Source: [Bacillus] enclensis (GTDB lineage: Bacteria > Bacillota > Bacilli > Bacillales > Bacillaceae_B). Taken from it: DNA of 64,000 nt. The stretch spans positions 376,793 to 440,792 of the forward strand of contig NZ_KQ758484.1 in the NCBI RefSeq assembly GCF_001456935.1. Direction: 5' to 3'. The first letter of the stretch is position 1, and each line of letters starts with the position of its first letter. Below, piece after piece: positions 1 to 64,000 of the stretch. The position numbers and the translations under genes were made by a program. The notes below the pieces were generated by a model. The model was not told the origin of the DNA. It ran no database searches and saw nothing but the letters and a program-made list of their open reading frames with translations.

Positions 1-1
1 A

Positions 2-403
2 ACAAGTAACTCGAAATGGGCATATAAAAAGAAGAAACTCACAGCATTCCTTGCCGTTAGTTCCTTTTTAACCGCACTGTTTTGGATCCCTGGCTGGGAG
101 GTAGGGCGTGATCAGTCCTTTGACAATGTACATAGCCTCTTTTTTTCAGCCATGGCACTTATTCTTTTAGGAACATACTTAAAAGATCTGTTGTCCCCCT
201 ATCAGTCCTTGATGGACACGGCTGTGCTGGGAATTTCCCTGTATGCCGGACTCGCCGCAGCAAACTTATTCACGCCAATCACCACTGAAACATACCTGGC
301 ATTATGGTATGAATTCTTGATCCTCGCCGTCTATATCAACGCAGGCTACTTCATCATGAGGAAGGTCAATAAAAAGTTAAAACGAAAGACGAGCAGACAA
401 TAA
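2..403 (+). CDS. membrane protein, C-terminal part (5' end outside window)
   Basis: The reading frame is open from base 2 to the TAA at 403, so this is the C-terminal 133 or so residues of a protein that begins before the window; the internal ATG at 152 is not a credible start because the frame upstream is equally protein-like. Three hydrophobic stretches are visible, starting near KLTAFLAVSSFL, MALILLGTYL and YLALWYEFLILAVYI, followed by a strongly basic tail (KVNKKLKRKTSRQ) that fits a cytoplasmic C-terminus. I do not recognise the family. It converges on the phenylacetate operon and shares a bidirectional terminator with it. Confidence 0.7.
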   Translation, partial: TSNSKWAYKKKKLTAFLAVSSFLTALFWIPGWEVGRDQSFDNVHSLFFSAMALILLGTYLKDLLSPYQSLMDTAVLGISLYAGLAAANLFTPITTETYLALWYEFLILAVYINAGYFIMRKVNKKLKRKTSRQ

Positions 404-430
404 AGGAAGGACGCCTCCTTCCTTATTTTT
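403..430. terminator. bidirectional Rho-independent terminator
   Basis: A hairpin with stem AAGGAAGG/CCTTCCTT is followed by TTATTTTTG on the plus strand and preceded by an A-run. It closes the membrane-protein gene and, read on the minus strand, the phenylacetate operon. Confidence 0.7.
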
Positions 431-442
431 GTTTAACAAAAA

Positions 443-1645
443 CTATTCCACCTGCTCCACCAGCGTTGCAATCCCCTGCCCCACACCGATGCACATCGTC
501 GAGAGGCCGTAGCGGGTTCCTCGCTTTTTCATTTCATGTACAAGGGTGGTCAGAATCCTCGCACCGCTTGCACCAAGCGGGTGACCGAACGCAATTGCCC
601 CGCCGTTGACGTTAACAATTTCCGCGTTAAGTCCGAGATCCCTCATGCAGGCGATCGACTGTGCCGCAAACGCTTCGTTTAGCTCCACCAGCCCGATTTC
701 ATCAAGCGAAAGGCCTGCACGCTTCAGTGCCTTGCGCGTTGCATAGATTGGCCCGAGTCCCATGACTGAAGGCTCCAGTCCCGCAGTCGCAGAGGTGATA
801 TACCGTGCCAGCGGTTTCAGGCCTAGTTCCTCCGCTTTCTCCCTGCTCATCAATAACAGCGCGGATGCTCCGTCATTCACTCCTGACGCATTCCCTGCCG
901 TGACTGTTCCTTCATTAAATAGCGGGGAGAGCTTACCGAGCTTTTCCATACTTGACTGGGGACGGGGATGCTCGTCGACTGTAACAGTGGTGACATTCCC
1001 TTTTCGGTCGGTGATTTCCACTGGAACGATTTCGTCGCTGAATCGCCCTTCTTCCATTGCATGCTTCGCCTTCATCTGGCTCTCAAAGGAAAAGCGGTCC
1101 TGTTCCTCCCTGGTGATTTCATATTGCTTTGCTACATTTTCAGCTGTTTCAGGCATGGAATCCGTCCCGTATCTCTGCTTCAGGCGCGAGTTGACGAATC
1201 GCCACCCGATAGTTGTGTCGAACATTTCCATATTGCCTCTCGGAAATTCTTTGGAAGGCTTCGCCATGACAAAGGGTGCCCGTGTCATACTTTCCGTCCC
1301 GCCGGCAATGAAAATATCCCCTTCCCCGGCAAGAATTGCACGTGCAGCATAATTCACCGCATCCAGCCCGGAGCCGCACAGCCGGTTGATCGTCGTCGCT
1401 CCAACTTCAACAGGCAGTCCTGCCAGCAAGGCGGACATACGTGCTACGTTTCTATTGTCCTCCCCTGCCCCGTTGGCATTACCTAGCACAACCTCTTCGA
1501 TCTCATCCATCGGCATCATGTCATTTCGTTCAACCAGTGCTTTGATCACAATTGCCCCAAGATCATCCGGACGGACATCTTTCAATGCTCCTTTATACTT
1601 TCCGATCGGTGTGCGCACTGCATCTACAATGACTACTTCCTTCAT
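443..1645 (-). CDS. paaJ: thiolase of phenylacetate pathway (3-oxoadipyl-CoA / beta-ketoadipyl-CoA thiolase)
   Basis: 400-residue thiolase, full length for the family. The nucleophilic cysteine lies in [13 protein letters not shown], the active-site His in [16 protein letters not shown], and the second Cys in [10 protein letters not shown]. In the phenylacetate route this enzyme cleaves 3-oxoadipyl-CoA (and 2,3-didehydro-3-oxosuberyl-CoA) with CoA to release acetyl-CoA and succinyl-CoA. Its ATG follows AAAGGAG and overlaps the stop of paaH by 4 bp, so the two are translationally coupled. It is the last gene of the minus-strand operon. The family also includes generic acetyl-CoA acetyltransferases, so the substrate is inferred from gene context. 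Confidence 0.85.
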
Positions 1646-2517
1646 GGCCGGCTCTCCTTTTCTTTCGTTTCCGAGTAATCATACACGCCCCTGCCGGATT
1701 TCCTGCCGAGTCTCCCCGCCTTGACGTACTTTTCCAAAAGCGGTGCCGGCCGGTATTTCTCACCAAGCTTTTCATGAAGATATTTCAGGTTGTTCAAGCG
1801 CGTATCCAATCCGACAAGATCCCCAAGCTCAAACGGACCCATCGGATAATTCAGACCCAGCTTGATGGCCTTATCGATTTCTTCCGGTGAACCGAGGCCT
1901 TCTTGCAGCATATAAAAGGCTTCGTTTCCGACCAGTGCGCTGATCCTGCTTGTAACGAAACCGGGAAACTCATTGATGACGACTGTTTCCTTGCCCATCA
2001 GGCGCGCAACCTGTTCAATCACTTCGGCCGTTTCATCACTTGTCTCCAGTCCACGTACGATCTCCACCAGCGGCATTTTATGTACAGGGTTGAAGAAATG
2101 CATGGCAATGACTTTTTCCGGACGCTTTGTAAATGAGCCGATTTCTGTCGGGCTCATCGTTGAAGTGTTTGTTGCAAGATAGCAGTAGTCAGGAGCATGC
2201 GCATCCAGCACTTCAAAAACCCCGCGCTTGATATCCGCCTTCTCCGGCACCGCTTCGATGACGACATCTGCATCACGGACTGTGATCGAGAGATTGGTGG
2301 AATATGAAAGCTGTTCGCGTGCCTCCATATATTCCTGACCGGTGATCTTCCCTCTTTCCACACCTTTTTCAAAAATGCCCTGAATTTCCGATTTGGCATG
2401 ATCCAGCTGTTCTTGCTTTATATCCACCAGGGTGGTTCTGAAGCCCCCGACGGCACTTACGTAGGCAATGCCTCTTCCCATAACCCCTGAACCTACAACC
2501 ACGATATGCTGTGTCAT
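1642..2517 (-). CDS. paaH: 3-hydroxyacyl-CoA dehydrogenase (3-hydroxyadipyl-CoA dehydrogenase)
   Basis: 291 residues, the size of a single-domain 3-hydroxyacyl-CoA dehydrogenase. The N-terminal Rossmann motif GSGVMGRGIAYV binds NAD, the catalytic His lies in MHFFNPVHKMPLVE, and the C-terminal dimerisation domain (GPFELGDLVGLDT) is intact. It should oxidise 3-hydroxyadipyl-CoA to 3-oxoadipyl-CoA in the cytoplasm, feeding the adjacent thiolase. The ATG sits behind AAAGGAGGAATAAC. It lies between the aldehyde dehydrogenase and paaJ in the phenylacetate operon. A role in butyrate-type metabolism (Hbd) would be the alternative; operon context favours PaaH. Confidence 0.85.
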   Translation of the reverse strand: MTQHIVVVGSGVMGRGIAYVSAVGGFRTTLVDIKQEQLDHAKSEIQGIFEKGVERGKITGQEYMEAREQLSYSTNLSITVRDADVVIEAVPEKADIKRGVFEVLDAHAPDYCYLATNTSTMSPTEIGSFTKRPEKVIAMHFFNPVHKMPLVEIVRGLETSDETAEVIEQVARLMGKETVVINEFPGFVTSRISALVGNEAFYMLQEGLGSPEEIDKAIKLGLNYPMGPFELGDLVGLDTRLNNLKYLHEKLGEKYRPAPLLEKYVKAGRLGRKSGRGVYDYSETKEKESRP

Positions 2518-2585
2518 TGTTATTCCTCCTTTAGTGCAATAAGGGGTTGACCCGGAAAGGACAACCCCTGTATCAAGCTGTTATT

Positions 2586-4103
2586 TTATACGCCGAACGG
2601 ATTCAGCGAACGATTACCGAAGTAAGAGATGATGCTCTTCGTTTCTGTATATAGATCCAGCGTTTCAACACAAAGTTCGCGGCCGAATCCTGATTGCTTG
2701 TAACCTCCGAACGGTGTGCCCGGGAATGCGGAGAATGGGCAGTTCACCATGACAATACCTGCCTGGATTGCTTTCGATACTCGTGTCGCGCGGCCATGAT
2801 TCTGTGTCCATACAGCTGAGCCAAGTCCGTATTCACTGTCGTTGGCCATCTTGATGGCTTCTTTTTCATCTTTGAATTTCATGACCACAACAACCGGTCC
2901 GAAGATTTCTTCCTTTACAGCCTTCATGTCATGAGTGACATCCGTGATGATTGTCGGCTCATACCAGTAACCTTTTTCGAAACCTTCCACAGTTGCCGGC
3001 TTCCCTCCGGTCACGATGGTGGCGCCGTCCTCTTTGGCTGATTCCACGTAGCTGTGGATGGTATCGACCTGACCCTGGTTGATGATCGCACCGATATGAG
3101 TCCCTTTGTCGTGCGGATCTCCAAGCGCAAGCTTTTTCGTCTTCTCGACGAATTTTTCCATGAATTCATCATAAATGTCTTCATGAACATAAAGCCTTGA
3201 GCGTGCTTCACAGGACTGTCCAGTATTATAGAAGATACCGAACAGCGATCCGTCCACCGCTGCGTCTACATCTGCATCATCAAAGACGATGTTCGGAGAT
3301 TTGCCTCCAAGCTCCAATGTCACACGCTTAAGGGTTTGAGAAGCCTTCTCCATGATATTTTTCCCGATCGGTGTTGAACCCGTGAAGGCCACTTTGTCTA
3401 CTTTTTTATGCTCAACAAGGTAGTTTCCGACTGAGGATCCGGCCCCCGGTACAATATTTACGACTCCTTCAGGAACTCCTGCTTCGATACAGATTTCACC
3501 GAGGACAATTGCAGTTAATGGAGTAAGTGTCGCAGGCTTTACGACGACAGAGCATCCAGACGCAATCGCGGGTGCGATCTTCCAGGCCGCCATCATGAGC
3601 GGATAATTCCAAGGAATGATCTGCGCACAGACACCGACAGGCTCTTTTTCTGCTGTGTTTGTGAATTGACCGGGTACATTGTTCACTGTTCCGCGGTGCC
3701 CCACAATCGCTCCTGCGTAGAATTCGAAGTCTTCGATTGCCTGCATGACCTGGCCTTGAGCTGCAGATAACGATTTTCCGCTGTCCATGATCTCAAGTGA
3801 AACCAGTTCATTGAAGCGGGAACGCATAATACCGGCAATCTTATTCAGTACTCGGGAACGTTTGTTGATTGGGAACTTCTTCCACTTACCGTGATCAAAT
3901 GCATTCCTTGCAGCCTGGACGGCTTTTTCTGCATCTTCCACGGAAGCAAGTGATACCGTTGCAATCGGTTCGCCGGTTGCAGGATTATACGTCGTGAACG
4001 TTTCCCCTGATTCACTTTCCATACGCTGACCGTTGATCACCAATGAATAATGCTCTCTTTTCATTTCAAGTACTTCAAAGCTTTGTTCTTTTACTGTAGA
4101 CAT
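2586..4103 (-). CDS. aldehyde dehydrogenase in phenylacetate operon
   Basis: 505-residue NAD(P)-dependent aldehyde dehydrogenase of the betaine/phenylacetaldehyde dehydrogenase type. Visible motifs are PWNYPLMMAAWKIAPA (cofactor pocket), FTGSTPIGK, the general base Glu in LELGGKSPN and the catalytic Cys in NTGQSCEARSRLYV. Two roles fit the context: oxidation of phenylacetaldehyde to phenylacetate, or replacement of the aldehyde dehydrogenase half of PaaZ, which oxidises the ring-opened semialdehyde-CoA. It lacks the C-terminal MaoC-like hydratase domain that a PaaZ fusion (about 680 aa) carries. The ATG follows AAAAGGAGATGGGACG. The gap upstream to paaG holds a copy of repeat A. Confidence 0.85.
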   Translation of the reverse strand: MSTVKEQSFEVLEMKREHYSLVINGQRMESESGETFTTYNPATGEPIATVSLASVEDAEKAVQAARNAFDHGKWKKFPINKRSRVLNKIAGIMRSRFNELVSLEIMDSGKSLSAAQGQVMQAIEDFEFYAGAIVGHRGTVNNVPGQFTNTAEKEPVGVCAQIIPWNYPLMMAAWKIAPAIASGCSVVVKPATLTPLTAIVLGEICIEAGVPEGVVNIVPGAGSSVGNYLVEHKKVDKVAFTGSTPIGKNIMEKASQTLKRVTLELGGKSPNIVFDDADVDAAVDGSLFGIFYNTGQSCEARSRLYVHEDIYDEFMEKFVEKTKKLALGDPHDKGTHIGAIINQGQVDTIHSYVESAKEDGATIVTGGKPATVEGFEKGYWYEPTIITDVTHDMKAVKEEIFGPVVVVMKFKDEKEAIKMANDSEYGLGSAVWTQNHGRATRVSKAIQAGIVMVNCPFSAFPGTPFGGYKQSGFGRELCVETLDLYTETKSIISYFGNRSLNPFGV

Positions 4104-4138
4104 CGTCCCATCTCCTTTTTCATTTTAGTATGCTAAAC

Positions 4139-4270
4139 ACCGCTTTTGATTTCCGTGCAAGACTTCGCTTTCCGCGGGCGGTTGGTGAACCTCCTCGTCA
4201 AGCCTGCGGGGTCTCACCTAACTCGCTTTTCCCGCAGGAGTCTTCGTCTTGCACTCCAATCAAACGCTGG
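4139..4270. repeat. intergenic palindromic repeat, family A, copy 1
   Basis: About 132-bp imperfect palindrome inside the phenylacetate operon, between paaG and the aldehyde dehydrogenase gene. The outer arms are GATTTCCGTGCAAGAC and GTCTTGCACTCCAATC; the inner arms contain CCGCGGG and CCCGCAGG, with GCGGGGTCTCAC in the middle. The same sequence recurs, in both orientations, near 6.2, 18.2, 18.4, 32.8 and 37.0 kb. Confidence 0.9.
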
Positions 4271-4294
4271 CTGCAGCCTTAAATCAAAAGCAAT

Positions 4295-5068
4295 CTATTT
4301 ACCGTGAAAAGCTGGTCTTCGTTTTTCAAGAAACGCGGTGACGCCTTCGCGGTGGTCTTGGGTTTGACCGGCGATTCGCTGGGCAAAGGCTTCTTTTTCT
4401 AAGTATTCATGGAAGGATACATCATGACTTCCTTTCAAGAGCCTTTTCATGAGTCCGATTGCCTTCGTCGGCATGGAGGCAATCCGTTCTGCAAAGGCCG
4501 TTGTTTCTTCCTGCCATCCTTCAACCGGGATAAGCTTCGTCACCAATCCGAGCTTTTCAGCTTGGTCTGCAGTGATTTTTTCACCAAAAACAGCGAGTTC
4601 CAGTGCTTTTGCATAGCCTACCAGATTCGTTAAGTAGTAGAGGTTTCCTGAATCCGGGACCAGACCGACATGGACGAACGCTTGAACGAAGCTTGCTTTC
4701 TCTGATACAATCCTGAAATCGCATGCCAGAGCCAATGAAAAACCGGCCCCTGCCGCCACACCGTTCACCGCGGCGATCACGGGTTTCTCGCAGGCTTCGA
4801 TTTCCTTCACCATGGGTCCGTAGTTATTCCGCAGCACTTCCCCGTGATCCATCTCTTCGTCCACTTCACTCAAATCCTGCCCCGAACAAAATGCACGCCC
4901 TTCGCCCGTTATGACGACGGCCCTCACATCCTTGTCACGGGATGATTCCTTGACTGCCTTTGCAACTTCAAGATTGAGCTGGCGAATGAACGCATTCAAT
5001 TTATCCGGCCGGTTCAGGGTGATCCAGGCTACATGATTTTTCACTTCATATTTAATGGTTTCGTACAC
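4295..5068 (-). CDS. paaG: ring 1,2-epoxyphenylacetyl-CoA isomerase (enoyl-CoA hydratase family)
   Basis: 257-residue crotonase-fold protein. The oxyanion-hole segments are GEGRAFCSGQDLSEV and NGVAAGAGFSLALACD. The SGQDL motif, NYGPMVKEI and the segment FVQAFVHVGLVPDSG resemble PaaG, the isomerase that converts the phenylacetyl-CoA epoxide to the oxepin and acts again on unsaturated intermediates. The start is GTG, seven bases after AAGGAGG. It follows paaF at 12 bp on the minus strand. Crotonase paralogues are easily confused, so the PaaG/PaaF split between the two neighbouring genes rests on the motif resemblance and order. Confidence 0.8.
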   Translation of the reverse strand: MYETIKYEVKNHVAWITLNRPDKLNAFIRQLNLEVAKAVKESSRDKDVRAVVITGEGRAFCSGQDLSEVDEEMDHGEVLRNNYGPMVKEIEACEKPVIAAVNGVAAGAGFSLALACDFRIVSEKASFVQAFVHVGLVPDSGNLYYLTNLVGYAKALELAVFGEKITADQAEKLGLVTKLIPVEGWQEETTAFAERIASMPTKAIGLMKRLLKGSHDVSFHEYLEKEAFAQRIAGQTQDHREGVTAFLEKRRPAFHGK

Positions 5069-5080
5069 GATGCAGCCTCC

Positions 5081-5857
5081 TTACTTTCCTTTGAAATGTG
5101 GTTTGCGTTTTTCCACGAACGCTTTCATGCCTTCTTTCTGATCCTCGGAGGCAAAAAGAAGATAGAAATTCTTCCGTTCATACTGCATTCCTTCGTAAAG
5201 GGAATAATCAACCGCTTTATGTACGGATTCTTTTATCAACCGTATGGAAAGCGGCGGCTTGGAGGCCAGTTTCTTCGCGAACTTCTCTGTTTCTTCCATT
5301 AATAGTTCCGGAGCGATTGCACGGTTGATGACACCCCATTCGAGTGCCTGCAGAGCCGTGAAGCGGTCGCCTGAGAGGAGCCATTCCATCGCCCTTGATT
5401 TACCGATGAGCTTTGTCAGGCGCTGGGTCCCTCCAGCGCCCGGCATCACACCGAGATTCACTTCGGGGAAACCGAAACTGGCGTCTTCAGCGGCAAACAA
5501 CATGTCACAGCAAAGCGCGAGTTCAAATCCGCCGCCGAGAGCGAAGCCTTGGACAGCGCCGATGACCGGCTTTTTGATCCACGCGAGGCGGTCCCATTCC
5601 GTAAACTGGTTGAGAAGTTCAAGGTCGATGGCGCCGTCTTCCGACATTTCATCAATGTCGGCTCCTGCGGCGAATGCCCTCCCCTTTCCGGACAGGATGA
5701 TCACTTTCACATTGTCATTGCGGTCAAACTCCTCAAAAGCTTCAACGATTTCCGAAACCATGGGGCGATTGATGGCGTTCAGCACCTTGGGACGGTTAAG
5801 CTCGATGAATCCGAGCCCGTCCCTTTCGCTGACTGCAATGTATTCGTGCTTACTCAT
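5081..5857 (-). CDS. paaF: enoyl-CoA hydratase (2,3-dehydroadipyl-CoA hydratase)
   Basis: About 258-residue crotonase-family hydratase. The oxyanion-hole segments are SGKGRAFAAGADIDEM and GFALGGGFELALCCD, the second carrying the first catalytic Glu, and the second catalytic Glu region is FGFPEVNLGVMPGAGGTQRL. It should hydrate 2,3-dehydroadipyl-CoA to 3-hydroxyadipyl-CoA. I place the start at the ATG at 5857 (MSKHEYIA), which overlaps the stop of the EthD gene; an in-frame ATG four codons upstream (5869) is possible. It lies between the EthD-family gene and paaG. A generic beta-oxidation role is the alternative. Confidence 0.8.
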   Translation of the reverse strand: MSKHEYIAVSERDGLGFIELNRPKVLNAINRPMVSEIVEAFEEFDRNDNVKVIILSGKGRAFAAGADIDEMSEDGAIDLELLNQFTEWDRLAWIKKPVIGAVQGFALGGGFELALCCDMLFAAEDASFGFPEVNLGVMPGAGGTQRLTKLIGKSRAMEWLLSGDRFTALQALEWGVINRAIAPELLMEETEKFAKKLASKPPLSIRLIKESVHKAVDYSLYEGMQYERKNFYLLFASEDQKEGMKAFVEKRKPHFKGK

Positions 5858-6158
5858 CCACTTCTTCACCGATCATGAGCGTGACCAGTTCGGCAGCGAA
5901 GCCCATCAAATCTTTTCCTGAAGCTTTTCCTTCGTCGGATTTAAGTCCTGCTTTAAGTGCTTCATGGCTTTCATAGTACATCTCGCACATGAGGTAGTAC
6001 TTGCCTTCCCCGCCCATTGGGGAACCTGTGATTCTCGTAACCTTCATTTCTTTAAGACCAGGGATTTTTGATGTGATCGGGGCATGGGTATTGAAGTAGT
6101 GCTCGTCGAATTGTTCCTTGTTTTCAGGGTGTTTGTATAATGCGATTAGTTTTACCAT
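5850..6158 (-). CDS. EthD family protein in phenylacetate operon
   Basis: 102 residues. The start MVKLIALYKHPE is typical of the family, as are the FDEHYFNTHAPITSKIPGLK segment and the ending YYESHEALKAGLKSDEGKA..D. These small dimeric alpha+beta-barrel proteins were first noted in ethyl tert-butyl ether degradation operons; their chemistry is not settled. I place the start at the ATG at 6158 behind AAGGAGAG; an open frame continues upstream but runs into repeat A and is not coding. The gene overlaps the start of paaF. A role as accessory or isomerase-type protein for the ring-oxidation steps is inference from its position. Confidence 0.8.
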   Translation of the reverse strand: MVKLIALYKHPENKEQFDEHYFNTHAPITSKIPGLKEMKVTRITGSPMGGEGKYYLMCEMYYESHEALKAGLKSDEGKASGKDLMGFAAELVTLMIGEEVDE

Positions 6159-6197
6159 TGTTAATCTCTCCTTATTATTTAAAAATTTGTTTTTATA

Positions 6198-6334
6198 CCG
6201 CTTTTGATTTCCGTGGAAGACTTCGCTTTCCGCGGGTAGCTCGTAAGCCTCCTCGTCGCATGCGCTCCTGCGGGGTCTCACACTAGCTACTTTTCCCGCA
6301 GGAGTCTTCGTCTTCCACTCCAATCAACCGCTGG
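6198..6334. repeat. intergenic palindromic repeat, family A, copy 2
   Basis: Same architecture as the copy at 4.14 kb. Here the outer arms read GTGGAAGAC and GTCTTCCAC instead of GTGCAAGAC and GTCTTGCAC: both arms have changed and still pair. It lies between paaD and the EthD gene, upstream of the EthD ribosome-binding site. Confidence 0.9.
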
Positions 6335-6423
6335 ATTCGGTTAATATTGAAGATTAACCAATCCTCTTTAGAACTGACCAAGTGATCCCTTCCGTTTTTC
6401 ATATGTCCAGTTCTGCCGGTTAG

Positions 6424-6516
6424 ACCTGAGAGGTCTTAAGCTAAATGGTCCAAGAGGCGAACTTCCTGGCCCATTTAGCTTATGCTTGTCGGGTCGATCA
6501 CTCTGCCTCCGCTTTT
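6424..6516. repeat. intergenic repeat, family B, copy 1
   Basis: Read on the minus strand it starts with AAAAGCGGAGGCAGAG five bases after the paaD stop codon, contains CCCGACAAGC and a central hairpin (AAATGG..CCATTT), and ends near GACCTCTCAGG. It matches the B copies near 14.4, 37.0 and 56.9 kb in its AAAAGCGGA start, internal CCGACAAGC and central stem-loop. Together with A copy 2 it fills the about 360-bp gap between paaD and the EthD gene. Confidence 0.8.
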
Positions 6517-6520
6517 CTGA

Positions 6521-7000
6521 TCACATCATGGTCGAAATAGGCTTCATGGCTTCGAACGGGTTTTTGCATTGTTTGCAGTAGAGGATGCTTCTGCAGGCGG
6601 TGGGCCCGAAGAGGTTTTCCATGGATGTATAGGGAGAATCACAGTATGGGCAGTGGATCTGCCAGTCTTCTTCTCCCGTGAAGTCCTTCGGCGGCGGTGC
6701 AATGCCGAATTCCTTCAGGCTTTCTCGTCCTTTTTCGGTCAGCCGGCTCGAGGTCCAGGGCGGGGAATAGACGAACTTCACTTCGACTCCCGTATTTCCC
6801 AACTGGTCCCTGAAGGCTTCCTCCACATTGGATTTAATGATGTCGAGTGCCGGGCAGCCCATGAATGTAGGAAGCAGTTCGATGGTCACCGGCCCATCGC
6901 CCACTATAATTCTATTCACCATTCCCAAATCTACGATACTTATTGAATCGATTTCCGGATCCTTCACCGTGTGAAGGACATTCCAAATCGTTTCTCTCAT
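6521..7000 (-). CDS. paaD: phenylacetyl-CoA epoxidase subunit PaaD
   Basis: 159 residues. The N-terminal MIP18/DUF59 domain is recognisable (VKDPEIDSISIVDLGMV, then FMGCPALDII). The C-terminus carries a metal-binding Cys cluster: CPYC at about residue 117 and CKQC at about residue 142, plus an additional Cys between. PaaD is thought to help assemble or insert metal into the PaaABC epoxidase rather than catalyse. The ATG follows AAAGGATGATCAGAA, 13 bp after paaC. A copy of repeat B begins just after its stop codon. Confidence 0.9.
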   Translation of the reverse strand: MRETIWNVLHTVKDPEIDSISIVDLGMVNRIIVGDGPVTIELLPTFMGCPALDIIKSNVEEAFRDQLGNTGVEVKFVYSPPWTSSRLTEKGRESLKEFGIAPPPKDFTGEEDWQIHCPYCDSPYTSMENLFGPTACRSILYCKQCKNPFEAMKPISTMM

Positions 7001-7013
7001 TTCTGATCATCCT

Positions 7014-7832
7014 TTACCAGATTGCTGCCGGATCTGAGTTATACACTTCACTGAGAATGGATAATGCCTGATCCAGGTCTGATGTATGCTCTCCTTGGCG
7101 GCCGTCTCCTTTTTTCATGCCGGTTTTCGGCGGAAATGCGAGATTCGCAGATTGGAAGACGGGCTGAATGGCGAGCTCCCAGCGCTTTTTGAGATTTTCT
7201 TCTCCTTCGATCAATCCCATAACGGACATTTCTTTGCCTTGTGGTCCAAGTGTCAGGACTCCCTGAAACTCATGGAGCACCCTTTCCATTGCTTCCTTCA
7301 TTCTCGCCCCTGCTTCCCCGCCGGCATTCACCAGCTGCAGGAACCACGTTTTCCAGTGAAGGAGATGATAGTATAATTCCGTATTGATCTTAATGGCGAG
7401 ATCAGCCAATGGTTCATATGAAGAGTTTTTCAATGAATCGATCCGAACCTTTTTAGCCACACTGTAAAAATAGTTCCTGACCACGGTAAATGCCCAGTCG
7501 TAGCGTGGTTCCGTCAAATAGTCCCCCGGTCCGTTCACTTCCTCTAAAAGAACCGCGTTCCTTCTTTCTCCGGAAGGACGGGCATGGGCCAGTGAATCCT
7601 GGCTCCCTTCACCAAGCTCTTCAAGCAGCTGATAATACATTGTCGCGTGACCCATCGTATCCTGATTGATGGAAGAGAATGCGACATCCTCCTCGATATG
7701 AGGAGCAAGCCCCAGCCATTCAGATCCGCGGTACGCAAGGATGAAATCGTCATCTGCAAGCTGATAGAGCAGGCTCAGCAGCGCTTCTTTGTATTCTTTA
7801 TTCGGGATGTCATCCGGACTTTTTACGATCAT
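7014..7832 (-). CDS. paaC: phenylacetyl-CoA epoxidase structural subunit PaaC
   Basis: 272 residues, normal for PaaC. It has a ferritin-like four-helix fold related to PaaA but is the structural partner: visible segments are YRGSEWLGLAPHIEEDVAF, NQDTMGHATMYYQLLEELG and LYYHLLHWKTWFLQLV. It pairs with PaaA in the heterocomplex that epoxidises the aromatic ring of phenylacetyl-CoA. The start overlaps the paaB stop by 4 bp, consistent with translational coupling. Confidence 0.9.
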   Translation of the reverse strand: MIVKSPDDIPNKEYKEALLSLLYQLADDDFILAYRGSEWLGLAPHIEEDVAFSSINQDTMGHATMYYQLLEELGEGSQDSLAHARPSGERRNAVLLEEVNGPGDYLTEPRYDWAFTVVRNYFYSVAKKVRIDSLKNSSYEPLADLAIKINTELYYHLLHWKTWFLQLVNAGGEAGARMKEAMERVLHEFQGVLTLGPQGKEMSVMGLIEGEENLKKRWELAIQPVFQSANLAFPPKTGMKKGDGRQGEHTSDLDQALSILSEVYNSDPAAIW

Positions 7833-8185
7833 TTTTTCTTCACCAACTCTCCCCAGGACATGATCTCTTTCTCATCAAGCATCTCCTGTTCATATTGCCG
7901 CCACTTCTTCTTAAGGTAGCCGTATCCTTTTGCATTCCGGTAATCCTTATTATCCAGGCGCTTTACACTTTCCCTTTCTTCAGGCGTCATCTTTCTGAGG
8001 TCCGAGCGTTTGACGACCCAAATGTCCGCCACCGGCTCCCTTCTCATGAAATTCTCCTGCGCCATGACCATCGCCAATTCATGGTTGGGGGCAAGCAGAC
8101 TGAATTGATGCTGCATCTGCGCCCCGTCTGTACGTTTGCTGAACACTTCAAACTCCTGGTAAAAATTCTGCCCCTTGTCAGACAT
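7829..8185 (-). CDS. paaB: phenylacetyl-CoA epoxidase subunit PaaB
   Basis: About 118 residues; recognisable PaaB core YQEFEVFSKRTDGAQMQHQFSL (given here as landmarks YQEFEVFSK and HQFSLLAPN) and ENFMRREPVADIWVVKRSD. PaaB bridges two PaaAC units in the epoxidase. I prefer the ATG at 8185 (MSDKGQ) because the AAAGGA ribosome-binding site sits only one base or so before the upstream ATG at 8194 but nine bases before this one. Tightly packed between paaA and paaC. Confidence 0.88.
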   Translation of the reverse strand: MSDKGQNFYQEFEVFSKRTDGAQMQHQFSLLAPNHELAMVMAQENFMRREPVADIWVVKRSDLRKMTPEERESVKRLDNKDYRNAKGYGYLKKKWRQYEQEMLDEKEIMSWGELVKKK

Positions 8186-8200
8186 CTGCCTCATTCCTTT

Positions 8201-9154
8201 CTAACCGACTCTCCCGCTTGGGCTCAGTGCTTCCCTCACCCAGGCGTTGTTGTCATAGGATAACTCCCGCAGGCGAAGACGTTCCTTCGATTTCGGCCCG
8301 TTATTGCGGATGATTTCTTTAAAACGGCTCCAGTCAGGCTGCTTATAAATCCACAGCTCCTGCTCTTCGTCGTAATACATCGTTTCGTCAGGAAGCGTAA
8401 GGCCCAATGACAGCATCCGCGGTACATATTTCGTGAAGAAATCCTGGCGGAGCTGTTCGTTTGTTTTCGTCCTAATCTTATATTTAATGGTGATATCCTG
8501 TTTGGATGATCCGGTCGTTTTTGCATCGGCAGGTCCGAAGAACATCAGCAGTGCCTCCCACCAGCGGTCGACCGCATCCTGCACGAGGGCTTTCTGTTCA
8601 TCCGTCCCTTCTGCAAGCGCCATGATGATCGCTTCGCCATGCTGCGCGTGAAACACTTCTTCCGCGCATATGCGCTTCAAGGCACGGGCATAGGGACCGT
8701 AAGATGCGCCGAGCATATTGGTCTGCGAGATGATTGCGGCGCCGTCGACGAGCCATCCTATCAGTCCCGCATCGCCCCACGTCGGTGCTTCCATATGGAA
8801 GACATTATGAAACTTCAAATCTCCTGAAAATAAATCCCTCATGATGTGTTCCCTGGTTTTTCCGTAAGGCTTCATCAGATCCTCAGCCACACGGAGGAGA
8901 AGCTGTCCGTGCCCCATCTCATCCTGGACCTTGGCCATGATGCCGAGCTTCCTGCGGAGGGACGGTGCTTTCGGCACCCACTCCTTCTCGGGGAGGGCCC
9001 CCATGATCTCACTGATCCCGTGCATTGAAATCAACTTGATCAGCGCATTGCGGTATTCATCGGGCATCCAGTCATCCGCCTCGATTTTTTCATCATTTTC
9101 GATTTTTTTCATAAAGCGTGCCATGTGTTCTTCTTCAGTCATCTGCAGACTCAT
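8201..9154 (-). CDS. paaA: phenylacetyl-CoA epoxidase catalytic subunit PaaA
   Basis: 317 residues, usual for PaaA. The carboxylate-bridged di-iron ligands appear as two ExxH motifs: VQDEMGHGQLLL (around residue 93) and CAEEVFHAQHGEA (around residue 188). It is the oxygen-activating subunit that forms the 1,2-epoxide of phenylacetyl-CoA. The ATG follows AAGGAGGCAGTGCA. It is the second gene of the operon, 73 bp downstream of paaK. No gene for PaaE, the reductase that normally supplies electrons, is visible in the operon. Confidence 0.93.
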   Translation of the reverse strand: MSLQMTEEEHMARFMKKIENDEKIEADDWMPDEYRNALIKLISMHGISEIMGALPEKEWVPKAPSLRRKLGIMAKVQDEMGHGQLLLRVAEDLMKPYGKTREHIMRDLFSGDLKFHNVFHMEAPTWGDAGLIGWLVDGAAIISQTNMLGASYGPYARALKRICAEEVFHAQHGEAIIMALAEGTDEQKALVQDAVDRWWEALLMFFGPADAKTTGSSKQDITIKYKIRTKTNEQLRQDFFTKYVPRMLSLGLTLPDETMYYDEEQELWIYKQPDWSRFKEIIRNNGPKSKERLRLRELSYDNNAWVREALSPSGRVG

Positions 9155-9227
9155 TGCACTGCCTCCTTTATCACACTGTTTTCACGATTATCTTTAAGAA
9201 TGTAATAGATTTATAGAGCAAATTTTT

Positions 9228-10553
9228 TTACGGAAGAACCGCTTCTTCCCGAAGATCCACGATCCGGATAGCCTTTCCTTCCGACCTCGGTATTTCCTTC
9301 GGCGCCCTCACTCTTATATCCATGGACACAAGGCAACCGTTCTTCATCACCCGTTTTACTTTCGTAATCAGTTCACCGACTTTTTCATGTCCGATATTTC
9401 CTGACAGCCCCGCATAATATTCCGGGCTGACTTCCACATGAAGCTCCACTGTATCGAGTGCTCCCTTTTTCTTCAGGTGAAGCTGATAATGGGGAGCAAG
9501 TTCCTTCAGCTCAAAAAGGTGATGCTCCATCTCAGAAGGAAAGACATTCACGCCCCTGATGATGAGCATGTCATCGACGCGCCCCTTCACCCTGGACATC
9601 TTGACAGTCGTCCTTCCGCATGGGCAAGACCCGCGCTGGATGGACGCAATGTCCCCTGTCCGGTAGCGGATGATCGGGAATGCTTCCTTGGTCAAGCTTG
9701 TGAATACGAGTTCCCCTGCTTCTCCGTCAGCAACTGGTTCAAGGGTATCCGGGTTGATGACTTCAACCAGGAAATGATCCTCTGCAATATGAAGGCCGTC
9801 CTGCGCTTCGGGACACTCCATGGCGACTCCGGGACCGATGACCTCACTCAGCCCGTAAATATCACAGGCTTTTATGTCAAGGATTCCTTCAAGTGTCTCC
9901 CTCATCTTATCGGACCAGGGTTCAGCCCCGAAGATTCCGACTTGTAGTGAAAGCCGGGCCGGATCTTTCCCCTGCGATTCAATCGTCTCGGCCAGGTTCA
10001 GCACATAAGAAGGGGTACCGCATATGACGGTCGGCTTGAAATCCTCGATCAATGTAATCTGCCTATCCATATTCCCGCCCGAAACCGGCACGGTGATCAT
10101 CCCGAGTTTCTCACTTCCGTAATGAAGTCCGAGGCCCCCTGTGAACAATCCATATCCATAAGCATTGTGGAGCACGCTGCCGGGTCTGCCACCTGCCATC
10201 GCAATTGCCCGTGCGACGATATCCCCCCACATGTCGATATCCTTCTGCGTATAACCGACCACCGTCGGCTTCCCGCTCGTCCCGGAAGAAGCATGCACCC
10301 TCACCAGCTCTTCCTGTCCCACCGCGAACATCCCGAAAGGATAATGATCACGCAGGTCCTTCTTTGTTGTAAGCGGTAACATTTTTAAGTCCTCTAAAGA
10401 CCGGATATCATCCGGGTGGATGTCCCTTGCTTCGAAATGGTCCCTGTAAAAAGGTACGGAATGATAAACCAGGCTGGCAGTCTTGCGGAGACGCTCCAGC
10501 TGCAGGCTTTCCATCTGATCTCGACCGGCCGTTTCAATCTCATGCAGAATCAA
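9228..10553 (-). CDS. paaK: phenylacetate--CoA ligase
   Basis: 441-residue AMP-forming ligase. The ATP/AMP-binding P-loop is VHASSGTSGKPTVVGYT near residue 90; YGLSEVIGPG, YRTGDIASI and the C-terminal SRVKGRVDDMLIIRGVNVFP are also present. It activates phenylacetate to phenylacetyl-CoA and commits it to the pathway. The start is TTG at 10553, eight bases after AAGGGGAGG; an ATG eight bases upstream is out of frame and hits a stop after six codons. It is the promoter-proximal gene of the operon. Confidence 0.93.
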   Translation of the reverse strand: MILHEIETAGRDQMESLQLERLRKTASLVYHSVPFYRDHFEARDIHPDDIRSLEDLKMLPLTTKKDLRDHYPFGMFAVGQEELVRVHASSGTSGKPTVVGYTQKDIDMWGDIVARAIAMAGGRPGSVLHNAYGYGLFTGGLGLHYGSEKLGMITVPVSGGNMDRQITLIEDFKPTVICGTPSYVLNLAETIESQGKDPARLSLQVGIFGAEPWSDKMRETLEGILDIKACDIYGLSEVIGPGVAMECPEAQDGLHIAEDHFLVEVINPDTLEPVADGEAGELVFTSLTKEAFPIIRYRTGDIASIQRGSCPCGRTTVKMSRVKGRVDDMLIIRGVNVFPSEMEHHLFELKELAPHYQLHLKKKGALDTVELHVEVSPEYYAGLSGNIGHEKVGELITKVKRVMKNGCLVSMDIRVRAPKEIPRSEGKAIRIVDLREEAVLP

Positions 10554-10639
10554 TATCCATGCCTCCCCTTATGTAAAACTATAATCATATAACGTTATTA
10601 ATTCGTTTATTAAAATAAGTGTTATATTCAACTACTCAA

Positions 10640-10668
10640 AAGATAACGTCTTTACTGGAAAATGTCAA
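10640..10668 (-). promoter_or_regulatory. SigA-type promoter of the phenylacetate operon
   Basis: On the minus strand TTGACA (10668-10663) is followed after 17 bp by TATCTT (10645-10640), about 85 bp ahead of the paaK start. A 10-bp palindrome ATAACGTTAT (10589-10598) lies between promoter and start, and ATAACGT recurs at the -10 element; this could be an operator, but no regulator gene is adjacent. Confidence 0.6.
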
Positions 10669-10852
10669 TATATTTTCAGAAAATTAAAACATGGAAAATG
10701 TGTTGGATTTACATAGGAAAGAGGATCTATTAGCAAGTTGTAAGTATTTGTGTGTATTGGTATTGGTATATGGAAATTGTCATTCATGTAGGGAACCCTG
10801 GGGTTATAGGCAGGTGCATGATACAGTTCGTGCACAGAGATTGAAAAGGTTC

Positions 10853-11066
10853 AAGGATATATGTGCGGAATTTTTCATATATGTGCGAAACCCGGGATAT
10901 ATGTGCGAGCTGTAGATTTTTCTACAAGATTCGACACGTACACGGCATCACTGGCAAATGATATGCGCGATAACTTTGCTTTTATGCTTGAAATTTTATT
11001 GATATGCTCGAATACGGAAGAAATATGCTCGGAATCTTGTTTTTATGCTCGAATTGTCGAATTTCC
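10853..11066. repeat. degenerate 20-21-nt periodic array 1 (core ATGTGCG / ATGCTCG)
   Basis: The core ATGTGCG occurs at 10861, 10881 and 10901 (exactly 20 bp apart). After a diverged stretch, related cores ATGCGCG, ATGCTTG, ATGCTCG, ATGCTCG and ATGCTCG occur at 10963, 10984, 11004, 11025 and 11045 (spacing 20-21 bp). The sequence between cores varies. It lies in the about 580-bp gap between paaK and the ABC-F gene, which otherwise holds only the paaK promoter and the ABC-F terminator; I see nothing else in that gap. Confidence 0.85.
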
Positions 11067-11094
11067 ACTAAACTAAGCAGATGCGAGGTATATC

Positions 11095-11127
11095 AAAAAA
11101 ATGCCCCCTTTCAAAAGGGAGCATTCT
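11095..11127 (-). terminator. terminator of the ABC-F gene
   Basis: On the minus strand ATGCTCCCTTTT/GAAAGGGGGCAT forms a stem followed by seven T residues, ten bases after the ABC-F stop codon. Confidence 0.75.
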
Positions 11128-11137
11128 TCATCTCTTA

Positions 11138-12694
11138 TTAAAACAGTTTCGTCGTCCAAGACTCACAGTTCCACACTTCAGTCGCCACATCATTATAAAA
11201 TTCAGGTTCGTGACTGATGAGGAGGACCGTGCCTTTATATTCCTTCAACGCACGTTTCAGCTCTTCTTTCGCTTCGACGTCCAAGTGGTTGGTCGGCTCG
11301 TCAAAGACGAGGACGTTGCTTTCTTTATTCATCAGTTTGCAGAGGCGCACCTTCGCTTTTTCCCCTCCGCTCAGCACTTCCACTTTGCTTTCGATATGCT
11401 TGGTTGTCAGGCCGCATTTTGCAAGGGCCGCACGTACTTCAGCCTGATTGAAGGACGGGAACTCATTCCACACTTCTTCAATGCAGGTGTTGTAGTTCTG
11501 GGTCTTGATTTCCTGCTCGAAGTAGCCGATATGCAGGTAGTCCCCAAGCTCGACTGAACCGGAGATCGGACGGATTTCCCCTAAAATGCTTCTTAATAGC
11601 GTCGTCTTACCGATTCCGTTTGCACCTGAAAGGGCAATCTTCTGTCCGCGCTCCATTTTCAAATTGAGCGGCTTGGAAAGCGGCGTATCATACCCGATGA
11701 CCAGATCCTTCGTTTCGAAAATGACACGGCCGGCCGTTCTCGCCAACTTGAAATTGAATTCAGGCTTTGGCTTTTCGGCTGCCAATTCGATGACGTCCAT
11801 CTTATCAAGCTTTTTCTGACGGGACATCGCCATATTCCGTGTTGATACACGGGCTTTATTGCGTGCCACGAAATCCTTCAGATCCTTCATTTCCTGCTGC
11901 TGCTTTTTATAAGCGGCTTCAAGCTGCTGCTTCTTCATTTCATGGACTTTCTTGAATTCATGGTAATCCCCTGCATAGCGGTTCAGTTCTTGGTTTTCCA
12001 TATGGTAGATCAAATTGATGACGCTGTTCAGAAACGGGATATCATGCGAGATCAAGATAAACGCATTTTCATACTCCTGAAGATATCTCTTCAGCCACTC
12101 GATATGCTGTTCATCAAGATAGTTGGTCGGCTCATCCAGTAGCAGGATGTCCGGTTTTTCAAGTAAGAGCTTGGCAAGCAGGACTTTAGTTCTTTGCCCT
12201 CCGCTCAAGTCGTGGACGTCTTTGTCCAAACCGATATCATCAAGACCCAGCCCGCGGCCGATTTCTTCCACCTTTGCGTCGATGATGTAGAAATCATTAT
12301 TCGTCAATGCATCCTGAAGCGTGCCGGTCTCTTCAAGCAGTTCTTCCAGCTCTTCAGGGGAGGCATCCCCCATCTTCCCGAACAGTTCATTCATTTCTGC
12401 TTCCATATCAAACAGATACTGAAATGCCGTTTTCAATACATCACGGATCGTCATCCCCTGTTTAAGCTGGGCATGCTGATCGAGATAGCCGATGCGGATA
12501 CGCTTTGCCCATTCGACTTTTCCTTCGTCCGGCTCAAGCTTGCCCGTAATGATATTCATGAAGGTCGATTTACCCTCGCCGTTCGCACCGATCAATCCGA
12601 TGTGCTCCCCTTTTAACAGGCGGAACGATACATCATTGAAAATCGCACGGTCACCGAAACCGTGGGTTAAATTCTTTACAGATAATAAACTCAT
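11138..12694 (-). CDS. ABC-F family ATPase (ribosome-associated type)
   Basis: 518 residues, two ABC domains in tandem and no membrane segments. Domain 1 has Walker A GANGEGKST, signature LSGGQRTKVLLAK and DEPTNYLDEQHIEWL; domain 2 has GANGIGKTT, LSGGEKAKVRL and DEPTNHLDVEAKEEL. The charged linker (HEMKKQQLEAAYKKQQQEMK onwards) is the P-site tRNA interaction motif region of ABC-F proteins, which act on the ribosome as translation or antibiotic-protection factors. Its length equals that of B. subtilis YfmM as I recall it, but I cannot confirm orthology. Monocistronic with its own terminator. Confidence 0.85.
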   Translation of the reverse strand: MSLLSVKNLTHGFGDRAIFNDVSFRLLKGEHIGLIGANGEGKSTFMNIITGKLEPDEGKVEWAKRIRIGYLDQHAQLKQGMTIRDVLKTAFQYLFDMEAEMNELFGKMGDASPEELEELLEETGTLQDALTNNDFYIIDAKVEEIGRGLGLDDIGLDKDVHDLSGGQRTKVLLAKLLLEKPDILLLDEPTNYLDEQHIEWLKRYLQEYENAFILISHDIPFLNSVINLIYHMENQELNRYAGDYHEFKKVHEMKKQQLEAAYKKQQQEMKDLKDFVARNKARVSTRNMAMSRQKKLDKMDVIELAAEKPKPEFNFKLARTAGRVIFETKDLVIGYDTPLSKPLNLKMERGQKIALSGANGIGKTTLLRSILGEIRPISGSVELGDYLHIGYFEQEIKTQNYNTCIEEVWNEFPSFNQAEVRAALAKCGLTTKHIESKVEVLSGGEKAKVRLCKLMNKESNVLVFDEPTNHLDVEAKEELKRALKEYKGTVLLISHEPEFYNDVATEVWNCESWTTKLF

Positions 12695-12815
12695 ATATGA
12701 CTACACCTTTTCTATATAAACTATTGTTTTTTAAAAATTAGACACTCCCTCTATTATAAAGGCCCGGCCGTTTAGAAGATAGAGGAAAATCGTGACTCAG
12801 GATGGAATGTTGCCG

Positions 12816-13931
12816 CTATCCAATGGCACCCTCCACCGGATAATCGGCTGGATCGAGTTCCGTTTCCTCCCCCATGACGAGTTTGGCGAGCTCCGAGCCC
12901 AGGAATGGTCCGGAAGTCAGCCCGGATGCACCTAGTCCGTTCGCTGTAAATACTCCTTCGAATCCTGGTACGGCACCGAATACCGGCAGGAAGCCCGGAG
13001 TGAACGGACGGAACCCGACCCTTGTTTCAACAATGGTACAATCGGCGGTATGAGGGGCGGTTTCAATCGCTTTATGAAGGACTTCATGCACCCCTCCCGC
13101 TGTCACGCTAAGGTCAAGACCCGCTTCATCTTCGTGGGTCGCCCCTGCCACCACTTTGCCTTCGGGGAACCCAAGGAGATATTGGCTGCCCGGCGGCATG
13201 ACGACTGGCCAAAAGCCGCTTTCTTCTTCTTTAGCTTTCAAATGGAGGATCTGTGCTTTTTGCGCGGAAACGAGGAAATCAATCCCCGCTTCTGCGAACA
13301 ACTGCTTAGCCCATACTCCTGCAGTCACGATGATTTTATCAGCTTTTATCGTTTCTTCACCGATCTTCACACCGACAGCCCGGTTTTGTTCTGTTAAAAG
13401 AGACGCATTTCCATTAAGAATCGTCACACCCCTCTTTTCTGCAGCACGGACCAATGCATGACGAAGCGCCCTGCCGTCCACTCTCGCAGCACCGCTGACA
13501 AAAACAGAGGAGAATTCTTCCGACAACAATGGGAAGCGTTTTTGTGTTTCGAAAGGGTTCAGCTTGATAATATCGCCAATTTCAGGCGCATCCTCCCTGC
13601 GTTTCAACGCGCGTTCGATCATCTTGTCAAGCTTTCTCTCGTCTGTGTGAAGACTGAGCGCCCCCACCCGCTTGTAACCTGTTTCCGTCTCGCCCATTTC
13701 CTCGAGCTCCCGGATCAGCCATGGATAGTATCCCGCCCCGGAACTTGCAAGCCGGTACCATATTTTATTCCGCCTCTGCGACAGCCACGGGCAGACGATT
13801 CCTGCGGCTGCATCCGTAGCCTGTCCCTTTTCATTCCTGTCCACAAGCGTGACCCTTGCTCCTCTTTTACCGAGATGATAGGCTGTGGAAGCGCCAAGGA
13901 TGCCTGCTCCGATGACAATGATTTTTCCCAT
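12816..13931 (-). CDS. FAD-dependent amino-acid-type oxidoreductase (DAO family)
   Basis: About 371 residues. The N-terminal FAD-binding motif IIVIGAGILGASTAYHLGKRG is followed by TLVDRNEKG, and AGIVCPWLSQRR marks the isoalloxazine region. The C-terminal RVGFRPFTPGFLPVFGAVPG and GLGASGLTSGP segments are typical of DadA, glycine oxidase and YurR-type enzymes, which oxidise amines or amino acids. The start is the ATG at 13931, six bases after AAGGTG; a GTG three codons upstream overlaps that ribosome-binding site. No partner genes indicate the substrate. It diverges from the T-box leader. Confidence 0.8.
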   Translation of the reverse strand: MGKIIVIGAGILGASTAYHLGKRGARVTLVDRNEKGQATDAAAGIVCPWLSQRRNKIWYRLASSGAGYYPWLIRELEEMGETETGYKRVGALSLHTDERKLDKMIERALKRREDAPEIGDIIKLNPFETQKRFPLLSEEFSSVFVSGAARVDGRALRHALVRAAEKRGVTILNGNASLLTEQNRAVGVKIGEETIKADKIIVTAGVWAKQLFAEAGIDFLVSAQKAQILHLKAKEEESGFWPVVMPPGSQYLLGFPEGKVVAGATHEDEAGLDLSVTAGGVHEVLHKAIETAPHTADCTIVETRVGFRPFTPGFLPVFGAVPGFEGVFTANGLGASGLTSGPFLGSELAKLVMGEETELDPADYPVEGAIG

Positions 13932-14074
13932 TAAAAACACCTTTTCCGATCATATTTTTCATTTGGATTCTGTTAGCTATTGTACAAGAGAAAGAAGCCC
14001 GATACAATCACGCGCAGGCGAGGGATGTAATCCTTTCCATGAAGTACATACAAAATTTGTATTTTCGAAATTTA

Positions 14075-14102
14075 TTGACAAGTTGTTTCGTTTCATGATA
14101 AA
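14075..14102 (+). promoter_or_regulatory. SigA-type promoter of the T-box leader
   Basis: TTGACA at 14075 is followed after a 16-bp spacer by GATAAA (14097-14102), placing the transcript start just before the T-box stem I. Confidence 0.5.
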
Positions 14103-14109
14103 ACTTGAA

Positions 14110-14352
14110 TAACCTAATATTGAACAAGCTTTGAAGGAAACTAGTAGTGATCATTTCCCTGTGACAGAGAGCCGGTGGTTGGTGGAAACCGGTACAAAGA
14201 TGGGTAGCGAATTTCGATTCTGGAGCTTCTTTTGACGAGATCAAAAGACGGCACAGCCGTTATTTTACTAAAGTGATGAGAATATTTTCTCATAACTAGG
14301 GTGGTACCGCGATATTCAATCGTCCCTACGATACGTAGGGGCGATTTTTTAT
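14110..14352 (+). promoter_or_regulatory. T-box riboswitch leader
   Basis: Stem I features are present: AGTAGTGATC, AGAGAGCCGGTGG and GGTGGAAACCGGTAC. The T-box sequence AGGGTGGTACCGCG (about 14299-14312) is followed by a terminator (ATCGTCCCTACG/CGTAGGGGCGAT plus T6, 14319-14350). The specifier is read on the 3' side of stem I in GAATTTCGATTCTGGAGC. Either TTC (Phe) or TGG (Trp) could serve; the TGGT of the T-box pairs with an ACCA tRNA end (discriminator A), which favours Phe. Uncharged tRNA should allow read-through into the downstream symporter gene. Confidence 0.92.
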
Positions 14353-14373
14353 GTCTTTATGCGGAACACTACG

Positions 14374-14490
14374 AAAAGCGGAAGCGCCTTGTTCAGCCCC
14401 GACAAGCGTTGGAGGGCCGAACATTGAAGTCGTTCTTTGACTTCAGTGGGCGGACCGAAACGTCTCGAGGGGCTAGGCGCTGGAGCTGGC
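14374..14490. repeat. intergenic repeat, family B, copy 2 (inside T-box transcript)
   Basis: Begins AAAAGCGGAAGCGCC, contains CCCCGACAAGCG and the hairpin TGAAGTC-GTTCTTT-GACTTCA, and ends GGCGCTGGAGCTGG, complementary to its start. It sits between the T-box terminator and the symporter ribosome-binding site. Confidence 0.9.
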
Positions 14491-14555
14491 CAATTCTAAA
14501 ATGCAAGGTTGATTTCTTATTAATTTAATCAAATCGAACAGAAAGGAGATTGTAT

Positions 14556-15899
14556 ATGAGTCAACGTGAACAATGGTCATCAAAACTTGGATTCATCCTT
14601 GCCGCTGCAGGGTCGGCAATCGGCCTCGGGGCCATCTGGAAATTCCCTTACACCGCAGGTCAAAATGGAGGCGGAGCTTTTTTCCTGATCTTTATACTTT
14701 TTACCTTACTTCTCGGCCTTCCACTACTGCTTGCGGAGTTCTCCATAGGAAGGACTGCCCAGAGCAATGCGGTTGATTCTTACAAAAAAATAGCCCCGGG
14801 TACGAAGTGGCACTGGGTAGGGATTCTAGGGATGGTTACATCTTTCATCCTTTTATCTTTCTACAGCGTCATCGGGGGATGGATCGTTGCCTATTTGTTC
14901 AAAGCCGTCACTGGAGAGATGAACGGTCTTAGCTCAGAACAGTATGGCGAGCTTTTCGGCGCCACGATTTCTAATCCGGGATTGAGCATATTGGTACAAT
15001 TCATCTTTATCCTTATGACGATTTTAGTCGTTGCAAAAGGGGTACAGGATGGAATCGAACGGGCAAGCAAAATCATGATGCCGGCACTCTTCGTCCTGTT
15101 CATCATTCTCGTGATCCGTGCCGTTACGCTTGATGGAGCGATGGAAGGGATTACGTTCCTTCTCCAGCCCGATTTTTCCAAAGTGACGTCCCAGACGATC
15201 CTTGAAGCAATGGGGCAGTCATTCTTTACACTGAGCGTCGGGGTATCGGTGATGGTCACCTACAGTTCTTACCTGCCGAAAGATCAAAGCCTGCCGCGTT
15301 CAGCGGGGTCGATTGTTGCGATGAACCTTTTCATCGTCCTGCTTGCCGGCCTGGCCGTCTTCCCGGCTGTATTCGCATTCGGGCTTGAACCGGGTGCTGG
15401 ACCTGTCCTGTTATTCAACGTACTTCCGACCATCTTTAATCAATTGCCGTTCGGAATGCTTTTCTTTATCGCTTTTCTGGTACTCTTTTTGTTTGCAGCC
15501 CTGACATCTGCTTTCTCGATGCTTGAGATCATCGTTTCGGCCATTTCCAAAGGGGAACCTGCACAGAGGAAAAAATGGTCATGGATCGTCGGTTTGGCGA
15601 TTTTCGTCTTCGGTATTCCTTCTGCCTTATCATACGGTGTACTTGCGGATGTCATCATTTTCGGGAAGACGATTTTCGATCTGGCTGACTTTACAGTGAG
15701 CAACGTACTCCTGCCGATCGGTTCCCTGCTCATCGCCATCTTCATCCCGCTTAAGATGAAGAAGACAGCGCTGTATGAAGAACTGAAGCGCGGCAGTTCG
15801 TTGAAGAGAGGGTTGTTCGAGACGTGGTATTTCCTGATCCGTTTCGTCGCCCCGATTCTGATCATTGCCGTCATGCTTGATGTACTTGGAATTATATAA
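14556..15899 (+). CDS. sodium-dependent amino acid symporter (SNF/NSS family)
   Basis: 447 residues with about 11-12 hydrophobic segments. The sodium-site signature of the neurotransmitter:sodium symporter family is at the N-terminus ([22 protein letters not shown], landmarks [10 protein letters not shown] and WKFPY), followed by [10 protein letters not shown] and, mid-protein, [18 protein letters not shown]. Bacterial members import Trp, Tyr, Ala or other hydrophobic amino acids with Na+. The upstream T-box implies control by a specific uncharged tRNA; Phe is slightly favoured over Trp. The ATG at 14556 lies behind AAAGGAG; a TTG two codons upstream overlaps that site. Confidence 0.9.
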
Positions 15900-15904
15900 A
15901 ATAA

Positions 15905-15941
15905 AGAAAAAGCGGACCTCATTGATGAAGGTCCGCTTTTT
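15905..15941. terminator. bidirectional terminator between symporter and SOD-like gene
   Basis: Stem AAAAAGCGGACCT/AGGTCCGCTTTTT serves both converging genes; the SOD-like stop codon touches its edge. Confidence 0.85.
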
Positions 15942-16465
15942 CACATCCCATATTTCATGATCACGCCGCACGCCAGCCTCTTCCCTGCATCTCCCGAGGG
16001 CTGTGACTGGTAATCGTCCGGATTCTGGTGGATGATGACGCCTTTCCCGATGACATCTTCCACTCTGAACCGGTTTGTGAAGAAGGACATCTTACTGTAC
16101 CCGTCGTTGGAGAACAGGACCGGGAAATCACCTGCATGGTTTCCGTGCGGCTGCTTGTCAGGATTCCAATGTCCGCCTGCAGATTGAAATGGATCTGACT
16201 TGTCTCCGATTTCACAGACCCCTTTTTCATGGAGGTGAAAGCCATGGGGCCCTACAGGTTTTTTATCCCCGCTGCCTTGCTGATATTGAGGCAGCCCGTG
16301 CACCTCTATGAAAACTTCCACTCCATTCGGTACTTCCCTGAAGAAGACATAACCGTTTATCTTCGGAGCAAGAGGGCCTCCCTGAATCATGGCGTATGCC
16401 ATTTCGGGAATATTCCTGTAAGGATAATATGAATAGGCAGGATAGCCGTATTGATAATAATTCAT
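15941..16465 (-). CDS. Cu/Zn superoxide dismutase family protein (YojM-like, cytoplasmic or surface)
   Basis: 174 residues. The Cu/Zn-SOD core is visible from residue 50: GFHLHEKG (two Cu-ligand His), SAGGHWNP (bridging His), HGNHAGDFP (Zn-ligand region) and GKGVIIHQNPDDY (last Cu His), with the conserved Cys pair positions CEIG and LACGVI. All metal ligands appear to be kept, unlike the degenerate B. subtilis YojM. There is no signal peptide or lipobox; instead the N-terminus is a Tyr/Pro-rich stretch (NYYQYGYPAYSYYPYR), reminiscent of spore or surface proteins. Convergent with the symporter. Confidence 0.85.
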   Translation of the reverse strand: MNYYQYGYPAYSYYPYRNIPEMAYAMIQGGPLAPKINGYVFFREVPNGVEVFIEVHGLPQYQQGSGDKKPVGPHGFHLHEKGVCEIGDKSDPFQSAGGHWNPDKQPHGNHAGDFPVLFSNDGYSKMSFFTNRFRVEDVIGKGVIIHQNPDDYQSQPSGDAGKRLACGVIMKYGM

Positions 16466-16535
16466 TGATACCGCCTCCTTCTCTGTGCTTCATAACCACT
16501 TTATGAAAAGATAAGGACGTTCATGACAAATTCAT

Positions 16536-16606
16536 TCAAACGTTTGTTTAAAATTGATTACCCCTTATTCATCAACACTTCCGGGGTTTAATCAAACGTT
16601 TGTTTA
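16536..16606. promoter_or_regulatory. paired AAACGTTT palindromes (candidate TetR-type operators)
   Basis: Two near-identical copies of TCAAACGTTTGTTTAAAATT lie 56 bp apart (AAACGTTT at 16538 and 16594) in the divergent gap between the SOD-like gene and the intracellular protease. CCCC..GGGG arms lie between them. A similar pair occurs at 42.25-42.31 kb. Confidence 0.5.
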
Positions 16607-16766
16607 AAATTCCGCCTTCATAATTTGAGCCTGTCTGTTATTCCAGTAAATGGTTTTATTTTCCTATTACCAATTACACTGGAAAACTCGTCCGAAAAAT
16701 GTTATATTTTCAGAAACTTCAGATTCTTTACCTCAATGTATACTACCATTTTCGGGAGGGATTGAT

Positions 16767-17729
16767 ATGCAAGGTGAAATCAGGTTGATTCCATATTTCA
16801 TGGAAGAAAAATTGGCTGATACGAATGAGATTCCCAAAGGCATTGATTTAATCCAAGCTCCAACCTTATGGAAAAATGGTTATAAAGGAAAAGGCATTAC
16901 GGTTGCGGTCCTAGATACGGGTTGTGACGTCGATCACCCTGACCTTAAAGGAAAAGTAAAAGGCGTCAGGAATTTCACGGATGATGATGACGGAGATGAA
17001 AACAATGTGACGGATTACAGCGGACATGGTACACATGTTGCCGGAACCATCGCAGCGAACGAAGACGGAAACGGCGTCATCGGGGTTGCGCCGCTTGCAG
17101 AACTGCTTGTCATAAAAGTGCTGGCAGGAAGCCGTGGGAGCGGGGACTATGATTGGATCGTAAATGGCATCCAATATGCGATCGATCAAGGTGCTGATAT
17201 CATCTCCATGTCCCTAGGCGGTCCGACGGATTATAAACCTTTGCATGAAGTGATACAAAAAGCTGTTGCGGCCGGCGTATCAGTCGTTTGCGCAGCTGGA
17301 AATGAAGGCGATTCAAACAGTTCGACCGATGAATTCTCCTATCCGGCTTCCTATAATGAAGTCATTGCTGTCGGAGCGATTGATCTGCAGCGGAAATCTT
17401 CCTACTTCACCAATTCTAATAACGAAGTGGATCTGGTTGCCCCCGGCGAGAAAATATTATCTACAATTCCGGGTGATAAATATGCCAAGCTAAGCGGAAC
17501 TTCCATGTCTGCTCCCCATGTTTCCGGTGCTCTTGCCCTCATCAAACAATATGAACAGGCAGCATTTGAGCGTCCGCTGTCTGAACCGGAACTTTATGCA
17601 CAGCTCATAAAACGGACAGTGCCGCTGAACTTCCCAAAGACACTCGAAGGAAACGGAATGCTTTATTTGACTGCCCCCGACCTCTTAAAGGAACATATAC
17701 GGAATCAGCCTTTGGCTCAGATTGGATAA
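16767..17729 (+). CDS. isp: intracellular subtilisin-like serine protease
   Basis: 320 residues, the size of Bacillus intracellular serine proteases. There is no signal peptide. The short N-terminal propeptide contains the inhibitory LIPY motif (GEIRLIPYF) found in this subfamily. The catalytic triad is Asp in AVLDTGCDVDHPD, His in GHGTHVAGTI and Ser in GTSMSAPHVSGA; the oxyanion Asn is in AAGNEGDSN. It degrades cytoplasmic proteins during stationary phase and sporulation after self-cleavage. I place the start at the ATG at 16767 behind CGGGAGGGATTGAT; the open frame upstream is not family-like. Confidence 0.92.
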   Translation: MQGEIRLIPYFMEEKLADTNEIPKGIDLIQAPTLWKNGYKGKGITVAVLDTGCDVDHPDLKGKVKGVRNFTDDDDGDENNVTDYSGHGTHVAGTIAANEDGNGVIGVAPLAELLVIKVLAGSRGSGDYDWIVNGIQYAIDQGADIISMSLGGPTDYKPLHEVIQKAVAAGVSVVCAAGNEGDSNSSTDEFSYPASYNEVIAVGAIDLQRKSSYFTNSNNEVDLVAPGEKILSTIPGDKYAKLSGTSMSAPHVSGALALIKQYEQAAFERPLSEPELYAQLIKRTVPLNFPKTLEGNGMLYLTAPDLLKEHIRNQPLAQIG

Positions 17730-17743
17730 TGTCCGGAAACAAC

Positions 17744-17775
17744 AAAACAGGACCGCACGCTGCGGCCCTGTTTTT
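17744..17775. terminator. bidirectional terminator between isp and ykuS
   Basis: Stem AAAACAGGACCGCA/TGCGGCCCTGTTTTT with short loop between two converging genes. Confidence 0.85.
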
Positions 17776-17784
17776 AACTATGAA

Positions 17785-18030
17785 TTATTGAAGTCTGCTT
17801 TCAACTTGCTGACAAACTTCATCAGCACTCATCCCGCTTGCTTCAATGACTGAACCTTGAGTGACAGTATTCTGGATGCCCATCACGTTTGAGTCCAATC
17901 CAGTCACAACACAGCAGTCACAGCCCTGCGCATCTGATTCCTGCTTAAGTTCAACAACGTCATGTCCTTTTGCACGCAAAGCTTCCACAACATTTGTAAG
18001 AGACTCTTCAACACCAATTTTTCTTGCCAT
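17785..18030 (-). CDS. ykuS: UPF0180 family protein YkuS
   Basis: 81 residues, matching UPF0180/YkuS proteins in length and composition ([24 protein letters not shown], landmarks GVEESLTNV and GHDVVEL; then [16 protein letters not shown]). The CDCC motif and GQDSNVMGI-like segment are family features. Function is unknown; the fold is a small nucleotide- or metal-binding-like domain. ATG follows GGAGGTAGTTTGAG. Monocistronic, convergent with isp. Confidence 0.88.
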
Positions 18031-18160
18031 CTCAAACTACCTCCATTTTTTATCAAGCTCCGGCGGCACCCCGCCTCCGCTTTCATATTTCTAACATTAG
18101 GATTTTCCTTCCGCCAAAAAGATATTCATCAAACTTCCGAAGATTTTGTGGGGTACTATC

Positions 18161-18232
18161 ACCGCTGTTGATTTCCGTACAAGACTTCGCTTTCAGCAGG
18201 AGGCTTCGTCTTGTACACCAATCAACAGATGG
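18161..18232. repeat. family A repeat, copy 3 (internally deleted)
   Basis: Outer arms only: GATTTCCGTACAAGACTTCG and CTTCGTCTTGTACACCAATC. The arm core is GTACAAGAC/GTCTTGTAC, another paired change relative to copy 1; the central about 60 bp is missing. Confidence 0.85.
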
Positions 18233-18349
18233 AGATGACTCATAATTGATTCCCAAATTCATTTTCCCAGAGAAGTAAACGGTCATCATAACTATATTTG
18301 TTTTGAAGGAAATTGATTGGTGGTACCTTAACACTAACTTAAAACCCGG

Positions 18350-18473
18350 AGTGGATTGGAGCGGAAGGCATTTGACTCCTGCGGGAAGAGAGGAAAGGTC
18401 GAGACCCCGCAGGAGCGCAGCGACGAGGAGGCTTGACTTCCTCCCCGCGGAAAGCAAATGCCTGAAGCGAAAA
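18350..18473. repeat. family A repeat, copy 4 (divergent arms)
   Basis: The central module ACTCCTGCGGGAAGAG..GAGACCCCGCAGGAGCGCAGCGACGAGGAGGC is kept in pieces, with CCGCGGAAAGC near the end. The arms are GGCATTTG and CAAATGCC rather than the GTGCAAGAC type, but still complementary. Opposite orientation to copies 1-3. The rest of the 18.03-18.62 kb gap shows nothing beyond the SigB promoter. Confidence 0.85.
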
Positions 18474-18559
18474 GGAACGGTCCAGGATATTACACCAAAA
18501 TGTTTAGAAACCCTGATTCAAGACAAAATAACAAAGAGTGTTCAAATCCAATTGGATAT

Positions 18560-18584
18560 GTTTACTTGCCGGCTCTCCGGGTAA
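18560..18584 (+). promoter_or_regulatory. SigB-type promoter of the ferritin-like gene
   Basis: GTTTAC at 18560 and GGGTAA at 18579 with a 13-bp spacer match the general-stress SigB consensus (GTTTAA, GGGTAT), 39 bp ahead of the start codon. Confidence 0.65.
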
Positions 18585-18622
18585 ATACTCTATATAAACA
18601 ATTAACAAAAGGTGGTAACATA

Positions 18623-19057
18623 ATGGATGCAAAGAAAAAAGAATTAATCGATGGATTAAATGAAGACCTGGCTAACGAATATGCAGCAGTCATTCTATAT
18701 ACGAACTATGCTGCAGTCGTCAGCGGACTTTATCGTCAGATATTGAAGCCTTTCTTCGAAGAGGAAATTCCTGATGAACAAGGTCACGCTTTATACTTAG
18801 CAGAAAAAATCAAAACATTAGGCGGAGATCCCACAACGACTCCCGCTCCTGTCAAACAGACAGATGACGTGAAAGAAATGCTTGTGGAAGGCCGCAAAGC
18901 GGAAGCTGACACAATTGAACGCTACAAAAAACGCAAAGAGCAGGCTGAGGAGCTTGGCTTGACGGAGCTTGTCATCAAGCTTGAGGATATGATTGCGGAT
19001 GAAACGCATCACCTTGAAGAATTTGACCGTCTGCTGAAAGATCCTTCTTTCAGTTAA
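18623..19057 (+). CDS. ferritin-like / Dps-family iron storage protein
   Basis: 144 residues, a single four-helix ferritin-like domain. Iron ligands are suggested by ANEYAAVILY (helix 1 Glu), PDEQGHALYLAEKI (ExxxH) and DMIADETHHLEEFDRLL (ETHH, ExxH). Proteins of this type oxidise and store Fe(II) and can protect DNA. I place the start at the ATG at 18623 behind AAAGGTGGTAACATA; upstream codons overlap repeat A. A SigB promoter directly upstream marks it as a general stress gene. Convergent with the helicase gene, sharing a terminator. Confidence 0.85.
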   Translation: MDAKKKELIDGLNEDLANEYAAVILYTNYAAVVSGLYRQILKPFFEEEIPDEQGHALYLAEKIKTLGGDPTTTPAPVKQTDDVKEMLVEGRKAEADTIERYKKRKEQAEELGLTELVIKLEDMIADETHHLEEFDRLLKDPSFS

Positions 19058-19063
19058 ATTATA

Positions 19064-19110
19064 AAAATAAGGAAAGACCGTATTTTTGACCGGTCTTTCC
19101 TTATTTTTTT
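19064..19110. terminator. bidirectional terminator between ferritin and helicase genes
   Basis: Long stem AAAATAAGGAAAGACCG/CGGTCTTTCCTTATTTT; the helicase stop codon lies in its distal arm. Confidence 0.9.
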
Positions 19111-21383
19111 ATGACTTCGAATGGTGTCCACTCTTCAGGCAGGAGGGCTTTATACTTCGGTGTCAGATAACGGTCATCGATCAACCGCAAAACCCCTTTG
19201 TCTTTTTCCGAACGAATCAGCCTCCCACCTGACTGGAACACCTTGTTTAACCCTGGATAAACGTACGTATAATCAAATCCGTTCTTTCCGTCTTCCCCGT
19301 AAAACTCTTTCATCATATCCTGTTCCAGCCCGGGCTGCGGGAGACCGACACCTACAACAACCACTCCATTCAATCGATCCCCTTTCAAATCGATGCCTTC
19401 AGAAAAGATTCCTCCCAGTACACCGAGCCCGATTACTCTCTTCTCTGGTTCTGCCTGAAAGCACTGCAGGAATTCTTCTCTCTCATTTTCACTCATAATC
19501 GTTTCCTGAATAAGAAATTCAGCATCAAGTGAAAGCTCCTTTAACTTCTCATATACTTCCCTCATATAGGCATACGAGGAAAAGAATACGAGGAAATTAC
19601 CTTTGTTATACAGTATACAATCGGCAATGGATTGGACGATTCTCGGCAGTGTGCGCTCCCTGTCCCTGTACCGTGTCGATATCGGATCGATTTCCACTTT
19701 CCATTGGTCCTTTTCAAAAGGCGAAGGAATGAGGAATCGGTAATCTTCTTCACTTCCCCCCAGCTGCTGGAAGTAATAAGAAAACGGATGCAGGGTAGCT
19801 GAAAAGAAGACGGAGGAGTGATATGGTTTTTTCACATCAGATATCAACCTGGAAGGATCGATGCAGGAGAGCTTCACAGTCAGATCCGTCCCTTGCGAAT
19901 CAAGGACAAATCGGTGTTCTCCCCCATATATCCTGGATATCCTCACATAGTGAAGGGAATCAAAGTATAACTGCAGAAAACCCTGGGACCACTCTTTGCC
20001 TGTCTCTCCCAAACACTTTTCTGCCGTTTCCACAAAAGCTTCTACTTCCTCCAGAAGCTCCTGATCCATATCTTTTTTCCATTCACCTTTTCCTTGCATT
20101 TCTTTTCTTAATGAAATGAATTGTTTATTAACAGCCTGGATGCTTTTCTTTAGAGCCCCGTGTTCCTGGTACAGATTTTTCACGTCAAGGAATGAGGACT
20201 TGCTCAACACTGCCGAAAACATCTCCCTCCCCCTGTTTACGAGATTATGCGATTCATCTATTAAAAGAACAGAGTTCTTCCTGCTTTCATCGCTTAATCT
20301 TTTCAACGATACTTTCGGGTCGAACACATAGTTGTAATCACAGATCACCCCGTCGACTAAATAAGATAGGTCGATTGAAAATTCAAAAGGACATACCTTA
20401 TGTTTCCTTGCATACCGCTCAATGATCTCGCGCGTCATAATTGTTTCTTGATCAAGTATATCAAGGAGGGCACCATTGATTCGATCATAATAGCCGTTCG
20501 CAAATTCACAGTATTCTTTCTGACAGTTGGTTTCTTCCTTGAAACAGATTTTATCTTTGGCCGTTATCGTCACGGAGGTTTGGCGGAGTCCTTTTTCCTC
20601 AAGAAGGGAAAGCGCCTCCTCTGCCACCGTCCTGGTAATCGTTTTTGCCGTCAGATAGAACCATTTTTCCGGCCCATCGCCGTTCATCCCTTTGATTGTC
20701 GGGAAAAGAGTGGATATCGTCTTCCCGGTGCCGGTTGGTGCATTTGCGTAAAGTGTTTTCTCCTCACCAACCGTTTTATAAACCGCCCCGGCGAGCTGCT
20801 TCTGCCCTTTTCTGAAAGAAGGGAAAGGGAAAGAAACCTCAGAGATGCTTTCCCTGAATCTTTTTCTATTCTGCAACATCACTTTCGCGAATGGTGTAAA
20901 TGCAATGAGCGTATTTCGGACGATATCTTCAAGGTCGATGAAACGATATGTCCTTTCAAGGATTTTCACTTGTTCTGTATCGACTTGAATATAGGTCAGC
21001 TGAACGTCGATGGATTCGAGGTTTCTGTCCCTGGCCAGCAAATAGGCATAGCACTCTGCCTGCGCCCAATGGACACGGGAACCCCCGTCAATATCCGAAA
21101 GGTCTTTTGCGGAGGATTTTATTTCATCGATCTTAACTTTTTCTCCCTCGTACAAAATCCCGTCACATCGGCCTTCCAGGATAAAAGAAAGCTCATCTGA
21201 CATGATTTCACCCTTCAGGAATACTTCCTTCTCATCGCCGTCTTTGTACCCTTTCTGCAGAAGCTGATGCAGTCTTGTCCCAATCGTCATTGAAGAACGG
21301 GCCTGAAATTTCAAGTCGATGCTTCCTTCTCTATAAACGAACTCCACCAGTTCCCTGACGGACACTTTCACTTTTTCCACCAC
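19101..21383 (-). CDS. PD-(D/E)XK nuclease-like + XPD/DinG-type Fe-S DNA helicase fusion
   Basis: 760 residues. Residues 1-160 look like a Cas4/RecB-type PD-(D/E)XK nuclease domain: TRLHQLLQKGY (His), LEGRCDGILYEG (Asp) and VKIDEIKSS (E-x-K). From about residue 195 a superfamily 2 helicase follows: Walker A NAPTGTGKTIS, an Fe-S cluster region with four Cys (CFKEET, NCQKEYCEF, VCPFEF), Walker B LLIDESHNL (DESH) and the C-terminal QSGGRLIRSEKDKG motif VI. Such proteins unwind DNA 5'-3' in repair. Starts ATG at 21383. No CRISPR or phage genes are nearby, so it is probably a housekeeping repair enzyme of Bacillaceae. Confidence 0.85.
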   Translation of the reverse strand: MVEKVKVSVRELVEFVYREGSIDLKFQARSSMTIGTRLHQLLQKGYKDGDEKEVFLKGEIMSDELSFILEGRCDGILYEGEKVKIDEIKSSAKDLSDIDGGSRVHWAQAECYAYLLARDRNLESIDVQLTYIQVDTEQVKILERTYRFIDLEDIVRNTLIAFTPFAKVMLQNRKRFRESISEVSFPFPSFRKGQKQLAGAVYKTVGEEKTLYANAPTGTGKTISTLFPTIKGMNGDGPEKWFYLTAKTITRTVAEEALSLLEEKGLRQTSVTITAKDKICFKEETNCQKEYCEFANGYYDRINGALLDILDQETIMTREIIERYARKHKVCPFEFSIDLSYLVDGVICDYNYVFDPKVSLKRLSDESRKNSVLLIDESHNLVNRGREMFSAVLSKSSFLDVKNLYQEHGALKKSIQAVNKQFISLRKEMQGKGEWKKDMDQELLEEVEAFVETAEKCLGETGKEWSQGFLQLYFDSLHYVRISRIYGGEHRFVLDSQGTDLTVKLSCIDPSRLISDVKKPYHSSVFFSATLHPFSYYFQQLGGSEEDYRFLIPSPFEKDQWKVEIDPISTRYRDRERTLPRIVQSIADCILYNKGNFLVFFSSYAYMREVYEKLKELSLDAEFLIQETIMSENEREEFLQCFQAEPEKRVIGLGVLGGIFSEGIDLKGDRLNGVVVVGVGLPQPGLEQDMMKEFYGEDGKNGFDYTYVYPGLNKVFQSGGRLIRSEKDKGVLRLIDDRYLTPKYKALLPEEWTPFEVIKK

Positions 21384-21481
21384 GCCTCACCACGACCTTC
21401 GTTAAATTATTCTTCTAACTTATTGGGACAACTCATATCGTTGATAATAGATACATTTTCGATCGAACGGAGGAAAATAGA

Positions 21482-22084
21482 ATGAAAGTAAGATTCACCT
21501 TTTACTGCATCGGACTCCTATGCCTTTCCTTTGGGGTCTCACTCATCATAAAAGGAAACCTGGGAGCAGCTCCATGGGATGCACTGGCCGTAGGGGAGTC
21601 TTACTTGTTTCATCTCAGTATCGGGACATGCATCTTTCTGAATGGCTGCCTTCTCATCGTCATCAATGCGCTATTATTAAGGGAAAGAATTGAATGGCCC
21701 GCTGCCCTGTCCATATTTCTTATAGGTATGATGGTGGACTTTTGGATTAAAACCGGTCTATCACAAGTTGAGCCTGCAGGCTTTACTCAGCAGCTGTCAT
21801 TCGTCCTCGCCGGCATATTGATCCTCGGCTTAGGCATTTCCATCTACCTGCAGGCAAAGCTCCCTTCAAGTCCGATGGATACATTCATGATCGCGCTCCA
21901 CCGCCGCTTCGGCCTCAATCTCCGTAATGCACGCCTGCTGAACGAAGCCATAGCCATCACGCTCGCCATGGTCTTTCACGGAGCAGTCGGCATCGGGACT
22001 GTCATCGTTGCCTGTACGCTAGGTTTCATCATTCATTTCTTCTATCCTATCATGGAACATATGTACGGTAAATGGAGTAATTAG
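21482..22084 (+). CDS. YczE/YyaS/YitT-type membrane protein
   Basis: 200 residues with five hydrophobic segments; family landmarks are IKGNLGAAPWDALAVG near residue 25, LGISIYLQAKLPSSPMDTFM and VACTLGFIIHFFYP. B. subtilis YczE of this family influences antibiotic (bacillomycin/surfactin) production, but the molecular function is unknown. ATG at 21482 behind GGAGGAAAATAGA. It diverges from the helicase gene and converges on the formamidase operon. Confidence 0.8.
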   Translation: MKVRFTFYCIGLLCLSFGVSLIIKGNLGAAPWDALAVGESYLFHLSIGTCIFLNGCLLIVINALLLRERIEWPAALSIFLIGMMVDFWIKTGLSQVEPAGFTQQLSFVLAGILILGLGISIYLQAKLPSSPMDTFMIALHRRFGLNLRNARLLNEAIAITLAMVFHGAVGIGTVIVACTLGFIIHFFYPIMEHMYGKWSN

Positions 22085-22115
22085 TTCGAAAGCATTTCAT
22101 CCAGGCTCACCAATC

Positions 22116-22157
22116 AAAAAAAGAGCTATCCTTATCACAAGAATAGTCCCTCTTTTA
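22116..22157. terminator. bidirectional terminator
   Basis: AAAAAAAGAG..CTCTTTT arms with an inner CTATCCTT/AAGAATAG pairing, between YczE and the amidase gene. Confidence 0.55.
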
Positions 22158-22181
22158 AGGTAATAAAAAAGAAAATGGTCA

Positions 22182-23117
22182 TTATTTTCTTATTGCCCCA
22201 TGCGGCAATAGTGCGTGCACCCCTTTAACACCATTAACAGTTTGTGTGATGCGCAGATTGACAACTAAGCTTGCTAAAGCCATCGCTTCCTTTCGTTCCA
22301 TTTCTAACAGCTCCGTCATTAATGAGAGCATCTCATCTAGAGCAATCATCGTCGCTTCATTCAAGTCTTCATGAAAACCCATCGTAACCCAGCCAGTGGG
22401 GGTTTTGGCTCTGGGGAAATCAATTTTCACATCATCGCGAACACTAAGCGTCAAACTTACGTGCTCCATGGGGCATTCTAATGCTGGTGAAGCTACTTCT
22501 CCATCACCTTGCACCGCGTGTCCGTCACCAACAGAGAATAAACCACCTGAAACCGAAATGGGCAAATAAAGCGTACTCCCTGCAACTAATTCTTTACAAT
22601 CAATATTTCCACCACAATATCTAGGTGGAGATGTAGAGTGAATTCCTGATTCATCTGGGGGCATCCCCATAATCCCCATAAATGGCGACAAAGTTACTTG
22701 GTGACCTTTATTGCTTTGACCAACCATTTGTTCCGTATCCAACTGCCAGTTAAGGTGGTATTCTTCCCCTTCAGCCAGTCCTAATCTATTATTATTTTCA
22801 GAAGGGAAACCTCCCGCAGATGTCCACCCCCAGCTCCCAGGGCGTATATCGTTAATTTGTATCTCCAACGCCATCCCTGGTTCAGCACCATTAATTGAGA
22901 TAGGACCAATCATAGCATGCCCTTGGTCTATCGGATTTTCTCGGGGTTCGAATCGTTTACGCTGACGATCTTTCCGATGCGGCTCTAATCCCCATGCTGC
23001 TTCAAGTGTTGAAATATGAAGTGTTTCGCCGGACTCAATGGTAATAACCGGTTCAAATTCTTTCGAAAATGAGCCATGTAAGGTAGATCGCTCTGGTTTT
23101 ATAGTATGAATTTTCAT
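22182..23117 (-). CDS. acetamidase/formamidase family amidohydrolase
   Basis: 311 residues, the length of bacterial acetamidase/formamidase (FmdA/AmdA) proteins. Landmarks are PINGAEPGMALEIQINDI-like text (GPISINGAEPGMAL), MGIMGMPPDE, PPRYCGGNIDCKEL, SVGDGHAVQGDGEV and TGWVTMGFHEDL. It should hydrolyse short amides to acid plus ammonia. It starts 30 bp after the stop of the HTH-F1beta regulator, so the two are probably co-transcribed. Its DNA reads visibly more AT-rich than its neighbours, which may indicate acquisition by transfer. Confidence 0.88.
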   Translation of the reverse strand: MKIHTIKPERSTLHGSFSKEFEPVITIESGETLHISTLEAAWGLEPHRKDRQRKRFEPRENPIDQGHAMIGPISINGAEPGMALEIQINDIRPGSWGWTSAGGFPSENNNRLGLAEGEEYHLNWQLDTEQMVGQSNKGHQVTLSPFMGIMGMPPDESGIHSTSPPRYCGGNIDCKELVAGSTLYLPISVSGGLFSVGDGHAVQGDGEVASPALECPMEHVSLTLSVRDDVKIDFPRAKTPTGWVTMGFHEDLNEATMIALDEMLSLMTELLEMERKEAMALASLVVNLRITQTVNGVKGVHALLPHGAIRK

Positions 23118-23146
23118 TTCAAATCCACTCCTATTTTAGTGATTTA

Positions 23147-24193
23147 TCATAACCTTCCCCTAAACTTTAATTCTACAGGTTTGAGATGATTGTAATCACC
23201 TGAAAGGATTTTTTCGATATCTATTATACTGTCCTGCACGGAGACCCGTTCTCCTTTAATACGTGTGAATTCTTCTGCAACATGAAACGGCTGGCTGAGA
23301 TAGGCTTCAAGTCTTTCTCCGATGGCGTAAAGCTCAAGATCCGCTTCAGGTATCTTATCTTTACCGAGAGAGTTTAATAGAACCCTGATTTCTTTATAAC
23401 GTCTTAGCAGTTTTTTCGCTTTGCGATTCACTTTACTGTGACGATCCTCCAGTGAGTCCTCTTCCATCAATAAAGATGTGGACTGGACAGGATGGATAGC
23501 TGGATAGATGCCCCGGCTCGCCAAGTCGATATCGAAATAACACATCGTATCAAGCGGGCCGTATGGATCGTCTTCATCCACTGCCGTTCCGCTTGGGTCG
23601 AACAGGATGGTCGTGATATCAGGATAACCCTCCGCTTCAAACCGTTCCCGCAGCTGATAAAGATCACCGGAAACCACAAATGAGCGGTCTACCTGCAGAA
23701 TGACCTTCGCCTTCTCATCCCTCAATGAGACCTCAGCAAATGCATCCTCGATGGAATGCACTTTTGCGTCAATAAACCCTTCAAGATCGCTTAACCCTGT
23801 GAATTCTTTATCTGGTGCCAACAGGATGGTCTCAAAACCTTTTTCTTTTAAGTTTTGGGTGATTTCTGCCAATACAACGAGCTGCCCCACCTGTGCCCTC
23901 GCAACAAAACCGTTGATTCCGCCTTTTACGATTGGAGCAAATAAATCCACTGTTTTTATTCCCGTTTCAATCATACTTAATTTCCCTCCTTGAATAATCA
24001 ATTCATCCAGAGAACAATTGGCAAGATTGGCCAGCGTGACCAGAGTTCTCACTTCTGCACGGCCGACGGATATTTTGCCGGTGCAAAGATTTGATACTGT
24101 CGCGGGTCTAAGACCCACCGCTTTCGCAGCTGTAGTCAAATTCGGCACTCTGCGGCGAAGCAATGAAACATTCAATGATAATTGATCTTGCAT
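23147..24193 (-). CDS. XRE-type HTH regulator fused to a degenerate F1-ATPase beta-subunit domain
   Basis: 348 residues. Residues 5-66 are an XRE-like HTH (LTTAAKAVGLRPATVSNLCTG). Residues 76-115 (TGIKTVDLFAPIVKGG, NGFVARAQVGQLVVLAEI) align by eye with the ATP synthase beta segment around its P-loop, but GGAGVGKT has become ARAQVGQL, so the Walker A Lys and Thr are gone. Residues 228-243 (GIYPAIHPVQSTSLLM) and 260-335 (LLRRYKEIRVLL, YLSQPFHVAEEF, ILSGDYNHLKP) match the beta-subunit's later catalytic and C-terminal helical domains. The central Walker B region is shortened. I infer a transcription regulator using a dead F1-beta fold as ligand-sensing or oligomerisation module, controlling the adjacent amidase. 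Confidence 0.85.
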   Translation of the reverse strand: MQDQLSLNVSLLRRRVPNLTTAAKAVGLRPATVSNLCTGKISVGRAEVRTLVTLANLANCSLDELIIQGGKLSMIETGIKTVDLFAPIVKGGINGFVARAQVGQLVVLAEITQNLKEKGFETILLAPDKEFTGLSDLEGFIDAKVHSIEDAFAEVSLRDEKAKVILQVDRSFVVSGDLYQLRERFEAEGYPDITTILFDPSGTAVDEDDPYGPLDTMCYFDIDLASRGIYPAIHPVQSTSLLMEEDSLEDRHSKVNRKAKKLLRRYKEIRVLLNSLGKDKIPEADLELYAIGERLEAYLSQPFHVAEEFTRIKGERVSVQDSIIDIEKILSGDYNHLKPVELKFRGRL

Positions 24194-24207
24194 TTGAAAT
24201 CGCCTCC

Positions 24208-24277
24208 TTACTTTATAGAGTAATATATATTACGCTTTAAAACAATAATAATTTCCCTTTAAAGTAATTTTTTTACT
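24208..24277. promoter_or_regulatory. AGTAA/TTACT dyads upstream of the HTH-F1beta gene
   Basis: TTACTTTATAGAGTAA (24208-24223) overlaps the region just before the regulator's ribosome-binding site; AGTAA..TTACT (24263-24277) lies 40 bp further upstream in AT-rich DNA. These are candidate autoregulatory operators. Nothing else is visible in the 24.19-24.47 kb gap. Confidence 0.4.
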
Positions 24278-24475
24278 CTCAAAAGAATTTAAGTTCACGT
24301 TATTGCCACAAATATCCTTTTTCACTTTTTCCTGTTCACTGCTGACTCCTCTCTCACTGATCCAGAAGTCCCTTTGGAAAATTAAAAGAAAAACCATTCA
24401 TGTCCCGGCCCCTTCGTTAATAGATATTAAGGAAGAAGAATTCACACGAACTACTACAATAAAGGATGACTGTCT

Positions 24476-25411
24476 ATGAATAATCTTAAATCGAGCCCCT
24501 CTCCCTTTATACGGACCAAACCTTTTTACTGGATTTCGCTTATCCTTTTTATCGGGATATTCTTCTGCATCGCTTATTTCCTGCCGGCAGATAAAGGACA
24601 AACCTTTCCTTTCTTTCAAAATGAACAGAGAAAGCCGCTTGTGATTGCACATCAAGGCGGAAAGCTGCTTGCACCCGGTAATACAATAGAAGCATTCCGG
24701 AACGCTGAAAAGCTTGGGGTAGATGTACTTGAAATGGATATACATATAACCAAGGACGGGCATCTGGTGACCATCCATGACCCAACTGTCGATGCCACCA
24801 CCGACGGGCAGGGGCTGGTTGCAGACTATACACTGGAAGAACTGCAGCGTCTGGACGCCGGATATACATTTAAGAATGAAGAAAGAGAACATTCATTTCG
24901 AGGTAAAGGCGTCTATATCCCGACCCTTGAAGAAGTATTCCAGCGTTTCCCCGAAATGAAAATGAATATTGAAGTTAAAGACGATAATCCTCCTGAAAGA
25001 GTGGATGAGATCATCCAAAAGCTGAATGGGCTGATTAAAGAATATAATATGGAAAACAACGTACTAATTGCTTCATTCGACCAAAGCATCGTAGACCGGT
25101 TCATTCTTGCATCCGAAGGCAGGATTGCCGTCCAGGCAGGCACACAAGAAGTGAAAAAATTTGTTATTCTGCACAAGCTTTTATTGAGGAATCTCTATAA
25201 ACCGAAAGTACAAGGGTTTCAGCTGCCGCTGCAAAAAGGAAAAATCGATTTTACAGATCCTGTTCTCATCAACGGAGCTCACCGCTTAAACCTGCGTGTC
25301 CATTATTGGACAGTTAATGACCGGCAGACAATGAAACGCCTGATTGACGCCGGCGCTGACGGGATCATAACCGACAGGCCTGACCTGCTTTTGAAACTGC
25401 TCGATAACTAA
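24476..25411 (+). CDS. glycerophosphodiester phosphodiesterase, membrane-anchored
   Basis: 311 residues. An N-terminal transmembrane anchor (WISLILFIGIFFCIAYFL, residues 22-39) is followed by a GDPD TIM barrel: IAHQGGKLLAPGNTIEAF (catalytic His and substrate Arg/Glu region; the usual HRG is HQG here), DVLEMDIHITKDGHLVTIHD (metal Glu/Asp and second His) and MNIEVKDD. The C-terminal VHYWTVND and GADGIITDRPD are standard. It should cleave glycerophosphodiesters to glycerol-3-phosphate and alcohol outside the membrane. ATG at 24476. The HRG-to-HQG change is worth noting. Confidence 0.88.
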   Translation: MNNLKSSPSPFIRTKPFYWISLILFIGIFFCIAYFLPADKGQTFPFFQNEQRKPLVIAHQGGKLLAPGNTIEAFRNAEKLGVDVLEMDIHITKDGHLVTIHDPTVDATTDGQGLVADYTLEELQRLDAGYTFKNEEREHSFRGKGVYIPTLEEVFQRFPEMKMNIEVKDDNPPERVDEIIQKLNGLIKEYNMENNVLIASFDQSIVDRFILASEGRIAVQAGTQEVKKFVILHKLLLRNLYKPKVQGFQLPLQKGKIDFTDPVLINGAHRLNLRVHYWTVNDRQTMKRLIDAGADGIITDRPDLLLKLLDN

Positions 25412-25600
25412 GTAATTGTAATCAAGGAAAAAAGCTTTATTTTCCCTTCGACATTTCACAACAATTTCTGATATTCGTGACAAATCGATTATTATACTTG
25501 TACAATAACTTTAAAACCCATTAGTCCTTTGTGCCTATATAAGTATCACCCATAGTCTGTTAGGGTGAAGGTAAGTCAAATCAACGAAAGTAGAATATCT

Positions 25601-25927
25601 ATGACAGTAAATGTGTTTTTAGATGATTACCGACACTGTCCACAAGGTTACGTTCTGGCAAAAGACATCGATGAATGTATAGACCTGCTGAAGAGATTTC
25701 CCATCTCTCATCTTTCATTGGATCATGACTTGGAGAGCAAGACGAGAAATGGTCTCATGCTCGTGCATTACATGGTGAAGTATCAATTGTTCGCTGAATC
25801 CATCACGATTCACTCGGCAAACTCAGTTGCCGGAAAACAAATGTTCACGTATTTGAAAGAGGCTCAGAATGAAAACTTGATGCCCCGGTCGATTCACGTC
25901 AGATTACGGCCGTTACCTCTTAGATAA
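25601..25927 (+). CDS. cyclic-phosphate-processing receiver-like (cREC) domain protein
   Basis: 108 residues. The sequence VNVFLDDYRHCPQGYVLAKD, ISHLSLDHDLESKTRNGLMLVHYM and SITIHSANSVAGKQMF resembles the stand-alone receiver-like domain family (cREC) with an N-terminal LDD, a central DHDL and ITIHSAN; it is proposed to process cyclic phosphates, without proof. I place the start at the ATG at 25601; a GTG 12 codons upstream is in frame but has no better ribosome-binding site. Monocistronic. Confidence 0.7.
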   Translation: MTVNVFLDDYRHCPQGYVLAKDIDECIDLLKRFPISHLSLDHDLESKTRNGLMLVHYMVKYQLFAESITIHSANSVAGKQMFTYLKEAQNENLMPRSIHVRLRPLPLR

Positions 25928-25937
25928 TTTCATATAA

Positions 25938-25968
25938 AGGAACTGTTCATTCCGGACAGTTCTTTTTT
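25938..25968 (+). terminator. terminator of the cREC gene
   Basis: Stem AACTGTTC/GACAGTT followed by T6. Confidence 0.75.
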
Positions 25969-26046
25969 GTTTTATGGTTTTTTTCATTTTTTCACTATTT
26001 TCTTTATAATAGTAATAGGATTGATTTTTTGAAAGGGTAGTCTTAT

Positions 26047-27120
26047 ATGAATTTTCTTAAACGTTTCAGGTTTGCGGGGGGACGGATTGCGAAGACCGGG
26101 ATTGCGGTTTTTTTGACGGCCTTTGTCTGCGAACTGTTAAACTGGCCCGCTATGTTTGCTGTCATTACGGCCATTGTGACAATCGAGCCGACAGCAGCAG
26201 ATTCCATTAAAAAAGCGTTTGTCCGATTTCCCGCATCTGCATTGGGTGCGTTATTTGCGGTGATCATTTCCCCGCTTCTCGGAGATCACGCAATCACGTA
26301 TGCACTGGTTGCCATCCTGACGATCATAACCTGCCACAAGCTTCGTCTTGATGCCGGGATACTTGTTGCTACTTTGACCGGTATAGCCATGATTCCCACG
26401 ATTCATGATCATTATGTTGCAACATTCTTTATCAGGCTGGGTACAACCAGTTTGGGACTGATCGTATCCACCCTGGTCAATCTGTGGATCCTTCCGCCTA
26501 AATATTCACCGATCATCAGCAGGAATATCCATGACTTATATGTAAAAACGGGGAACTTATTAGAAAGAAGAGTGAACGAAGTTATTAAGGGAAACTCCCT
26601 GCACCTGGAAACGAAGATGATCTTCACTGACATCACGCGTGAGATCGATAAAACAAATCTTCTGTGTGAATATGAAAAAGAAGAAATGAAGCTCCACCGT
26701 TCCAGCCGGAAAGCCCTGCGGAACCATCATTATCATTTCAAGAAGCTCAACCTGTTAAGGCAGATCCATTTTCATATCGGCAATCTCATCTATCTCCCTG
26801 TGCATGATAAGTCTTTTACTCCTCAGGAGAAGGATAAGATTCTCCAGGCTGTTCATTCACTCAAGAATATCCTCCATCATCCTTCTTATGACATGGAGGA
26901 TGGACATTTCCTCTTGATGAAAGAGTTGCTTCAGGAATTCTGGGAGGATCATGAGGAGCTTCACAACCGAACCATGGAATCGATCAGGCATTATTTTTCC
27001 TGCGAGACAATCTTACTATATGAACTGCTGTCCATCCATGATTTATTGGAGGAGCTGAATGAACTGCATGTATTGGAAAAACAGCATGAAAACGTCTTGG
27101 AGAAATCACTGCAAGTATAA
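26047..27120 (+). CDS. aromatic acid exporter (ArAE/FUSC-like) family membrane protein
   Basis: 357 residues. The first about 150 residues hold four or five hydrophobic segments (IAVFLTAFVCELLNWPAMFAVITAIVTIEPT as landmark pieces WPAMFAVITAIV and ASALGALFAVIISPLL); the rest is a long, soluble, His- and Glu-rich helical domain (KLNLLRQIHFHIGNLIY). This layout matches the YqjA/DUF939-type half of aromatic acid exporters. Substrate is unknown. ATG at 26047 behind GAAAGGG. Convergent with the acyl-CoA dehydrogenase gene. Confidence 0.8.
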   Translation: MNFLKRFRFAGGRIAKTGIAVFLTAFVCELLNWPAMFAVITAIVTIEPTAADSIKKAFVRFPASALGALFAVIISPLLGDHAITYALVAILTIITCHKLRLDAGILVATLTGIAMIPTIHDHYVATFFIRLGTTSLGLIVSTLVNLWILPPKYSPIISRNIHDLYVKTGNLLERRVNEVIKGNSLHLETKMIFTDITREIDKTNLLCEYEKEEMKLHRSSRKALRNHHYHFKKLNLLRQIHFHIGNLIYLPVHDKSFTPQEKDKILQAVHSLKNILHHPSYDMEDGHFLLMKELLQEFWEDHEELHNRTMESIRHYFSCETILLYELLSIHDLLEELNELHVLEKQHENVLEKSLQV

Positions 27121-27159
27121 AAGGATCGCGTGGAACCATTGTTCCTGCGATCCTTTTAT
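27118..27159. terminator. bidirectional terminator
   Basis: Stem AAAAGGATCGC/GCGATCCTTTT with GTGGAAC/GTTCC inner pairing, between two converging genes. Confidence 0.85.
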
Positions 27160-27167
27160 AACGGCTA

Positions 27168-28337
27168 TTATTCTTTTAACGCTTTACCAGCGAGCATGGA
27201 GATGACCATGTCATCCATCGGCGGGTTATGGAGACCTGCTCTTACGTCCCTGTAGTACCTCTGCATAGGGTTTGATCTGAACAGACTTCTGGCCCCGACG
27301 ATCCGCATGGCGGTGTCGACAATCCGGAAAGCGCTGTTTGTCACGATATGCTTTACAGAGGCAAGCTCTGCTGCCATCCCGTGCCTCTTATCCGGTTCCT
27401 TATCCCACTTATCGGCGACTGAATAAAGAATCTGCCTTGCTTTGAAGAGCTCCAGTTCAATTTCTCCAATTTTCCTTCTGACCTCCGGAACGTCTTTGAT
27501 CGGACCCGGCAGGCTGTTGGGAGAGTACTCTTTGGCAAAATTGATGGCCTCATTCCTGGCTGCAATCGCGACTCCTATATAACAGGCCGGGATATGCAGC
27601 AGCCATGCTTTCGGCAGCTCCTCCCGGGAATCACGTGCATCACTGTCCCGTTCTACCAGGGCATTCCCTGCAACAGTTACATCCTGAAGGACGAGATCAT
27701 CACTGCCCGTACCTTTCATAGAGATGGTATCCCAGGTCTCTTCAATCGATACCCCTTCCTGAGTATGATCGATAAGGAAGAATCCTTTCTCACCGGATTC
27801 ACCGATTCGAGCCGACACCAAAGAATAATCCAGCACCCTGGCCATCGAGGTGAATGTTTTGCGTCCGTTCAATATCCATCCATCTTCGGATTGGTCCGCC
27901 TTTGTTTCAGGAAGGCCTCCCCTGGTCGGGCTTCCGGTTGCCGGCTCCGTTGCCGCCCGGTTTATAAGCGCCTTGTCTTTGACGACTTTTGCACATAGGC
28001 TCTTGAACGTTTCTTCCTTCCAGGGACGGTTTTCAGTGAGTTCCATTAACCCGCCGATATGCCAGCCGATTGACAGCGATGTAGCGGCATCCCCTGTGGC
28101 CAGCCTTTCCTGAAGCATCACCATTTCATACAAACTGATCTCTTCCCCGCCATATTCCCTCGGCACGCTCAAGGACGCATAACCTGATTTCTTTATATCA
28201 GAGAAATTTTCAAATGGGAAAGCCTCTTCCCTGTCAAACCTTTCAGCACGTGCAGAAAATGTATCAGCCAGCTTTCCTGCCATTTCCAGCAGTTTTCGCT
28301 GACGATCGTTTTGAAGATATGATTCATATAAATCCAC
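27168..28337 (-). CDS. acyl-CoA dehydrogenase family protein
   Basis: 389 residues with the usual three-part ACAD layout: helical N-domain (YASLSVPREYGGEEISLYE), beta-domain (NRAATEPATGSPTRGG, GRKTFTSMARVLD) and C-terminal helical domain (IVDTAMRIVGARSLFRSNPMQRYYRDVRAG in pieces). The ending resembles the desulfurisation/DszC-like or nitroalkane-type ACAD subgroup more than classical fatty acyl-CoA dehydrogenases; the classical catalytic Glu is not obvious. The start is GTG at 28337 after GAGGAGG. No operon partners. Substrate unknown. Confidence 0.8.
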   Translation of the reverse strand: MDLYESYLQNDRQRKLLEMAGKLADTFSARAERFDREEAFPFENFSDIKKSGYASLSVPREYGGEEISLYEMVMLQERLATGDAATSLSIGWHIGGLMELTENRPWKEETFKSLCAKVVKDKALINRAATEPATGSPTRGGLPETKADQSEDGWILNGRKTFTSMARVLDYSLVSARIGESGEKGFFLIDHTQEGVSIEETWDTISMKGTGSDDLVLQDVTVAGNALVERDSDARDSREELPKAWLLHIPACYIGVAIAARNEAINFAKEYSPNSLPGPIKDVPEVRRKIGEIELELFKARQILYSVADKWDKEPDKRHGMAAELASVKHIVTNSAFRIVDTAMRIVGARSLFRSNPMQRYYRDVRAGLHNPPMDDMVISMLAGKALKE

Positions 28338-28477
28338 TAAAAATCCTCCTCTGCCGACATTGACTTACTTCTATGATAATCAATCTATTTTAAGTAAACA
28401 AAGATTTTGTCCCATTAAACCAATCTGATTAATTATTATTCGTCGTTTCGTGACACCTGCCAGATTTGAAAGCACAC

Positions 28478-28517
28478 AAAAAACCTGCTGCAATGTTGAC
28501 GATGCAGCAGGTTTTTT
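28478..28517. terminator. terminator of the alanine/glutamine symporter gene
   Basis: Stem AAAAAACCTGCTGCA/TGCAGCAGGTTTTTT. Confidence 0.85.
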
Positions 28518-28523
28518 CCTGTG

Positions 28524-29981
28524 TTATGAAGCGTTCTCTTCTTTATCCACCTTGTATTCCTGTTCCCAATACTCAGCGTTCTTGATACCAAGCTTTGTCG
28601 AGTTAAAGACCGGATCAAGCCCCTGCTTCTTCTGTGCTTCGTAATCCTTGAGGGTACGAAGAGCAGGCTTTGCAAGGATCAGGATGGCAATCAGGTTGAG
28701 CCATACCATGAGGCCAAGCCCGATATCCCCAAGTGCCCATGCAAGCGCCGCTTCTTTTACGGCTCCGTAGAATGTGACTCCAAGCAAGACAAGCTTGAGA
28801 ATGAAAATGGCCGGCTTGGCGTTTTTGCCTCTTAATAAATATGCTACATTCGTTTCAGCCATATAGTAATATGCCATAATGGTTGTAAAGGCAAAGAAGA
28901 ATAGTGCGACCGCAACGAACCCTGCACCGAAGCCGGGAATGACTGATTCAATCGCTGCCTGTGTATAAGCAGGACCTGCCTCAACGCCTTCCAGATTCGT
29001 GACAATCGCAGTCCCGTCAGGTTTTTCTACGTTATAGGCACCTGTAAATAAAATCATGAATGCCGTTGCCGAACAAACTAGAAGCGTATCAATGTAAACG
29101 GAAGATGCCTGCACCAAACCTTGTTTGGCCGGATGGGATACTTCAGCTGCTGCTGCATGGTGAGGTCCAGTACCCTGACCTGCTTCGTTGGAGTAGACTC
29201 CTCGTTTTACGCCCCAGGCAATCGCGCTTCCGATGATTCCTCCGAATGCTGCGTCTGCACCGAATGCACTTTTGAAAATAAGTGAAATGACACCAGGAAT
29301 CTCTCCAATGTTCATCCCCACAATCACAAGAGCCAGAAGGATATAAGCAACAGCCATGAATGGCACGACGTAGGAAGCTACACCTGCAATACGCTTAACT
29401 CCCCCGAAGATGATCACGGCAAGAAGGATGACTAATCCAATTCCTGTCACGGACGTATTAACTCCAAACGCATTATCAAGTCCCTGTGCAATGGAGTTTG
29501 ATTGGATCCCCGGCATCAATACCCCGATCGCAAGGAGTGTAGCCAGTGAAAATAGTACTGCATACCACTTCACACCGATCCCTTTTTCAATATAATACGC
29601 CGGTCCCCCGCGGTATTCCCCATCCTGTTTCACTTTATAGATCTGTGCCAGTGTCGATTCGATGAAGGCGCTGCTCGCCCCGATGAAAGCGATGGCCCAC
29701 ATCCAGAAGACAGCACCCGGTCCGCCGAATGCGATGGCGGTTGCCGTACCTGCAATATTCCCTGTCCCTACACGCCCTGACAAGGATAGTGCCAGAGACT
29801 GGAATGAGGATACCCCGGATTTCGAGCTGCTCCCTTTAAACATTTGAACCACCATGTCCTTAATGAGACGCACCTGCAAAAACCTTGTTAAGATAGAAAA
29901 TAAAAGACCTACACCTAAACAAAAGTAAATCATCACGGGTGACCAAAGAATACCCACCAATTTGCCTACAATTTCTTCCAC
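28524..29981 (-). CDS. sodium:alanine/glutamine symporter (AGCS family)
   Basis: 485 residues with about 10-11 hydrophobic segments. AGCS signatures are FQSLALSLSGRVGTGNIAGTATAI (landmark GRVGTGNIAG), GGPGAVFWMW, EYRGGPAYYIEKG and GVYSNEAGQGTGPHHAAAAEVSHP. It co-transports Na+ with alanine, glycine or glutamine (AlsT/GlnT-like). The start is GTG at 29981 after AAGGGGGAAACACT. Monocistronic with strong terminator. No riboswitch is visible upstream. Confidence 0.9.
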   Translation of the reverse strand: MEEIVGKLVGILWSPVMIYFCLGVGLLFSILTRFLQVRLIKDMVVQMFKGSSSKSGVSSFQSLALSLSGRVGTGNIAGTATAIAFGGPGAVFWMWAIAFIGASSAFIESTLAQIYKVKQDGEYRGGPAYYIEKGIGVKWYAVLFSLATLLAIGVLMPGIQSNSIAQGLDNAFGVNTSVTGIGLVILLAVIIFGGVKRIAGVASYVVPFMAVAYILLALVIVGMNIGEIPGVISLIFKSAFGADAAFGGIIGSAIAWGVKRGVYSNEAGQGTGPHHAAAAEVSHPAKQGLVQASSVYIDTLLVCSATAFMILFTGAYNVEKPDGTAIVTNLEGVEAGPAYTQAAIESVIPGFGAGFVAVALFFFAFTTIMAYYYMAETNVAYLLRGKNAKPAIFILKLVLLGVTFYGAVKEAALAWALGDIGLGLMVWLNLIAILILAKPALRTLKDYEAQKKQGLDPVFNSTKLGIKNAEYWEQEYKVDKEENAS

Positions 29982-30164
29982 AGTGTTTCCCCCTTTTCTC
30001 CCAAAAATTATCTAACTATTAAGAATTATATTTTATTTGACACAAATTAGACAATCTTTTTTTCTCCGTAAAAAAGCCGTTATACTCCAAAACCCTTTCA
30101 TAGCAGTACCCGGCCTGTATAAAAAAATTTTTTGGGCACCCTAATGTCAAAAGGAGGTTATATC

Positions 30165-30413
30165 ATGTCGAGAAGAAAACTTTTAGTGCCAGAAGCCCGG
30201 CTGGCAATGGATCAGCTGAAAGCAAAGGTTTCAGGTGTAAGCGACCCGAAGGAAGCGAAATTTGAAGCTGCCAGGGAGCAGGGAATCCCTCTGGATAACG
30301 GCTACAACGGGAAACTGACTTCCGAACAGGCTGGGAAGATCGGCGGCCGGATGGGCGGGAATATGGTCAAGGAGTTAGTGAGGATGGCTCAGGAAAATTT
30401 AAATAAGAAATGA
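30165..30413 (+). CDS. alpha/beta-type small acid-soluble spore protein
   Basis: 82 residues. The SASP halves are visible: KFEAAREQGIPLDNGYNG around the GPR protease site, and KLTSEQAGKIGGRMGGNMVKELVRMAQ at the C-terminus (landmarks TSEQAGKIGG and MVKELV). These proteins coat and protect spore DNA and are degraded on germination. It has an extra GG(R)MGG insertion compared with typical SspA/B. The ATG at 30165 follows AAAGGAGGTTATATC. TGTATA at 30116 with a weak CACCCTA at 30137 might be a SigG promoter, but the match is poor. Confidence 0.92.
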   Translation: MSRRKLLVPEARLAMDQLKAKVSGVSDPKEAKFEAAREQGIPLDNGYNGKLTSEQAGKIGGRMGGNMVKELVRMAQENLNKK

Positions 30414-30473
30414 AGGGTGCTTAAGCATGTACAGGTCGAAGCAGCAGTGCTGCCTGCACATATTAATCCACGA

Positions 30474-30511
30474 AAAAGGACTGAATTCAATTTACGAATT
30501 CAGTCCTTTTT
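30474..30511. terminator. bidirectional terminator
   Basis: AAAAAGGACTGAATTC/GAATTCAGTCCTTTTT perfect stem; the DUF421 stop codon lies in it. Confidence 0.9.
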
Positions 30512-31027
30512 CCCTTCCCCATATCCAAATACATGTTTAAGTGAATCAGAATCTTCTTCAGCAGTGTGGCCGATTACCGAAAATCCTCCATCACTTTCCA
30601 AAATGACTATATTCACGTCTTGCAGGGATGCGTAACCGGCATTTCGCACCACCTGAAGAACTTCCCTCTTTGTAATGCGTTCCTTTCTGAGAACTCTCTC
30701 ATGAAACTGATCCTTGTAATAAAGAAGCGCCGGCGATGATTTAAGGAGGGTGCTGAACGTTTCAGAGCGGGAAGACATCCAGGTACCGATAAACTGTAAA
30801 GTAATTAACAGTACTATAGCGGCCACACCTTCTATCAAGGGCACTTTCTTATTCAAAAGGATCTGTGACAGGATTGCCCCGATCGAAACGGTTACCACAA
30901 GGTCATAGGCATTTAATTTAGACAGCGTCCTTTTTCCCGATAACCTCAACAATGCGACCAGTGAGATATATGCGAGGATCCCGACGACCAGGATACGGTA
31001 AATGCCATATAGACTGCCAATAAGCAT
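30500..31027 (-). CDS. DUF421 (YetF-like) membrane protein
   Basis: 175 residues: three hydrophobic N-terminal segments including RLSGKRTLSKLNAYDLVVTVSIGAIL (landmarks GKRTLSKLNAYD and VSIGAILSQ), then a small soluble C-terminal domain (ALLYYKDQFHERVLRKERITKREVLQVVR). YetF-family members occur in spore and vegetative membranes of Bacilli; some act in spore germination complexes. This copy is shorter than YetF. ATG at 31027 behind GGAGGCATAAG; 15 bp after the UDG gene, so probably co-transcribed with it. Confidence 0.85.
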   Translation of the reverse strand: MLIGSLYGIYRILVVGILAYISLVALLRLSGKRTLSKLNAYDLVVTVSIGAILSQILLNKKVPLIEGVAAIVLLITLQFIGTWMSSRSETFSTLLKSSPALLYYKDQFHERVLRKERITKREVLQVVRNAGYASLQDVNIVILESDGGFSVIGHTAEEDSDSLKHVFGYGEGKKD

Positions 31028-31042
31028 CTTATGCCTCCTTTA

Positions 31043-31702
31043 TCATTTCTTGCTGGTTAAGATTTTCTTCAGCTCATCCAGGTCTTCATATACTTTTTCA
31101 AGCAGGGACCGATTATAAAAGATGGACGCTGGATGAAAGGTCGGAAATATTGAATATTCCTCTTCGCTGAGAGTCCATTCGTTTGTATTCATATCTTTTA
31201 GCCTGCGGACCGGCGCCTGGATCAGTCTCCCATGGACTTCCGAGATTTTATAGTTCTTACCAAGCAGCCTCTGCAGGCCGATGTTGCCGAGGGTTACAAT
31301 CTGCTTCGGCTTTACATGGCGGATTTCATAATCGACAATCGGCGCATGGGCAAGCTGTTCCTTCATATTCGGCGCCCGGTTGTATTTCTTTTCGATGATT
31401 TCACCATCCGGGCCCTCTTTGTGTACGATTTTAAAAGGTCTGCTCCTCACTGTAGAAGTAAAATAAATATCATCCCGCGAAACACCCAGGTATTCAAAAA
31501 ATTCGTTCAGGACCTTCCCCGCCCTGCCGCTGAAAGGAATTCCATTATGAATTTCCGTTTCTCCAGGGGCTTCCCCCACGATCATGATTTCTGGATTCTC
31601 AGGACCGCGGCCATAAACAAACCCTTCACAATTGTATGGCTCCATTCTTTTTTTGCATTGTTCAACCAAATCTTTCGGCAGCACTTCCATCATCCTTTTC
31701 AT
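31043..31702 (-). CDS. uracil-DNA glycosylase family 4/5-like protein lacking Fe-S cysteines
   Basis: 219 residues. The uracil-binding motif GEAPGETE..GIPFSGRAGKVL and the later FPTFHPASI (catalytic His-Pro motif) place it in the family 4-type UDG group. Family 4 enzymes carry four Cys for a [4Fe-4S] cluster; here only two Cys exist in the whole protein (VEQC and YNC, near residues 15 and 24), and the usual KCRPP region reads VRSRPF. So the cluster is probably lost. It should excise uracil, but activity is not assured. ATG at 31702 after GGAGGGGCGGCC. Confidence 0.8.
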   Translation of the reverse strand: MKRMMEVLPKDLVEQCKKRMEPYNCEGFVYGRGPENPEIMIVGEAPGETEIHNGIPFSGRAGKVLNEFFEYLGVSRDDIYFTSTVRSRPFKIVHKEGPDGEIIEKKYNRAPNMKEQLAHAPIVDYEIRHVKPKQIVTLGNIGLQRLLGKNYKISEVHGRLIQAPVRRLKDMNTNEWTLSEEEYSIFPTFHPASIFYNRSLLEKVYEDLDELKKILTSKK

Positions 31703-31859
31703 CGGCCGCCCCTCCGCATTCGGAACGCTCTGGCGGAAACGGCCGCATCTCTGTTAGTTTCTTTATACCCAACCGGCCTCCAGCTTTACACATCCATATG
31801 TTTATTTCTTCTTTTGTTAAGGAATAGTATGGATATACCAGAACAAGGAGATGGCATTG

Positions 31860-32282
31860 ATGAATCAAACTGAGCTTAAACAGCAGATAATGAAAGTCCT
31901 TGAGGAAAGCAAGGTGGGGACGCTGGCAACGGTAAAAGGCAGGAAACCCCATTCACGCTATATGACTTTTTTCAATGATGATCTGACTCTTTATACACCA
32001 ACAAGCAAAGAAACACATAAAACGGAAGAAATTGAGGAGAACCCGAATGTCCATATCCTCCTCGGGTATGAAGGCGAAGGATACGGGGATACTTTTGTTG
32101 AAATCCAGGGAAAGGCATCGATCGAAGAGTCACGGGAATATAAGGAGAAGCTTTGGAATGAGCATATGGAAAAGTGGTTCGACGGCAAGGATGATCCCAA
32201 TTATATCGTGTTGAAAATCACTCCTGATACCATCCGATTGATGAATGATGATGAAGGGTCGCCGCACACACTTGAATTATAA
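31860..32282 (+). CDS. pyridoxamine 5'-phosphate oxidase-like FMN-binding general stress protein
   Basis: 140 residues with the split-barrel PPOX fold: VLEESKVGTLATVKGRKPHSRYMTFF, LYTPTSKETHKTEEIEENPNVHILLGY and ENWNEHMEKWFDGKDDPNYIVLKITP-like ending. This is the general stress protein 26 (YdaG) group, which binds FMN and has poorly known activity. I choose the ATG at 31860, eight bases after AAGGAG; an ATG three codons upstream touches that site. GTTTAT..GGAATA upstream could be a weak SigB promoter. Confidence 0.85.
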   Translation: MNQTELKQQIMKVLEESKVGTLATVKGRKPHSRYMTFFNDDLTLYTPTSKETHKTEEIEENPNVHILLGYEGEGYGDTFVEIQGKASIEESREYKEKLWNEHMEKWFDGKDDPNYIVLKITPDTIRLMNDDEGSPHTLEL

Positions 32283-32284
32283 TG

Positions 32285-32313
32285 TTGACAAGTAATCAAA
32301 TGCATGATATATT
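32285..32313 (+). promoter_or_regulatory. SigA-type promoter with no downstream ORF
   Basis: TTGACA (32285-32290), a 17-bp spacer and TATATT (32308-32313), immediately after the stop codon of the PPOX-like gene. It reads into the structured region that follows. Confidence 0.65.
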
Positions 32314-32319
32314 TAATCA

Positions 32320-32658
32320 TTGTTAACTTGTGACATAATTAAAACGACTAGAGCAGATAATCTGTAATTCTATTCTGTTTTGATATGTACTTATTCACAC
32401 TGGATCGGCTTCGGAGCCGTAAGGATGTAAGAGAGGTAGGGCTTACGTCGTTTAGGTTCATCAAACGACTCAAGGAATTGCCCGCGGCTGTTTATTATCT
32501 GAATACGTTTAAAGGAAATAAATATATTACTTGTGATGTTGCAAGTTACAGAACATGCCTTTCCGATTAAGGCATGATGGAGGGAGCACTGACAGGAAGT
32601 TCAGTCCCTCACCAATTTTAAAAGCCCTCAGGAAGCGCCGACGCTTACTGGGGGCTTT
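32320..32658 (+). ncRNA. candidate structured RNA with own promoter and terminator
   Basis: No convincing ORF is present. A closing helix CAGATAAT (32354)/ATTATCTG (32494) surrounds three adjacent hairpins: CGGCT/AGCCG (32406-32419), GTAAG/CTTAC (32419-32446) and GTCGTTT/AAACGAC (32447-32469). Then come ACTTG/CAAGT (32530-32548), CATGCCTT/AAGGCATG (32554-32576), GAGGGA..CTGA/TCAGTCCCTC (32580-32610) and a final AAAGCCC..GGGCTTT stem (32621-32658) that may terminate. A SigA promoter ends at 32313. I do not recognise the RNA family. Confidence 0.55.
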
Positions 32659-32718
32659 GTCCATTTATGAAGAGGCCCGTTCAAAACGAAGGATACAATT
32701 TAGTGTATAGGCTCTTAT

Positions 32719-32851
32719 CACCGCTAATGATTTCCGTGCAAGACTTCGCTTTCCGCGGGTAGCCCGTGAGCCTCCTCGGCAAGCCTGCGGGGTCTCACAT
32801 AAGCTACTCTTCCCGCAGGAGTCTTCGTCTTGCACTCCAATCAACCGCTGG
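32719..32851. repeat. family A repeat, copy 5 (intact)
   Basis: Complete copy bounded by ACCGCTAATGATTTCC and AATCAACCGCTGG; arms GTGCAAGAC/GTCTTGCAC. Its central sequence GGTCTCACATAAGCTACTC is the uninterrupted form of the site occupied by repeat B in copy 6. Confidence 0.92.
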
Positions 32852-32888
32852 AACAACTAAAAAATATAGTCCATTTGTAAAAGACTAT

Positions 32889-32939
32889 AAAAACCCGCAC
32901 TTTTCTCCATTCAGAGATGCAGATTAGTGCGGGTTTTTA
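32889..32939. terminator. terminator of the ABC exporter operon
   Basis: AAAAACCCGCACT and AGTGCGGGTTTTTA arms with a 25-nt loop. On the minus strand it lies downstream of the exporter genes. Confidence 0.7.
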
Positions 32940-32993
32940 TTTGGCCAAGATATTTTTGTACCAACCTCTTTCATAATTTATAACTTAATTTGA

Positions 32994-33062
32994 GAATTGG
33001 CCAGTTCATAGCCTCTCGAGAAGTTTTTTCTCCTTCACTGAAGTCGAAGAGCATCTTCACCT
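32994..33062. repeat. family B repeat, copy 3 (decayed)
   Basis: GAATTGGCCAG, CCTCTCGAGA and CACTGAAGTCGAAGA match, in reverse orientation, the end and central hairpin of copy 2 at 14.4 kb; the rest is eroded. Confidence 0.55.
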
Positions 33063-33110
33063 GTTGACTAAAGAGCGTTCTCTTGACTAATAAGATCCTT
33101 CATTTTTTTA

Positions 33111-34889
33111 TTAACTCGTCTCTTTCAACTGACTGTGATAGAGGCCGTGGTAAAAGCCTTTTTGCGCCAGCAGCTCTTCATGGGTTCCTTTTTCGATGAT
33201 CCGCCCCTGGTCGAGGACGAGTATCTGGTCGGCCTGGCGGATCGTGTTCAGCCTGTGGGCGACCACGACTGATGTACGGTCCTTCATCAGGTTTTTCAGC
33301 GCATCCTGGATCTTCAGCTCCGTAATGGTATCGATGCTTGAGGTGGCTTCATCAAGTATGAGGATCGATGGATCTGACAGGATTGCCCGTGCAATCGACA
33401 ACAGCTGCTTCTGTCCCTGGCTTATGCCGCTTCCGTCGTTCCTGAGAACCGTGTTATATCCTTTCGGCATCTTCTCGATGAAGGAATGCGCATTTGCCAA
33501 TTTCGCAGCCTCCACCACTTCCGCGTCAGATGCGAGAAGCCTTCCGTAGCGGATGTTTTCCATGATCGTCCCCTGAAAGAGGAAGCTGTCCTGAAGCACA
33601 AACCCAAGCTGCCTTCGAAGACTTTTACGGGTGAGCGTCTCGATATCCCGGCCGTCAATCAGGATCCTGCCTTGATTATGATCATAAAATCGGGATAACA
33701 AGTTTGTGATCGTCGTCTTCCCGGCGCCGGTCGGTCCGACAAGGGCCACCGTTTCACCCGGGTTGATGGAAAACGTAACATCCTGAAGGGTCGAATCATC
33801 CTGTCCATAAGAAAAATGAACGTGATGGAACTCAATTTTCCCATGGAGTGAATGTATTTCTTCCGCATTCTCTTCATCCCTTGCTTCTTCTTCATCAATG
33901 ATTTGAAAAACACGCTCAGCTCCTGCAATGGCTGATAACAATGTGTTGTATTGATTGGCGAGTTCATTGAGCGGACGGGTGAACTGCCTTGCATATTCAG
34001 CAAAAATCACAATCACACCGATCGTGACCATGCCATTCAGCGCAAAGATCCCCCCGACGCCGGCTATGACGGCAAAGCTCAGGTTGTTCAGCATATTCAT
34101 CAATTTCGGGATGAAACCTGAATATGTATCTGCCCAATATGCTGCCGTCCGGAGTTTTTTGTTTTTCCCTTGGAATTCATCAATCGCGGTCTCTTCCCTC
34201 GAAAACGTCTTAATGATGCTGTGTCCCGAAATCGTTTCTTCGATATACCCATTCAGCTCACCGATATTGTGCTGGTATTGCCTGAACAGCGGCCCTGTCC
34301 TCTTCGTGATCCATTTCATCCCGAGTACCATGAGAGGGACGATCGTGAGCGTGATCAGCGTCAAGAGGGGACTCAACCACAGCATGACTACTGCGGTTCC
34401 TGCCAGTGTCAGCACACTGGAAATGATCTGGATGAAGGAACTATTCAATGTATTACTGACATTATCAATATCATTCGTGACCCTGCTCATGAGCTCCCCG
34501 TGCTTTCTTTTATCAAAAAAAGGGATTGACAGCAGATGCAGCCGGTGGAACAAATCCTTCCTCAATCGGTAGACAGTGTCCTGGGCCACACCGATCATCC
34601 AGTAGTTCTGGAACCAGACAGATGCCGAGTGAAGGATATAGACGATCACCAGGCCTGCAAGAAGGGTGATGATCCCAGAGGCATCTTTCGTGACGATGAA
34701 ATCATCGATGGCCCTGCCCACTAAAAACGGACCCAGAAGGGAGGCTGCAGAACTGATGATGACCATCAGGATGACGAGATAAAGGAGGCCTTTCATCTTT
34801 GACAGATAAACCCATAATCTTCGCAGTGTCCCTTTCGTATCCCTTGCTTTGTCATCCTTGCCGAGCTTTTTTCTCATATGCCTGGACAT
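33111..34889 (-). CDS. ABC exporter half-transporter, canonical ATPase site (YfiC-like)
   Basis: 592 residues: six transmembrane segments, then an ABC domain with Walker A GPTGAGKTT, Walker B ILILDEATSSIDT (catalytic Glu present) and switch His in VVVAHRLNTI. Its signature is degenerate (ISQGQKQL instead of LSGGQ). It pairs with the upstream half-transporter, whose pattern is the reverse, so one canonical and one dead ATP site form per heterodimer. Gene order and lengths resemble B. subtilis yfiB-yfiC. Overlaps the upstream gene by about 38 bp. Substrate (drug or lipid) unknown. Confidence 0.88.
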   Translation of the reverse strand: MSRHMRKKLGKDDKARDTKGTLRRLWVYLSKMKGLLYLVILMVIISSAASLLGPFLVGRAIDDFIVTKDASGIITLLAGLVIVYILHSASVWFQNYWMIGVAQDTVYRLRKDLFHRLHLLSIPFFDKRKHGELMSRVTNDIDNVSNTLNSSFIQIISSVLTLAGTAVVMLWLSPLLTLITLTIVPLMVLGMKWITKRTGPLFRQYQHNIGELNGYIEETISGHSIIKTFSREETAIDEFQGKNKKLRTAAYWADTYSGFIPKLMNMLNNLSFAVIAGVGGIFALNGMVTIGVIVIFAEYARQFTRPLNELANQYNTLLSAIAGAERVFQIIDEEEARDEENAEEIHSLHGKIEFHHVHFSYGQDDSTLQDVTFSINPGETVALVGPTGAGKTTITNLLSRFYDHNQGRILIDGRDIETLTRKSLRRQLGFVLQDSFLFQGTIMENIRYGRLLASDAEVVEAAKLANAHSFIEKMPKGYNTVLRNDGSGISQGQKQLLSIARAILSDPSILILDEATSSIDTITELKIQDALKNLMKDRTSVVVAHRLNTIRQADQILVLDQGRIIEKGTHEELLAQKGFYHGLYHSQLKETS

Positions 34890-36609
34890 GGTGCACCTCC
34901 CCGAACTGAGATTGATAAATCCGTTGATAGAGTTCCGATTCTTTCAGAAGGGTTTCATGGGATCCGTTCCCGATGACCACTCCGTCTTCAAGAAGAAGGA
35001 TGGAATCCGACTCCATCGCCGTGCTGATTTTCTGTGTGATGATGATCGTGGTGCAATCATATTTCTTGATCGCTTCCAGCAGTTTCGCTTCCGTCTTCAA
35101 ATCGAGTGCACTCGTACTGTCATCCAGCAGGAGGATTTTCGGTCTTCTGATCAGCGCCCTCGCAATCGACAGCCTCTGCTTCTGACCTCCCGAAAGATTC
35201 ACTCCCTTCTGCCCCAGTTCCGTTTCATACCCATCCTTCAGATTCACTATCGTATCATGGATCTGTGCATCCTTGGCAGCCTCGATCATTTCTTCATCAG
35301 AAGCATGCTCTTTTCCCCATAAAAGATTTTCCCTCACCGAACCGGAAAAGAGGACCGCTTCCTGAGGAACATACCCGATGCTTTTTCTCAGATTTTCCAA
35401 CGTAAACGATCGCAGCGGATGGCCGTCTACCTTAATTTCACCTTCCGTCGTGTCATACATTCTCGGGAGCAGCTGAAACAGAGTCGACTTTCCTGAACCG
35501 GTCGCCCCCAGCACGGATACGGCCGCCCCTGCTGCGGCATGAAATGAGACATCCTGGAGGACAAGCCCCCTCGTTTCAGGATATTGAAAGGAAACTCCAT
35601 CGAACACAACATCCCCGCGGGTGACTTTATTTTCAATTCTCGCTTCTTGTCCGTCCCTTAAATCAACTTCTGTATTCAGCACTTCTTCCACCCGGTCCGC
35701 AGAAGCACGTGCCCGCGAGAAACTCGTGATGATAAATGAAAAGATGGAAAATACGGAAGAAATCCTCGTCGCATATGTAACGATCGCCACGACCTCGCCC
35801 ACCTGCGCGCTGCCGGTATTCACCGCCGTCCCCCCCGACCAGAGGATGACCAGGATGGCGCCGTTCATCACCAGCATCAACAAGGGCATGATGATTTCCA
35901 TGAACCTTAGGGCGCTCACAGTCCTGTCTTTTAAATCTTCATTGGCGCCGTGGAATCGTTTTTCCTCATGCTCTCCCCTTGTATAGGCTTTGATGAGCCT
36001 GATGCCGGACAAATTTTCCTTCATCACTTCATTTACCCGGTCAAGCCGCTTTTGTACCTTTTCAAATAAACTCCACCCTCTCTTAAGGACCCACAATAAG
36101 AACAGCCACAGGACAGGGATCACGATGAGCAGAATGACGGCCAGCTTCACGTTTACAATCAAAGCCATGATGGTTGATCCGACGACAAGCAGCGGTGCCC
36201 TGAGCATGATTCGTAAACTCATAAAAATCGTGTTCTGGAGCTGCCTCACATCATTTGTCAGCCGCGTGATGAGCGATGATGCAGGCAGCCGGTTGAAACT
36301 CGCAAACGAAAACGATTGTATTTTCTTATATAAACTTTCACGCACATCATATCCGAAGCCCTGGCTCGTATGGGCAGCAAAGAAGGAATTCGTCACTCCG
36401 GAGAGAAATGAAAGAAATGACATTCCGACCATGATCCCGCCCCATAAGAGCACCACATCCATATCCTCCTTCAAGATTCCCTGATCAATGATCTTCGCCA
36501 TGAATAATGGATTCAAAAGCTCAACAGCGAGCTCTACAAGCATCAATGTCCAAGCAATCCCCATCGCCCACCGATAGGGCTTCAAAAAACCGATTATCCT
36601 CAATTTCAC
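34852..36609 (-). CDS. ABC exporter half-transporter, degenerate ATPase site (YfiB-like)
   Basis: 585 residues: six transmembrane segments plus ABC domain. Walker A GATGSGKST and signature VNLSGGQKQRLS are intact, but Walker B ends LLLDDSTSALD (Asp in place of the catalytic Glu) and the switch region is IIITQKISTAM (Gln in place of His). This defines the non-catalytic subunit of a heterodimeric exporter; its LSGGQ completes the active site of the partner encoded directly downstream. A parS-like site lies about 135 bp upstream. Confidence 0.88.
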   Translation of the reverse strand: MKLRIIGFLKPYRWAMGIAWTLMLVELAVELLNPLFMAKIIDQGILKEDMDVVLLWGGIMVGMSFLSFLSGVTNSFFAAHTSQGFGYDVRESLYKKIQSFSFASFNRLPASSLITRLTNDVRQLQNTIFMSLRIMLRAPLLVVGSTIMALIVNVKLAVILLIVIPVLWLFLLWVLKRGWSLFEKVQKRLDRVNEVMKENLSGIRLIKAYTRGEHEEKRFHGANEDLKDRTVSALRFMEIIMPLLMLVMNGAILVILWSGGTAVNTGSAQVGEVVAIVTYATRISSVFSIFSFIITSFSRARASADRVEEVLNTEVDLRDGQEARIENKVTRGDVVFDGVSFQYPETRGLVLQDVSFHAAAGAAVSVLGATGSGKSTLFQLLPRMYDTTEGEIKVDGHPLRSFTLENLRKSIGYVPQEAVLFSGSVRENLLWGKEHASDEEMIEAAKDAQIHDTIVNLKDGYETELGQKGVNLSGGQKQRLSIARALIRRPKILLLDDSTSALDLKTEAKLLEAIKKYDCTTIIITQKISTAMESDSILLLEDGVVIGNGSHETLLKESELYQRIYQSQFGEVHHVQAYEKKARQG

Positions 36610-36741
36610 ACACCCCTTGCGCTCTCGTTCTTATCATATGTATATATGTACCATGATATCGCTTTTTAATGTTGGTGGGTAGTTTGGTGACTTCAATAAT
36701 AGGTTCACAAGCCCCCCTCTTCCCATATGACACGGATGAAA

Positions 36742-36757
36742 GGTTTCACGTGAAACT
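36742..36757. promoter_or_regulatory. parS-like centromere site
   Basis: GTTTCACGTGAAAC (36743-36756) is a perfect 14-bp palindrome and equals the centre of the Bacillus parS consensus TGTTTCACGTGAAACA; only the two outermost bases differ (G and T). ParB/Spo0J would load here. It lies in the gap between the ABC exporter operon and the beta-propeller gene. Confidence 0.7.
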
Positions 36758-36829
36758 TTTTCTGAACTTTCAAGTGTAGAACCTGCTGTATAAGGAAAGT
36801 GGCCGGGACCAAGGTATTTGAATCAAAGT

Positions 36830-36878
36830 AAAACCCGAACTAATTTGCACACGATGAGGCAAATCAGTTCGGGTTTAT
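36830..36878. terminator. terminator-like hairpin
   Basis: AAACCCGAACTAATTTGC/GCAAATCAGTTCGGGTTT stem downstream of the beta-propeller gene (minus strand). Confidence 0.7.
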
Positions 36879-36914
36879 AATTGTTCACATTACATTTAGC
36901 TTTTCCAGCCTATC

Positions 36915-37174
36915 TAGCGGTTGATTGGAGTGCAAGGCGAAGACTCCTGCGGGAAGAGTAGCTTATAAGAAAAGCGGAAGGGCTTTGTTCAGAGGCGTGT
37001 GGCATAAGACGAATCGGCCACGAAGGCGTTCTTTGCCTTCTTGGCCGGTTTGACTTATGACATGTGCCTCTAAGCCCTGCAGCTGGACAGGTGAGACCCC
37101 GCAGGAGCGCAGCGACGAGGAGGCTCACGTGCTACCCGCGGAAAGCGAAGTCTTGCACGGAAATCATTAGCGGT
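36915..37174. repeat. family A repeat, copy 6, interrupted by a family B repeat
   Basis: The outer parts match the intact copy at 32.8 kb in reverse orientation (TAGCGGTTGATTGGAGTGC to CACGGAAATCATTAGCGG). Between GTAGCTTAT and GTGAGACCCCGC, which are contiguous in the intact copy, 124 bp are inserted. Confidence 0.93.
36967..37090. repeat. family B repeat, copy 4 (inserted inside repeat A)
   Basis: Starts AAGAAAAGCGGAAGGGC and ends GCCCTGCAGCTGGACAG; central hairpin AATCGGCC..GAAGGC-GTTCTTT-GCCTTC..GGCCGGTT. An insertion boundary can be read by comparison with A copy 5. Confidence 0.92.
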
Positions 37175-37244
37175 ATAAAAAAACCTATACTGATATTGTT
37201 CGTCTTTATATTGTAGCTTTTTAGTTTAGTCCCTTCCCCCCGGC

Positions 37245-39419
37245 TTACTCGATCATCAGCGAGCTTTCTTTTTTAAAATCACCCAGCGAGTACGCGTCAA
37301 TCTTTTGATTGGATAAAGTATACACATGATCGTCGATATAGAGAAGGCGCTGGACATTATTCTCCCAGCTTTCATAGATATCCTTCCGCATTCCTTCTTC
37401 CGCAGTCAGCACTGCCTTTCGTTCAATCCCGTTTTCCGGCGTGATTTCATATAGCAGCGCACCCTGGTAATCAAATACCTGCTCATATTCGCTTCCTTCT
37501 TTGTCATGATAGACAGAGACAGGAAATCCGTATAAATTCCTTGTAGGCTCACGAAAGAGCGCTTTATGATCCTCCAAGAGGGGTGAATGGGTGCCTGCAC
37601 CCCCGATGATCTCTGTGTCAGCTTCCTTGGGATTATTGAAATCCGTAATATCAAACAATGAGATTTTCATACCGTTCCGTGTGATCCGGGGCTCACCGTT
37701 AAATGATTTACCATCATCCATGATCTTGGTATCGAACCCGAAACCGATCAAATGATTTTCTCCGATTGGATGGAGATACGTACTGAAACCGGGAATCTTC
37801 AATTCCCCTAGTACCTTTGGCTGCTCAGGATCAGCCGTGTCGATGACAAACAACGGATCCACCTGCTTGAATGTGACGATATACGCCTTATCCCCCATGA
37901 ATCTTACAGAATAAATCCGCTCACCCTTCGCTAGAGCGGTGACTTCACCCGTTTTCTTCATGTTTCCGTCCATAATGTAAAGGGCATTCGAAGAAGGCCG
38001 GTCGTCGTTCCATACCTCTCCATCCGTTGTGGCAATCCTGAAATACCCTTCATGTTCATCCATGGAGAACTGATTCAGAATTCTTCCCGGCACATTTCCG
38101 GAAGCTTTAAATGTTACATTTGAATTTTTCACGGCAAATTTATATACTTCCGTACTTGATACGTCCCATTTGTCCGGATCCCCAACCTTTTCAACGGCAA
38201 TATAAAGATTTTCTTTTGACATATACATCCCGTTTCCGCTTCCCAGATATGTCTGGACGTTGAATTCTCCTTTAGGATCAGCAATGTTGAGAGATGCAAT
38301 CATTGTATAGTTCGGCTGCATCGACTGCGGGAAGTATTTGATCCGGCTGAGTGGAATGGGTGTAAGTTTTTCACCGGATTCACTATCCATCACCCTCGGT
38401 CTCAAATCGATATCTGAATTCTTGTCGGCCATCCAATAATCGGGATATAAATTGGCAATAAAATAAATGTTCTCTCCTATTTTCCTGGACGTCATATAAT
38501 GCCCTTCCACTTCTACCTTCCGTTCAAATACCGGCTTATCTTTATCTGAGATATCATAAACCATCGCAAATGCTGAGCCTTGTACCGGGCGGCGGATGAT
38601 GTCATCAGCTGCTTTGGGCTCAACGTAATGAGTCCAGCTGTCACCAATCACCACCACCTTGTCCCTGTCCAGGAATAAATGCCGGGGATTGATATTTTCT
38701 TTGAAGGGCACTTTAGAGACAACCTCCATGCTGTCGGCCGGAACTGCCTTAGAGATGACAAGTTCCCCGTTTTTCACCTGATAGATATATGTCCCATCTG
38801 TTTTGACGATATCCCCTTCATCCACACCCTGAACCTGGTTATTCGTTTCCGAGTGGGCTGATCCGGAACTTTCCCCGGATGCCGCCTTGTCTTCAGATGA
38901 TTCGGTCCTGCTGTTGCGGAAAAGGCTGAACTCTGCTTTTTGCTGTGCTTTTTGTCTTTTTGCGATGGTTTTAAAATAATTGGTTAATTCTTTGGTTGAA
39001 TCGAATGCAGGCAGGGTTTCCGTAACGGCAAAGGTCAAATTCGTGTCTCCACTGTAGGAATATCCCATTTTCGTCTTGAGGCCGGAGGTGACTGAAAGAG
39101 TGAAATGGCGGGGCTCATCCGGATAACCGCCGGCCGGGGGCTCGATATATAGAGTTTTAAGATCATCGTCGAGTTTGAATGAAACGTCGACTTTACGGCC
39201 ATCGGAATCCTTGACTGAAATATTTTTCGAATTGACGGTACTTTTCCTGACCGGGGCCGAGAACTGAAGGCTCCACGGATTTTCCTCCATCACCATCAGC
39301 TTTCCATCAATACTTCCCTCTGCCATGACCGATGGCTTTTGCAAATAAAAATAAAGTCCAGAAGCAGCACACAACACGATTCCCGCAAGGATTAAGAGAT
39401 AGAAATAGGGTTTCTTCAT
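37245..39419 (-). CDS. secreted/membrane-anchored beta-propeller domain protein
   Basis: 724 residues. A single N-terminal membrane segment (YFYLLILAGIVLCAASGLYFYL, landmark LLILAGIVLCAAS) anchors it outside the membrane. Residues 40-150 form an Ig-like SbsA-type module (WSLQFSAPVRKSTVNSKNISV). After a Ser/Glu-rich linker comes NNQVQGVDEGDIVKTDGTYIYQ, the hallmark of the large beta-propeller family (PF09826-type), which fills the rest (repeated FDKVVVIG, YSVRFMGDKAYIVTF, HLIGFGFDT). Function unknown. ATG at 39419 behind AAGGTGGGTCAACCAT. Monocistronic. Confidence 0.85.
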   Translation of the reverse strand: MKKPYFYLLILAGIVLCAASGLYFYLQKPSVMAEGSIDGKLMVMEENPWSLQFSAPVRKSTVNSKNISVKDSDGRKVDVSFKLDDDLKTLYIEPPAGGYPDEPRHFTLSVTSGLKTKMGYSYSGDTNLTFAVTETLPAFDSTKELTNYFKTIAKRQKAQQKAEFSLFRNSRTESSEDKAASGESSGSAHSETNNQVQGVDEGDIVKTDGTYIYQVKNGELVISKAVPADSMEVVSKVPFKENINPRHLFLDRDKVVVIGDSWTHYVEPKAADDIIRRPVQGSAFAMVYDISDKDKPVFERKVEVEGHYMTSRKIGENIYFIANLYPDYWMADKNSDIDLRPRVMDSESGEKLTPIPLSRIKYFPQSMQPNYTMIASLNIADPKGEFNVQTYLGSGNGMYMSKENLYIAVEKVGDPDKWDVSSTEVYKFAVKNSNVTFKASGNVPGRILNQFSMDEHEGYFRIATTDGEVWNDDRPSSNALYIMDGNMKKTGEVTALAKGERIYSVRFMGDKAYIVTFKQVDPLFVIDTADPEQPKVLGELKIPGFSTYLHPIGENHLIGFGFDTKIMDDGKSFNGEPRITRNGMKISLFDITDFNNPKEADTEIIGGAGTHSPLLEDHKALFREPTRNLYGFPVSVYHDKEGSEYEQVFDYQGALLYEITPENGIERKAVLTAEEGMRKDIYESWENNVQRLLYIDDHVYTLSNQKIDAYSLGDFKKESSLMIE

Positions 39420-39506
39420 ATGGTTGACCCACCTTTATGTTCTATTTTCACATTAGACGGATAAAGTGGAAGAAAGTTACAGGACAAGCTCACGGATAAT
39501 TCTCCA

Positions 39507-39538
39507 TAAAAAAAAGACCCTGTACCCAAGGTCATTTT
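39507..39538 (-). terminator. weak terminator of the threonine/serine exporter genes
   Basis: AAAAAAGACC/GGTCATTTT short stem; on the minus strand it follows the exporter stop. Confidence 0.4.
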
Positions 39539-39543
39539 AATGT

Positions 39544-39999
39544 CTATCTCATTCTCCGAGCACTTGCATTGAACCTGGCATTGCGTATGATTTGATTGAT
39601 GACCTCCGAAAAGATAAGCCCGACCGCGATCGAACCCGAAATCATAAACGCCTTTGCGGCAAGGGTGATTGCCGCATTGTAGTCATTTTCCACGAAGTTT
39701 CTCATGGCATCATAAGCAAGGCCGCCCGGCACAAGGGGGATGATCCCTGCCACACTGAAGATGATGACAGGTGTTTTATACATTTTAGCAAAGAACTGGC
39801 TGATGACCGCTACAACAAATGACGCGAGCAGCGTGGCGAGGACCGCATCCGTTTCATTCAGAAACATCAGCATATAGATGACCCAGCCGAGCATTCCGAC
39901 GATCCCGCACTTGAACAGGGACTTTTTCGGAGCATTAAAAATGATGCCGAATGCTGCAGCGGCGATGAAACTGGTGATCAGATGGTTGATGATGAACAT
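39544..39999 (-). CDS. threonine/serine exporter, C-terminal half (YjjB/ThrE_2-like)
   Basis: 151 residues, almost entirely hydrophobic (four to five segments: FIAAAAFGIIFNAPKKSL, GWVIYMLMFL, IFSVAGIIPLVPGGLAYDAMR). The GIIPLVPGG motif is typical of the ThrE fold half. It pairs with the larger protein encoded 31 bp upstream to form a split ThrE-type exporter for threonine/serine or dicarboxylates. ATG at 39999. Confidence 0.85.
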   Translation of the reverse strand: MFIINHLITSFIAAAAFGIIFNAPKKSLFKCGIVGMLGWVIYMLMFLNETDAVLATLLASFVVAVISQFFAKMYKTPVIIFSVAGIIPLVPGGLAYDAMRNFVENDYNAAITLAAKAFMISGSIAVGLIFSEVINQIIRNARFNASARRMR

Positions 40000-40030
40000 C
40001 CCTATTCACTCCTTTTAATCATGTTCGGCA

Positions 40031-40792
40031 CTATATGATGGTGAATACCACCGCGATGCCTGTCCCGATCGCAAACGCGGTCAAAAACGCTTCCGCCCCT
40101 TTAGATAATCCCGACACCAGATGGCCTGCCATCAGGTCGCGGACGGCATTTGTGATCAGAAGCCCGGGTACAAGCGGCATGACCGAACCGATGATGATTT
40201 TATCCAGCTCCTGTCCCGCCCCGAAGTGGACAAACATAAAGGATAGGATCCCGATAATGAACGACGCAAGGAACTCTGCAAAGAATTTAATCGGTACGAA
40301 CCGATGCAAATACACGACACTCATATAGCCGGCACCTCCCGTAATGAACGCTGGGATAAAATCATCCCATCTTCCAAGGAACATAATCAGAAAACATCCG
40401 CTCGCGATTGATGCGGCAAAAACCTGAACCAAAAAGGAATAGGAATGATCCGATTTCTCAAGTTCCTCCAGCTCGCTGTAAGCCTCTTCTATGCTGTATA
40501 AGCCCTCGCTGATCTTCCTTGAAATCCCGTTCACAAGGGTGACTTTTTCAAGATCGGTCGACCGCTCATTGATGCGGATCAGCTTGGTTTTGGTCGGTTC
40601 ATCCGTTTCGATGGAAAAGATGATCCCGGTCGGTGTCACATAGCTGTGCGATTCTTTGATCCCGTAGGAAGCCGCAATCCTCATCATCGTATCCTCGACC
40701 CGATACGTTTCCGCCCCGCTCTGCAGCATGATCTTTCCTGCCAGCAGACAAACTTCCATTATGTCATACCTTCTTATCATTTTTGCTTCCAT
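40031..40792 (-). CDS. threonine/serine exporter, N-terminal half (YjjP/ThrE-like)
   Basis: 253 residues. The cytoplasmic N-domain has CLLAGKIMLQSGAETYRVEDTMMRIA (landmark SGAETYRVEDTM), HSYVTPTGI and a beta-strand region; the C-terminal half has five hydrophobic segments with VMPLVPGLLITNAVRDLMAGHLVSG, echoing the partner's PLVPGG motif. Together the two encode a split ThrE exporter. ATG at 40792 (ATG at 40780 is also possible). Confidence 0.87.
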   Translation of the reverse strand: MEAKMIRRYDIMEVCLLAGKIMLQSGAETYRVEDTMMRIAASYGIKESHSYVTPTGIIFSIETDEPTKTKLIRINERSTDLEKVTLVNGISRKISEGLYSIEEAYSELEELEKSDHSYSFLVQVFAASIASGCFLIMFLGRWDDFIPAFITGGAGYMSVVYLHRFVPIKFFAEFLASFIIGILSFMFVHFGAGQELDKIIIGSVMPLVPGLLITNAVRDLMAGHLVSGLSKGAEAFLTAFAIGTGIAVVFTII

Positions 40793-40866
40793 AAGATCTC
40801 TCCATGCGCATTTTTTGAATAGGTATAGTTTATAGGATAAGTGTGCCTCTAAGCAATGAAGACATG

Positions 40867-40896
40867 AAAAAACCGACCCCGGATTTGGGATCGGCT
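40867..40896 (-). terminator. terminator of thiT
   Basis: On the minus strand CCGATCCC/GGGGTCGG followed by T6, just after the thiT stop. Confidence 0.8.
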
Positions 40897-40910
40897 GGCC
40901 TTACACGTAT

Positions 40911-41507
40911 TTATGAAGCTTTCCGCTGATCATGCTGTGCATTCACACCCTGCCTGATCAGGCGCGGAGCAGTGGCAATCAAGAGGACAAGCACGATTGA
41001 ACACAACACTGCCGAACCGAGCATCGTCACCCCGTTTGCAAAAAGTGAGAACAGGATCGGCGACATGCCTTCCGGCGCATACTCTTTAAAGAAAATGAAG
41101 CCGGCGATGAAATGCCAGAAATAACGGGCCGCACTGCCAAGTACGGTTGCCGCGATAATCCAGGCATACACCTTGGATTTATTTTCGGAACGCAGTGACT
41201 GCTGGATGCGGTTGACAAAGACACCCGCAAATCCAATGAACGTGAAGGCAATGAAATACTCAATGATCATTTGAACAGGTGTGACGATCCACGCATTGCC
41301 GAGCGCCACCTGCAGGACACCCCACACAAATCCGGCCAGCAGGCTCGCTTTCACCCCTCTTCGGAATGCCAGGATGAAGATAGGCACCATCGAGAACGAA
41401 ATGGAAATACTCGGCGAAAGATCAATCGACGGCAGCAGGTCCAGAATCAACGCAAATGCAGCCATCAATGCAGCTTCGATCATGACGACCAAACTTAAAG
41501 ATTTCAT
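40911..41507 (-). CDS. thiT: thiamine ECF transporter S-component
   Basis: 198 residues, six hydrophobic segments. ThiT landmarks are MIEAALMAAFALILDLLP near the start (the conserved A-helix), SFSMVPIFILAFRRGVKASLLAGFVWGVLQ and the aromatic SAARYFWHFIAGFIFF, which lines the thiamine pocket. It binds thiamine and partners with the shared EcfAA'T module encoded elsewhere. The start is the ATG at 41507; the longer open frame runs into the riboswitch. The ribosome-binding site GGGGAGA lies inside the riboswitch terminator stem. Confidence 0.92.
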   Translation of the reverse strand: MKSLSLVVMIEAALMAAFALILDLLPSIDLSPSISISFSMVPIFILAFRRGVKASLLAGFVWGVLQVALGNAWIVTPVQMIIEYFIAFTFIGFAGVFVNRIQQSLRSENKSKVYAWIIAATVLGSAARYFWHFIAGFIFFKEYAPEGMSPILFSLFANGVTMLGSAVLCSIVLVLLIATAPRLIRQGVNAQHDQRKAS

Positions 41508-41545
41508 AAAAAAAATCTCCCCTTTTTTAAAACGAAACCATAAGG
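41508..41545 (-). terminator. TPP riboswitch expression platform (terminator overlapping the RBS)
   Basis: On the minus strand CTCTCCCTT pairs with AAGGGGAGA and is followed by T8 and then directly by the thiT ATG. The same stem buries the Shine-Dalgarno sequence. Confidence 0.7.
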
Positions 41546-41585
41546 GAGAGTCAGTCAATTCAAATAGGCATAGTGATCCTATATC

Positions 41586-41678
41586 ATCCACATTCCTACG
41601 CTAGTACTAACTAACAGGTTCAAAGGGTCAGAACAGGCAGTGCCGTTCACTCTCAGCAAATCGCTCCCCTTGTGGTTA
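41586..41678 (-). promoter_or_regulatory. TPP (THI-box) riboswitch
   Basis: Minus-strand landmarks of the aptamer are GGGGAGC, CTGAGAGTGA, GACCCTTTGAACCTG and the terminal TAGCGTAGGAATGTGG. It precedes the thiamine transporter gene and should switch it off when thiamine pyrophosphate is plentiful. Confidence 0.95.
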
Positions 41679-41765
41679 CGTTTATTAAATTATAATTCAG
41701 TTCGTATTATACACGAAAACATTCAATAGTAAAAGAAATTGCGGACATGAAATTGAAGGAAACGA

Positions 41766-42065
41766 TCAAGGACTTTCATTAAGCGGATCGTGCAAGATGA
41801 TAACCGGCATCGACTTAGGGGCAACCATGAAACCATAGACTCTGCCTTCTTTATCTTTATAGGCAACCGAGTAATCGCCGAATTGCGGAGAAAACTCCAC
41901 GTCTTCGTATTCAAGGTCGAGATGGTTATACTTCCATCCCACATAAAGTTTGGTGGCCGCTCGGGCAGTAAAGTGTTGAACAAACGTAATCTGGTTGGCA
42001 GCGATAAATAGAATAATAGCAGCAACTGAAATGGTAACTTTACTTGCTCTGGACAACCTCAGCAT
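41766..42065 (-). CDS. small secreted or membrane-anchored protein, DUF3139-like
   Basis: 99 residues. One N-terminal membrane segment (VTISVAAIILFIAANQITF) is followed by a soluble domain (KLYVGWKYNHLDLEYEDVEFS, SVAYKDKEGRVYGFMVAPKSMP). The size and YKDKEGRVY-type ending recall DUF3139 proteins of Bacilli, but I am not certain. ATG at 42065 behind AAGGAGGGAATGG. No operon partner. Confidence 0.65.
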   Translation of the reverse strand: MLRLSRASKVTISVAAIILFIAANQITFVQHFTARAATKLYVGWKYNHLDLEYEDVEFSPQFGDYSVAYKDKEGRVYGFMVAPKSMPVIILHDPLNESP

Positions 42066-42245
42066 CCATTCCCTCCTTCCTACGGAAATAATTCTGAATC
42101 TTCCGTGTATTATCTCTATTATATACCTATTCAGCAGGACATGACAAAAGAGCTACTTTTTGAACTGTTTTTAGAATAAGCATGCAGTGTCACTATTACT
42201 GACAGGACGGGGCTGCCACGAGGAGGCAGCCCTCCAGAATAATCT

Positions 42246-42316
42246 TAAACGATCGTTTAACTCCCTCATCCCTTGCAGCGCAAGGACCCGGTTCTTTTAA
42301 TCAAACGTTTGTTTAA
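42246..42316. promoter_or_regulatory. second AAACG-CGTTT palindrome pair
   Basis: AAACGATCGTTT (42247-42258) and TCAAACGTTTGTTTAA (42301-42316) lie 54 bp apart, with a CCTTGC/GCAAGG hairpin between. The second palindrome includes the stop codon of the thioredoxin-like gene. The arrangement resembles the pair at 16.54-16.60 kb. Confidence 0.5.
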
Positions 42317-42639
42317 TCTTCAAGAGCGGAGATCATCCTCGATAATCCGCTGTCCAGTTCATCGATCGGGACAAATCGGGCCTTCCTCATCATCTCTTTC
42401 CCTTCGATAAACACAATCAAAACAGGTACCGTGAAAATAGAATACTCTCCTGCAATCTCAGGAACTTCTTCCGCATCCGCATGTATAGCCTTTATGCTTG
42501 GATACTTTTTCAACACTTCTTCCACCTGCGGCAGCAAAGCATGACACACAGAGCAATTCGGCCGTGAAATATATAAAAGCACCATTTTTTCTGAATGTAT
42601 CGTATTCTTTATTTCTTCAAGGGTATGCTGCTCTTTCAC
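42313..42639 (-). CDS. thioredoxin-like protein
   Basis: 108 residues with the thioredoxin fold: VLLYISRPNCSVCHALLPQVEEVLKKYP (redox CSVC motif near residue 29), IHADAEEVPEIAGEYSIFTVPVLIVFIEGKEM (cis-Pro in TVPV). It resembles the YtpP/YdbP-type small thioredoxin-like proteins of Bacilli; likely a cytoplasmic thiol-disulfide exchanger. ATG at 42639 after AGGAAGGGATGGAAGG. Single gene. Confidence 0.85.
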   Translation of the reverse strand: MKEQHTLEEIKNTIHSEKMVLLYISRPNCSVCHALLPQVEEVLKKYPSIKAIHADAEEVPEIAGEYSIFTVPVLIVFIEGKEMMRKARFVPIDELDSGLSRMISALED

Positions 42640-42719
42640 CTTCCATCCCTTCCTTTCTGTATAAACTGATATGGTTAACTATTCCCCATTCTGCCCTTCT
42701 GAAATCGCGAGGCGGCCAT

Positions 42720-42744
42720 GTTTATCTTTTTACAAAACGGGAAA
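42720..42744 (+). promoter_or_regulatory. SigB-type promoter of the YflT-like gene
   Basis: GTTTAT (42720), a 13-bp spacer and GGGAAA (42739) resemble the SigB consensus, 41 bp before the TTG start. Confidence 0.55.
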
Positions 42745-42784
42745 AGAACGACTGTAAACGAAAATGACTATGGAGGAGATTCAC

Positions 42785-43108
42785 TTGAAACCAACTGTTA
42801 AGGAATTCTACAATGATAAGGAACTGATTTCTGAAGTTGAAAAATTATCTTCTCAAGGCATAAGCAAAAAGAACCTATATGTACTATCACATGACGATGA
42901 CCGCACAGAGCGTGTGGCCGACAATGCGAACGCGAATGAAATCGGCGCAAGGGAAACGGGCATCGGTACAGCTGTCGGAAATATGATCTTAAGCAAAGGC
43001 GACGAACTGCGCAACCAGCTTCAGGAGATGGGCTTTTCCAAAGAGGAAGCCGATCAGTACGAAGAAAAGCTGGATGAAGGCAAGATTTTGCTGTTGGTTC
43101 AAGACTGA
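42785..43108 (+). CDS. yflT: general stress protein, YflT family
   Basis: About 107 residues. The heat-induced YflT domain is recognisable: EFYNDKELISEVEKLSSQGISKKNLYVLSHDDDRTERVAD at the start (landmarks GISKKNLYVLSHD, RTERVAD), ETGIGTAVGNMILSKGDELR and EEADQYEEKLDEGKILLLV. I choose the TTG at 42785, six bases after TGGAGGAG; the upstream ATG at 42764 precedes that site. A SigB-like promoter upstream agrees with the family's stress role. Function unknown. Confidence 0.85.
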   Translation: MKPTVKEFYNDKELISEVEKLSSQGISKKNLYVLSHDDDRTERVADNANANEIGARETGIGTAVGNMILSKGDELRNQLQEMGFSKEEADQYEEKLDEGKILLLVQD

Positions 43109-43255
43109 TTTTTGGCGCGAAATTCTAGGCGTCACAAACGGCCTAGCTGATCCTGCTTGATAAATCGATTCCTTGAACGGCCCGGCTGTTTTGATTTGAG
43201 TGTTTAGACTCTGTGAAGCGTCTCCGGGGTCCGCGTGATATAGTTAATAATGAAC

Positions 43256-43292
43256 AAAAGGATGAGCCCGCGGGTTGGAATCATCCTTTTTC
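43256..43292 (-). terminator. terminator of the histidine phosphatase gene
   Basis: AAAGGATGA/TCATCCTTTT stem on the minus strand; the gene's TGA stop lies in the proximal arm. Confidence 0.7.
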
Positions 43293-43829
43293 ATTTTCTT
43301 TTTCAAAAAGGTAGACCACACCATTTTGCGGCCTTCTGAATGCAGGACCCGAAAACCCGCGCCTGATCAGTTCCTTTCTCATGAACATCATCACTCCGCC
43401 GTGCCCGACAATCAATACATCCTGATTCTCTGAGATGACCCTGTCTATGACCTTGTTTATTTTTTTCAGAACCTCTCTCTTACTTATAGCCTGTGATGGA
43501 TGATTGAACCACCATGCCAGGCGGATGCCGAGCAAATGGATGAACAACGGCAGCTTCAGCTTCGGAGGAAATAGCGGTGATAACGGAACCTCCCTTAATT
43601 CATCCAGGAAAATGATATCCCTGTCGTAGATGCTGCGTGCCGTGATTTCCGCTCGCTGCATGCTGCTCGAATAGCAGGACTTCCATTCAATCCCGTTCAG
43701 ATCCACATCATTTTCTTCTACATCTGAAGCTTCATATTCTTCCACCCACTTCATCAATTCAGCCGAGGACACGATTGAATTCGGATATCCCCTTTTTACT
43801 TTGTAGTGTCTGATTAGTCCGATTTTCAT
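43281..43829 (-). CDS. histidine phosphatase superfamily protein
   Basis: 182 residues. The catalytic core is IGLIRHYKVKRGYPN (RH motif near residue 6; RHY in place of RHG), SSMQRAEITARSIY (second Arg) and VLIVGHGGVMMFMRKEL (second His). The hydrophobic mid-region is LPLFIHLLGIRLAWWF. It probably dephosphorylates a small phosphoester; substrate unknown. I choose the ATG at 43829 behind AAAAAGGAGCACCCA; upstream codons are not family-like. Confidence 0.85.
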   Translation of the reverse strand: MKIGLIRHYKVKRGYPNSIVSSAELMKWVEEYEASDVEENDVDLNGIEWKSCYSSSMQRAEITARSIYDRDIIFLDELREVPLSPLFPPKLKLPLFIHLLGIRLAWWFNHPSQAISKREVLKKINKVIDRVISENQDVLIVGHGGVMMFMRKELIRRGFSGPAFRRPQNGVVYLFEKENEKG

Positions 43830-43974
43830 TGGGTGCTCCTTTTTGGGTTTTTGTAGTGAATATGTATGTTCCTTTGGGGTTTGGTTCGTATTGGTGTTTT
43901 CCGGCTTGTCACCCAGCCCCATAGTTGAGGTAGCATAGCATGGCCGACCTCTGTTAATTAGAATCATTCTTAAA

Positions 43975-44102
43975 GGATCATATATTTCTAGAATGGATCA
44001 TAAATTTCGAAAATGGATTATAAATTCGCAGAATGGAACATATTTCTCCAGAATGGAACATAAATCCTTAAAATGGATCATATCTACAATAATATTCCAT
44101 TT
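43975..44102. repeat. degenerate 20-nt periodic array 2 (core AGAATGGATCATAAAT)
   Basis: Six consecutive units of exactly 20 bp begin GGATCATATA, GGATCATAAA, GGATTATAAA, GGAACATATT, GGAACATAAA and GGATCATATC, each ending AGAAT or AAAAT. The array fills the divergent gap between the histidine phosphatase and NERD genes; nothing else is visible in that gap. Confidence 0.9.
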
Positions 44103-44175
44103 ATTACAAATTTAATAGAGGGATTTTCCCTCTCTATGGCGAATAAACCTATATCAACCTTTAAGGAGTGATGTT

Positions 44176-45141
44176 TTGATACTAAAAGAACGAACAATCC
44201 CGTTAAAAATACTGGAAAACGAAGCTTTATTGACGCGGCTCGCCCCCTTTCATGAAACAAAGCCCCTGATCGAGCTTGATTTGAAGAAAAGAAAGGCCGG
44301 CTACAACGGTGAAAAAGCCGTCGATTATCATTTGAGCTTCCTGACCGGGAAAAATTACTGGCTCTTCTTCGACATCCGCCTTCCGCTCGACCCCCACTAC
44401 TTTCAAATCGATACCCTCCTGCTGACTCCTTACTACATCCTGGCTATTGAAGTGAAAAACGTCTCCGGAATCGTCAGGATCGACCCACAGATCAAACAAT
44501 GTACAAGGATTTACAAAGACACACAAGAAGGATTTATCGATCCGATTTCCCAAGTCAGACGGCAAAAGCACTTCCTTCAAAAGTGGTTATCGCTTCATAA
44601 GATACCCCTGCTCCCCATCGAATACCTCGTCGTCATCAGCAATCCATCCACTACCATTGAGTATACCTCCCGCCCGGAAGCCCAATCTCCATATCTTAAT
44701 ATCATTCATTCTCAAAATGTCATCGACCGGATTATACAATTAAACCATCTCTACAAAACGAACACTTTGACAGATAAAACACTGAAAAAGATCAAGAAGC
44801 TCATTCTTACCCATCACGAAGATGCCCCTTCGAATTACTTGCAAACGTATAACCTTACGAAGAAGGAAATCCTCCCGGGGGTCCAGTGTGAGCATTGCGG
44901 ACACTTCCCGATGATAAGAATCAGTAAATCCTGGCTATGTCCAAAATGTTCTAAGCAGTCCCCATCTGGTCACCTGAAAGCCATTGAAGATTATTTCCTT
45001 TTGGTAAACAGTAAAATGACAAACAATGAATTAAGACGCTTCCTTTGCCTTCCTTCCCGTAAAGTGGCCTTTCATATCCTTCAGAATTCCGGCTTGATCC
45101 CTCACGGTAAAGGTAAAGGAGCTTTTTACACAAAACCCTAA
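44176..45141 (+). CDS. NERD-domain nuclease-related protein with zinc ribbon
   Basis: 321 residues. The NERD domain occupies residues 40-150: RKAGYNGEKAVDYHL, YFQIDTLLLTPYYILAIEVKNVSG (I-D and E-V-K of the restriction-endonuclease-like active site). Residues 235-260 form a zinc ribbon with CEHC and CPKC. The C-terminus (FLCLPSRKVAFHILQN) looks like a winged helix. Such proteins are predicted DNA- or RNA-processing nucleases, unproven. The start is TTG at 44176 after AAGGAG; directly downstream of periodic array 2. Confidence 0.82.
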   Translation: MILKERTIPLKILENEALLTRLAPFHETKPLIELDLKKRKAGYNGEKAVDYHLSFLTGKNYWLFFDIRLPLDPHYFQIDTLLLTPYYILAIEVKNVSGIVRIDPQIKQCTRIYKDTQEGFIDPISQVRRQKHFLQKWLSLHKIPLLPIEYLVVISNPSTTIEYTSRPEAQSPYLNIIHSQNVIDRIIQLNHLYKTNTLTDKTLKKIKKLILTHHEDAPSNYLQTYNLTKKEILPGVQCEHCGHFPMIRISKSWLCPKCSKQSPSGHLKAIEDYFLLVNSKMTNNELRRFLCLPSRKVAFHILQNSGLIPHGKGKGAFYTKP

Positions 45142-45249
45142 GAAACGTCATATCTCCTTACACCCAACAAACCCTCCATGATCTATCGCTGCAGTCCGTT
45201 TAGTAAACACCTCAAGGGTCCACCTTGCTGATGACATTTCTTAAACCAT

Positions 45250-45282
45250 AAAAAAGGCGTGCAGCCCAACCTGCACACCTCA
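45250..45282 (-). terminator. terminator of the ZIP transporter gene
   Basis: AGGTGTGCAG/CTGCACGCCT stem with T6 on the minus strand. Confidence 0.7.
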
Positions 45283-45301
45283 TTAACAAACTATAATAAA
45301 T

Positions 45302-46114
45302 TCACCCCAACGAAACATCCAAAATCATCATCACAACAAACCCGGCCATCAGACCGAGTGTCGCGAGGTCGGTGCTTCCGGAGGATTGTGATTCGGGGAT
45401 GAGCTCTTCGACGACGACGAAGATCATCGCTCCTGCCGCGAATGCCAGTGCATAGGGCAGGATGGGCTGGACAAGGATGACGGCGGCCGCCCCGAGGACG
45501 GCTGAGATCGGCTCCACGATGGCAGAAAGCTGGCCGTAATTGAAAGCACGCGCACGTGACATTCCTTCTCCCCGCAATGGGATTGAGAGCGCAGCCCCCT
45601 CGGGCATATTCTGGATTCCGATTCCGATTGCAAGACCGAGGGCTCCGATTACCGTTGCATCACCGATTCCGAGCGCCGCAGCCCCGAAGGCGACACCGAT
45701 GGCCAGGCCTTCAGGGATGTTGTGAAGAGTGATGGCCAGGAACAAGAGCGTCGATTTCTTGAACTTCGTCTGCGGTCCTTCCGCCTTATCCTGGGCGTTG
45801 CCGAGATGAAGATGGGGAACCACGAAGTCAAGAAGCCTGATAAAGACTCCTCCGAGCAGAAATCCGATTGCCGGTGCGAGCCATGGAATATGTCCGTTCT
45901 GTTCACTGAATTCTATGGACGGCGCCAATAGCGACCAGAAGGACGCCGCAATCATGACCCCTGCCGCAAATCCGAGCATCATGTTCATCGTGTGTTTTTC
46001 GATTTTCGTGAAGAAAAATACCGTGGCCGCTCCGAGAGCTGTAAGTCCCCACGTCATCGTTCCGCCCAGCAGCGCCTGCATGGTCGGATTCAATGCTGTA
46101 AACCAATCCATCAT
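45302..46114 (-). CDS. ZIP family divalent metal transporter
   Basis: 270 residues with about eight hydrophobic segments. ZIP signatures are the metal-binding HNIPEGLAIGVAFG segment (TM4) and IGIQNMPEGAALSIPL (TM5); a His-rich loop (VVPHLHLG) lies between. The bacterial GufA-like group imports zinc or iron. ATG at 46114 (or the adjacent ATG at 46111) behind GGGAGGAACGGG. Monocistronic. Confidence 0.9.
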   Translation of the reverse strand: MMDWFTALNPTMQALLGGTMTWGLTALGAATVFFFTKIEKHTMNMMLGFAAGVMIAASFWSLLAPSIEFSEQNGHIPWLAPAIGFLLGGVFIRLLDFVVPHLHLGNAQDKAEGPQTKFKKSTLLFLAITLHNIPEGLAIGVAFGAAALGIGDATVIGALGLAIGIGIQNMPEGAALSIPLRGEGMSRARAFNYGQLSAIVEPISAVLGAAAVILVQPILPYALAFAAGAMIFVVVEELIPESQSSGSTDLATLGLMAGFVVMMILDVSLG

Positions 46115-46267
46115 ATACCCGTTCCTCCCATCTTTTTTCTGATACGTCTATTTTGCATCAAGGAAACTTTCTTCGTCAAAGGAAATGTTTAAGCGTAAAC
46201 TCAAATGTCTGCATTCCTATATATATGACATCCGCTCCAGATTGTGTCTATCCTCTCCATATACTTC

Positions 46268-46323
46268 CCTCAAAAACAAAGAGCTAAGCACCCATACAGG
46301 GATGCCCAGCTCTTTGTTTTTTA
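46268..46323 (-). terminator. terminator of the ABC-2 permease/ATPase operon
   Basis: AAAACAAAGAGCT/AGCTCTTTGTTTTTT with a long loop; the converse arm also reads as a terminator. Confidence 0.65.
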
Positions 46324-46351
46324 TGCACCTCAATCATGGTCCGTTCATATC

Positions 46352-47974
46352 TCAATCCTTGAACGAAAATTTCCATACAAAGAAATTCACAACCAACAGG
46401 AAAAGCAAATAGACATACACACCATAATTCATTTTCACTGCCAAAAAATGAAGGCCGACAAATGCACCGATGATGATATAAAACGGCAGCACCTTCCAGC
46501 CGTCGCTTTGTTTTACCCCATCGAAACTATCCGAAAACGGAAGACCGCTGCTCAGCAGCTTGTAACAAACAACCGTGTAGATGAGCGCACTGATCAAGAC
46601 GATGATAAGCTCCGTCAGCAGCTTTAGGCCGAACAGATAAAGGAAGCATACCGCCATCACCACGTACAATGGGATGAAAAGTTTTGCCAGGAACGCTTTC
46701 AGGGTCCCTTTGTGGATCGGTGCATTCTTTTCCACAGGCGCCACTTTATAGATCCACGCCCCTTTGTATTTTCCTGAATATCCAAGCTGCATCACGACCG
46801 TCGGGATGACGGTCAGACTTGTATAGATGGAGAGGTACACCATGCTTACAGAAAGGTCGTCAAAAGAAGACGTCCTCAAAAAGTTGAAGATGAAAATAAA
46901 CGGCAGTATGATTGCGAATCCGAGTCCGGGATAAACCTTCAGTTTAAACTCCCGCTCATTCTTCATCATATAATGTGCAAATTGGTAAATTGCACGCTCT
47001 TCCTTGCTGCACATGAGATTCATCAGGCTTTTTCCGATCAAATTGGACTTCTTTGCCTTCTTTCCCCCATGAGAATTGAGTTTCTGCAGATTCCTCTCAA
47101 AGGAGGGAAGGATTTTGATATAAAGAGCCAATGCAGCAAATGGAAACAAAACGGCCAGACCCGAGAACAGGATGATCAAAGGATTGTCCGCTCCGTTTAA
47201 TACCCACTCAAATAAGGAACCGAACCACATCGGCGGGAAAAAGATCTGCCACCATTCTGCGGTGAAGTTCACCTGCAGATCAACCAATTCAAAGGATGTG
47301 GCGACGACCTGATAACCGACAGCCAGCCCGATCGACAGGCCGATCTGGACATAGTTGATGATATCCTTCAATCTCTCCCCGTCAAAATATTTCAGGATAA
47401 GGTAATAAAGGAGCGCGGTGAACACGACAATCAGGATGTCGGTCAGGATGATTCCTGCCAGGAACAGGAGGAAAAACCAAAATCCCTGATTGATCAACGC
47501 GACAACCAGCGGGATGACGGTCATTGCCCCGCTCAAAAAGAACAGATATACACACACATGTATGGACTTCGCCAGGCTGATCGTCTTTTTCTCCACCGGT
47601 TTTGTGAACAGAATATTATTATCTCTGATGTCCAAGATGACAACCGAGAAATCAGAGATCATCGACATCATGATGATAAACATGATCACGGCAAAACTGA
47701 TGCTCATCTGAAAAATATAATTTTCTCCCATCAAGACAAACGGGATGAGGAACAAGCCAAACAGGGCATAAATCCAAAGCGACTTAATGAAGCGGTTTTC
47801 ATCCTTGGATTCTTTCCCCTTACTGCCCTGCTGTTGAAAGATCGTCGGGACCCGCCGCTGATCCATAGTGAATTTCACCTGGAGGATCCTCCGTAAAGCA
47901 CGGTAGTCGAAGCCCATTTTTTCAAAAATCAGCCGGAACCAGTCCAGAAACAGAAGGGTACGAAATTCCTTCAT
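46352..47974 (-). CDS. ABC transporter permease (large ABC-2 type)
   Basis: 540 residues with about 11-12 hydrophobic segments and a basic N-terminus; motifs are not strongly conserved, but the segment MGENYIFQMSISFAVIMFIIMMSMISDFSVVILDIRDNNILFTKPV (landmark ILDIRDNNILFTKPV) is a hallmark of bacterial permeases of the YhaP/skfF-like type. It follows the ATPase gene by 3 bp, so the two form one transporter. Substrate unknown. Confidence 0.8.
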   Translation of the reverse strand: MKEFRTLLFLDWFRLIFEKMGFDYRALRRILQVKFTMDQRRVPTIFQQQGSKGKESKDENRFIKSLWIYALFGLFLIPFVLMGENYIFQMSISFAVIMFIIMMSMISDFSVVILDIRDNNILFTKPVEKKTISLAKSIHVCVYLFFLSGAMTVIPLVVALINQGFWFFLLFLAGIILTDILIVVFTALLYYLILKYFDGERLKDIINYVQIGLSIGLAVGYQVVATSFELVDLQVNFTAEWWQIFFPPMWFGSLFEWVLNGADNPLIILFSGLAVLFPFAALALYIKILPSFERNLQKLNSHGGKKAKKSNLIGKSLMNLMCSKEERAIYQFAHYMMKNEREFKLKVYPGLGFAIILPFIFIFNFLRTSSFDDLSVSMVYLSIYTSLTVIPTVVMQLGYSGKYKGAWIYKVAPVEKNAPIHKGTLKAFLAKLFIPLYVVMAVCFLYLFGLKLLTELIIVLISALIYTVVCYKLLSSGLPFSDSFDGVKQSDGWKVLPFYIIIGAFVGLHFLAVKMNYGVYVYLLFLLVVNFFVWKFSFKD

Positions 47975-47977
47975 CCC

Positions 47978-48766
47978 CTACACCCCTTGGACAACCGAAA
48001 CAATCTTCTCTGCCGTTTCTCTATGTTCATTGAAACCGGTCAGTTGGTTGAAGATTTCCTCCAGCGTCCCTTCACTGTTCGTATTCTTTAATTCTTCGAA
48101 ACTGCCATCCGCCACAATCAAACCATTATGTAAAAGAATGATCCGGCTGCTGATCTTTTCGACGACATCCATGATGTGGGAAGAATAGAATATGGTTTTT
48201 CCCTGAGCAGCCAACTGGGCAAGAAGCTCCTTAAAGACCATGACCGAGTTGGCATCAAGTCCGTTGATCGGCTCATCAAAAAACAGAATGTCGGGATTAT
48301 GCAGGAGACTGGATATGATCAGGATCTTCTGCTTCATCCCTTTCGAATAGGATGCGATGCGAGATTGATAGACTTCCTCCAGCCCGAATAAAGCAGTCAA
48401 CTTTTCAGCCCTCTCCCCGGCGTCATCCGGCTCAAGCCCGTACAGCTCACCGATGAACGTCAAATATTCCTCGGCTGTCAGATTATCATACAAGTCGGCC
48501 ATTTCCGGTACATATCCAATCCTCTTTTTATACGCTGCCGACTGGCGAGAAATATTCTCACCAAAAAGACGCACCTCTCCGGAATACCCCTCCTCGAGAC
48601 CGAGGATAATCTTGACCGTCGTACTCTTCCCTGCCCCGTTCGGCCCGATATATCCAATGATCTGACCCTTATGGACCTCCAGATCGACACCTCTCAACAC
48701 TTCCTTGCTTCCATATCTCTTCCGCAGCCCTTTAATCAACAATATCGGCTCTTCTCTCTCTTGCAT
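47978..48766 (-). CDS. ABC transporter ATP-binding protein
   Basis: 262 residues. Walker A GPNGAGKST, signature SYSKGMKQKILI, Walker B ILFFDEPINGLD and switch region TIFYSSHIMDVVEK are complete. The KGMKQK-type signature and single domain mark a family exporting peptides or antibiotics or acting as Ecs-like modulators. I choose the ATG at 48766 (MQEREEP) behind GAGGGGGACATC; the longer open frame has no family character. Forms an operon with the permease. Confidence 0.85.
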   Translation of the reverse strand: MQEREEPILLIKGLRKRYGSKEVLRGVDLEVHKGQIIGYIGPNGAGKSTTVKIILGLEEGYSGEVRLFGENISRQSAAYKKRIGYVPEMADLYDNLTAEEYLTFIGELYGLEPDDAGERAEKLTALFGLEEVYQSRIASYSKGMKQKILIISSLLHNPDILFFDEPINGLDANSVMVFKELLAQLAAQGKTIFYSSHIMDVVEKISSRIILLHNGLIVADGSFEELKNTNSEGTLEEIFNQLTGFNEHRETAEKIVSVVQGV

Positions 48767-48986
48767 GATGTCCCCCTCTTTCCTTATGCAGTATTTTTCC
48801 ATGCTAACATAAATTACCTTATTTGGAATATGTACCTTCTTATGATATTTGACGGATTCCAAAGGATATTGGGTGCGACATTTAAAATATTTCAACACGC
48901 CGGCACGGAAATCAACACCGTTGTCACGCTCCCCGAAAATTTTTCCAAAAAACTCTTCTAAAATGGAAGAACATGTTATATACTTT

Positions 48987-49022
48987 AACTGTATTAAGAC
49001 AGATAGTACACTGTATACAGTT
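48987..49022. promoter_or_regulatory. AACTGTAT-N20-ATACAGTT dyad (candidate GntR autoregulatory operator)
   Basis: Perfect 8-bp inverted arms 20 bp apart, directly ahead of the GntR-family gene's ribosome-binding site (GGGAGG). TATACTTTAACTGTAT at its left edge overlaps a likely promoter. Confidence 0.5.
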
Positions 49023-49034
49023 GGGAGGGTGGAT

Positions 49035-49424
49035 ATGTTTGAACTCGATTTAAGAAGCCGGAAGCCCATTTACGAACAATTGGTGGAAAAGCTCAAAGAA
49101 CTGATCATCAACGAAGTGCTGAAGCCGGATGAGCAGCTCCCGTCAGTGCGTACATTGGCTCAGCAGCTGACAATCAATCCAAACACAATCCAGAAAGCAT
49201 ATAGGGAACTTGAATCTCAAGGATATATTTATTCAGTGAAAGGGAGAGGTAGCTTTGTCAATCCTTCAAGTCACATCCAAAATGCGGAGAAAATCATGAA
49301 AGTGAAAGAAGAACTTACAAAACTCTTATCGGAAGCCCTTTATTTAGGGATCACCGCTGAAGATTTAAAAGAAATGATCGCCGAAATCGAGGCATCAGTC
49401 GGGGGGAATCAAGCTGATGATTGA
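49035..49424 (+). CDS. GntR family transcriptional regulator (YtrA subfamily)
   Basis: 129 residues. The winged HTH fills residues 10-75: RKPIYEQLVEKLKELI, LKPDEQLPSVRTLAQQLTINPNTIQKAYRELESQGYIYSVKGRGSFV (in pieces; landmarks LPSVRTLAQQL, NPNTIQKAYRELE, GRGSF). YtrA members are short and sit upstream of ABC transporters that respond to cell-wall stress. It begins the operon with the two following genes, overlapping the ATPase gene by 8 bp. ATG at 49035 behind GGGAGGGTGGAT. The upstream dyad fits autoregulation. Confidence 0.92.
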   Translation: MFELDLRSRKPIYEQLVEKLKELIINEVLKPDEQLPSVRTLAQQLTINPNTIQKAYRELESQGYIYSVKGRGSFVNPSSHIQNAEKIMKVKEELTKLLSEALYLGITAEDLKEMIAEIEASVGGNQADD

Positions 49425-50319
49425 GATTAAAGGTGTCAGTAAAGCGTTTGACAAAACCGAAATCATTCATAATATTTCATTTTCCATCGAAAAGGGATCC
49501 ATATACGGACTGCTCGGATCAAATGGTGCCGGCAAGACCACGTTACTGCGTACGATCGCCGGGATTTTAAAGGCAGATCAAGGAGAAATCACGGTGGATG
49601 GCCAGCCGGTATTCGAAAAGACCGCGATCAAGGAAAAAGTCGTCTTCCTTCCGGATCAGCCGTTCTTTTTTACCCACTATACACTGAAACAGATGGCTCA
49701 ATTTTATAAAAATACGTACAGCCGCTGGGATGAGGAGTATTATCATCAGCTGACCGCATTGTTTGAAATCGATCCTAATAAAAAGCTTCATAAGTACTCA
49801 AAAGGGGTGCAGCGCCAGGCTTCCTTTATCCTCGCCCTGTCTGCCAAGCCCGATGTGTTGGTGCTGGACGAACCGATTGACGGACTTGACCCTGTCGTCA
49901 GAAAGAAATTAAAAAATGTACTGATTACAGAAGTGGCTGAAAGGGAAATGACGATCCTGATTTCCTCCCACAACCTGAGAGAGGTCGAGGATATCTGCGA
50001 CCATATCGCCATCCTGCATCAAGGCAGGTTCCTGCTTGAAAAAGAACTCGATGACCTCAAATCAGGCATCCATAAAATCCAGCTCGCCTTTAAAGGGGAA
50101 GTCCCCGACGGACTATTCAATAAACTGGATGTCCTTCATAAAGAAACGAGGGGCAGTGTACTATTATGTATCGTACGCGGTGAACATGAAGAGGTCGAAC
50201 GCCTGATTCGTTCCTACCATCCGGTCATTTTCGACTTACTGCCGCTGACACTGGAAGAAATCTTTATATATGAAATGGGGGATGTTGGATATGCCATCCA
50301 AAACATCTTGGATCAATAA
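49417..50319 (+). CDS. ABC transporter ATP-binding protein (YtrB-like)
   Basis: 300 residues. Walker A GSNGAGKTT, signature KYSKGVQRQASFI, Walker B VLVLDEPIDGLD and switch ILISSHNLREVED. It follows the GntR gene and precedes a large permease, as in ytrABC-type operons. Export of peptide antibiotics or a role in cell-envelope stress is inferred from homologous operons. Its end overlaps the permease start by about 28 bp. Confidence 0.9.
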   Translation: MIEIKGVSKAFDKTEIIHNISFSIEKGSIYGLLGSNGAGKTTLLRTIAGILKADQGEITVDGQPVFEKTAIKEKVVFLPDQPFFFTHYTLKQMAQFYKNTYSRWDEEYYHQLTALFEIDPNKKLHKYSKGVQRQASFILALSAKPDVLVLDEPIDGLDPVVRKKLKNVLITEVAEREMTILISSHNLREVEDICDHIAILHQGRFLLEKELDDLKSGIHKIQLAFKGEVPDGLFNKLDVLHKETRGSVLLCIVRGEHEEVERLIRSYHPVIFDLLPLTLEEIFIYEMGDVGYAIQNILDQ

Positions 50320-52288
50320 GGAACTAATCATGCAAAGCCTGCGGAGTGTAGGCTGGCTGGGAATCGTCTATTTTATGGGGCTGTTGTTTGCGCTTCCGAT
50401 TGACATCCTGGGTAAACTGACGAACCCAAATCTTACTTATTACAACAATATCTATGAAAATCTTTTTAAAATGCAATATCCGATTCAAATGGGGCTGCTG
50501 TTCCTTATCCCGGTGTTACTGGCAGTGTTTCTGTTCCGCTACTTGCACGTAAAACACCCGGCGGATTTCATTCACAGTCTGCCGATCAAACGGAACAAGA
50601 TTTTCCATCATGCTTTGCTCACTGGACTGGGAATCCTGCTGATACCGATACTGCTAAATACACTATTCCTTCTGGGACTCTATTGGATTACTGAACTTAA
50701 TCTTTACATTGATGCAGCAGACATCTTCGCCTGGGCCGGAATCACACTGCTGATGTCTTTCCTTTTCTTCTTGACGGGAACGTTCATCGCCATGGTTACA
50801 GGCCTTTCGGCGGTGCAAGGCGCGCTGACCTACATCATTCTGTTATTGCCGGCAGGAATGTTCTTATTGGTTACCTTCAGCCTGAAGCAGATCTTGTTCG
50901 GCTATCCGACCGAATACTATTACAACATCCAAATTGAAGAATATTCTCCGATCGTCAAGGCGGCCATGCTCGAAAACAAAATGATTTCAGGATGGGACGC
51001 ACTGATTTATGCAGGATTGACGATTTTATTCTATGTACTCGCTCTTCTACTCTATAAAAATAGAAAAATCGAGACAGCATCACAGCCAATCACATTCAAA
51101 CTCCTTCAGCCGATTTTTAAATACAGCGTGACTTTCTGTGCCATGCTTGTCGGCGGTATGTACTTCACCGAAGTGCAGGGTCAGGGGTACTGGATGTGGT
51201 TTGGATACGTCGTTGGTGCCCTGATCGGTTATTATGTTGCAGAAATGATTTTACAAAAACACTGGAGAGTCTTTCACCACTGGAAAGGGTACGTTGTTTA
51301 CCTGCTTGTGATCGGCGCCGCTTCATTCCTGTTCCAATTCGACCTTTTTCAATATGAAAAGAAAGTGCCGGAAGCAGGCAGCATCAAGGAGGCGTATGTC
51401 GGTTACAGCTATTATGACTTATTTAACAGCGACAGTGAGATCATGATGAGCAGCGAGAATGGCTTCGTTCCAGAGATCAAACGCGATCCAATGCTGAAAG
51501 AAGAAGATTCGATCAAAGCAGTACGGAATCTGCACAAAGCCATCATTAATAAAGGAGAAACTTCGACCGGATACGACCGGATGCCTGCATTCTTTTACTA
51601 TAAATTAGAAGACGGAAGTACGCTGGTCCGAAGCTACGAAATCGAGCAAGGTGATCTGAAAGAGTACTACTCGGCTTTATACGAAACCCGGGAATACAAA
51701 GAAGCTACGAACGACATCTTCCACATCGATGAAGAGAAAATCGATAAATTGACGCTTCACCAGGAATACACCGCTGGAAAAACCGTCACAATTGTCGACC
51801 CTGAAGAAATCAAGGAAGCAATCGATATCTTAAAGAAAGAAATTTACAATGAGAGCTTCGACGATCAAAACAGATTGAGCACATTCTCCGTTGAGGTTCT
51901 GTTATCCAATAACCAGCGAACAGGTATAAGCATACGCAACACATATGATGAGTTCGAACAATGGCTTCGCGATAAAGGATACCTGGAGAAAATCAAAGTG
52001 ACAGCGGATGACATCGATTGGATCTATGTCATTGATAAAAAAGAACATACTCGTGAATTGATGAAAGCAGATTACCCCGGCGACATCTTCCCTAAACTGA
52101 AGGAACAAGGAACCGGACTTGAGATCAATGAAAAAGAAAAGCTGAATGAAATACTGGAGAAGCTCAGCTATGAGAGACAGCAAAATCCGTATCTCGTCGG
52201 CATCAAATACAAAGGACAACCGCATGTCGAAGTGATGGGCCTGACCGAAGAAGACGCTCCTTCCTTTGTAAAACAAGCTCTTGAATAA
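50291..52288 (+). CDS. ABC transporter permease with extracellular domain (YtrC/DUF6449-like)
   Basis: About 665 residues. The first 350 residues hold about eight to ten hydrophobic segments (RYLHVKHPADFIHSLPIKR is a conserved cytoplasmic loop). From about residue 360 a soluble, charged domain of 300 residues follows (YVGYSYYDLFNSDSEI, KTVTIVDPEEIKEAIDIL, VIDKKEHTRELMKADYPGDIFP), predicted outside. I choose the ATG at 50291 with a GGGG Shine-Dalgarno nine bases ahead; an ATG at 50282 is possible. Confidence 0.85.
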   Translation: MPSKTSWINKELIMQSLRSVGWLGIVYFMGLLFALPIDILGKLTNPNLTYYNNIYENLFKMQYPIQMGLLFLIPVLLAVFLFRYLHVKHPADFIHSLPIKRNKIFHHALLTGLGILLIPILLNTLFLLGLYWITELNLYIDAADIFAWAGITLLMSFLFFLTGTFIAMVTGLSAVQGALTYIILLLPAGMFLLVTFSLKQILFGYPTEYYYNIQIEEYSPIVKAAMLENKMISGWDALIYAGLTILFYVLALLLYKNRKIETASQPITFKLLQPIFKYSVTFCAMLVGGMYFTEVQGQGYWMWFGYVVGALIGYYVAEMILQKHWRVFHHWKGYVVYLLVIGAASFLFQFDLFQYEKKVPEAGSIKEAYVGYSYYDLFNSDSEIMMSSENGFVPEIKRDPMLKEEDSIKAVRNLHKAIINKGETSTGYDRMPAFFYYKLEDGSTLVRSYEIEQGDLKEYYSALYETREYKEATNDIFHIDEEKIDKLTLHQEYTAGKTVTIVDPEEIKEAIDILKKEIYNESFDDQNRLSTFSVEVLLSNNQRTGISIRNTYDEFEQWLRDKGYLEKIKVTADDIDWIYVIDKKEHTRELMKADYPGDIFPKLKEQGTGLEINEKEKLNEILEKLSYERQQNPYLVGIKYKGQPHVEVMGLTEEDAPSFVKQALE

Positions 52289-52500
52289 TGTAATGAGAAA
52301 GCTCTTTTCGTATACTTTGTTGCTATAGATAACGGGAAAATACCGGAACTTGGGTATTTTCGGGTTACCGGTCCGTTTCTTGTTGAAGGGTTGAGTTCGA
52401 AAAGAGCACGTCCACAGGCTATATTCAGGTATAAGCCTAGATACGAAAAGCAACAATCTTTTAGAAAACAGCCAATGAGAAAGAATCGAGGTGATATCCA

Positions 52501-53037
52501 GTGAGTGCCAAACTCATACACATTGAATCCCCAACATTCGAGGATGTATATATTCAATTTCACCGATTGATTTATCACATCGCCTATAAACTGACGAAGG
52601 ATGCCCATCTTTCAGAAGACATCGTACAGGAAACGTTCATGAAAGCATACCGGAAATGGGACACCCTGATTGATTTCAGAAAGATTCAGGGATGGCTTTC
52701 ATCGATTGCCAGCCGGACAGCCATCGACTTCATCCGGAAGGAATCAAAGCGCCGGGAAGAGCTGGTCGACGATCAGGAAACCTATGATTCTCCATTTATC
52801 TCGCGTGAAGCCAGATTGGTAGAATCCGAAGTCGACTTTCACCTGTTGGAAGAAGAAATTGAAGAAGGAATCGGGATGCTTCCTGCTGCGCAGCAGGAAG
52901 TCCTCCGGTTAAAAGCAATCCACGGTCTCAGTGATAAGGAGATCGCCCTCAGGCTCGACCTTAACCCTGCCACGGTCAAGACCCGGTACCACCGGGCGAG
53001 GAAACAGTTGAATGTATTATTGAATAAGACAGCTTGA
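52501..53037 (+). CDS. ECF-type RNA polymerase sigma factor
   Basis: 178 residues. Region 2 is YIQFHRLIYHIAYKLTKDAHLSEDIVQETFMKAYRKWD (landmarks LSEDIVQETFMKAY) and region 4 is LPAAQQEVLRLKAIHGLSDKEIALRLDLNPATVKTRYHRARKQL (landmarks LSDKEIALRL, ATVKTRYHRARK). The start is GTG at 52501 after GAGGTGATATCCA. No anti-sigma gene follows; the gene ends at a terminator. The 210-bp gap upstream holds the hairpin GAAAATACC/GGTATTTTC near 52335. Confidence 0.92.
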   Translation: MSAKLIHIESPTFEDVYIQFHRLIYHIAYKLTKDAHLSEDIVQETFMKAYRKWDTLIDFRKIQGWLSSIASRTAIDFIRKESKRREELVDDQETYDSPFISREARLVESEVDFHLLEEEIEEGIGMLPAAQQEVLRLKAIHGLSDKEIALRLDLNPATVKTRYHRARKQLNVLLNKTA

Positions 53038-53057
53038 TTTGTTAAATTATTGGGTAG

Positions 53058-53093
53058 AATCCCCGGAGCGTGCGTCGCTTTGGGGGTTTTTAT
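53058..53093 (+). terminator. terminator of the ECF sigma gene
   Basis: AATCCCCGGAGCG/CGCTTTGGGGGTT followed by T-rich DNA. Confidence 0.8.
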
Positions 53094-53094
53094 T

Positions 53095-53280
53095 TTTATT
53101 AGAGTTGTACGGGTGTAATTGGCGTTGCGGGGGTGGACCGAGCTGCGTTTGTATTCGGTGGTTGGGGCGTGATTAGTGTTTTTTGAGGTTTGTTGTGGTT
53201 TTATGACGTTATCGGCATTTTTGAGGCAGTGTGCGTATTGATTGCAATGCAGTTTGGCGTGTAATCAACGTTTTGAGCTC
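53095..53280. other. G/T-rich noncoding stretch
   Basis: About 185 bp unusually rich in G and T on the plus strand with no ORF; TTTTGAGG-like words recur at about 53181, 53219 and 53271. It directly precedes periodic array 3. Confidence 0.4.
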
Positions 53281-53321
53281 AATGAGCGCTATCACGTTGC
53301 TCCCGGAACGGCCGGAATCGG

Positions 53322-53652
53322 TGGAATCTTTTAATTTCAGCCTGGAATCTTTCGAAAACTGCAATTTTTCTTTGAATTCCAGGCATTAATCTTCGAATTC
53401 TGATGGATAATCTTCGAATTTCTAGAATAATTCCGTCACTTACCAAAAATGACCCATTCCTAACCCCTCTGACGACCTTACCGGCTGCCACTTTTGCTAC
53501 GGCTATAAAGGAGGAACCGCGGAATCTTTTAATTTCAGCCTGTAATCTTTCGAAAACTGGACTTTTTCTTTGAATTCCAGGCATTAATCTTCGAATTCTG
53601 ATGGATAATCTTCGAATTTCAGGAATAATTCCGTCACTTACCAAAAATGACC
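53322..53652. repeat. degenerate 21-nt periodic array 3 (core AATCTTTCGAA), duplicated
   Basis: AATCTT cores at 53325, 53346, 53388 and 53409 (steps of 21 or 42). The entire array is repeated after 198 bp: 53523, 53544, 53586, 53607. Each copy ends in TTCCGTCACTTACCAAAAATGACC. It lies in the 780-bp convergent gap between the sigma factor and dynamin-like genes. Confidence 0.9.
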
Positions 53653-53772
53653 AATTTTCAACTGCTCTGATGAAGTTAGTTTCATCTATTACTAAAAATA
53701 CCTAAATTCCATCCACCCAAAAACACCTCACCAGCCTCCTCCCCCGGTCCACTTCTCTCCCTATAAAACAAC

Positions 53773-53803
53773 AAAAAGCCGATTCACCAAAAGCGAATCG
53801 GCT
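53773..53803 (-). terminator. terminator of the TPR-GTPase gene
   Basis: On the minus strand AGCCGATTC/GAATCGGCT followed by T5. Confidence 0.8.
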
Positions 53804-53819
53804 CTCCCCACTATTCAGG

Positions 53820-56564
53820 TCAATAAGACGGACGTGTACTCCCTGCCCCTGCCTTCATCCTGTACTCATCATGAAGCAATTTCACTTCGAACAGGGTAAT
53901 CGGATCGAAATAGCGTTCCGGATGTTCTTTCATTTTTTTCAATGTCTCTTCTTCTGCCGCCACTTCTGCTTCTGTCTCTTTAATCGTAAGATCAAGCTGA
54001 TTGAACGGCTCTGCAAAGAATGATTGGATGTCCTGGTCCAGTGATTTTTCAAACAAATCGAATTGGACGAAAAACTTGTTCGCGACCGATTCGGCAGTTT
54101 CTGAATAATCTTCGTTTTCCAGGTAGCGTTTGTACTGAGTGTGAAGCAGGTTCTTGTTCTGAGGGATCCCTCCGAATAATTTGCCGGCACTCTTCAGCAG
54201 GAACTGACCGGGCTTGAACTTGAGAAGGATATTCTCCTTATCGATCTGCGCCCTGGTTCCCATCCTGCTTACATCCCTTTTCCAGTCGTCGACGACTTGG
54301 AAATCGCACTGCAGGACAACGCGGTCTTTACCGAATAACTCATTGAAGGTGGTGCTCATTTCATGTAAATAGTCCTGGCCGTCCTGCAGCTCCTGCCTTG
54401 AGGACTGAAGCCAGTTTTCCAGTAAGATCATGTAGCGCGGCATGAGATCTTCCTGGATATACGATTGGATCCTGGCGTTCATTGCTTCATTCAACTCGGT
54501 GTGAATCTGTCTGAAGTCACTTTCTTCCGTGATCAGATCCGAACAACCGCTCAGGATCTCAGGGACTTTCCTCGAGATTTCTTTTTTCATCTCTTCTTTC
54601 TTTTTGCGGAAAGAATCTTTTATATCCTTGGTTTTATCATGTTGCATGTCTTCCAGGTAAGTATGGAAGCCGTTCAGGCGGACAAGGATATCTTTATTTT
54701 TTTCGATTGCTTCTTGTAAACCAAGCTCCTGATTCTTTCGCTGGGAGAATAAATCTTTCAGCGTTTTCCTAACAAGATAGAAAAGCTTCACTCTCCGCTC
54801 ACGCTTCAGCTCGCCCGGATGATGGAAGTAATGATTTTTCAAAAATGCTTCCACATCGCGCTGCTGAAGGTGTACCGCTTCAAGTGATGAATACGGAAGC
54901 ACTTCAGCAGATGGGAACCATTCCCTGGCTTTGGTACGGGCCGATTCAATGATTTCTTCAGAATGGCCGGCATGGTCGATTTTATCCATCTTATTCAAAA
55001 GGAAATGGACATTTACGTGCTGACCGATCTCTTTCAATGTCCTCAGTGTCTTGCGGTCTTCAGCATTGAATGGTGCGTCTGCATTTAGCACATAGAGAAG
55101 GCCGTCTGCAGCGGGATAGAAGGAAGTCAGATCTTTCATTCCCCTGCTGTTAGCCTGTACGTCGATCAGCGCACTTCCATTCTTCTGAAGGAAATCGGAA
55201 GGCAGCCGGTACTCGACGAATGATTCCCTCTCCATTAACTCCTCGAAGTCAGCGATGCTTTCCACTTTCTCCGCACCGCGCTCATGGACCTCGGTTACTT
55301 CGACCTGGTCGCGGTGATATCTGTATACGACAGTCGAATGCTCTGCCTCACCCACGCTTTCCCCAAGCACGGATTGTACAAAGGAAGATTTACCGCTGGA
55401 TTCGCTGCCCGCAACCACAAGGTATTGCTGGCTTGTGTCAAGGAGCTGCTCGGCGATCCACTTCATTTTATAAGAGACAGGTGCACCGTTCCCCTCGGAC
55501 CAGCTGATGATTTTATTCAACAGGAGCAGGGTCTCTTCCATTTTGAAAGCAGGATATTCCCCTTGCAGGAGAAGCCTTTCCGCTTCTTCTACAACCTCGG
55601 GATCCATGGAATAAGCAAAGACGTCACTCCAGGCCATCACTGCTGCCGATGCAAACAGCGGCTGCTCTTGCTTGCTGATTTTCAGCCAGTTGGCCAATAG
55701 AGCAGGCATGAAGCCTTCGATTTCTTTTACCAGATACCCTTCTTCCAGGAAGTGAAGATAGGCATTCTGGAACTCGGCTGAGATCTCTCCCCAGCGTTCG
55801 CCGGTTTCCGGTTCCACATATTCAAAGATTGTGTTCACCGTGGCCATCCATTCAATATGAGTCTCCGGAACTTCCCTGAATGAGGTCCATAAGCTCTGAA
55901 CAAGATCCCTGAACAACGGACGATCTTTTTCATAGACGGCGATCAGCACATCGTAGAAATAATTCGGTGTGTATACTGACGTATATCCCATTTCCGCATA
56001 CTCCAGCAGGGAGCGGAACCATATTTCACTGCCTGTCCGGATCGATTCGCCCACAGCAAGGCCGACTGCATTTTTCCAGTCCTGCTGTTCTTCATAAAAC
56101 GTTTTTGCAAGTTGGGAAACATGCGGATAATCAGGGTCGATGCCGAGCGCTTTTTCAATGATGCGATACGCCGACTTCAGCTTGCTTCTTTCGATATAGA
56201 GATGGAACAGTTGAAGGGAAATCTCCATCGTCAGCACCGGATTTTCGGTCGAGATGCCTGTGTAGACATCCTCCGCTGAAGAAAGCATGCCCAGTGCATA
56301 ATACGAATCAGCGATGTTCTTCTTGGCCCATGGCTCGAGCTCGTTAAGGACGCTCTCCCATTTAAAGATGGCCGCTTCATAATCTTTGCTGTGAAAATAC
56401 ACCTCACCCTGCGCATAGCGGATGTACGTCAGGTCGTAGGGTTCGTTCTGCTGCTCCTCCACAAACGCAGCCCCCAGTACTTCAATAGGATGAAGGGTTG
56501 ATTCATTGTCTATTAAAAAAGTTTCATAAAACGACTTCTCCATCAATAATTTTTCTTCAGTCAT
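53820..56564 (-). CDS. TPR-containing dynamin-like large GTPase
   Basis: 914 residues. Residues 1-340 are helical tetratricopeptide-like repeats (AQGEVYFHSKDYEAAIFKWE, DSYYALGMLSSAEDVYTGI). The GTPase domain starts near 380: P-loop AGSESSGKSSFVQSVLG (residues 386-394), a DVQANSRG-type G3 and LLNKMDKIDHAG (G4, residue 524). Residues 600-900 form long coiled-coil-rich helices with KPGQFLLKSAGKLFGGIPQNK. This matches dynamin-like membrane-remodelling GTPases with an N-terminal TPR addition. Role unknown; no partner dynamin gene is adjacent. Confidence 0.75.
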   Translation of the reverse strand: MTEEKLLMEKSFYETFLIDNESTLHPIEVLGAAFVEEQQNEPYDLTYIRYAQGEVYFHSKDYEAAIFKWESVLNELEPWAKKNIADSYYALGMLSSAEDVYTGISTENPVLTMEISLQLFHLYIERSKLKSAYRIIEKALGIDPDYPHVSQLAKTFYEEQQDWKNAVGLAVGESIRTGSEIWFRSLLEYAEMGYTSVYTPNYFYDVLIAVYEKDRPLFRDLVQSLWTSFREVPETHIEWMATVNTIFEYVEPETGERWGEISAEFQNAYLHFLEEGYLVKEIEGFMPALLANWLKISKQEQPLFASAAVMAWSDVFAYSMDPEVVEEAERLLLQGEYPAFKMEETLLLLNKIISWSEGNGAPVSYKMKWIAEQLLDTSQQYLVVAGSESSGKSSFVQSVLGESVGEAEHSTVVYRYHRDQVEVTEVHERGAEKVESIADFEELMERESFVEYRLPSDFLQKNGSALIDVQANSRGMKDLTSFYPAADGLLYVLNADAPFNAEDRKTLRTLKEIGQHVNVHFLLNKMDKIDHAGHSEEIIESARTKAREWFPSAEVLPYSSLEAVHLQQRDVEAFLKNHYFHHPGELKRERRVKLFYLVRKTLKDLFSQRKNQELGLQEAIEKNKDILVRLNGFHTYLEDMQHDKTKDIKDSFRKKKEEMKKEISRKVPEILSGCSDLITEESDFRQIHTELNEAMNARIQSYIQEDLMPRYMILLENWLQSSRQELQDGQDYLHEMSTTFNELFGKDRVVLQCDFQVVDDWKRDVSRMGTRAQIDKENILLKFKPGQFLLKSAGKLFGGIPQNKNLLHTQYKRYLENEDYSETAESVANKFFVQFDLFEKSLDQDIQSFFAEPFNQLDLTIKETEAEVAAEEETLKKMKEHPERYFDPITLFEVKLLHDEYRMKAGAGSTRPSY

Positions 56565-56822
56565 AATGTCCTCCGATATATGTGATCCCTCTTGGAAAAA
56601 GGACTCACAGACTAGTCTATTGCTATCATTCTATCAGAATTTCACCCTTATAAAGTTTCATTTCCTTTTCATTTTCTAATTGATTCTTTATTCCGTGATT
56701 CATTCGACTCACTTTCATTACACAAGAAAGGACTACCCGTTACAAAAAGGCTACACCCTTTCGAAAACTGAATAGTCCTAAATATTTACCACCTTTTATG
56801 AAGGTGTAAACTCTGTTTTTTA

Positions 56823-56980
56823 TGCTTGCCGGGCCTGGCCGAGCCGCCTACGCTTTTGGTTCATCCAGCTCAGGCGGCTAGTCCCTCGAGGTCATAAGCT
56901 GAATCGGCCATGAAGGCAAAGAACGCCTTCCCGGCCGATTCTTCTTATGCTTGTCGGGCCTGACCGAGCCGCCTACGCTT
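56823..56980. repeat. family B repeat, copy 5 plus partial duplicate
   Basis: A full copy (about 56864-56980; central hairpin AATCGGCC..GAAGGC/GCCTTC..GGCCGATT) is preceded by a 35-bp fragment (56823-56857) repeating its CTTGCCGGGCCTGGCCGAGCC end. The right end codes for the last residues and stop of the MFS gene. The remaining part of the 56.56-56.82 kb gap shows nothing. Confidence 0.88.
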
Positions 56981-58147
56981 TTGCTGCTTACGGCCCTGCA
57001 TGACTGCCACGATGAATGCGAGTACGAGGAAGAAGCTTGAGATCTGGAACAGGACTCCGATATCGACGAATTGGGCAAGGACACCGAAAACAAGTCCGCT
57101 CAGCCCGATGCCGAGGTCGATGGATGAAAAGAACATTCCATTCGCCACTCCCCTGCGGTTATCCGGCGTCATCGACAGCGTCCATGACTGGAGGGTAGGG
57201 ATCAGCGAGCCGAATCCCACTCCGAACAGGATTCCCGATACGATGATCAGTGCGTCCGAATGGGCGAATGATAATGCCCACATGCCTGCAAATGTGATCG
57301 CTATGCAGAAAAGGACAAGTCCCTTCGGACCGTGGTCGTCAAACCACTTCCCTGCAACCGGTCTTGAAATGGAGGCCATGATGGCGTTGAACAAATAAAA
57401 CAGGAAGATATGCTGTATACCGCGCTCTTCCCCGAAAATGACGATGAAGGTGACGATCGAACCGTAGCCGAATGTGACCATGATCGTGATGAATGCAGGG
57501 AACCAGCTTGATTTTTCAATCAATGAACCCATATAGGAGAATTTAAGATCATCCTTTTTTGTTTCTTTCACGACTGCCGGAGTCTGATAACGGACCAGGG
57601 CAAGCAGGACGATGGCAATAACGCCAAGAACGCTGGATGTGATGATCAGATTCGTGAAGGTCGTCACTTGAAACAGATAGATTCCGAGACTCGGTGCGAT
57701 GATCATCCCGATGGTGATCGACAATCCGTAATAGCCCATCCCTTCACCAAGGCGGGATTTCGGCACGACATCGACGGCAGCCGTTCCGTTGACGGTCGTC
57801 GACCACCCCCACGCAAGACCGTGCACAAACCGGAACATCAAAAAGATCACGACGATCGAAGACAGTGGATAGATCACCGTAATGAGCAGCAATGAAACCA
57901 CCCCGATGATGACCAAAGGCTTCCGATCCTTATATTCAAGCATAAAGCCGATGAAAGGCCTGCTCAAAACCGCTCCGATTGAAAATAAAGTCGTCACCAG
58001 ACCGATTTCCAGACCTGACGCGCCAAGTGATTTGATATAAGGCGGCAAAGTCGGGATCAGCATTTGAAACGACATGAATACAAAAAGATTTCCCACCATC
58101 AACATAATAAAAGACCTTGTCCATAGAGGTTCTTTTGTTTTAGTCAC
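56945..58147 (-). CDS. MFS transporter with repeat-derived C-terminus
   Basis: 400 residues with 12 hydrophobic segments; MFS motif A region GFMLEYKDRKPLVIIG, and second-half KWFDDHGPKGLVLF. It resembles drug or sugar efflux MFS proteins of Bacilli (YfkF-like), substrate unknown. The last 11 residues (KRRRLGQARQA) and the TAA stop are encoded by repeat B copy 5, which therefore replaced the original 3' end. ATG at 58147; a perfect palindrome lies about 27 bp upstream. Confidence 0.85.
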   Translation of the reverse strand: MTKTKEPLWTRSFIMLMVGNLFVFMSFQMLIPTLPPYIKSLGASGLEIGLVTTLFSIGAVLSRPFIGFMLEYKDRKPLVIIGVVSLLLITVIYPLSSIVVIFLMFRFVHGLAWGWSTTVNGTAAVDVVPKSRLGEGMGYYGLSITIGMIIAPSLGIYLFQVTTFTNLIITSSVLGVIAIVLLALVRYQTPAVVKETKKDDLKFSYMGSLIEKSSWFPAFITIMVTFGYGSIVTFIVIFGEERGIQHIFLFYLFNAIMASISRPVAGKWFDDHGPKGLVLFCIAITFAGMWALSFAHSDALIIVSGILFGVGFGSLIPTLQSWTLSMTPDNRRGVANGMFFSSIDLGIGLSGLVFGVLAQFVDIGVLFQISSFFLVLAFIVAVMQGRKQQKRRRLGQARQA

Positions 58148-58173
58148 AGGAAATCCCCCTTTCTATTATTCAT

Positions 58174-58189
58174 TTATTCACGTGAATAA
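58174..58189. promoter_or_regulatory. palindromic operator candidate of the MFS gene
   Basis: TTATTCACGTGAATAA is a perfect 16-bp palindrome just upstream of the MFS start codon, suited to binding a dimeric repressor. No regulator gene is adjacent. Confidence 0.45.
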
Positions 58190-58429
58190 CCTATTCTAAG
58201 AATTTATTTCGAATTACTAAATAATAGCACATTCCGGAAAAAAGAGATATCATTTCATCCCAAAGATTTCTGCTATTTTCTTACAATGATTTCCCTCATT
58301 GAAAAGTTATCGATTTATACTATAATAGACAACATGACCAAAAGTTCTGAAAAATTAATTTGACTATCTATTTTTGAATATTTATTTATAAATTTGTATA
58401 AATATAACTTTTTTAAAGGAGGAAGCAGC

Positions 58430-59137
58430 TTGAACTATTCTTTACGGCCTTTGGGAGACAGTGCCGTCGTCATTCAATTGGGGAATGCAATTGAAACCGG
58501 CACGCATGAAAAGGTAAAGTTAGTCACATCCATATTAGAAGAAACTCCTCAAGAGTGGCTGGTCGATATCATCCCCGCTTTTACGACTGTCACCCTTTAT
58601 TACGATCCAATGCTGGTTTTACAGGAAAGAGAAGGACAACTTCCTTATGAAGGAGTCTGCTCACTATTGGCTGAATTGCTTACCGGCGATGCAGCACACA
58701 CTTCCGCTTCCGGCAGAGTCGTAGAAATCCCTGTATGCTACGGCGGGGAATACGGTCCTGATCTGGAAGAAGTGGCGGCCTATCATGGAATATCGGCGGA
58801 TGAGGTCATATCGAAGCACGCTAGCGGTGACTACCTTGTATACATGATCGGGTTTGCACCGGGCTTCCCGTATGTCGGAGGTTTAGACCCGGAACTTGCC
58901 ACACCGAGAAAAAAATCACCCCGCATGAAAATCCCGGCAGGCGCCGTGGGGATCGCCGGCGACCAGACAGGCGTCTACCCGATTGAAACGCCGGGCGGCT
59001 GGCAGCTGATCGGCCGGACTCCCCTGTCATTGTTCCAGCCGGATGAAGAGACCCCGAGTCTCCTTCAGGCGGGAGACCGCATTAAATTCGTTTCGATCTC
59101 TGAAGATGAATTTAAAGAAATGGAGGGAAAAGCATGA
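58430..59137 (+). CDS. pxpB: 5-oxoprolinase subunit PxpB (KipI-type)
   Basis: 235 residues. PxpB/KipI landmarks: YSLRPLGDSAVVIQLGN at the start, FTTVTLYYDP, VVEIPVCYGGEYGPDL, YMIGFAPGFPYVGGLDP and TPGGWQLIGRTPLSLF. With PxpC and PxpA it opens 5-oxoproline to glutamate using ATP. In B. subtilis KipI also inhibits the sporulation kinase KinA. The start is TTG at 58430 behind AAAGGAGG. The stop overlaps the pxpC start by 4 bp. Confidence 0.93.
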   Translation: MNYSLRPLGDSAVVIQLGNAIETGTHEKVKLVTSILEETPQEWLVDIIPAFTTVTLYYDPMLVLQEREGQLPYEGVCSLLAELLTGDAAHTSASGRVVEIPVCYGGEYGPDLEEVAAYHGISADEVISKHASGDYLVYMIGFAPGFPYVGGLDPELATPRKKSPRMKIPAGAVGIAGDQTGVYPIETPGGWQLIGRTPLSLFQPDEETPSLLQAGDRIKFVSISEDEFKEMEGKA

Positions 59138-60135
59138 TCCATGTAGTAAAGCCGGGCCTCCTCTCCACCGTACAGGACCTCGGAAGATACGGATATCAAA
59201 AATACGGCGTCATCGTCAGCGGAAGCATGGACCCGATCGCCCATCGAATTTCGAACTGGCTTGTGGGGAATGATGAAAACGAAGCGGTGATTGAAATGAC
59301 CCTTACCGGTCCAGTACTTGAATTCCAGGAGACCTCCCTCATCTCCATCTGCGGAGGCGACTTATCCCCTTCCATTGATGGACAGCCCGTCCCATTATGG
59401 AGGTCCGTTCTAGTGAAAGAAGGCTCCACCTTGAAATTCGGCGGATGCAAAAGCGGTGCCCGGTCATATCTCGCCCTTGCCGGCGGCGTTGACGCGCCTT
59501 CTGTCATGAACAGCCGTTCCACCTATTTGCGGGCTGGAATCGGCGGCTATGGCGGCCGCAGTTTAAAAGAAGGAGACCTCCTTCATTCCGGTGAAGTGCT
59601 TGATGATTCACAGGAAATAATCGAGTATCTGACCCCTTACTTGGAGGACGGCCATTTTACGGAAATCGACTGGTCGATTTCTTCGGAATTCATCTCCATC
59701 CACCGGTCACAAAAGGCTATCAGGGTGATGGAAGGACCCGAGTTCCCGCTTTTCAAAGAAGACAGCAGGCAGGTATTCTTCGAAAAGCCATTCAAAGTGT
59801 CGCCGCAGTCCGACCGTATGGGCTACCGGCTGGAGGGGACAACACTCGAACTGGAACAAGATACGGATATGATATCTGAAGCCGTTTCCTTTGGGACCAT
59901 CCAGGTTCCTTCGGACGGAAATCCGATCATCCTGCTTGCAGACCGGCAAACGACGGGAGGCTACCCCCGCATCGGCCAGATCGCTTCTGTCGACCTTCCG
60001 CTGATCGCCCAGACGAAACCGGGAGAAGAGCTATCCTTTACAGTCATCACCCATGAGGAAGCCCAGAAGCTTCTCATAGACAGGGAAAAGCAGCTTCGCC
60101 ATCTAAAGCAGGGGATTGCACTCAAGCTTAAATAA
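59134..60135 (+). CDS. pxpC: 5-oxoprolinase subunit PxpC (KipA-type)
   Basis: 333 residues. PxpC landmarks: VVKPGLLSTVQDLGRYGYQKYG, SGSMDPIAHRISNWLVGN, SYLALAGGVDAPSVMNSRSTY, SDRMGYRLEGT and ADRQTTGGYPRIGQIASVD. It forms the biotin-dependent-carboxylase-like half of the complex with PxpB. The pair is translationally coupled and followed by an NRAMP transporter. No pxpA (LamB/YcsF) gene is present in the window, although B. subtilis has it in the cluster. Confidence 0.93.
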   Translation: MIHVVKPGLLSTVQDLGRYGYQKYGVIVSGSMDPIAHRISNWLVGNDENEAVIEMTLTGPVLEFQETSLISICGGDLSPSIDGQPVPLWRSVLVKEGSTLKFGGCKSGARSYLALAGGVDAPSVMNSRSTYLRAGIGGYGGRSLKEGDLLHSGEVLDDSQEIIEYLTPYLEDGHFTEIDWSISSEFISIHRSQKAIRVMEGPEFPLFKEDSRQVFFEKPFKVSPQSDRMGYRLEGTTLELEQDTDMISEAVSFGTIQVPSDGNPIILLADRQTTGGYPRIGQIASVDLPLIAQTKPGEELSFTVITHEEAQKLLIDREKQLRHLKQGIALKLK

Positions 60136-60170
60136 ACCATCACAGAATCAGCAGAAAAGGAGAGAAATAC

Positions 60171-61355
60171 ATGAAAACTTCAAATCTCAGCGTTTTGCTC
60201 GGGGCTGCCTTCTTGATGGCCACGTCGGCCATCGGCCCGGGGTTCCTGACACAGACGACTGTGTTCACGGAACAATTGGCAGCAAGCTTCGGCTTCGTCA
60301 TCCTCATTTCCATCATCATTGACATCGGGGCCCAGTTGAACATCTGGCGGATCATTGCCATATCTGAAAAAAGGGCCCAGGACATCGCCAACGATATCCT
60401 CCCCGGCTTGGGCTATTTCCTTGCATTCCTGATTGTTGCCGGCGGCCTTGCTTTCAATATCGGGAACATCGCCGGAGCAGGACTTGGAACGAATGTATTG
60501 TTCGGGGTTTCCCCTGAGATGGGCGCTTTATTCAGCGGCCTTATCGCCATCGGGATCTTCCTTTTCAAAGAAGCTGGCCGATTGATGGACAAGTTTGCAC
60601 AGATTCTCGGATTTTTAATGATTCTTCTTACCCTTTATGTCATGTTCACATCGAGCCCTCCCGTCGGAGAAGCAGTCACAAAGACATTCATGCCGGATAC
60701 GATCGACTTCATGGCCATCATTACTCTGGTAGGCGGTACGGTCGGAGGCTACATCACGTTCGCGGGCGGACACCGTCTGCTCGAAGCTGGCATCACGGGC
60801 AGGGAAGCTCTTCCTGAAATTACGAAAAGCTCTGTTTCTGCCATCGGGATCGCTTCCCTCATGCGCATTTTCTTATTCCTGGCTTCGCTCGGAATCGTTG
60901 CGCAGGGTCTGCAAATTGACCCGTCAAACCCGCCGGCATCCGTCTTCAATCTTGCTGCCGGAAACATCGGATATAAAATGTTCGGGATCGTCATGTGGTC
61001 AGCTGCCGTCACATCCGTGGTCGGGGCTGCCTATACGTCCGTATCATTCATCCGAACCTTCACCCCTCTTTTGGAAAAATACCATAAATGGCTGATCATC
61101 GGTTTTATCGTCATCTCGACACTCGTGTTTGTGTCGATCGGTAAACCAGTTGCCGTCATGATCCTCGTCGGTGCGCTGAACGGATTGATCCTGCCGATCG
61201 CCCTTGGGGTCATGCTCCTTGCAGCACATAAGAAAAAAATCGTCGGCGATTACAAACATCCGGTCTGGCTGACGGTATTCGGCCTCATCATCGTGGTGGC
61301 CATGTCGTATATGGGTGTCTATACAATGATCAATGAATTGCCGAAGTTGTTTTAG
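60171..61355 (+). CDS. NRAMP family transporter (YcsG-like)
   Basis: 394 residues with about 11 hydrophobic segments. The NRAMP-type N-terminus is ATSAIGPGFLTQTTVFTEQ; the usual DPGN metal motif reads SAIGPG, which, with the MPH-like motif missing, suggests a non-metal or altered substrate. Location after pxpBC matches B. subtilis ycsG in the kip/pxp cluster, where uptake of an oxoproline-related compound is plausible. ATG at 60171 behind AAAGGAGAGAAATAC. Confidence 0.88.
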   Translation: MKTSNLSVLLGAAFLMATSAIGPGFLTQTTVFTEQLAASFGFVILISIIIDIGAQLNIWRIIAISEKRAQDIANDILPGLGYFLAFLIVAGGLAFNIGNIAGAGLGTNVLFGVSPEMGALFSGLIAIGIFLFKEAGRLMDKFAQILGFLMILLTLYVMFTSSPPVGEAVTKTFMPDTIDFMAIITLVGGTVGGYITFAGGHRLLEAGITGREALPEITKSSVSAIGIASLMRIFLFLASLGIVAQGLQIDPSNPPASVFNLAAGNIGYKMFGIVMWSAAVTSVVGAAYTSVSFIRTFTPLLEKYHKWLIIGFIVISTLVFVSIGKPVAVMILVGALNGLILPIALGVMLLAAHKKKIVGDYKHPVWLTVFGLIIVVAMSYMGVYTMINELPKLF

Positions 61356-61370
61356 CCAGCCATCATTGAA

Positions 61371-61404
61371 GCCTCAAATCCTTTAGGGGATTTGGGGCTT
61401 TTTT
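61371..61404 (+). terminator. terminator of the pxp operon
   Basis: GCCTCAAATCC/GGATTTGGGGC followed by T6. Confidence 0.85.
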
Positions 61405-61409
61405 ACGAC

Positions 61410-61452
61410 AAAAAGGACAGCCCGCTCGTGATCGAGGGACTGTCCTTCTTTT
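61410..61452 (-). terminator. terminator of ywbE
   Basis: AAGGACAG/CTGTCCTT stem with T run on the minus strand, a few bases after the ywbE stop. Confidence 0.75.
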
Positions 61453-61457
61453 AAGCT

Positions 61458-61652
61458 TTAAGATAAAATATTCTTTACTCTTCCGACCTGGCCGTCCTCG
61501 AGCCTGACCTTGATGCCGTGGGGATGATTGGCCGAATTTGTCAGGATGTCTTTTACGACCCCCTGGGTCAGATTCCCGGTACGCTGGTCTTTTTTCAGTA
61601 CGATTTCAACTTGAAGTCCTGGTTTGATATTTGCTCGCTGTTGTCCGTTCAT
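61458..61652 (-). CDS. ywbE: YwbE family protein
   Basis: 64 residues. The sequence (RANIKPGLQVEIVLKKDQRTG, LTQGVVKDILTNSANHPHGIKVRLEDGQVGRVK) is that of the YwbE family, which resembles a KOW/SH3-like small RNA- or protein-binding fold. Function unknown. I choose the ATG at 61652 behind ACAGGAGAATTCC; the open frame further upstream runs into the periodic array and is not coding. Confidence 0.9.
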   Translation of the reverse strand: MNGQQRANIKPGLQVEIVLKKDQRTGNLTQGVVKDILTNSANHPHGIKVRLEDGQVGRVKNILS

Positions 61653-61720
61653 GGAATTCTCCTGTCTTTGTTTTATTTTGGGCGGGTTCTGATTAAAGTG
61701 TGTATGAAAGAAAATTCGAC

Positions 61721-61839
61721 AAGTGGCGCAATAAATGAAAAAGAGGCGCAATTCCGGGGATTCCGGCGCAAATATTTCGATTGTGGCGCAATAATCCTAA
61801 TTCCGGCGCAATAAATCTAAATCTGGAGCAATTACTTAA
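61721..61839. repeat. degenerate 20-nt periodic array 4 (core TGGCGCAATAA)
   Basis: GGCGCA occurs at 61725, 61745, 61765, 61785 and 61805, and GGAGCA at 61825: six units at exactly 20 bp. The other half of each unit (for example ATAAATGAAA, ATTCCGGGGA) varies. It lies upstream of ywbE and downstream of the excisionase-like gene. Confidence 0.93.
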
Positions 61840-61892
61840 TCAACGATCCTGTTTTTCTGACCTCTGTCACCAGTGATTCCACTTATACCCCG

Positions 61893-62123
61893 TCAATCCT
61901 CATCCTTCACATCCGGATCTTCCGGAATCGGCTCGCTGAGGTATTCGGCCAGCTGTTTTTTCGCTTTTTCCATCTGTTCGAGGTGCTGGTTGAATTGTTC
62001 ACGGTAGATCAAGTACTGCTCTCCGTCATGAACCGCTCTTATTTTATTATCATGCACCATAGCTTCTATATACGATTCGGGCAGGGAAAGGTATTCTGCT
62101 GTTTCTGCGATTGTGAGATACAT
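61893..62123 (-). CDS. excisionase-type helix-turn-helix protein
   Basis: 76 residues. The start MYLTIAETAEYLSLPESYIEAMVHDNKIRAVHDGEQYLIYREQF is a MerR/Xis-like HTH_17 module (landmarks TIAETAEYLSLP, YLIYREQFNQHL); an acidic tail follows. Isolated copies in Bacilli are small DNA-binding proteins of unknown role; no integrase or phage genes are nearby. ATG at 62123. Single gene. Confidence 0.8.
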   Translation of the reverse strand: MYLTIAETAEYLSLPESYIEAMVHDNKIRAVHDGEQYLIYREQFNQHLEQMEKAKKQLAEYLSEPIPEDPDVKDED

Positions 62124-62196
62124 ATGGTTCGCCTCAATAATGAATATTTTTCACTATTATAGCATAACCCGCAAGCCATTCAGATGCATGCCTCTC

Positions 62197-63117
62197 TTAA
62201 ATGTTTTCCATCCTGAAAATTTCATGGATCTTCAAATTCGATTCGGAATTGATGATGGCTTCTTTTTTATACTCTTCATAGGCAGGATGAAATACGAATA
62301 GTGTGGTCAATTCTCTGGGCAGGGTGCGGTGGGGGACCTCTATTTTCTGGAACTTTAAAGTGATTTCTTTCTTTGCAGCCAGCTGGAAGCCCCAATCACC
62401 GAAAGAAGGGATGATCGTGTGATACTGTTTCGTATGAAACCCCGCTTGTTCAAGGGTCAAACCGATACTCCAAAATACCGTGGGGGTGGCGTCCAGGGCA
62501 TTAGATTGACATACAAGCAATCCATCCTCATTCAGCAAATGATAGAACTCTTCAAATAGCTCCCTGCTGTACAAACTTGCCAGGAGTTCATTTGTTGGAT
62601 CGGGAAAGTCTATGATCATCAAATCATACATCTTCTTATTTTCCTTAATAAAGACTTTGGCATCCTCGATATGTGCCGTTACCCTTTTATCTGAAAAAGC
62701 CTGTTCGTTTAATTCAGCCACGGCAGGAACATTTCTTGCAATCTCTACCACTTTGCCGTCAATATCGACTAAATCCACTTCTTTGACACCGGGATACTTC
62801 AGGATTTCACGCAGGGCAAGTCCATCCCCTCCACCCAGTACCAGAACCGATTCTATCGATTTGCCGAGCGCGAAAGGTACATGGACGAACGCTTCGTGGT
62901 AAATCCTTTCATCCAGGGAACTGAACTGCAGTTGTTCATTCAAGTATAACCTGATATCCACGGCACTTATGACCTGAATGTCCTGAAACTTGCTCCTGCC
63001 TTTATAAAGGCGATCATGCCCGCCGGCGTTCAATTCCTTCAGCCCAGCACGGTCCCAATCATCCCCGTACGTTTCCGGGACTCTTTTCTCTTGAGAATCA
63101 TTGGCTTTATGTCCCAT
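62197..63117 (-). CDS. speE: spermidine synthase-like aminopropyltransferase
   Basis: 306 residues. The SAM/decarboxylated-SAM binding core is VLVLGGGDGLALREILKYPGVKEVDLVDIDGKVVEIAR, IEDAKVFIKENKKMYDLMIIDFPDP (catalytic Asp in the IDFPDP motif). It transfers aminopropyl groups from decarboxylated SAM to a diamine. The N-terminal extension (residues 1-30) and the DFPDP in place of DSxDP mark a less common subgroup. Divergent from speD, which makes its cofactor substrate. ATG at 63117 behind AGGGAAGTGATTAATA. Confidence 0.88.
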   Translation of the reverse strand: MGHKANDSQEKRVPETYGDDWDRAGLKELNAGGHDRLYKGRSKFQDIQVISAVDIRLYLNEQLQFSSLDERIYHEAFVHVPFALGKSIESVLVLGGGDGLALREILKYPGVKEVDLVDIDGKVVEIARNVPAVAELNEQAFSDKRVTAHIEDAKVFIKENKKMYDLMIIDFPDPTNELLASLYSRELFEEFYHLLNEDGLLVCQSNALDATPTVFWSIGLTLEQAGFHTKQYHTIIPSFGDWGFQLAAKKEITLKFQKIEVPHRTLPRELTTLFVFHPAYEEYKKEAIINSESNLKIHEIFRMENI

Positions 63118-63365
63118 TATTAATCACTTCCCTATAATTGATTTCTCATTATTCTATTTTATTTTGAAATCAACTCATAAGTTCTTCCGTTTCTATCATT
63201 CGGGAAAAAATAGATTGTAAGCCTATCGTTGTGAAGGGACAAACACCCCTGCAGATAACTGTCATATAGATTAATAGGTGGATTTTAAGAAAGCTGCATC
63301 CATTTTCAAGTCAAAATAGAGGGCTCGTACATATTCTAAATAAAGCGGAAGAAAGGAGGAGTCAC

Positions 63366-63755
63366 TTGGAATACAGTACATTCGGGAGACATATCATTGC
63401 CGACTTGTGGGGCGTGGATTTCGATAAGCTCAACGATATCGCTTTTCTAAAAGAGCAATTGAATGAATCAGCCCTGGCAAGCGGAGCCACGGTTCTTTCA
63501 ATTGACTATCACAGATTCGACCCGCACGGAGCCACTCTGTTTGCAGTCCTCTCAGAAAGCCACCTCTCCATCCATACGTATCCTGAGAAAGGATTTGCCG
63601 CCATCGACGGATATACTTGCGGCCATTCAGTCGACCCTTTGAAATCAATCCAGTATCTGTTATCAGCCTTAAAACCAGACAAAGTGAATTCATTAAAAGT
63701 TACGCGGGGACAAAGTGATTTGACGATCAAAAGATTGGCCCTCCGTGAGGATTGA
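63366..63755 (+). CDS. speD: S-adenosylmethionine decarboxylase proenzyme
   Basis: 129 residues, prokaryotic class 1B size. The self-cleavage site that yields the pyruvoyl cofactor is in LSESHLSIHTYPE (Ser after Glu-Ser-His-Leu, near residue 63), with the catalytic Cys in DGYTCGHSV. It decarboxylates SAM to supply aminopropyl groups for the adjacent aminopropyltransferase. The start is TTG at 63366 behind GAAAGGAGGAGTCAC. The 248-bp divergent gap to speE holds only promoter-like AT-rich DNA. Confidence 0.94.
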   Translation: MEYSTFGRHIIADLWGVDFDKLNDIAFLKEQLNESALASGATVLSIDYHRFDPHGATLFAVLSESHLSIHTYPEKGFAAIDGYTCGHSVDPLKSIQYLLSALKPDKVNSLKVTRGQSDLTIKRLALRED

Positions 63756-63790
63756 ATACGCAGTCCAACCTCCGTTGTCCTCTAAAACCT

Positions 63791-63821
63791 AAAAAAAGAG
63801 AAGCCCCCGGCCTCTCTTCTT
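63791..63821. terminator. bidirectional terminator between speD and the methyltransferase gene
   Basis: AAAAAGAGAAGCC/GGCCTCTCTTCTT stem between converging genes. Confidence 0.75.
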
Positions 63822-63823
63822 GA

Positions 63824-64000
63824 TTATACCAATTCTATTTTCGCGACTGCCTCACAGTGCATCGTCTGCGGGAACATGTCGACCGGCTGGATTTCAGTTG
63901 TTTTATACCCGCCGTCTTCCAAAATGCGCAGATCGCGTGCCAATGTTGCAGGGTTGCAGGAAACATATACGACCTTTTTCGGTTTCATGGTGAGGATGGT
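63824..64000 (-). CDS. rlmD: 23S rRNA (uracil-5-)-methyltransferase, C-terminal part (5' end outside window)
   Basis: The minus-strand frame from the window edge to the stop at 63824 encodes 58 residues including [18 protein letters not shown], with the SCNP motif of RlmD/TrmA-type SAM-dependent uracil methyltransferases, and the ending [16 protein letters not shown] that is typical of their C-terminus. It methylates uracil-5 in 23S rRNA. RlmD versus the related RlmC/TrmA type cannot be decided from this fragment. Confidence 0.85.

Follow-up and report, generated by a model that had tools for sequence, protein, structure and literature searches.

A putative one-component transcription regulator with a catalytically dead F1-ATPase beta core in [Bacillus] enclensis, and its predicted operator array and regulon

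RESULTS AND DISCUSSION

A gene in the window (the whole 64,000-nucleotide stretch of [Bacillus] enclensis DNA analysed here) is proposed, from its sequence and those of its orthologs, to encode a one-component transcription regulator in which a helix-turn-helix (HTH) region is joined to a catalytically dead F1-ATPase beta core (Table 1). The protein belongs to a family whose active site is dead, and an array of dyads stands upstream of the family's genes and is associated with a further set of genes. In the explanation that we favour with somewhat better than even confidence, the regulator would be an oligomeric autorepressor, its pseudo-beta core serving both assembly and sensing, with a regulon of hydrolase and exporter genes; array binding, repression, oligomer formation and the response to a ligand are what we infer.

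Table 1. Features of the regulator locus, in positions of the window
Feature	Positions	Strand	Description	Basis
Regulator gene	23147..24193	(-)	348 aa; HTH region and dead F1-ATPase beta core	ORF and profile matches
HTH region	23996..24181	(-)	Residues 5-66; Cro/C1-like	Sub-threshold HTH_26/31/3 matches, model helices, conservation
Pseudo-F1-beta domain	23150..23986	(-)	Residues 70-348	Profiles, alignment, fold searches
Dead Walker A, ARAQVGQL	23879..23902	(-)	Residues 98-105	Ortholog alignment, Lys to Gln in 60/60
Candidate operator dyad O1, TTACTCTATAAAGTAA	24208..24223	(-)	Over by-eye -10 TACTCT (24217-24222); adjoins RBS	
Candidate operator dyad O2, TTGTTTTAAAGCGTAA	24230..24245	(-)	Over by-eye -35 TTGTTT (24240-24245)	
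Candidate operator dyad O3, TTACTTTAAAGGGAAA	24252..24267	(-)		Dyad search
Candidate operator dyad O4, ATTCTTTTGAGAGTAA	24273..24288	(-)		Dyad search
Acetamidase/formamidase-family gene	22182..23117	(-)	29 bp downstream of regulator	FmdA_AmdA, E 9e-30
GDPD-family gene	24476-25411	(+)	Divergent; ~190 bp from array	PF03009, E 6e-45

Domain layout, distribution and origin of the regulator

The pseudo-beta domain comprises a nucleotide-binding fold and a C-terminal helical domain, both recognisable as F1-beta in profile and fold searches, and lacks the N-terminal beta-barrel. The preliminary description of this locus had read the gene as an HTH region joined to a dead AtpD-like domain, a layout borne out by profiles, fold searches and orthologs: the fold search of residues 70-348 against F1-beta returned a beta-type fold, and the profile of ATP synthase beta (TIGR01039) matched the protein with 122 bits, below its equivalog cut-off of 462.85. 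VIA fold alignments to F1-beta mostly begin at residue 70. Residues 1-69 are mainly helical in the predicted model, where no beta-barrel crown is seen and five helices fall within residues 9-65, the fold searches having covered mainly residues 70-348. As to the XRE-like HTH previously placed at residues 5-66, the helices and the conservation are compatible with it, the stretch LRPATVSNL (residues 28-36) being almost invariant among orthologs and HTH_26 being matched at E<=0.01 by 41 of 55 of them, whereas the window protein itself scores below the Pfam gathering score (HTH_26, 18.6 bits versus 22). A genome search found a single full-length copy of the regulator in its own genome and a separate, true atpD.

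Full-length, stop-free orthologs were present in 36 of the 61 genomes searched, the window's own included (32 of 36 genomes within the window's genus and 4 of 25 outside it). Some genomes are represented twice in the data, once by a genome locus and once by a named contig. The search for further HTH-AtpD fusions that had been suggested at the outset gave a profile match at E<=1e-60 in 87 of the 397 genomes examined within the order; these 87 represent 30 of 135 genera. G261, the sole match in its genus, has no more than a fragment containing an in-frame TAG. Relatives known by name that carry an ortholog belong to Rossellomorea, Halobacillus, Evansella, Gottfriedia, Mesobacillus, Fredinandcohnia and Cohnella, and a further ortholog, recorded as a "hypothetical protein", lies on a Paenibacillus megaplasmid. 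A frameshift or an assembly error as the source of the fusion is ruled out by the full-length orthologs.

In a tree of 29 beta rows (L084 having been dropped by the motif filter), 5 of 7 non-beta rows and 18 of 60 orthologs, the latter grouped as a single clade (100/100) whose stem is long (4.2 changes per column) and joins at a fork without resolution beside Bacillota AtpD, which supports the origin from a beta subunit (atpD) that had been put forward.

Among minor observations on the family, genome G068 carries a second, HTH-less pseudo-beta paralog of 269 aa that begins at the beta core (L194:4922-5731, (+)) and has an array at L194:4806-4889 (E 5.3e-11, versus 2.6e-4 at the full-length copy); this paralog is possibly a co-oligomer or an antagonist of the regulator. 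Regulator relics with an in-frame stop lie at G001:C10:28566-28751 and G261:C43:76203-76649 (L197). The record "Chryseobacterium sp. ISL-80" (L053, L365) has a Bacillaceae locus whose upstream DNA is the same as that of G223:C13; its name looks wrong, and it is probably the same record as G223:C13.

A dead active site with a conserved pocket

The active-site alignment contained 60 distinct orthologs and 37 "AtpD" rows (30 beta, 7 non-beta), and the bovine residue numbers given for orthologs are equivalences mapped through it. The Walker-A Lys is replaced by Gln, and the Walker-A Thr by Leu or Phe, in all 60 orthologs; the equivalent of Arg260 is deleted in 60/60 along with approximately 24 residues past Walker B; the Arg after STS is gone in 60/60; and the catalytic Glu, present in only two orthologs, is gone in 58/60. 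Also absent from the regulator is the C-terminal tail of AtpD. The Walker-B Asp is retained in 60/60, directly followed by a new Arg (60/60), and the equivalents of Tyr345 and Phe424 are Y/F in 60/60 and F/Y in 59/60, respectively. R260, Y345 and F424 are among the nucleotide-site residues of bovine beta in the available part of a published account (PMC9615146).

Orthologs share a mean identity of 26% over aligned columns with the cell's own AtpD, and 82 columns are invariant across the 55 ortholog rows of the conservation alignment. With ATP chemistry dead and so many columns invariant, the regulator protein is a pseudoenzyme, apparently maintained by selection. An artefact or decaying pseudogene, arisen by chance fusion of atpD debris with an HTH, would fit the dead active site and the relics in G001 and G261; it is refuted by the comparative data, namely orthologs in 30 of 135 genera (one by a fragment), the same invariant columns and the conserved operators described below, and is given virtually no credence.

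The retained Walker-B Asp and the Tyr345 and Phe424 equivalents would also suit an energy or nucleotide sensor, in which ADP, AMP or some other nucleotide would occupy the adenine pocket unhydrolysed and hydrolase genes would thereby respond to the energy state. We consider such a sensor quite improbable, given that every ortholog has lost Lys and Thr of Walker A, the equivalent of Arg260 and the Arg that follows STS, that nearly all have lost the catalytic Glu, and that peptidase, amidase and exporter targets would be odd for an energy regulon.

Aurovertin was considered as a ligand of the pseudo-beta core and appears unlikely: the site equivalent, by our own mapping, to bovine beta R412, the aurovertin contact named in the part of the literature available (PMC9615146), is Ala or Ser in 60/60 orthologs, where the true AtpD of the cell has Phe. 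The same partial source gives Bacillus PS3 and B. firmus OF4 as naturally aurovertin insensitive (PMC9615146).

An operator array upstream of the regulator gene

The dyads that had been noticed near the regulator proved to be four in number (24208-24288), with centres spaced 22, 22 and 21 bp, and are enriched across 60 upstream regions. In these 60 distinct 220-nt regions, 275 dyad-like sites were counted against 150 (sd 12, maximum 182) in shuffled sequence. GTAA/TTAC half-sites numbered 392, compared with 170 (sd 12, maximum 198) over 200 shuffles; since the shuffles were mononucleotide and the upstream regions are related, these counts denote enrichment and not independent events. The commonest dyad spacing is 22 bp, and the commonest half-site steps are 12 bp (TTAC to GTAA) and 10 bp (GTAA to TTAC), with a period of 22 bp; it is this 10/12-bp alternation that places approximately one half-site on each helical turn.

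Beneath the two gene-proximal dyads lies a by-eye -35/-10 pair of the TTGnnn/TAnnnT type with a spacing of 17, and of 27 core sequences 25 carry the TAnnnT at a constant offset; the other two are the 37-nt rows. A generic promoter scan did not return this pair, and the five promoters that it found, against 5.4 expected, represent no excess. Judged from sequence position, the array argues for autorepression by the regulator.

The recurrence of half-sites about every 11 bp, in up to four dyads, the span of the array over the regulator's own promoter region and the loss of ATP chemistry in 60/60 orthologs are all compatible with a role of the pseudo-beta domain as a scaffold only, that is, a ring or filament oligomerisation module that allows the HTHs to coat phased half-sites in the manner of Lrp, with no ligand, so that protein level alone regulates. 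This reading, which we hold to be rather unlikely but worth serious consideration, sits less well with the conservation of pocket residues (the Walker-B Asp and both aromatics, 59-60/60) that a mere scaffold would not need, and with a changing hydrolase/exporter regulon, which suggests an inducer.

Association of the array with other genes

The regulon became visible only with profile models and not with simple patterns. Matches to the pattern GTAA-N5..7-TTAC-N8-GTAA did not outnumber those to the reversed pattern used as a control. The same was true of TTACTNTNNNAAGTAA when one mismatch was allowed (33 versus 121 in the genome of the window); an exact match to TTACTNTNNNAAGTAA occurs in this genome solely at the regulator's array. 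Two profile models were employed: R1, built on sequence only from 28 regulator promoters, and R2, a 38-bp core from 27 sites in which target and regulator promoters are mixed, so that its matches on those promoters are circular. Searches with R1 or R2 over more than 40 genomes ran with stricter filters, and "no array seen" in them is weaker than "no array". The Paenibacillus megaplasmid copy, which lies outside the R1 training set, has an array directly upstream (R1, E 3.7e-9).

Across 61 genomes, R1 yielded 12 sites other than the regulators' own at E<=1e-3 among the matches listed, all of which end 0-22 bp ahead of the first start codon of an ORF; six precede genes for M3 oligoendopeptidases and six precede genes for a protein of ~300 aa with TPR and alpha/beta-hydrolase-like parts. 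These sites are spread over eight genomes and, because seven of the eight are of the window's genus and one lies outside it, are taken to reflect shared descent and not independent events. Among the matches listed for the 25 genomes that lack the regulator, no R1 site reached E<=1e-3 (best E 0.005). The three M3 target proteins scanned all exceed the TIGR02289 cut-off, and both TPR-hydrolases scanned exceed that of PF22316 and score below every NCBIfam cut-off. The proteins encoded by the TPR-hydrolase genes L231, L238 and L239 have an N-terminus that resembles TPR and a C-terminus with weak similarity to alpha/beta-hydrolases. In paralog controls, both partly circular through the use of R2, the array was found at 7/7 M3 loci of the 46-100% clade versus 0/23 of the ~40% loci examined (one partial match, E 0.41), and at 6/6 close versus 0/6 distant TPR-hydrolase loci.

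A second R1 search, of 40 regulator-bearing genomes outside the genus at E<=0.005, located arrays before M3 genes in G111, G197 and G222 (all above the TIGR02289 cut-off) and again in G038, with a weaker site at the M3 gene of G006. In G224, arrays stand ahead of an exporter-type ABC transporter and of an alpha/beta-hydrolase, and G219 has a site 345 bp ahead of its regulator gene. Sites in G208 and G233 fall inside coding sequence and were judged to be chance matches.

R2 discriminated between regulator-bearing and regulator-lacking genomes both at E<=1e-3 (66/87 versus 1/310) and at 0.02 (77/87 versus 14/310), counted among the matches listed; by the same count, 21 of the 87 bearing genomes are without a match at E<=1e-3 and 10 at 0.02, six of these 10 having an R1 match. 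The one site at 1e-3 in a lacking genome (G156) is not closely followed by a fitting gene. Other R2 sites lie 162 bp ahead of an alpha/beta-hydrolase gene in G261 and ahead of a 111-aa ORF in G388 (L360) which by eye resembles an M3 start, has no family match and may be a relic. In the window's own genome no array beyond the regulator's own was found at E<=0.02 among the matches listed, and an R2 locus scan of its M3 homolog (L282) found none. Array matches L240-L244, L320, L321, L356 and L361-L364, mostly in coding sequence or without a fitting start, were attributed to chance.

The regulator gene, the M3 oligopeptidase clade and the TPR-alpha/beta-hydrolases are thus the apparent recurrent targets, and these associations suggest that the regulator controls its own gene together with a varying set of enzymes that cleave peptides and amides. 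A regulon that combines an exporter with hydrolases acting on peptide, amide and ester bonds suggests detoxification or salvage. A sensor of F1 assembly, whose pseudo-beta would pair with free alpha or gamma and so report unassembled ATP synthase, is in keeping with a general beta fold that extends to the C-terminal helical domain; it is nevertheless judged highly improbable, as approximately 24 residues past Walker B and the beta-barrel crown are missing and no ATP-synthase gene was seen behind the array sites examined.

Proposed mechanism

It is proposed that the HTH protein binds the array with approximately one HTH per GTAA half-site and helical turn, the bound regulator being an oligomer held by its beta-type core. 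Occupancy of O1 and O2, over the probable -10 and -35, would block RNA polymerase, and the regulator would thereby repress itself as well as M3 oligopeptidase, alpha/beta-hydrolase, amidase and ABC-exporter genes. It is less certain that the pseudo-beta core acts as the signal input. As the core, its phosphate chemistry dead, retains the Walker-B Asp and an aromatic pocket on the adenine side, a small molecule may sit there, probably one akin to the peptides, amides or esters cleaved or exported by the regulon, and would change the oligomer such that the promoters are released.

ATP-synthase beta is the target of natural ATP-synthase poisons, among them peptides and polyketides. Conceivably, the dead F1-beta acts inside the cell as a decoy of this target, binding such poisons and inducing peptidases, amidases, esterases and an exporter by which they would be broken down or expelled; on this view the aromatics of the pocket would have been kept for the poison and ATP chemistry discarded. 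We regard this decoy as unlikely.

Relation to known systems

While an HTH coupled to a ligand-binding domain is a known arrangement, an F1-beta core in the place of the sensor appears unprecedented as far as searched. Searches of the open-access literature found neither a transcription factor derived from a rotary-ATPase subunit nor an XRE/Cro-C1 regulator with an F1-beta domain, in agreement with the earlier statement that no described regulator of this architecture was known. XRE/Cro-C1 regulators share with the present protein an HTH-like N-terminus, palindromic AT-rich operators and an autoregulation layout; to our knowledge, no F1-beta effector domain is known in that group. Lrp/AsnC proteins oligomerise, bind through their HTHs to operators whose phasing follows the helical turn, and carry a RAM effector domain. 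The phased operators are alike and the effector domains unrelated, no RAM domain being among the Pfam matches listed for the window protein (up to E 10, with filters that drop most above ~0.1). BlaR1/MecR1 is a membrane receptor that signals through a protease; its sensor domain has its origin in a drug-target fold, and it controls a drug-cleaving enzyme. Its fold is different from that of the present protein, with which it would share the sensor logic only hypothetically.

Compared with F1-ATPase beta (AtpD, TIGR01039), the regulator has no beta-barrel, a dead Walker A and an added HTH region, and is missing the catalytic Glu, the Arg after STS, the post-Walker-B stretch and the C-terminal tail. 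Mycoplasma F1-like ATPases (NF045858, NF045934) are likewise AtpD paralogs outside ATP synthase; in the available part of their description they have Walker A and B, alpha/beta-like gene pairs and seven-gene clusters, and no DNA-binding domain is mentioned there (PMC3369863). Inspection by eye of ORFs of at least 100 aa at 18000-30000 showed no alpha-like gene near the regulator.

If the operators are the regulator's own, a testable regulon follows, and what a dead F1-beta senses becomes answerable. A core bioenergetic enzyme would then be shown to be recruitable as a regulator, and a hint of function would be provided for the M3 oligopeptidase clade and the TPR-alpha/beta-hydrolases, which are loosely named by the family models scanned.

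The amidase and other neighbouring genes

The amidase is a probable operon partner of the regulator. It scores 104.3 bits with FmdA_AmdA (gathering score 27) and misses the formamidase equivalog NF045496 (68.1 versus a cut-off of 500), and no terminator-like site was found in the regulator-amidase gap. Its control by the regulator, as the preliminary description proposed, has partial comparative support: arrays stand before amidase genes in four genomes, and the association is sporadic. R1 identified two of these outside the genus (G176 and G197, homologs by search) and R2 added G293 and G234. The order in G176 and G293 is array, amidase, regulator, whereas in G197 and G234 the array-preceded amidase is distant from the regulator; the amidase of G234 is 55% identical to that of the window.

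Blastp at E<=1e-5 detected no amidase homolog beside the remaining 62 ortholog loci checked (flanks of 1.5 kb at 19 of them and up to 5 kb at the rest, a few genomes entering twice), and 15 other sampled genomes of the window's genus gave no match at E<=1e-25. The amidase is accordingly rejected as a core conserved partner, as is a conserved gene neighbourhood in general, neighbours differing from genus to genus. Close amidase homologs (at least 40% identity) number 74 in 397 genomes, 35 of them in regulator-bearing genomes, where five are tied to the array or the regulator and 30 had no array among the matches listed. Thirteen of the 35 loci were scanned individually with R2 (10 without a match at E<=1), and the others were judged from the genome-wide search with its stricter filters. 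The amidase of the window seems to have joined a regulon that was already in place.

In the close relatives L026, L027 and L028, a membrane histidine kinase of 433-441 aa (one copy scanned) is encoded downstream of the regulator, at the place of the amidase, and in Fredinandcohnia quinoae (L048) a gene that clusters with these kinase genes lies divergently upstream of the regulator. The divergent GDPD-family gene of the window is retained beside the regulator in L025, L026 and L028 and might be co-regulated with it.
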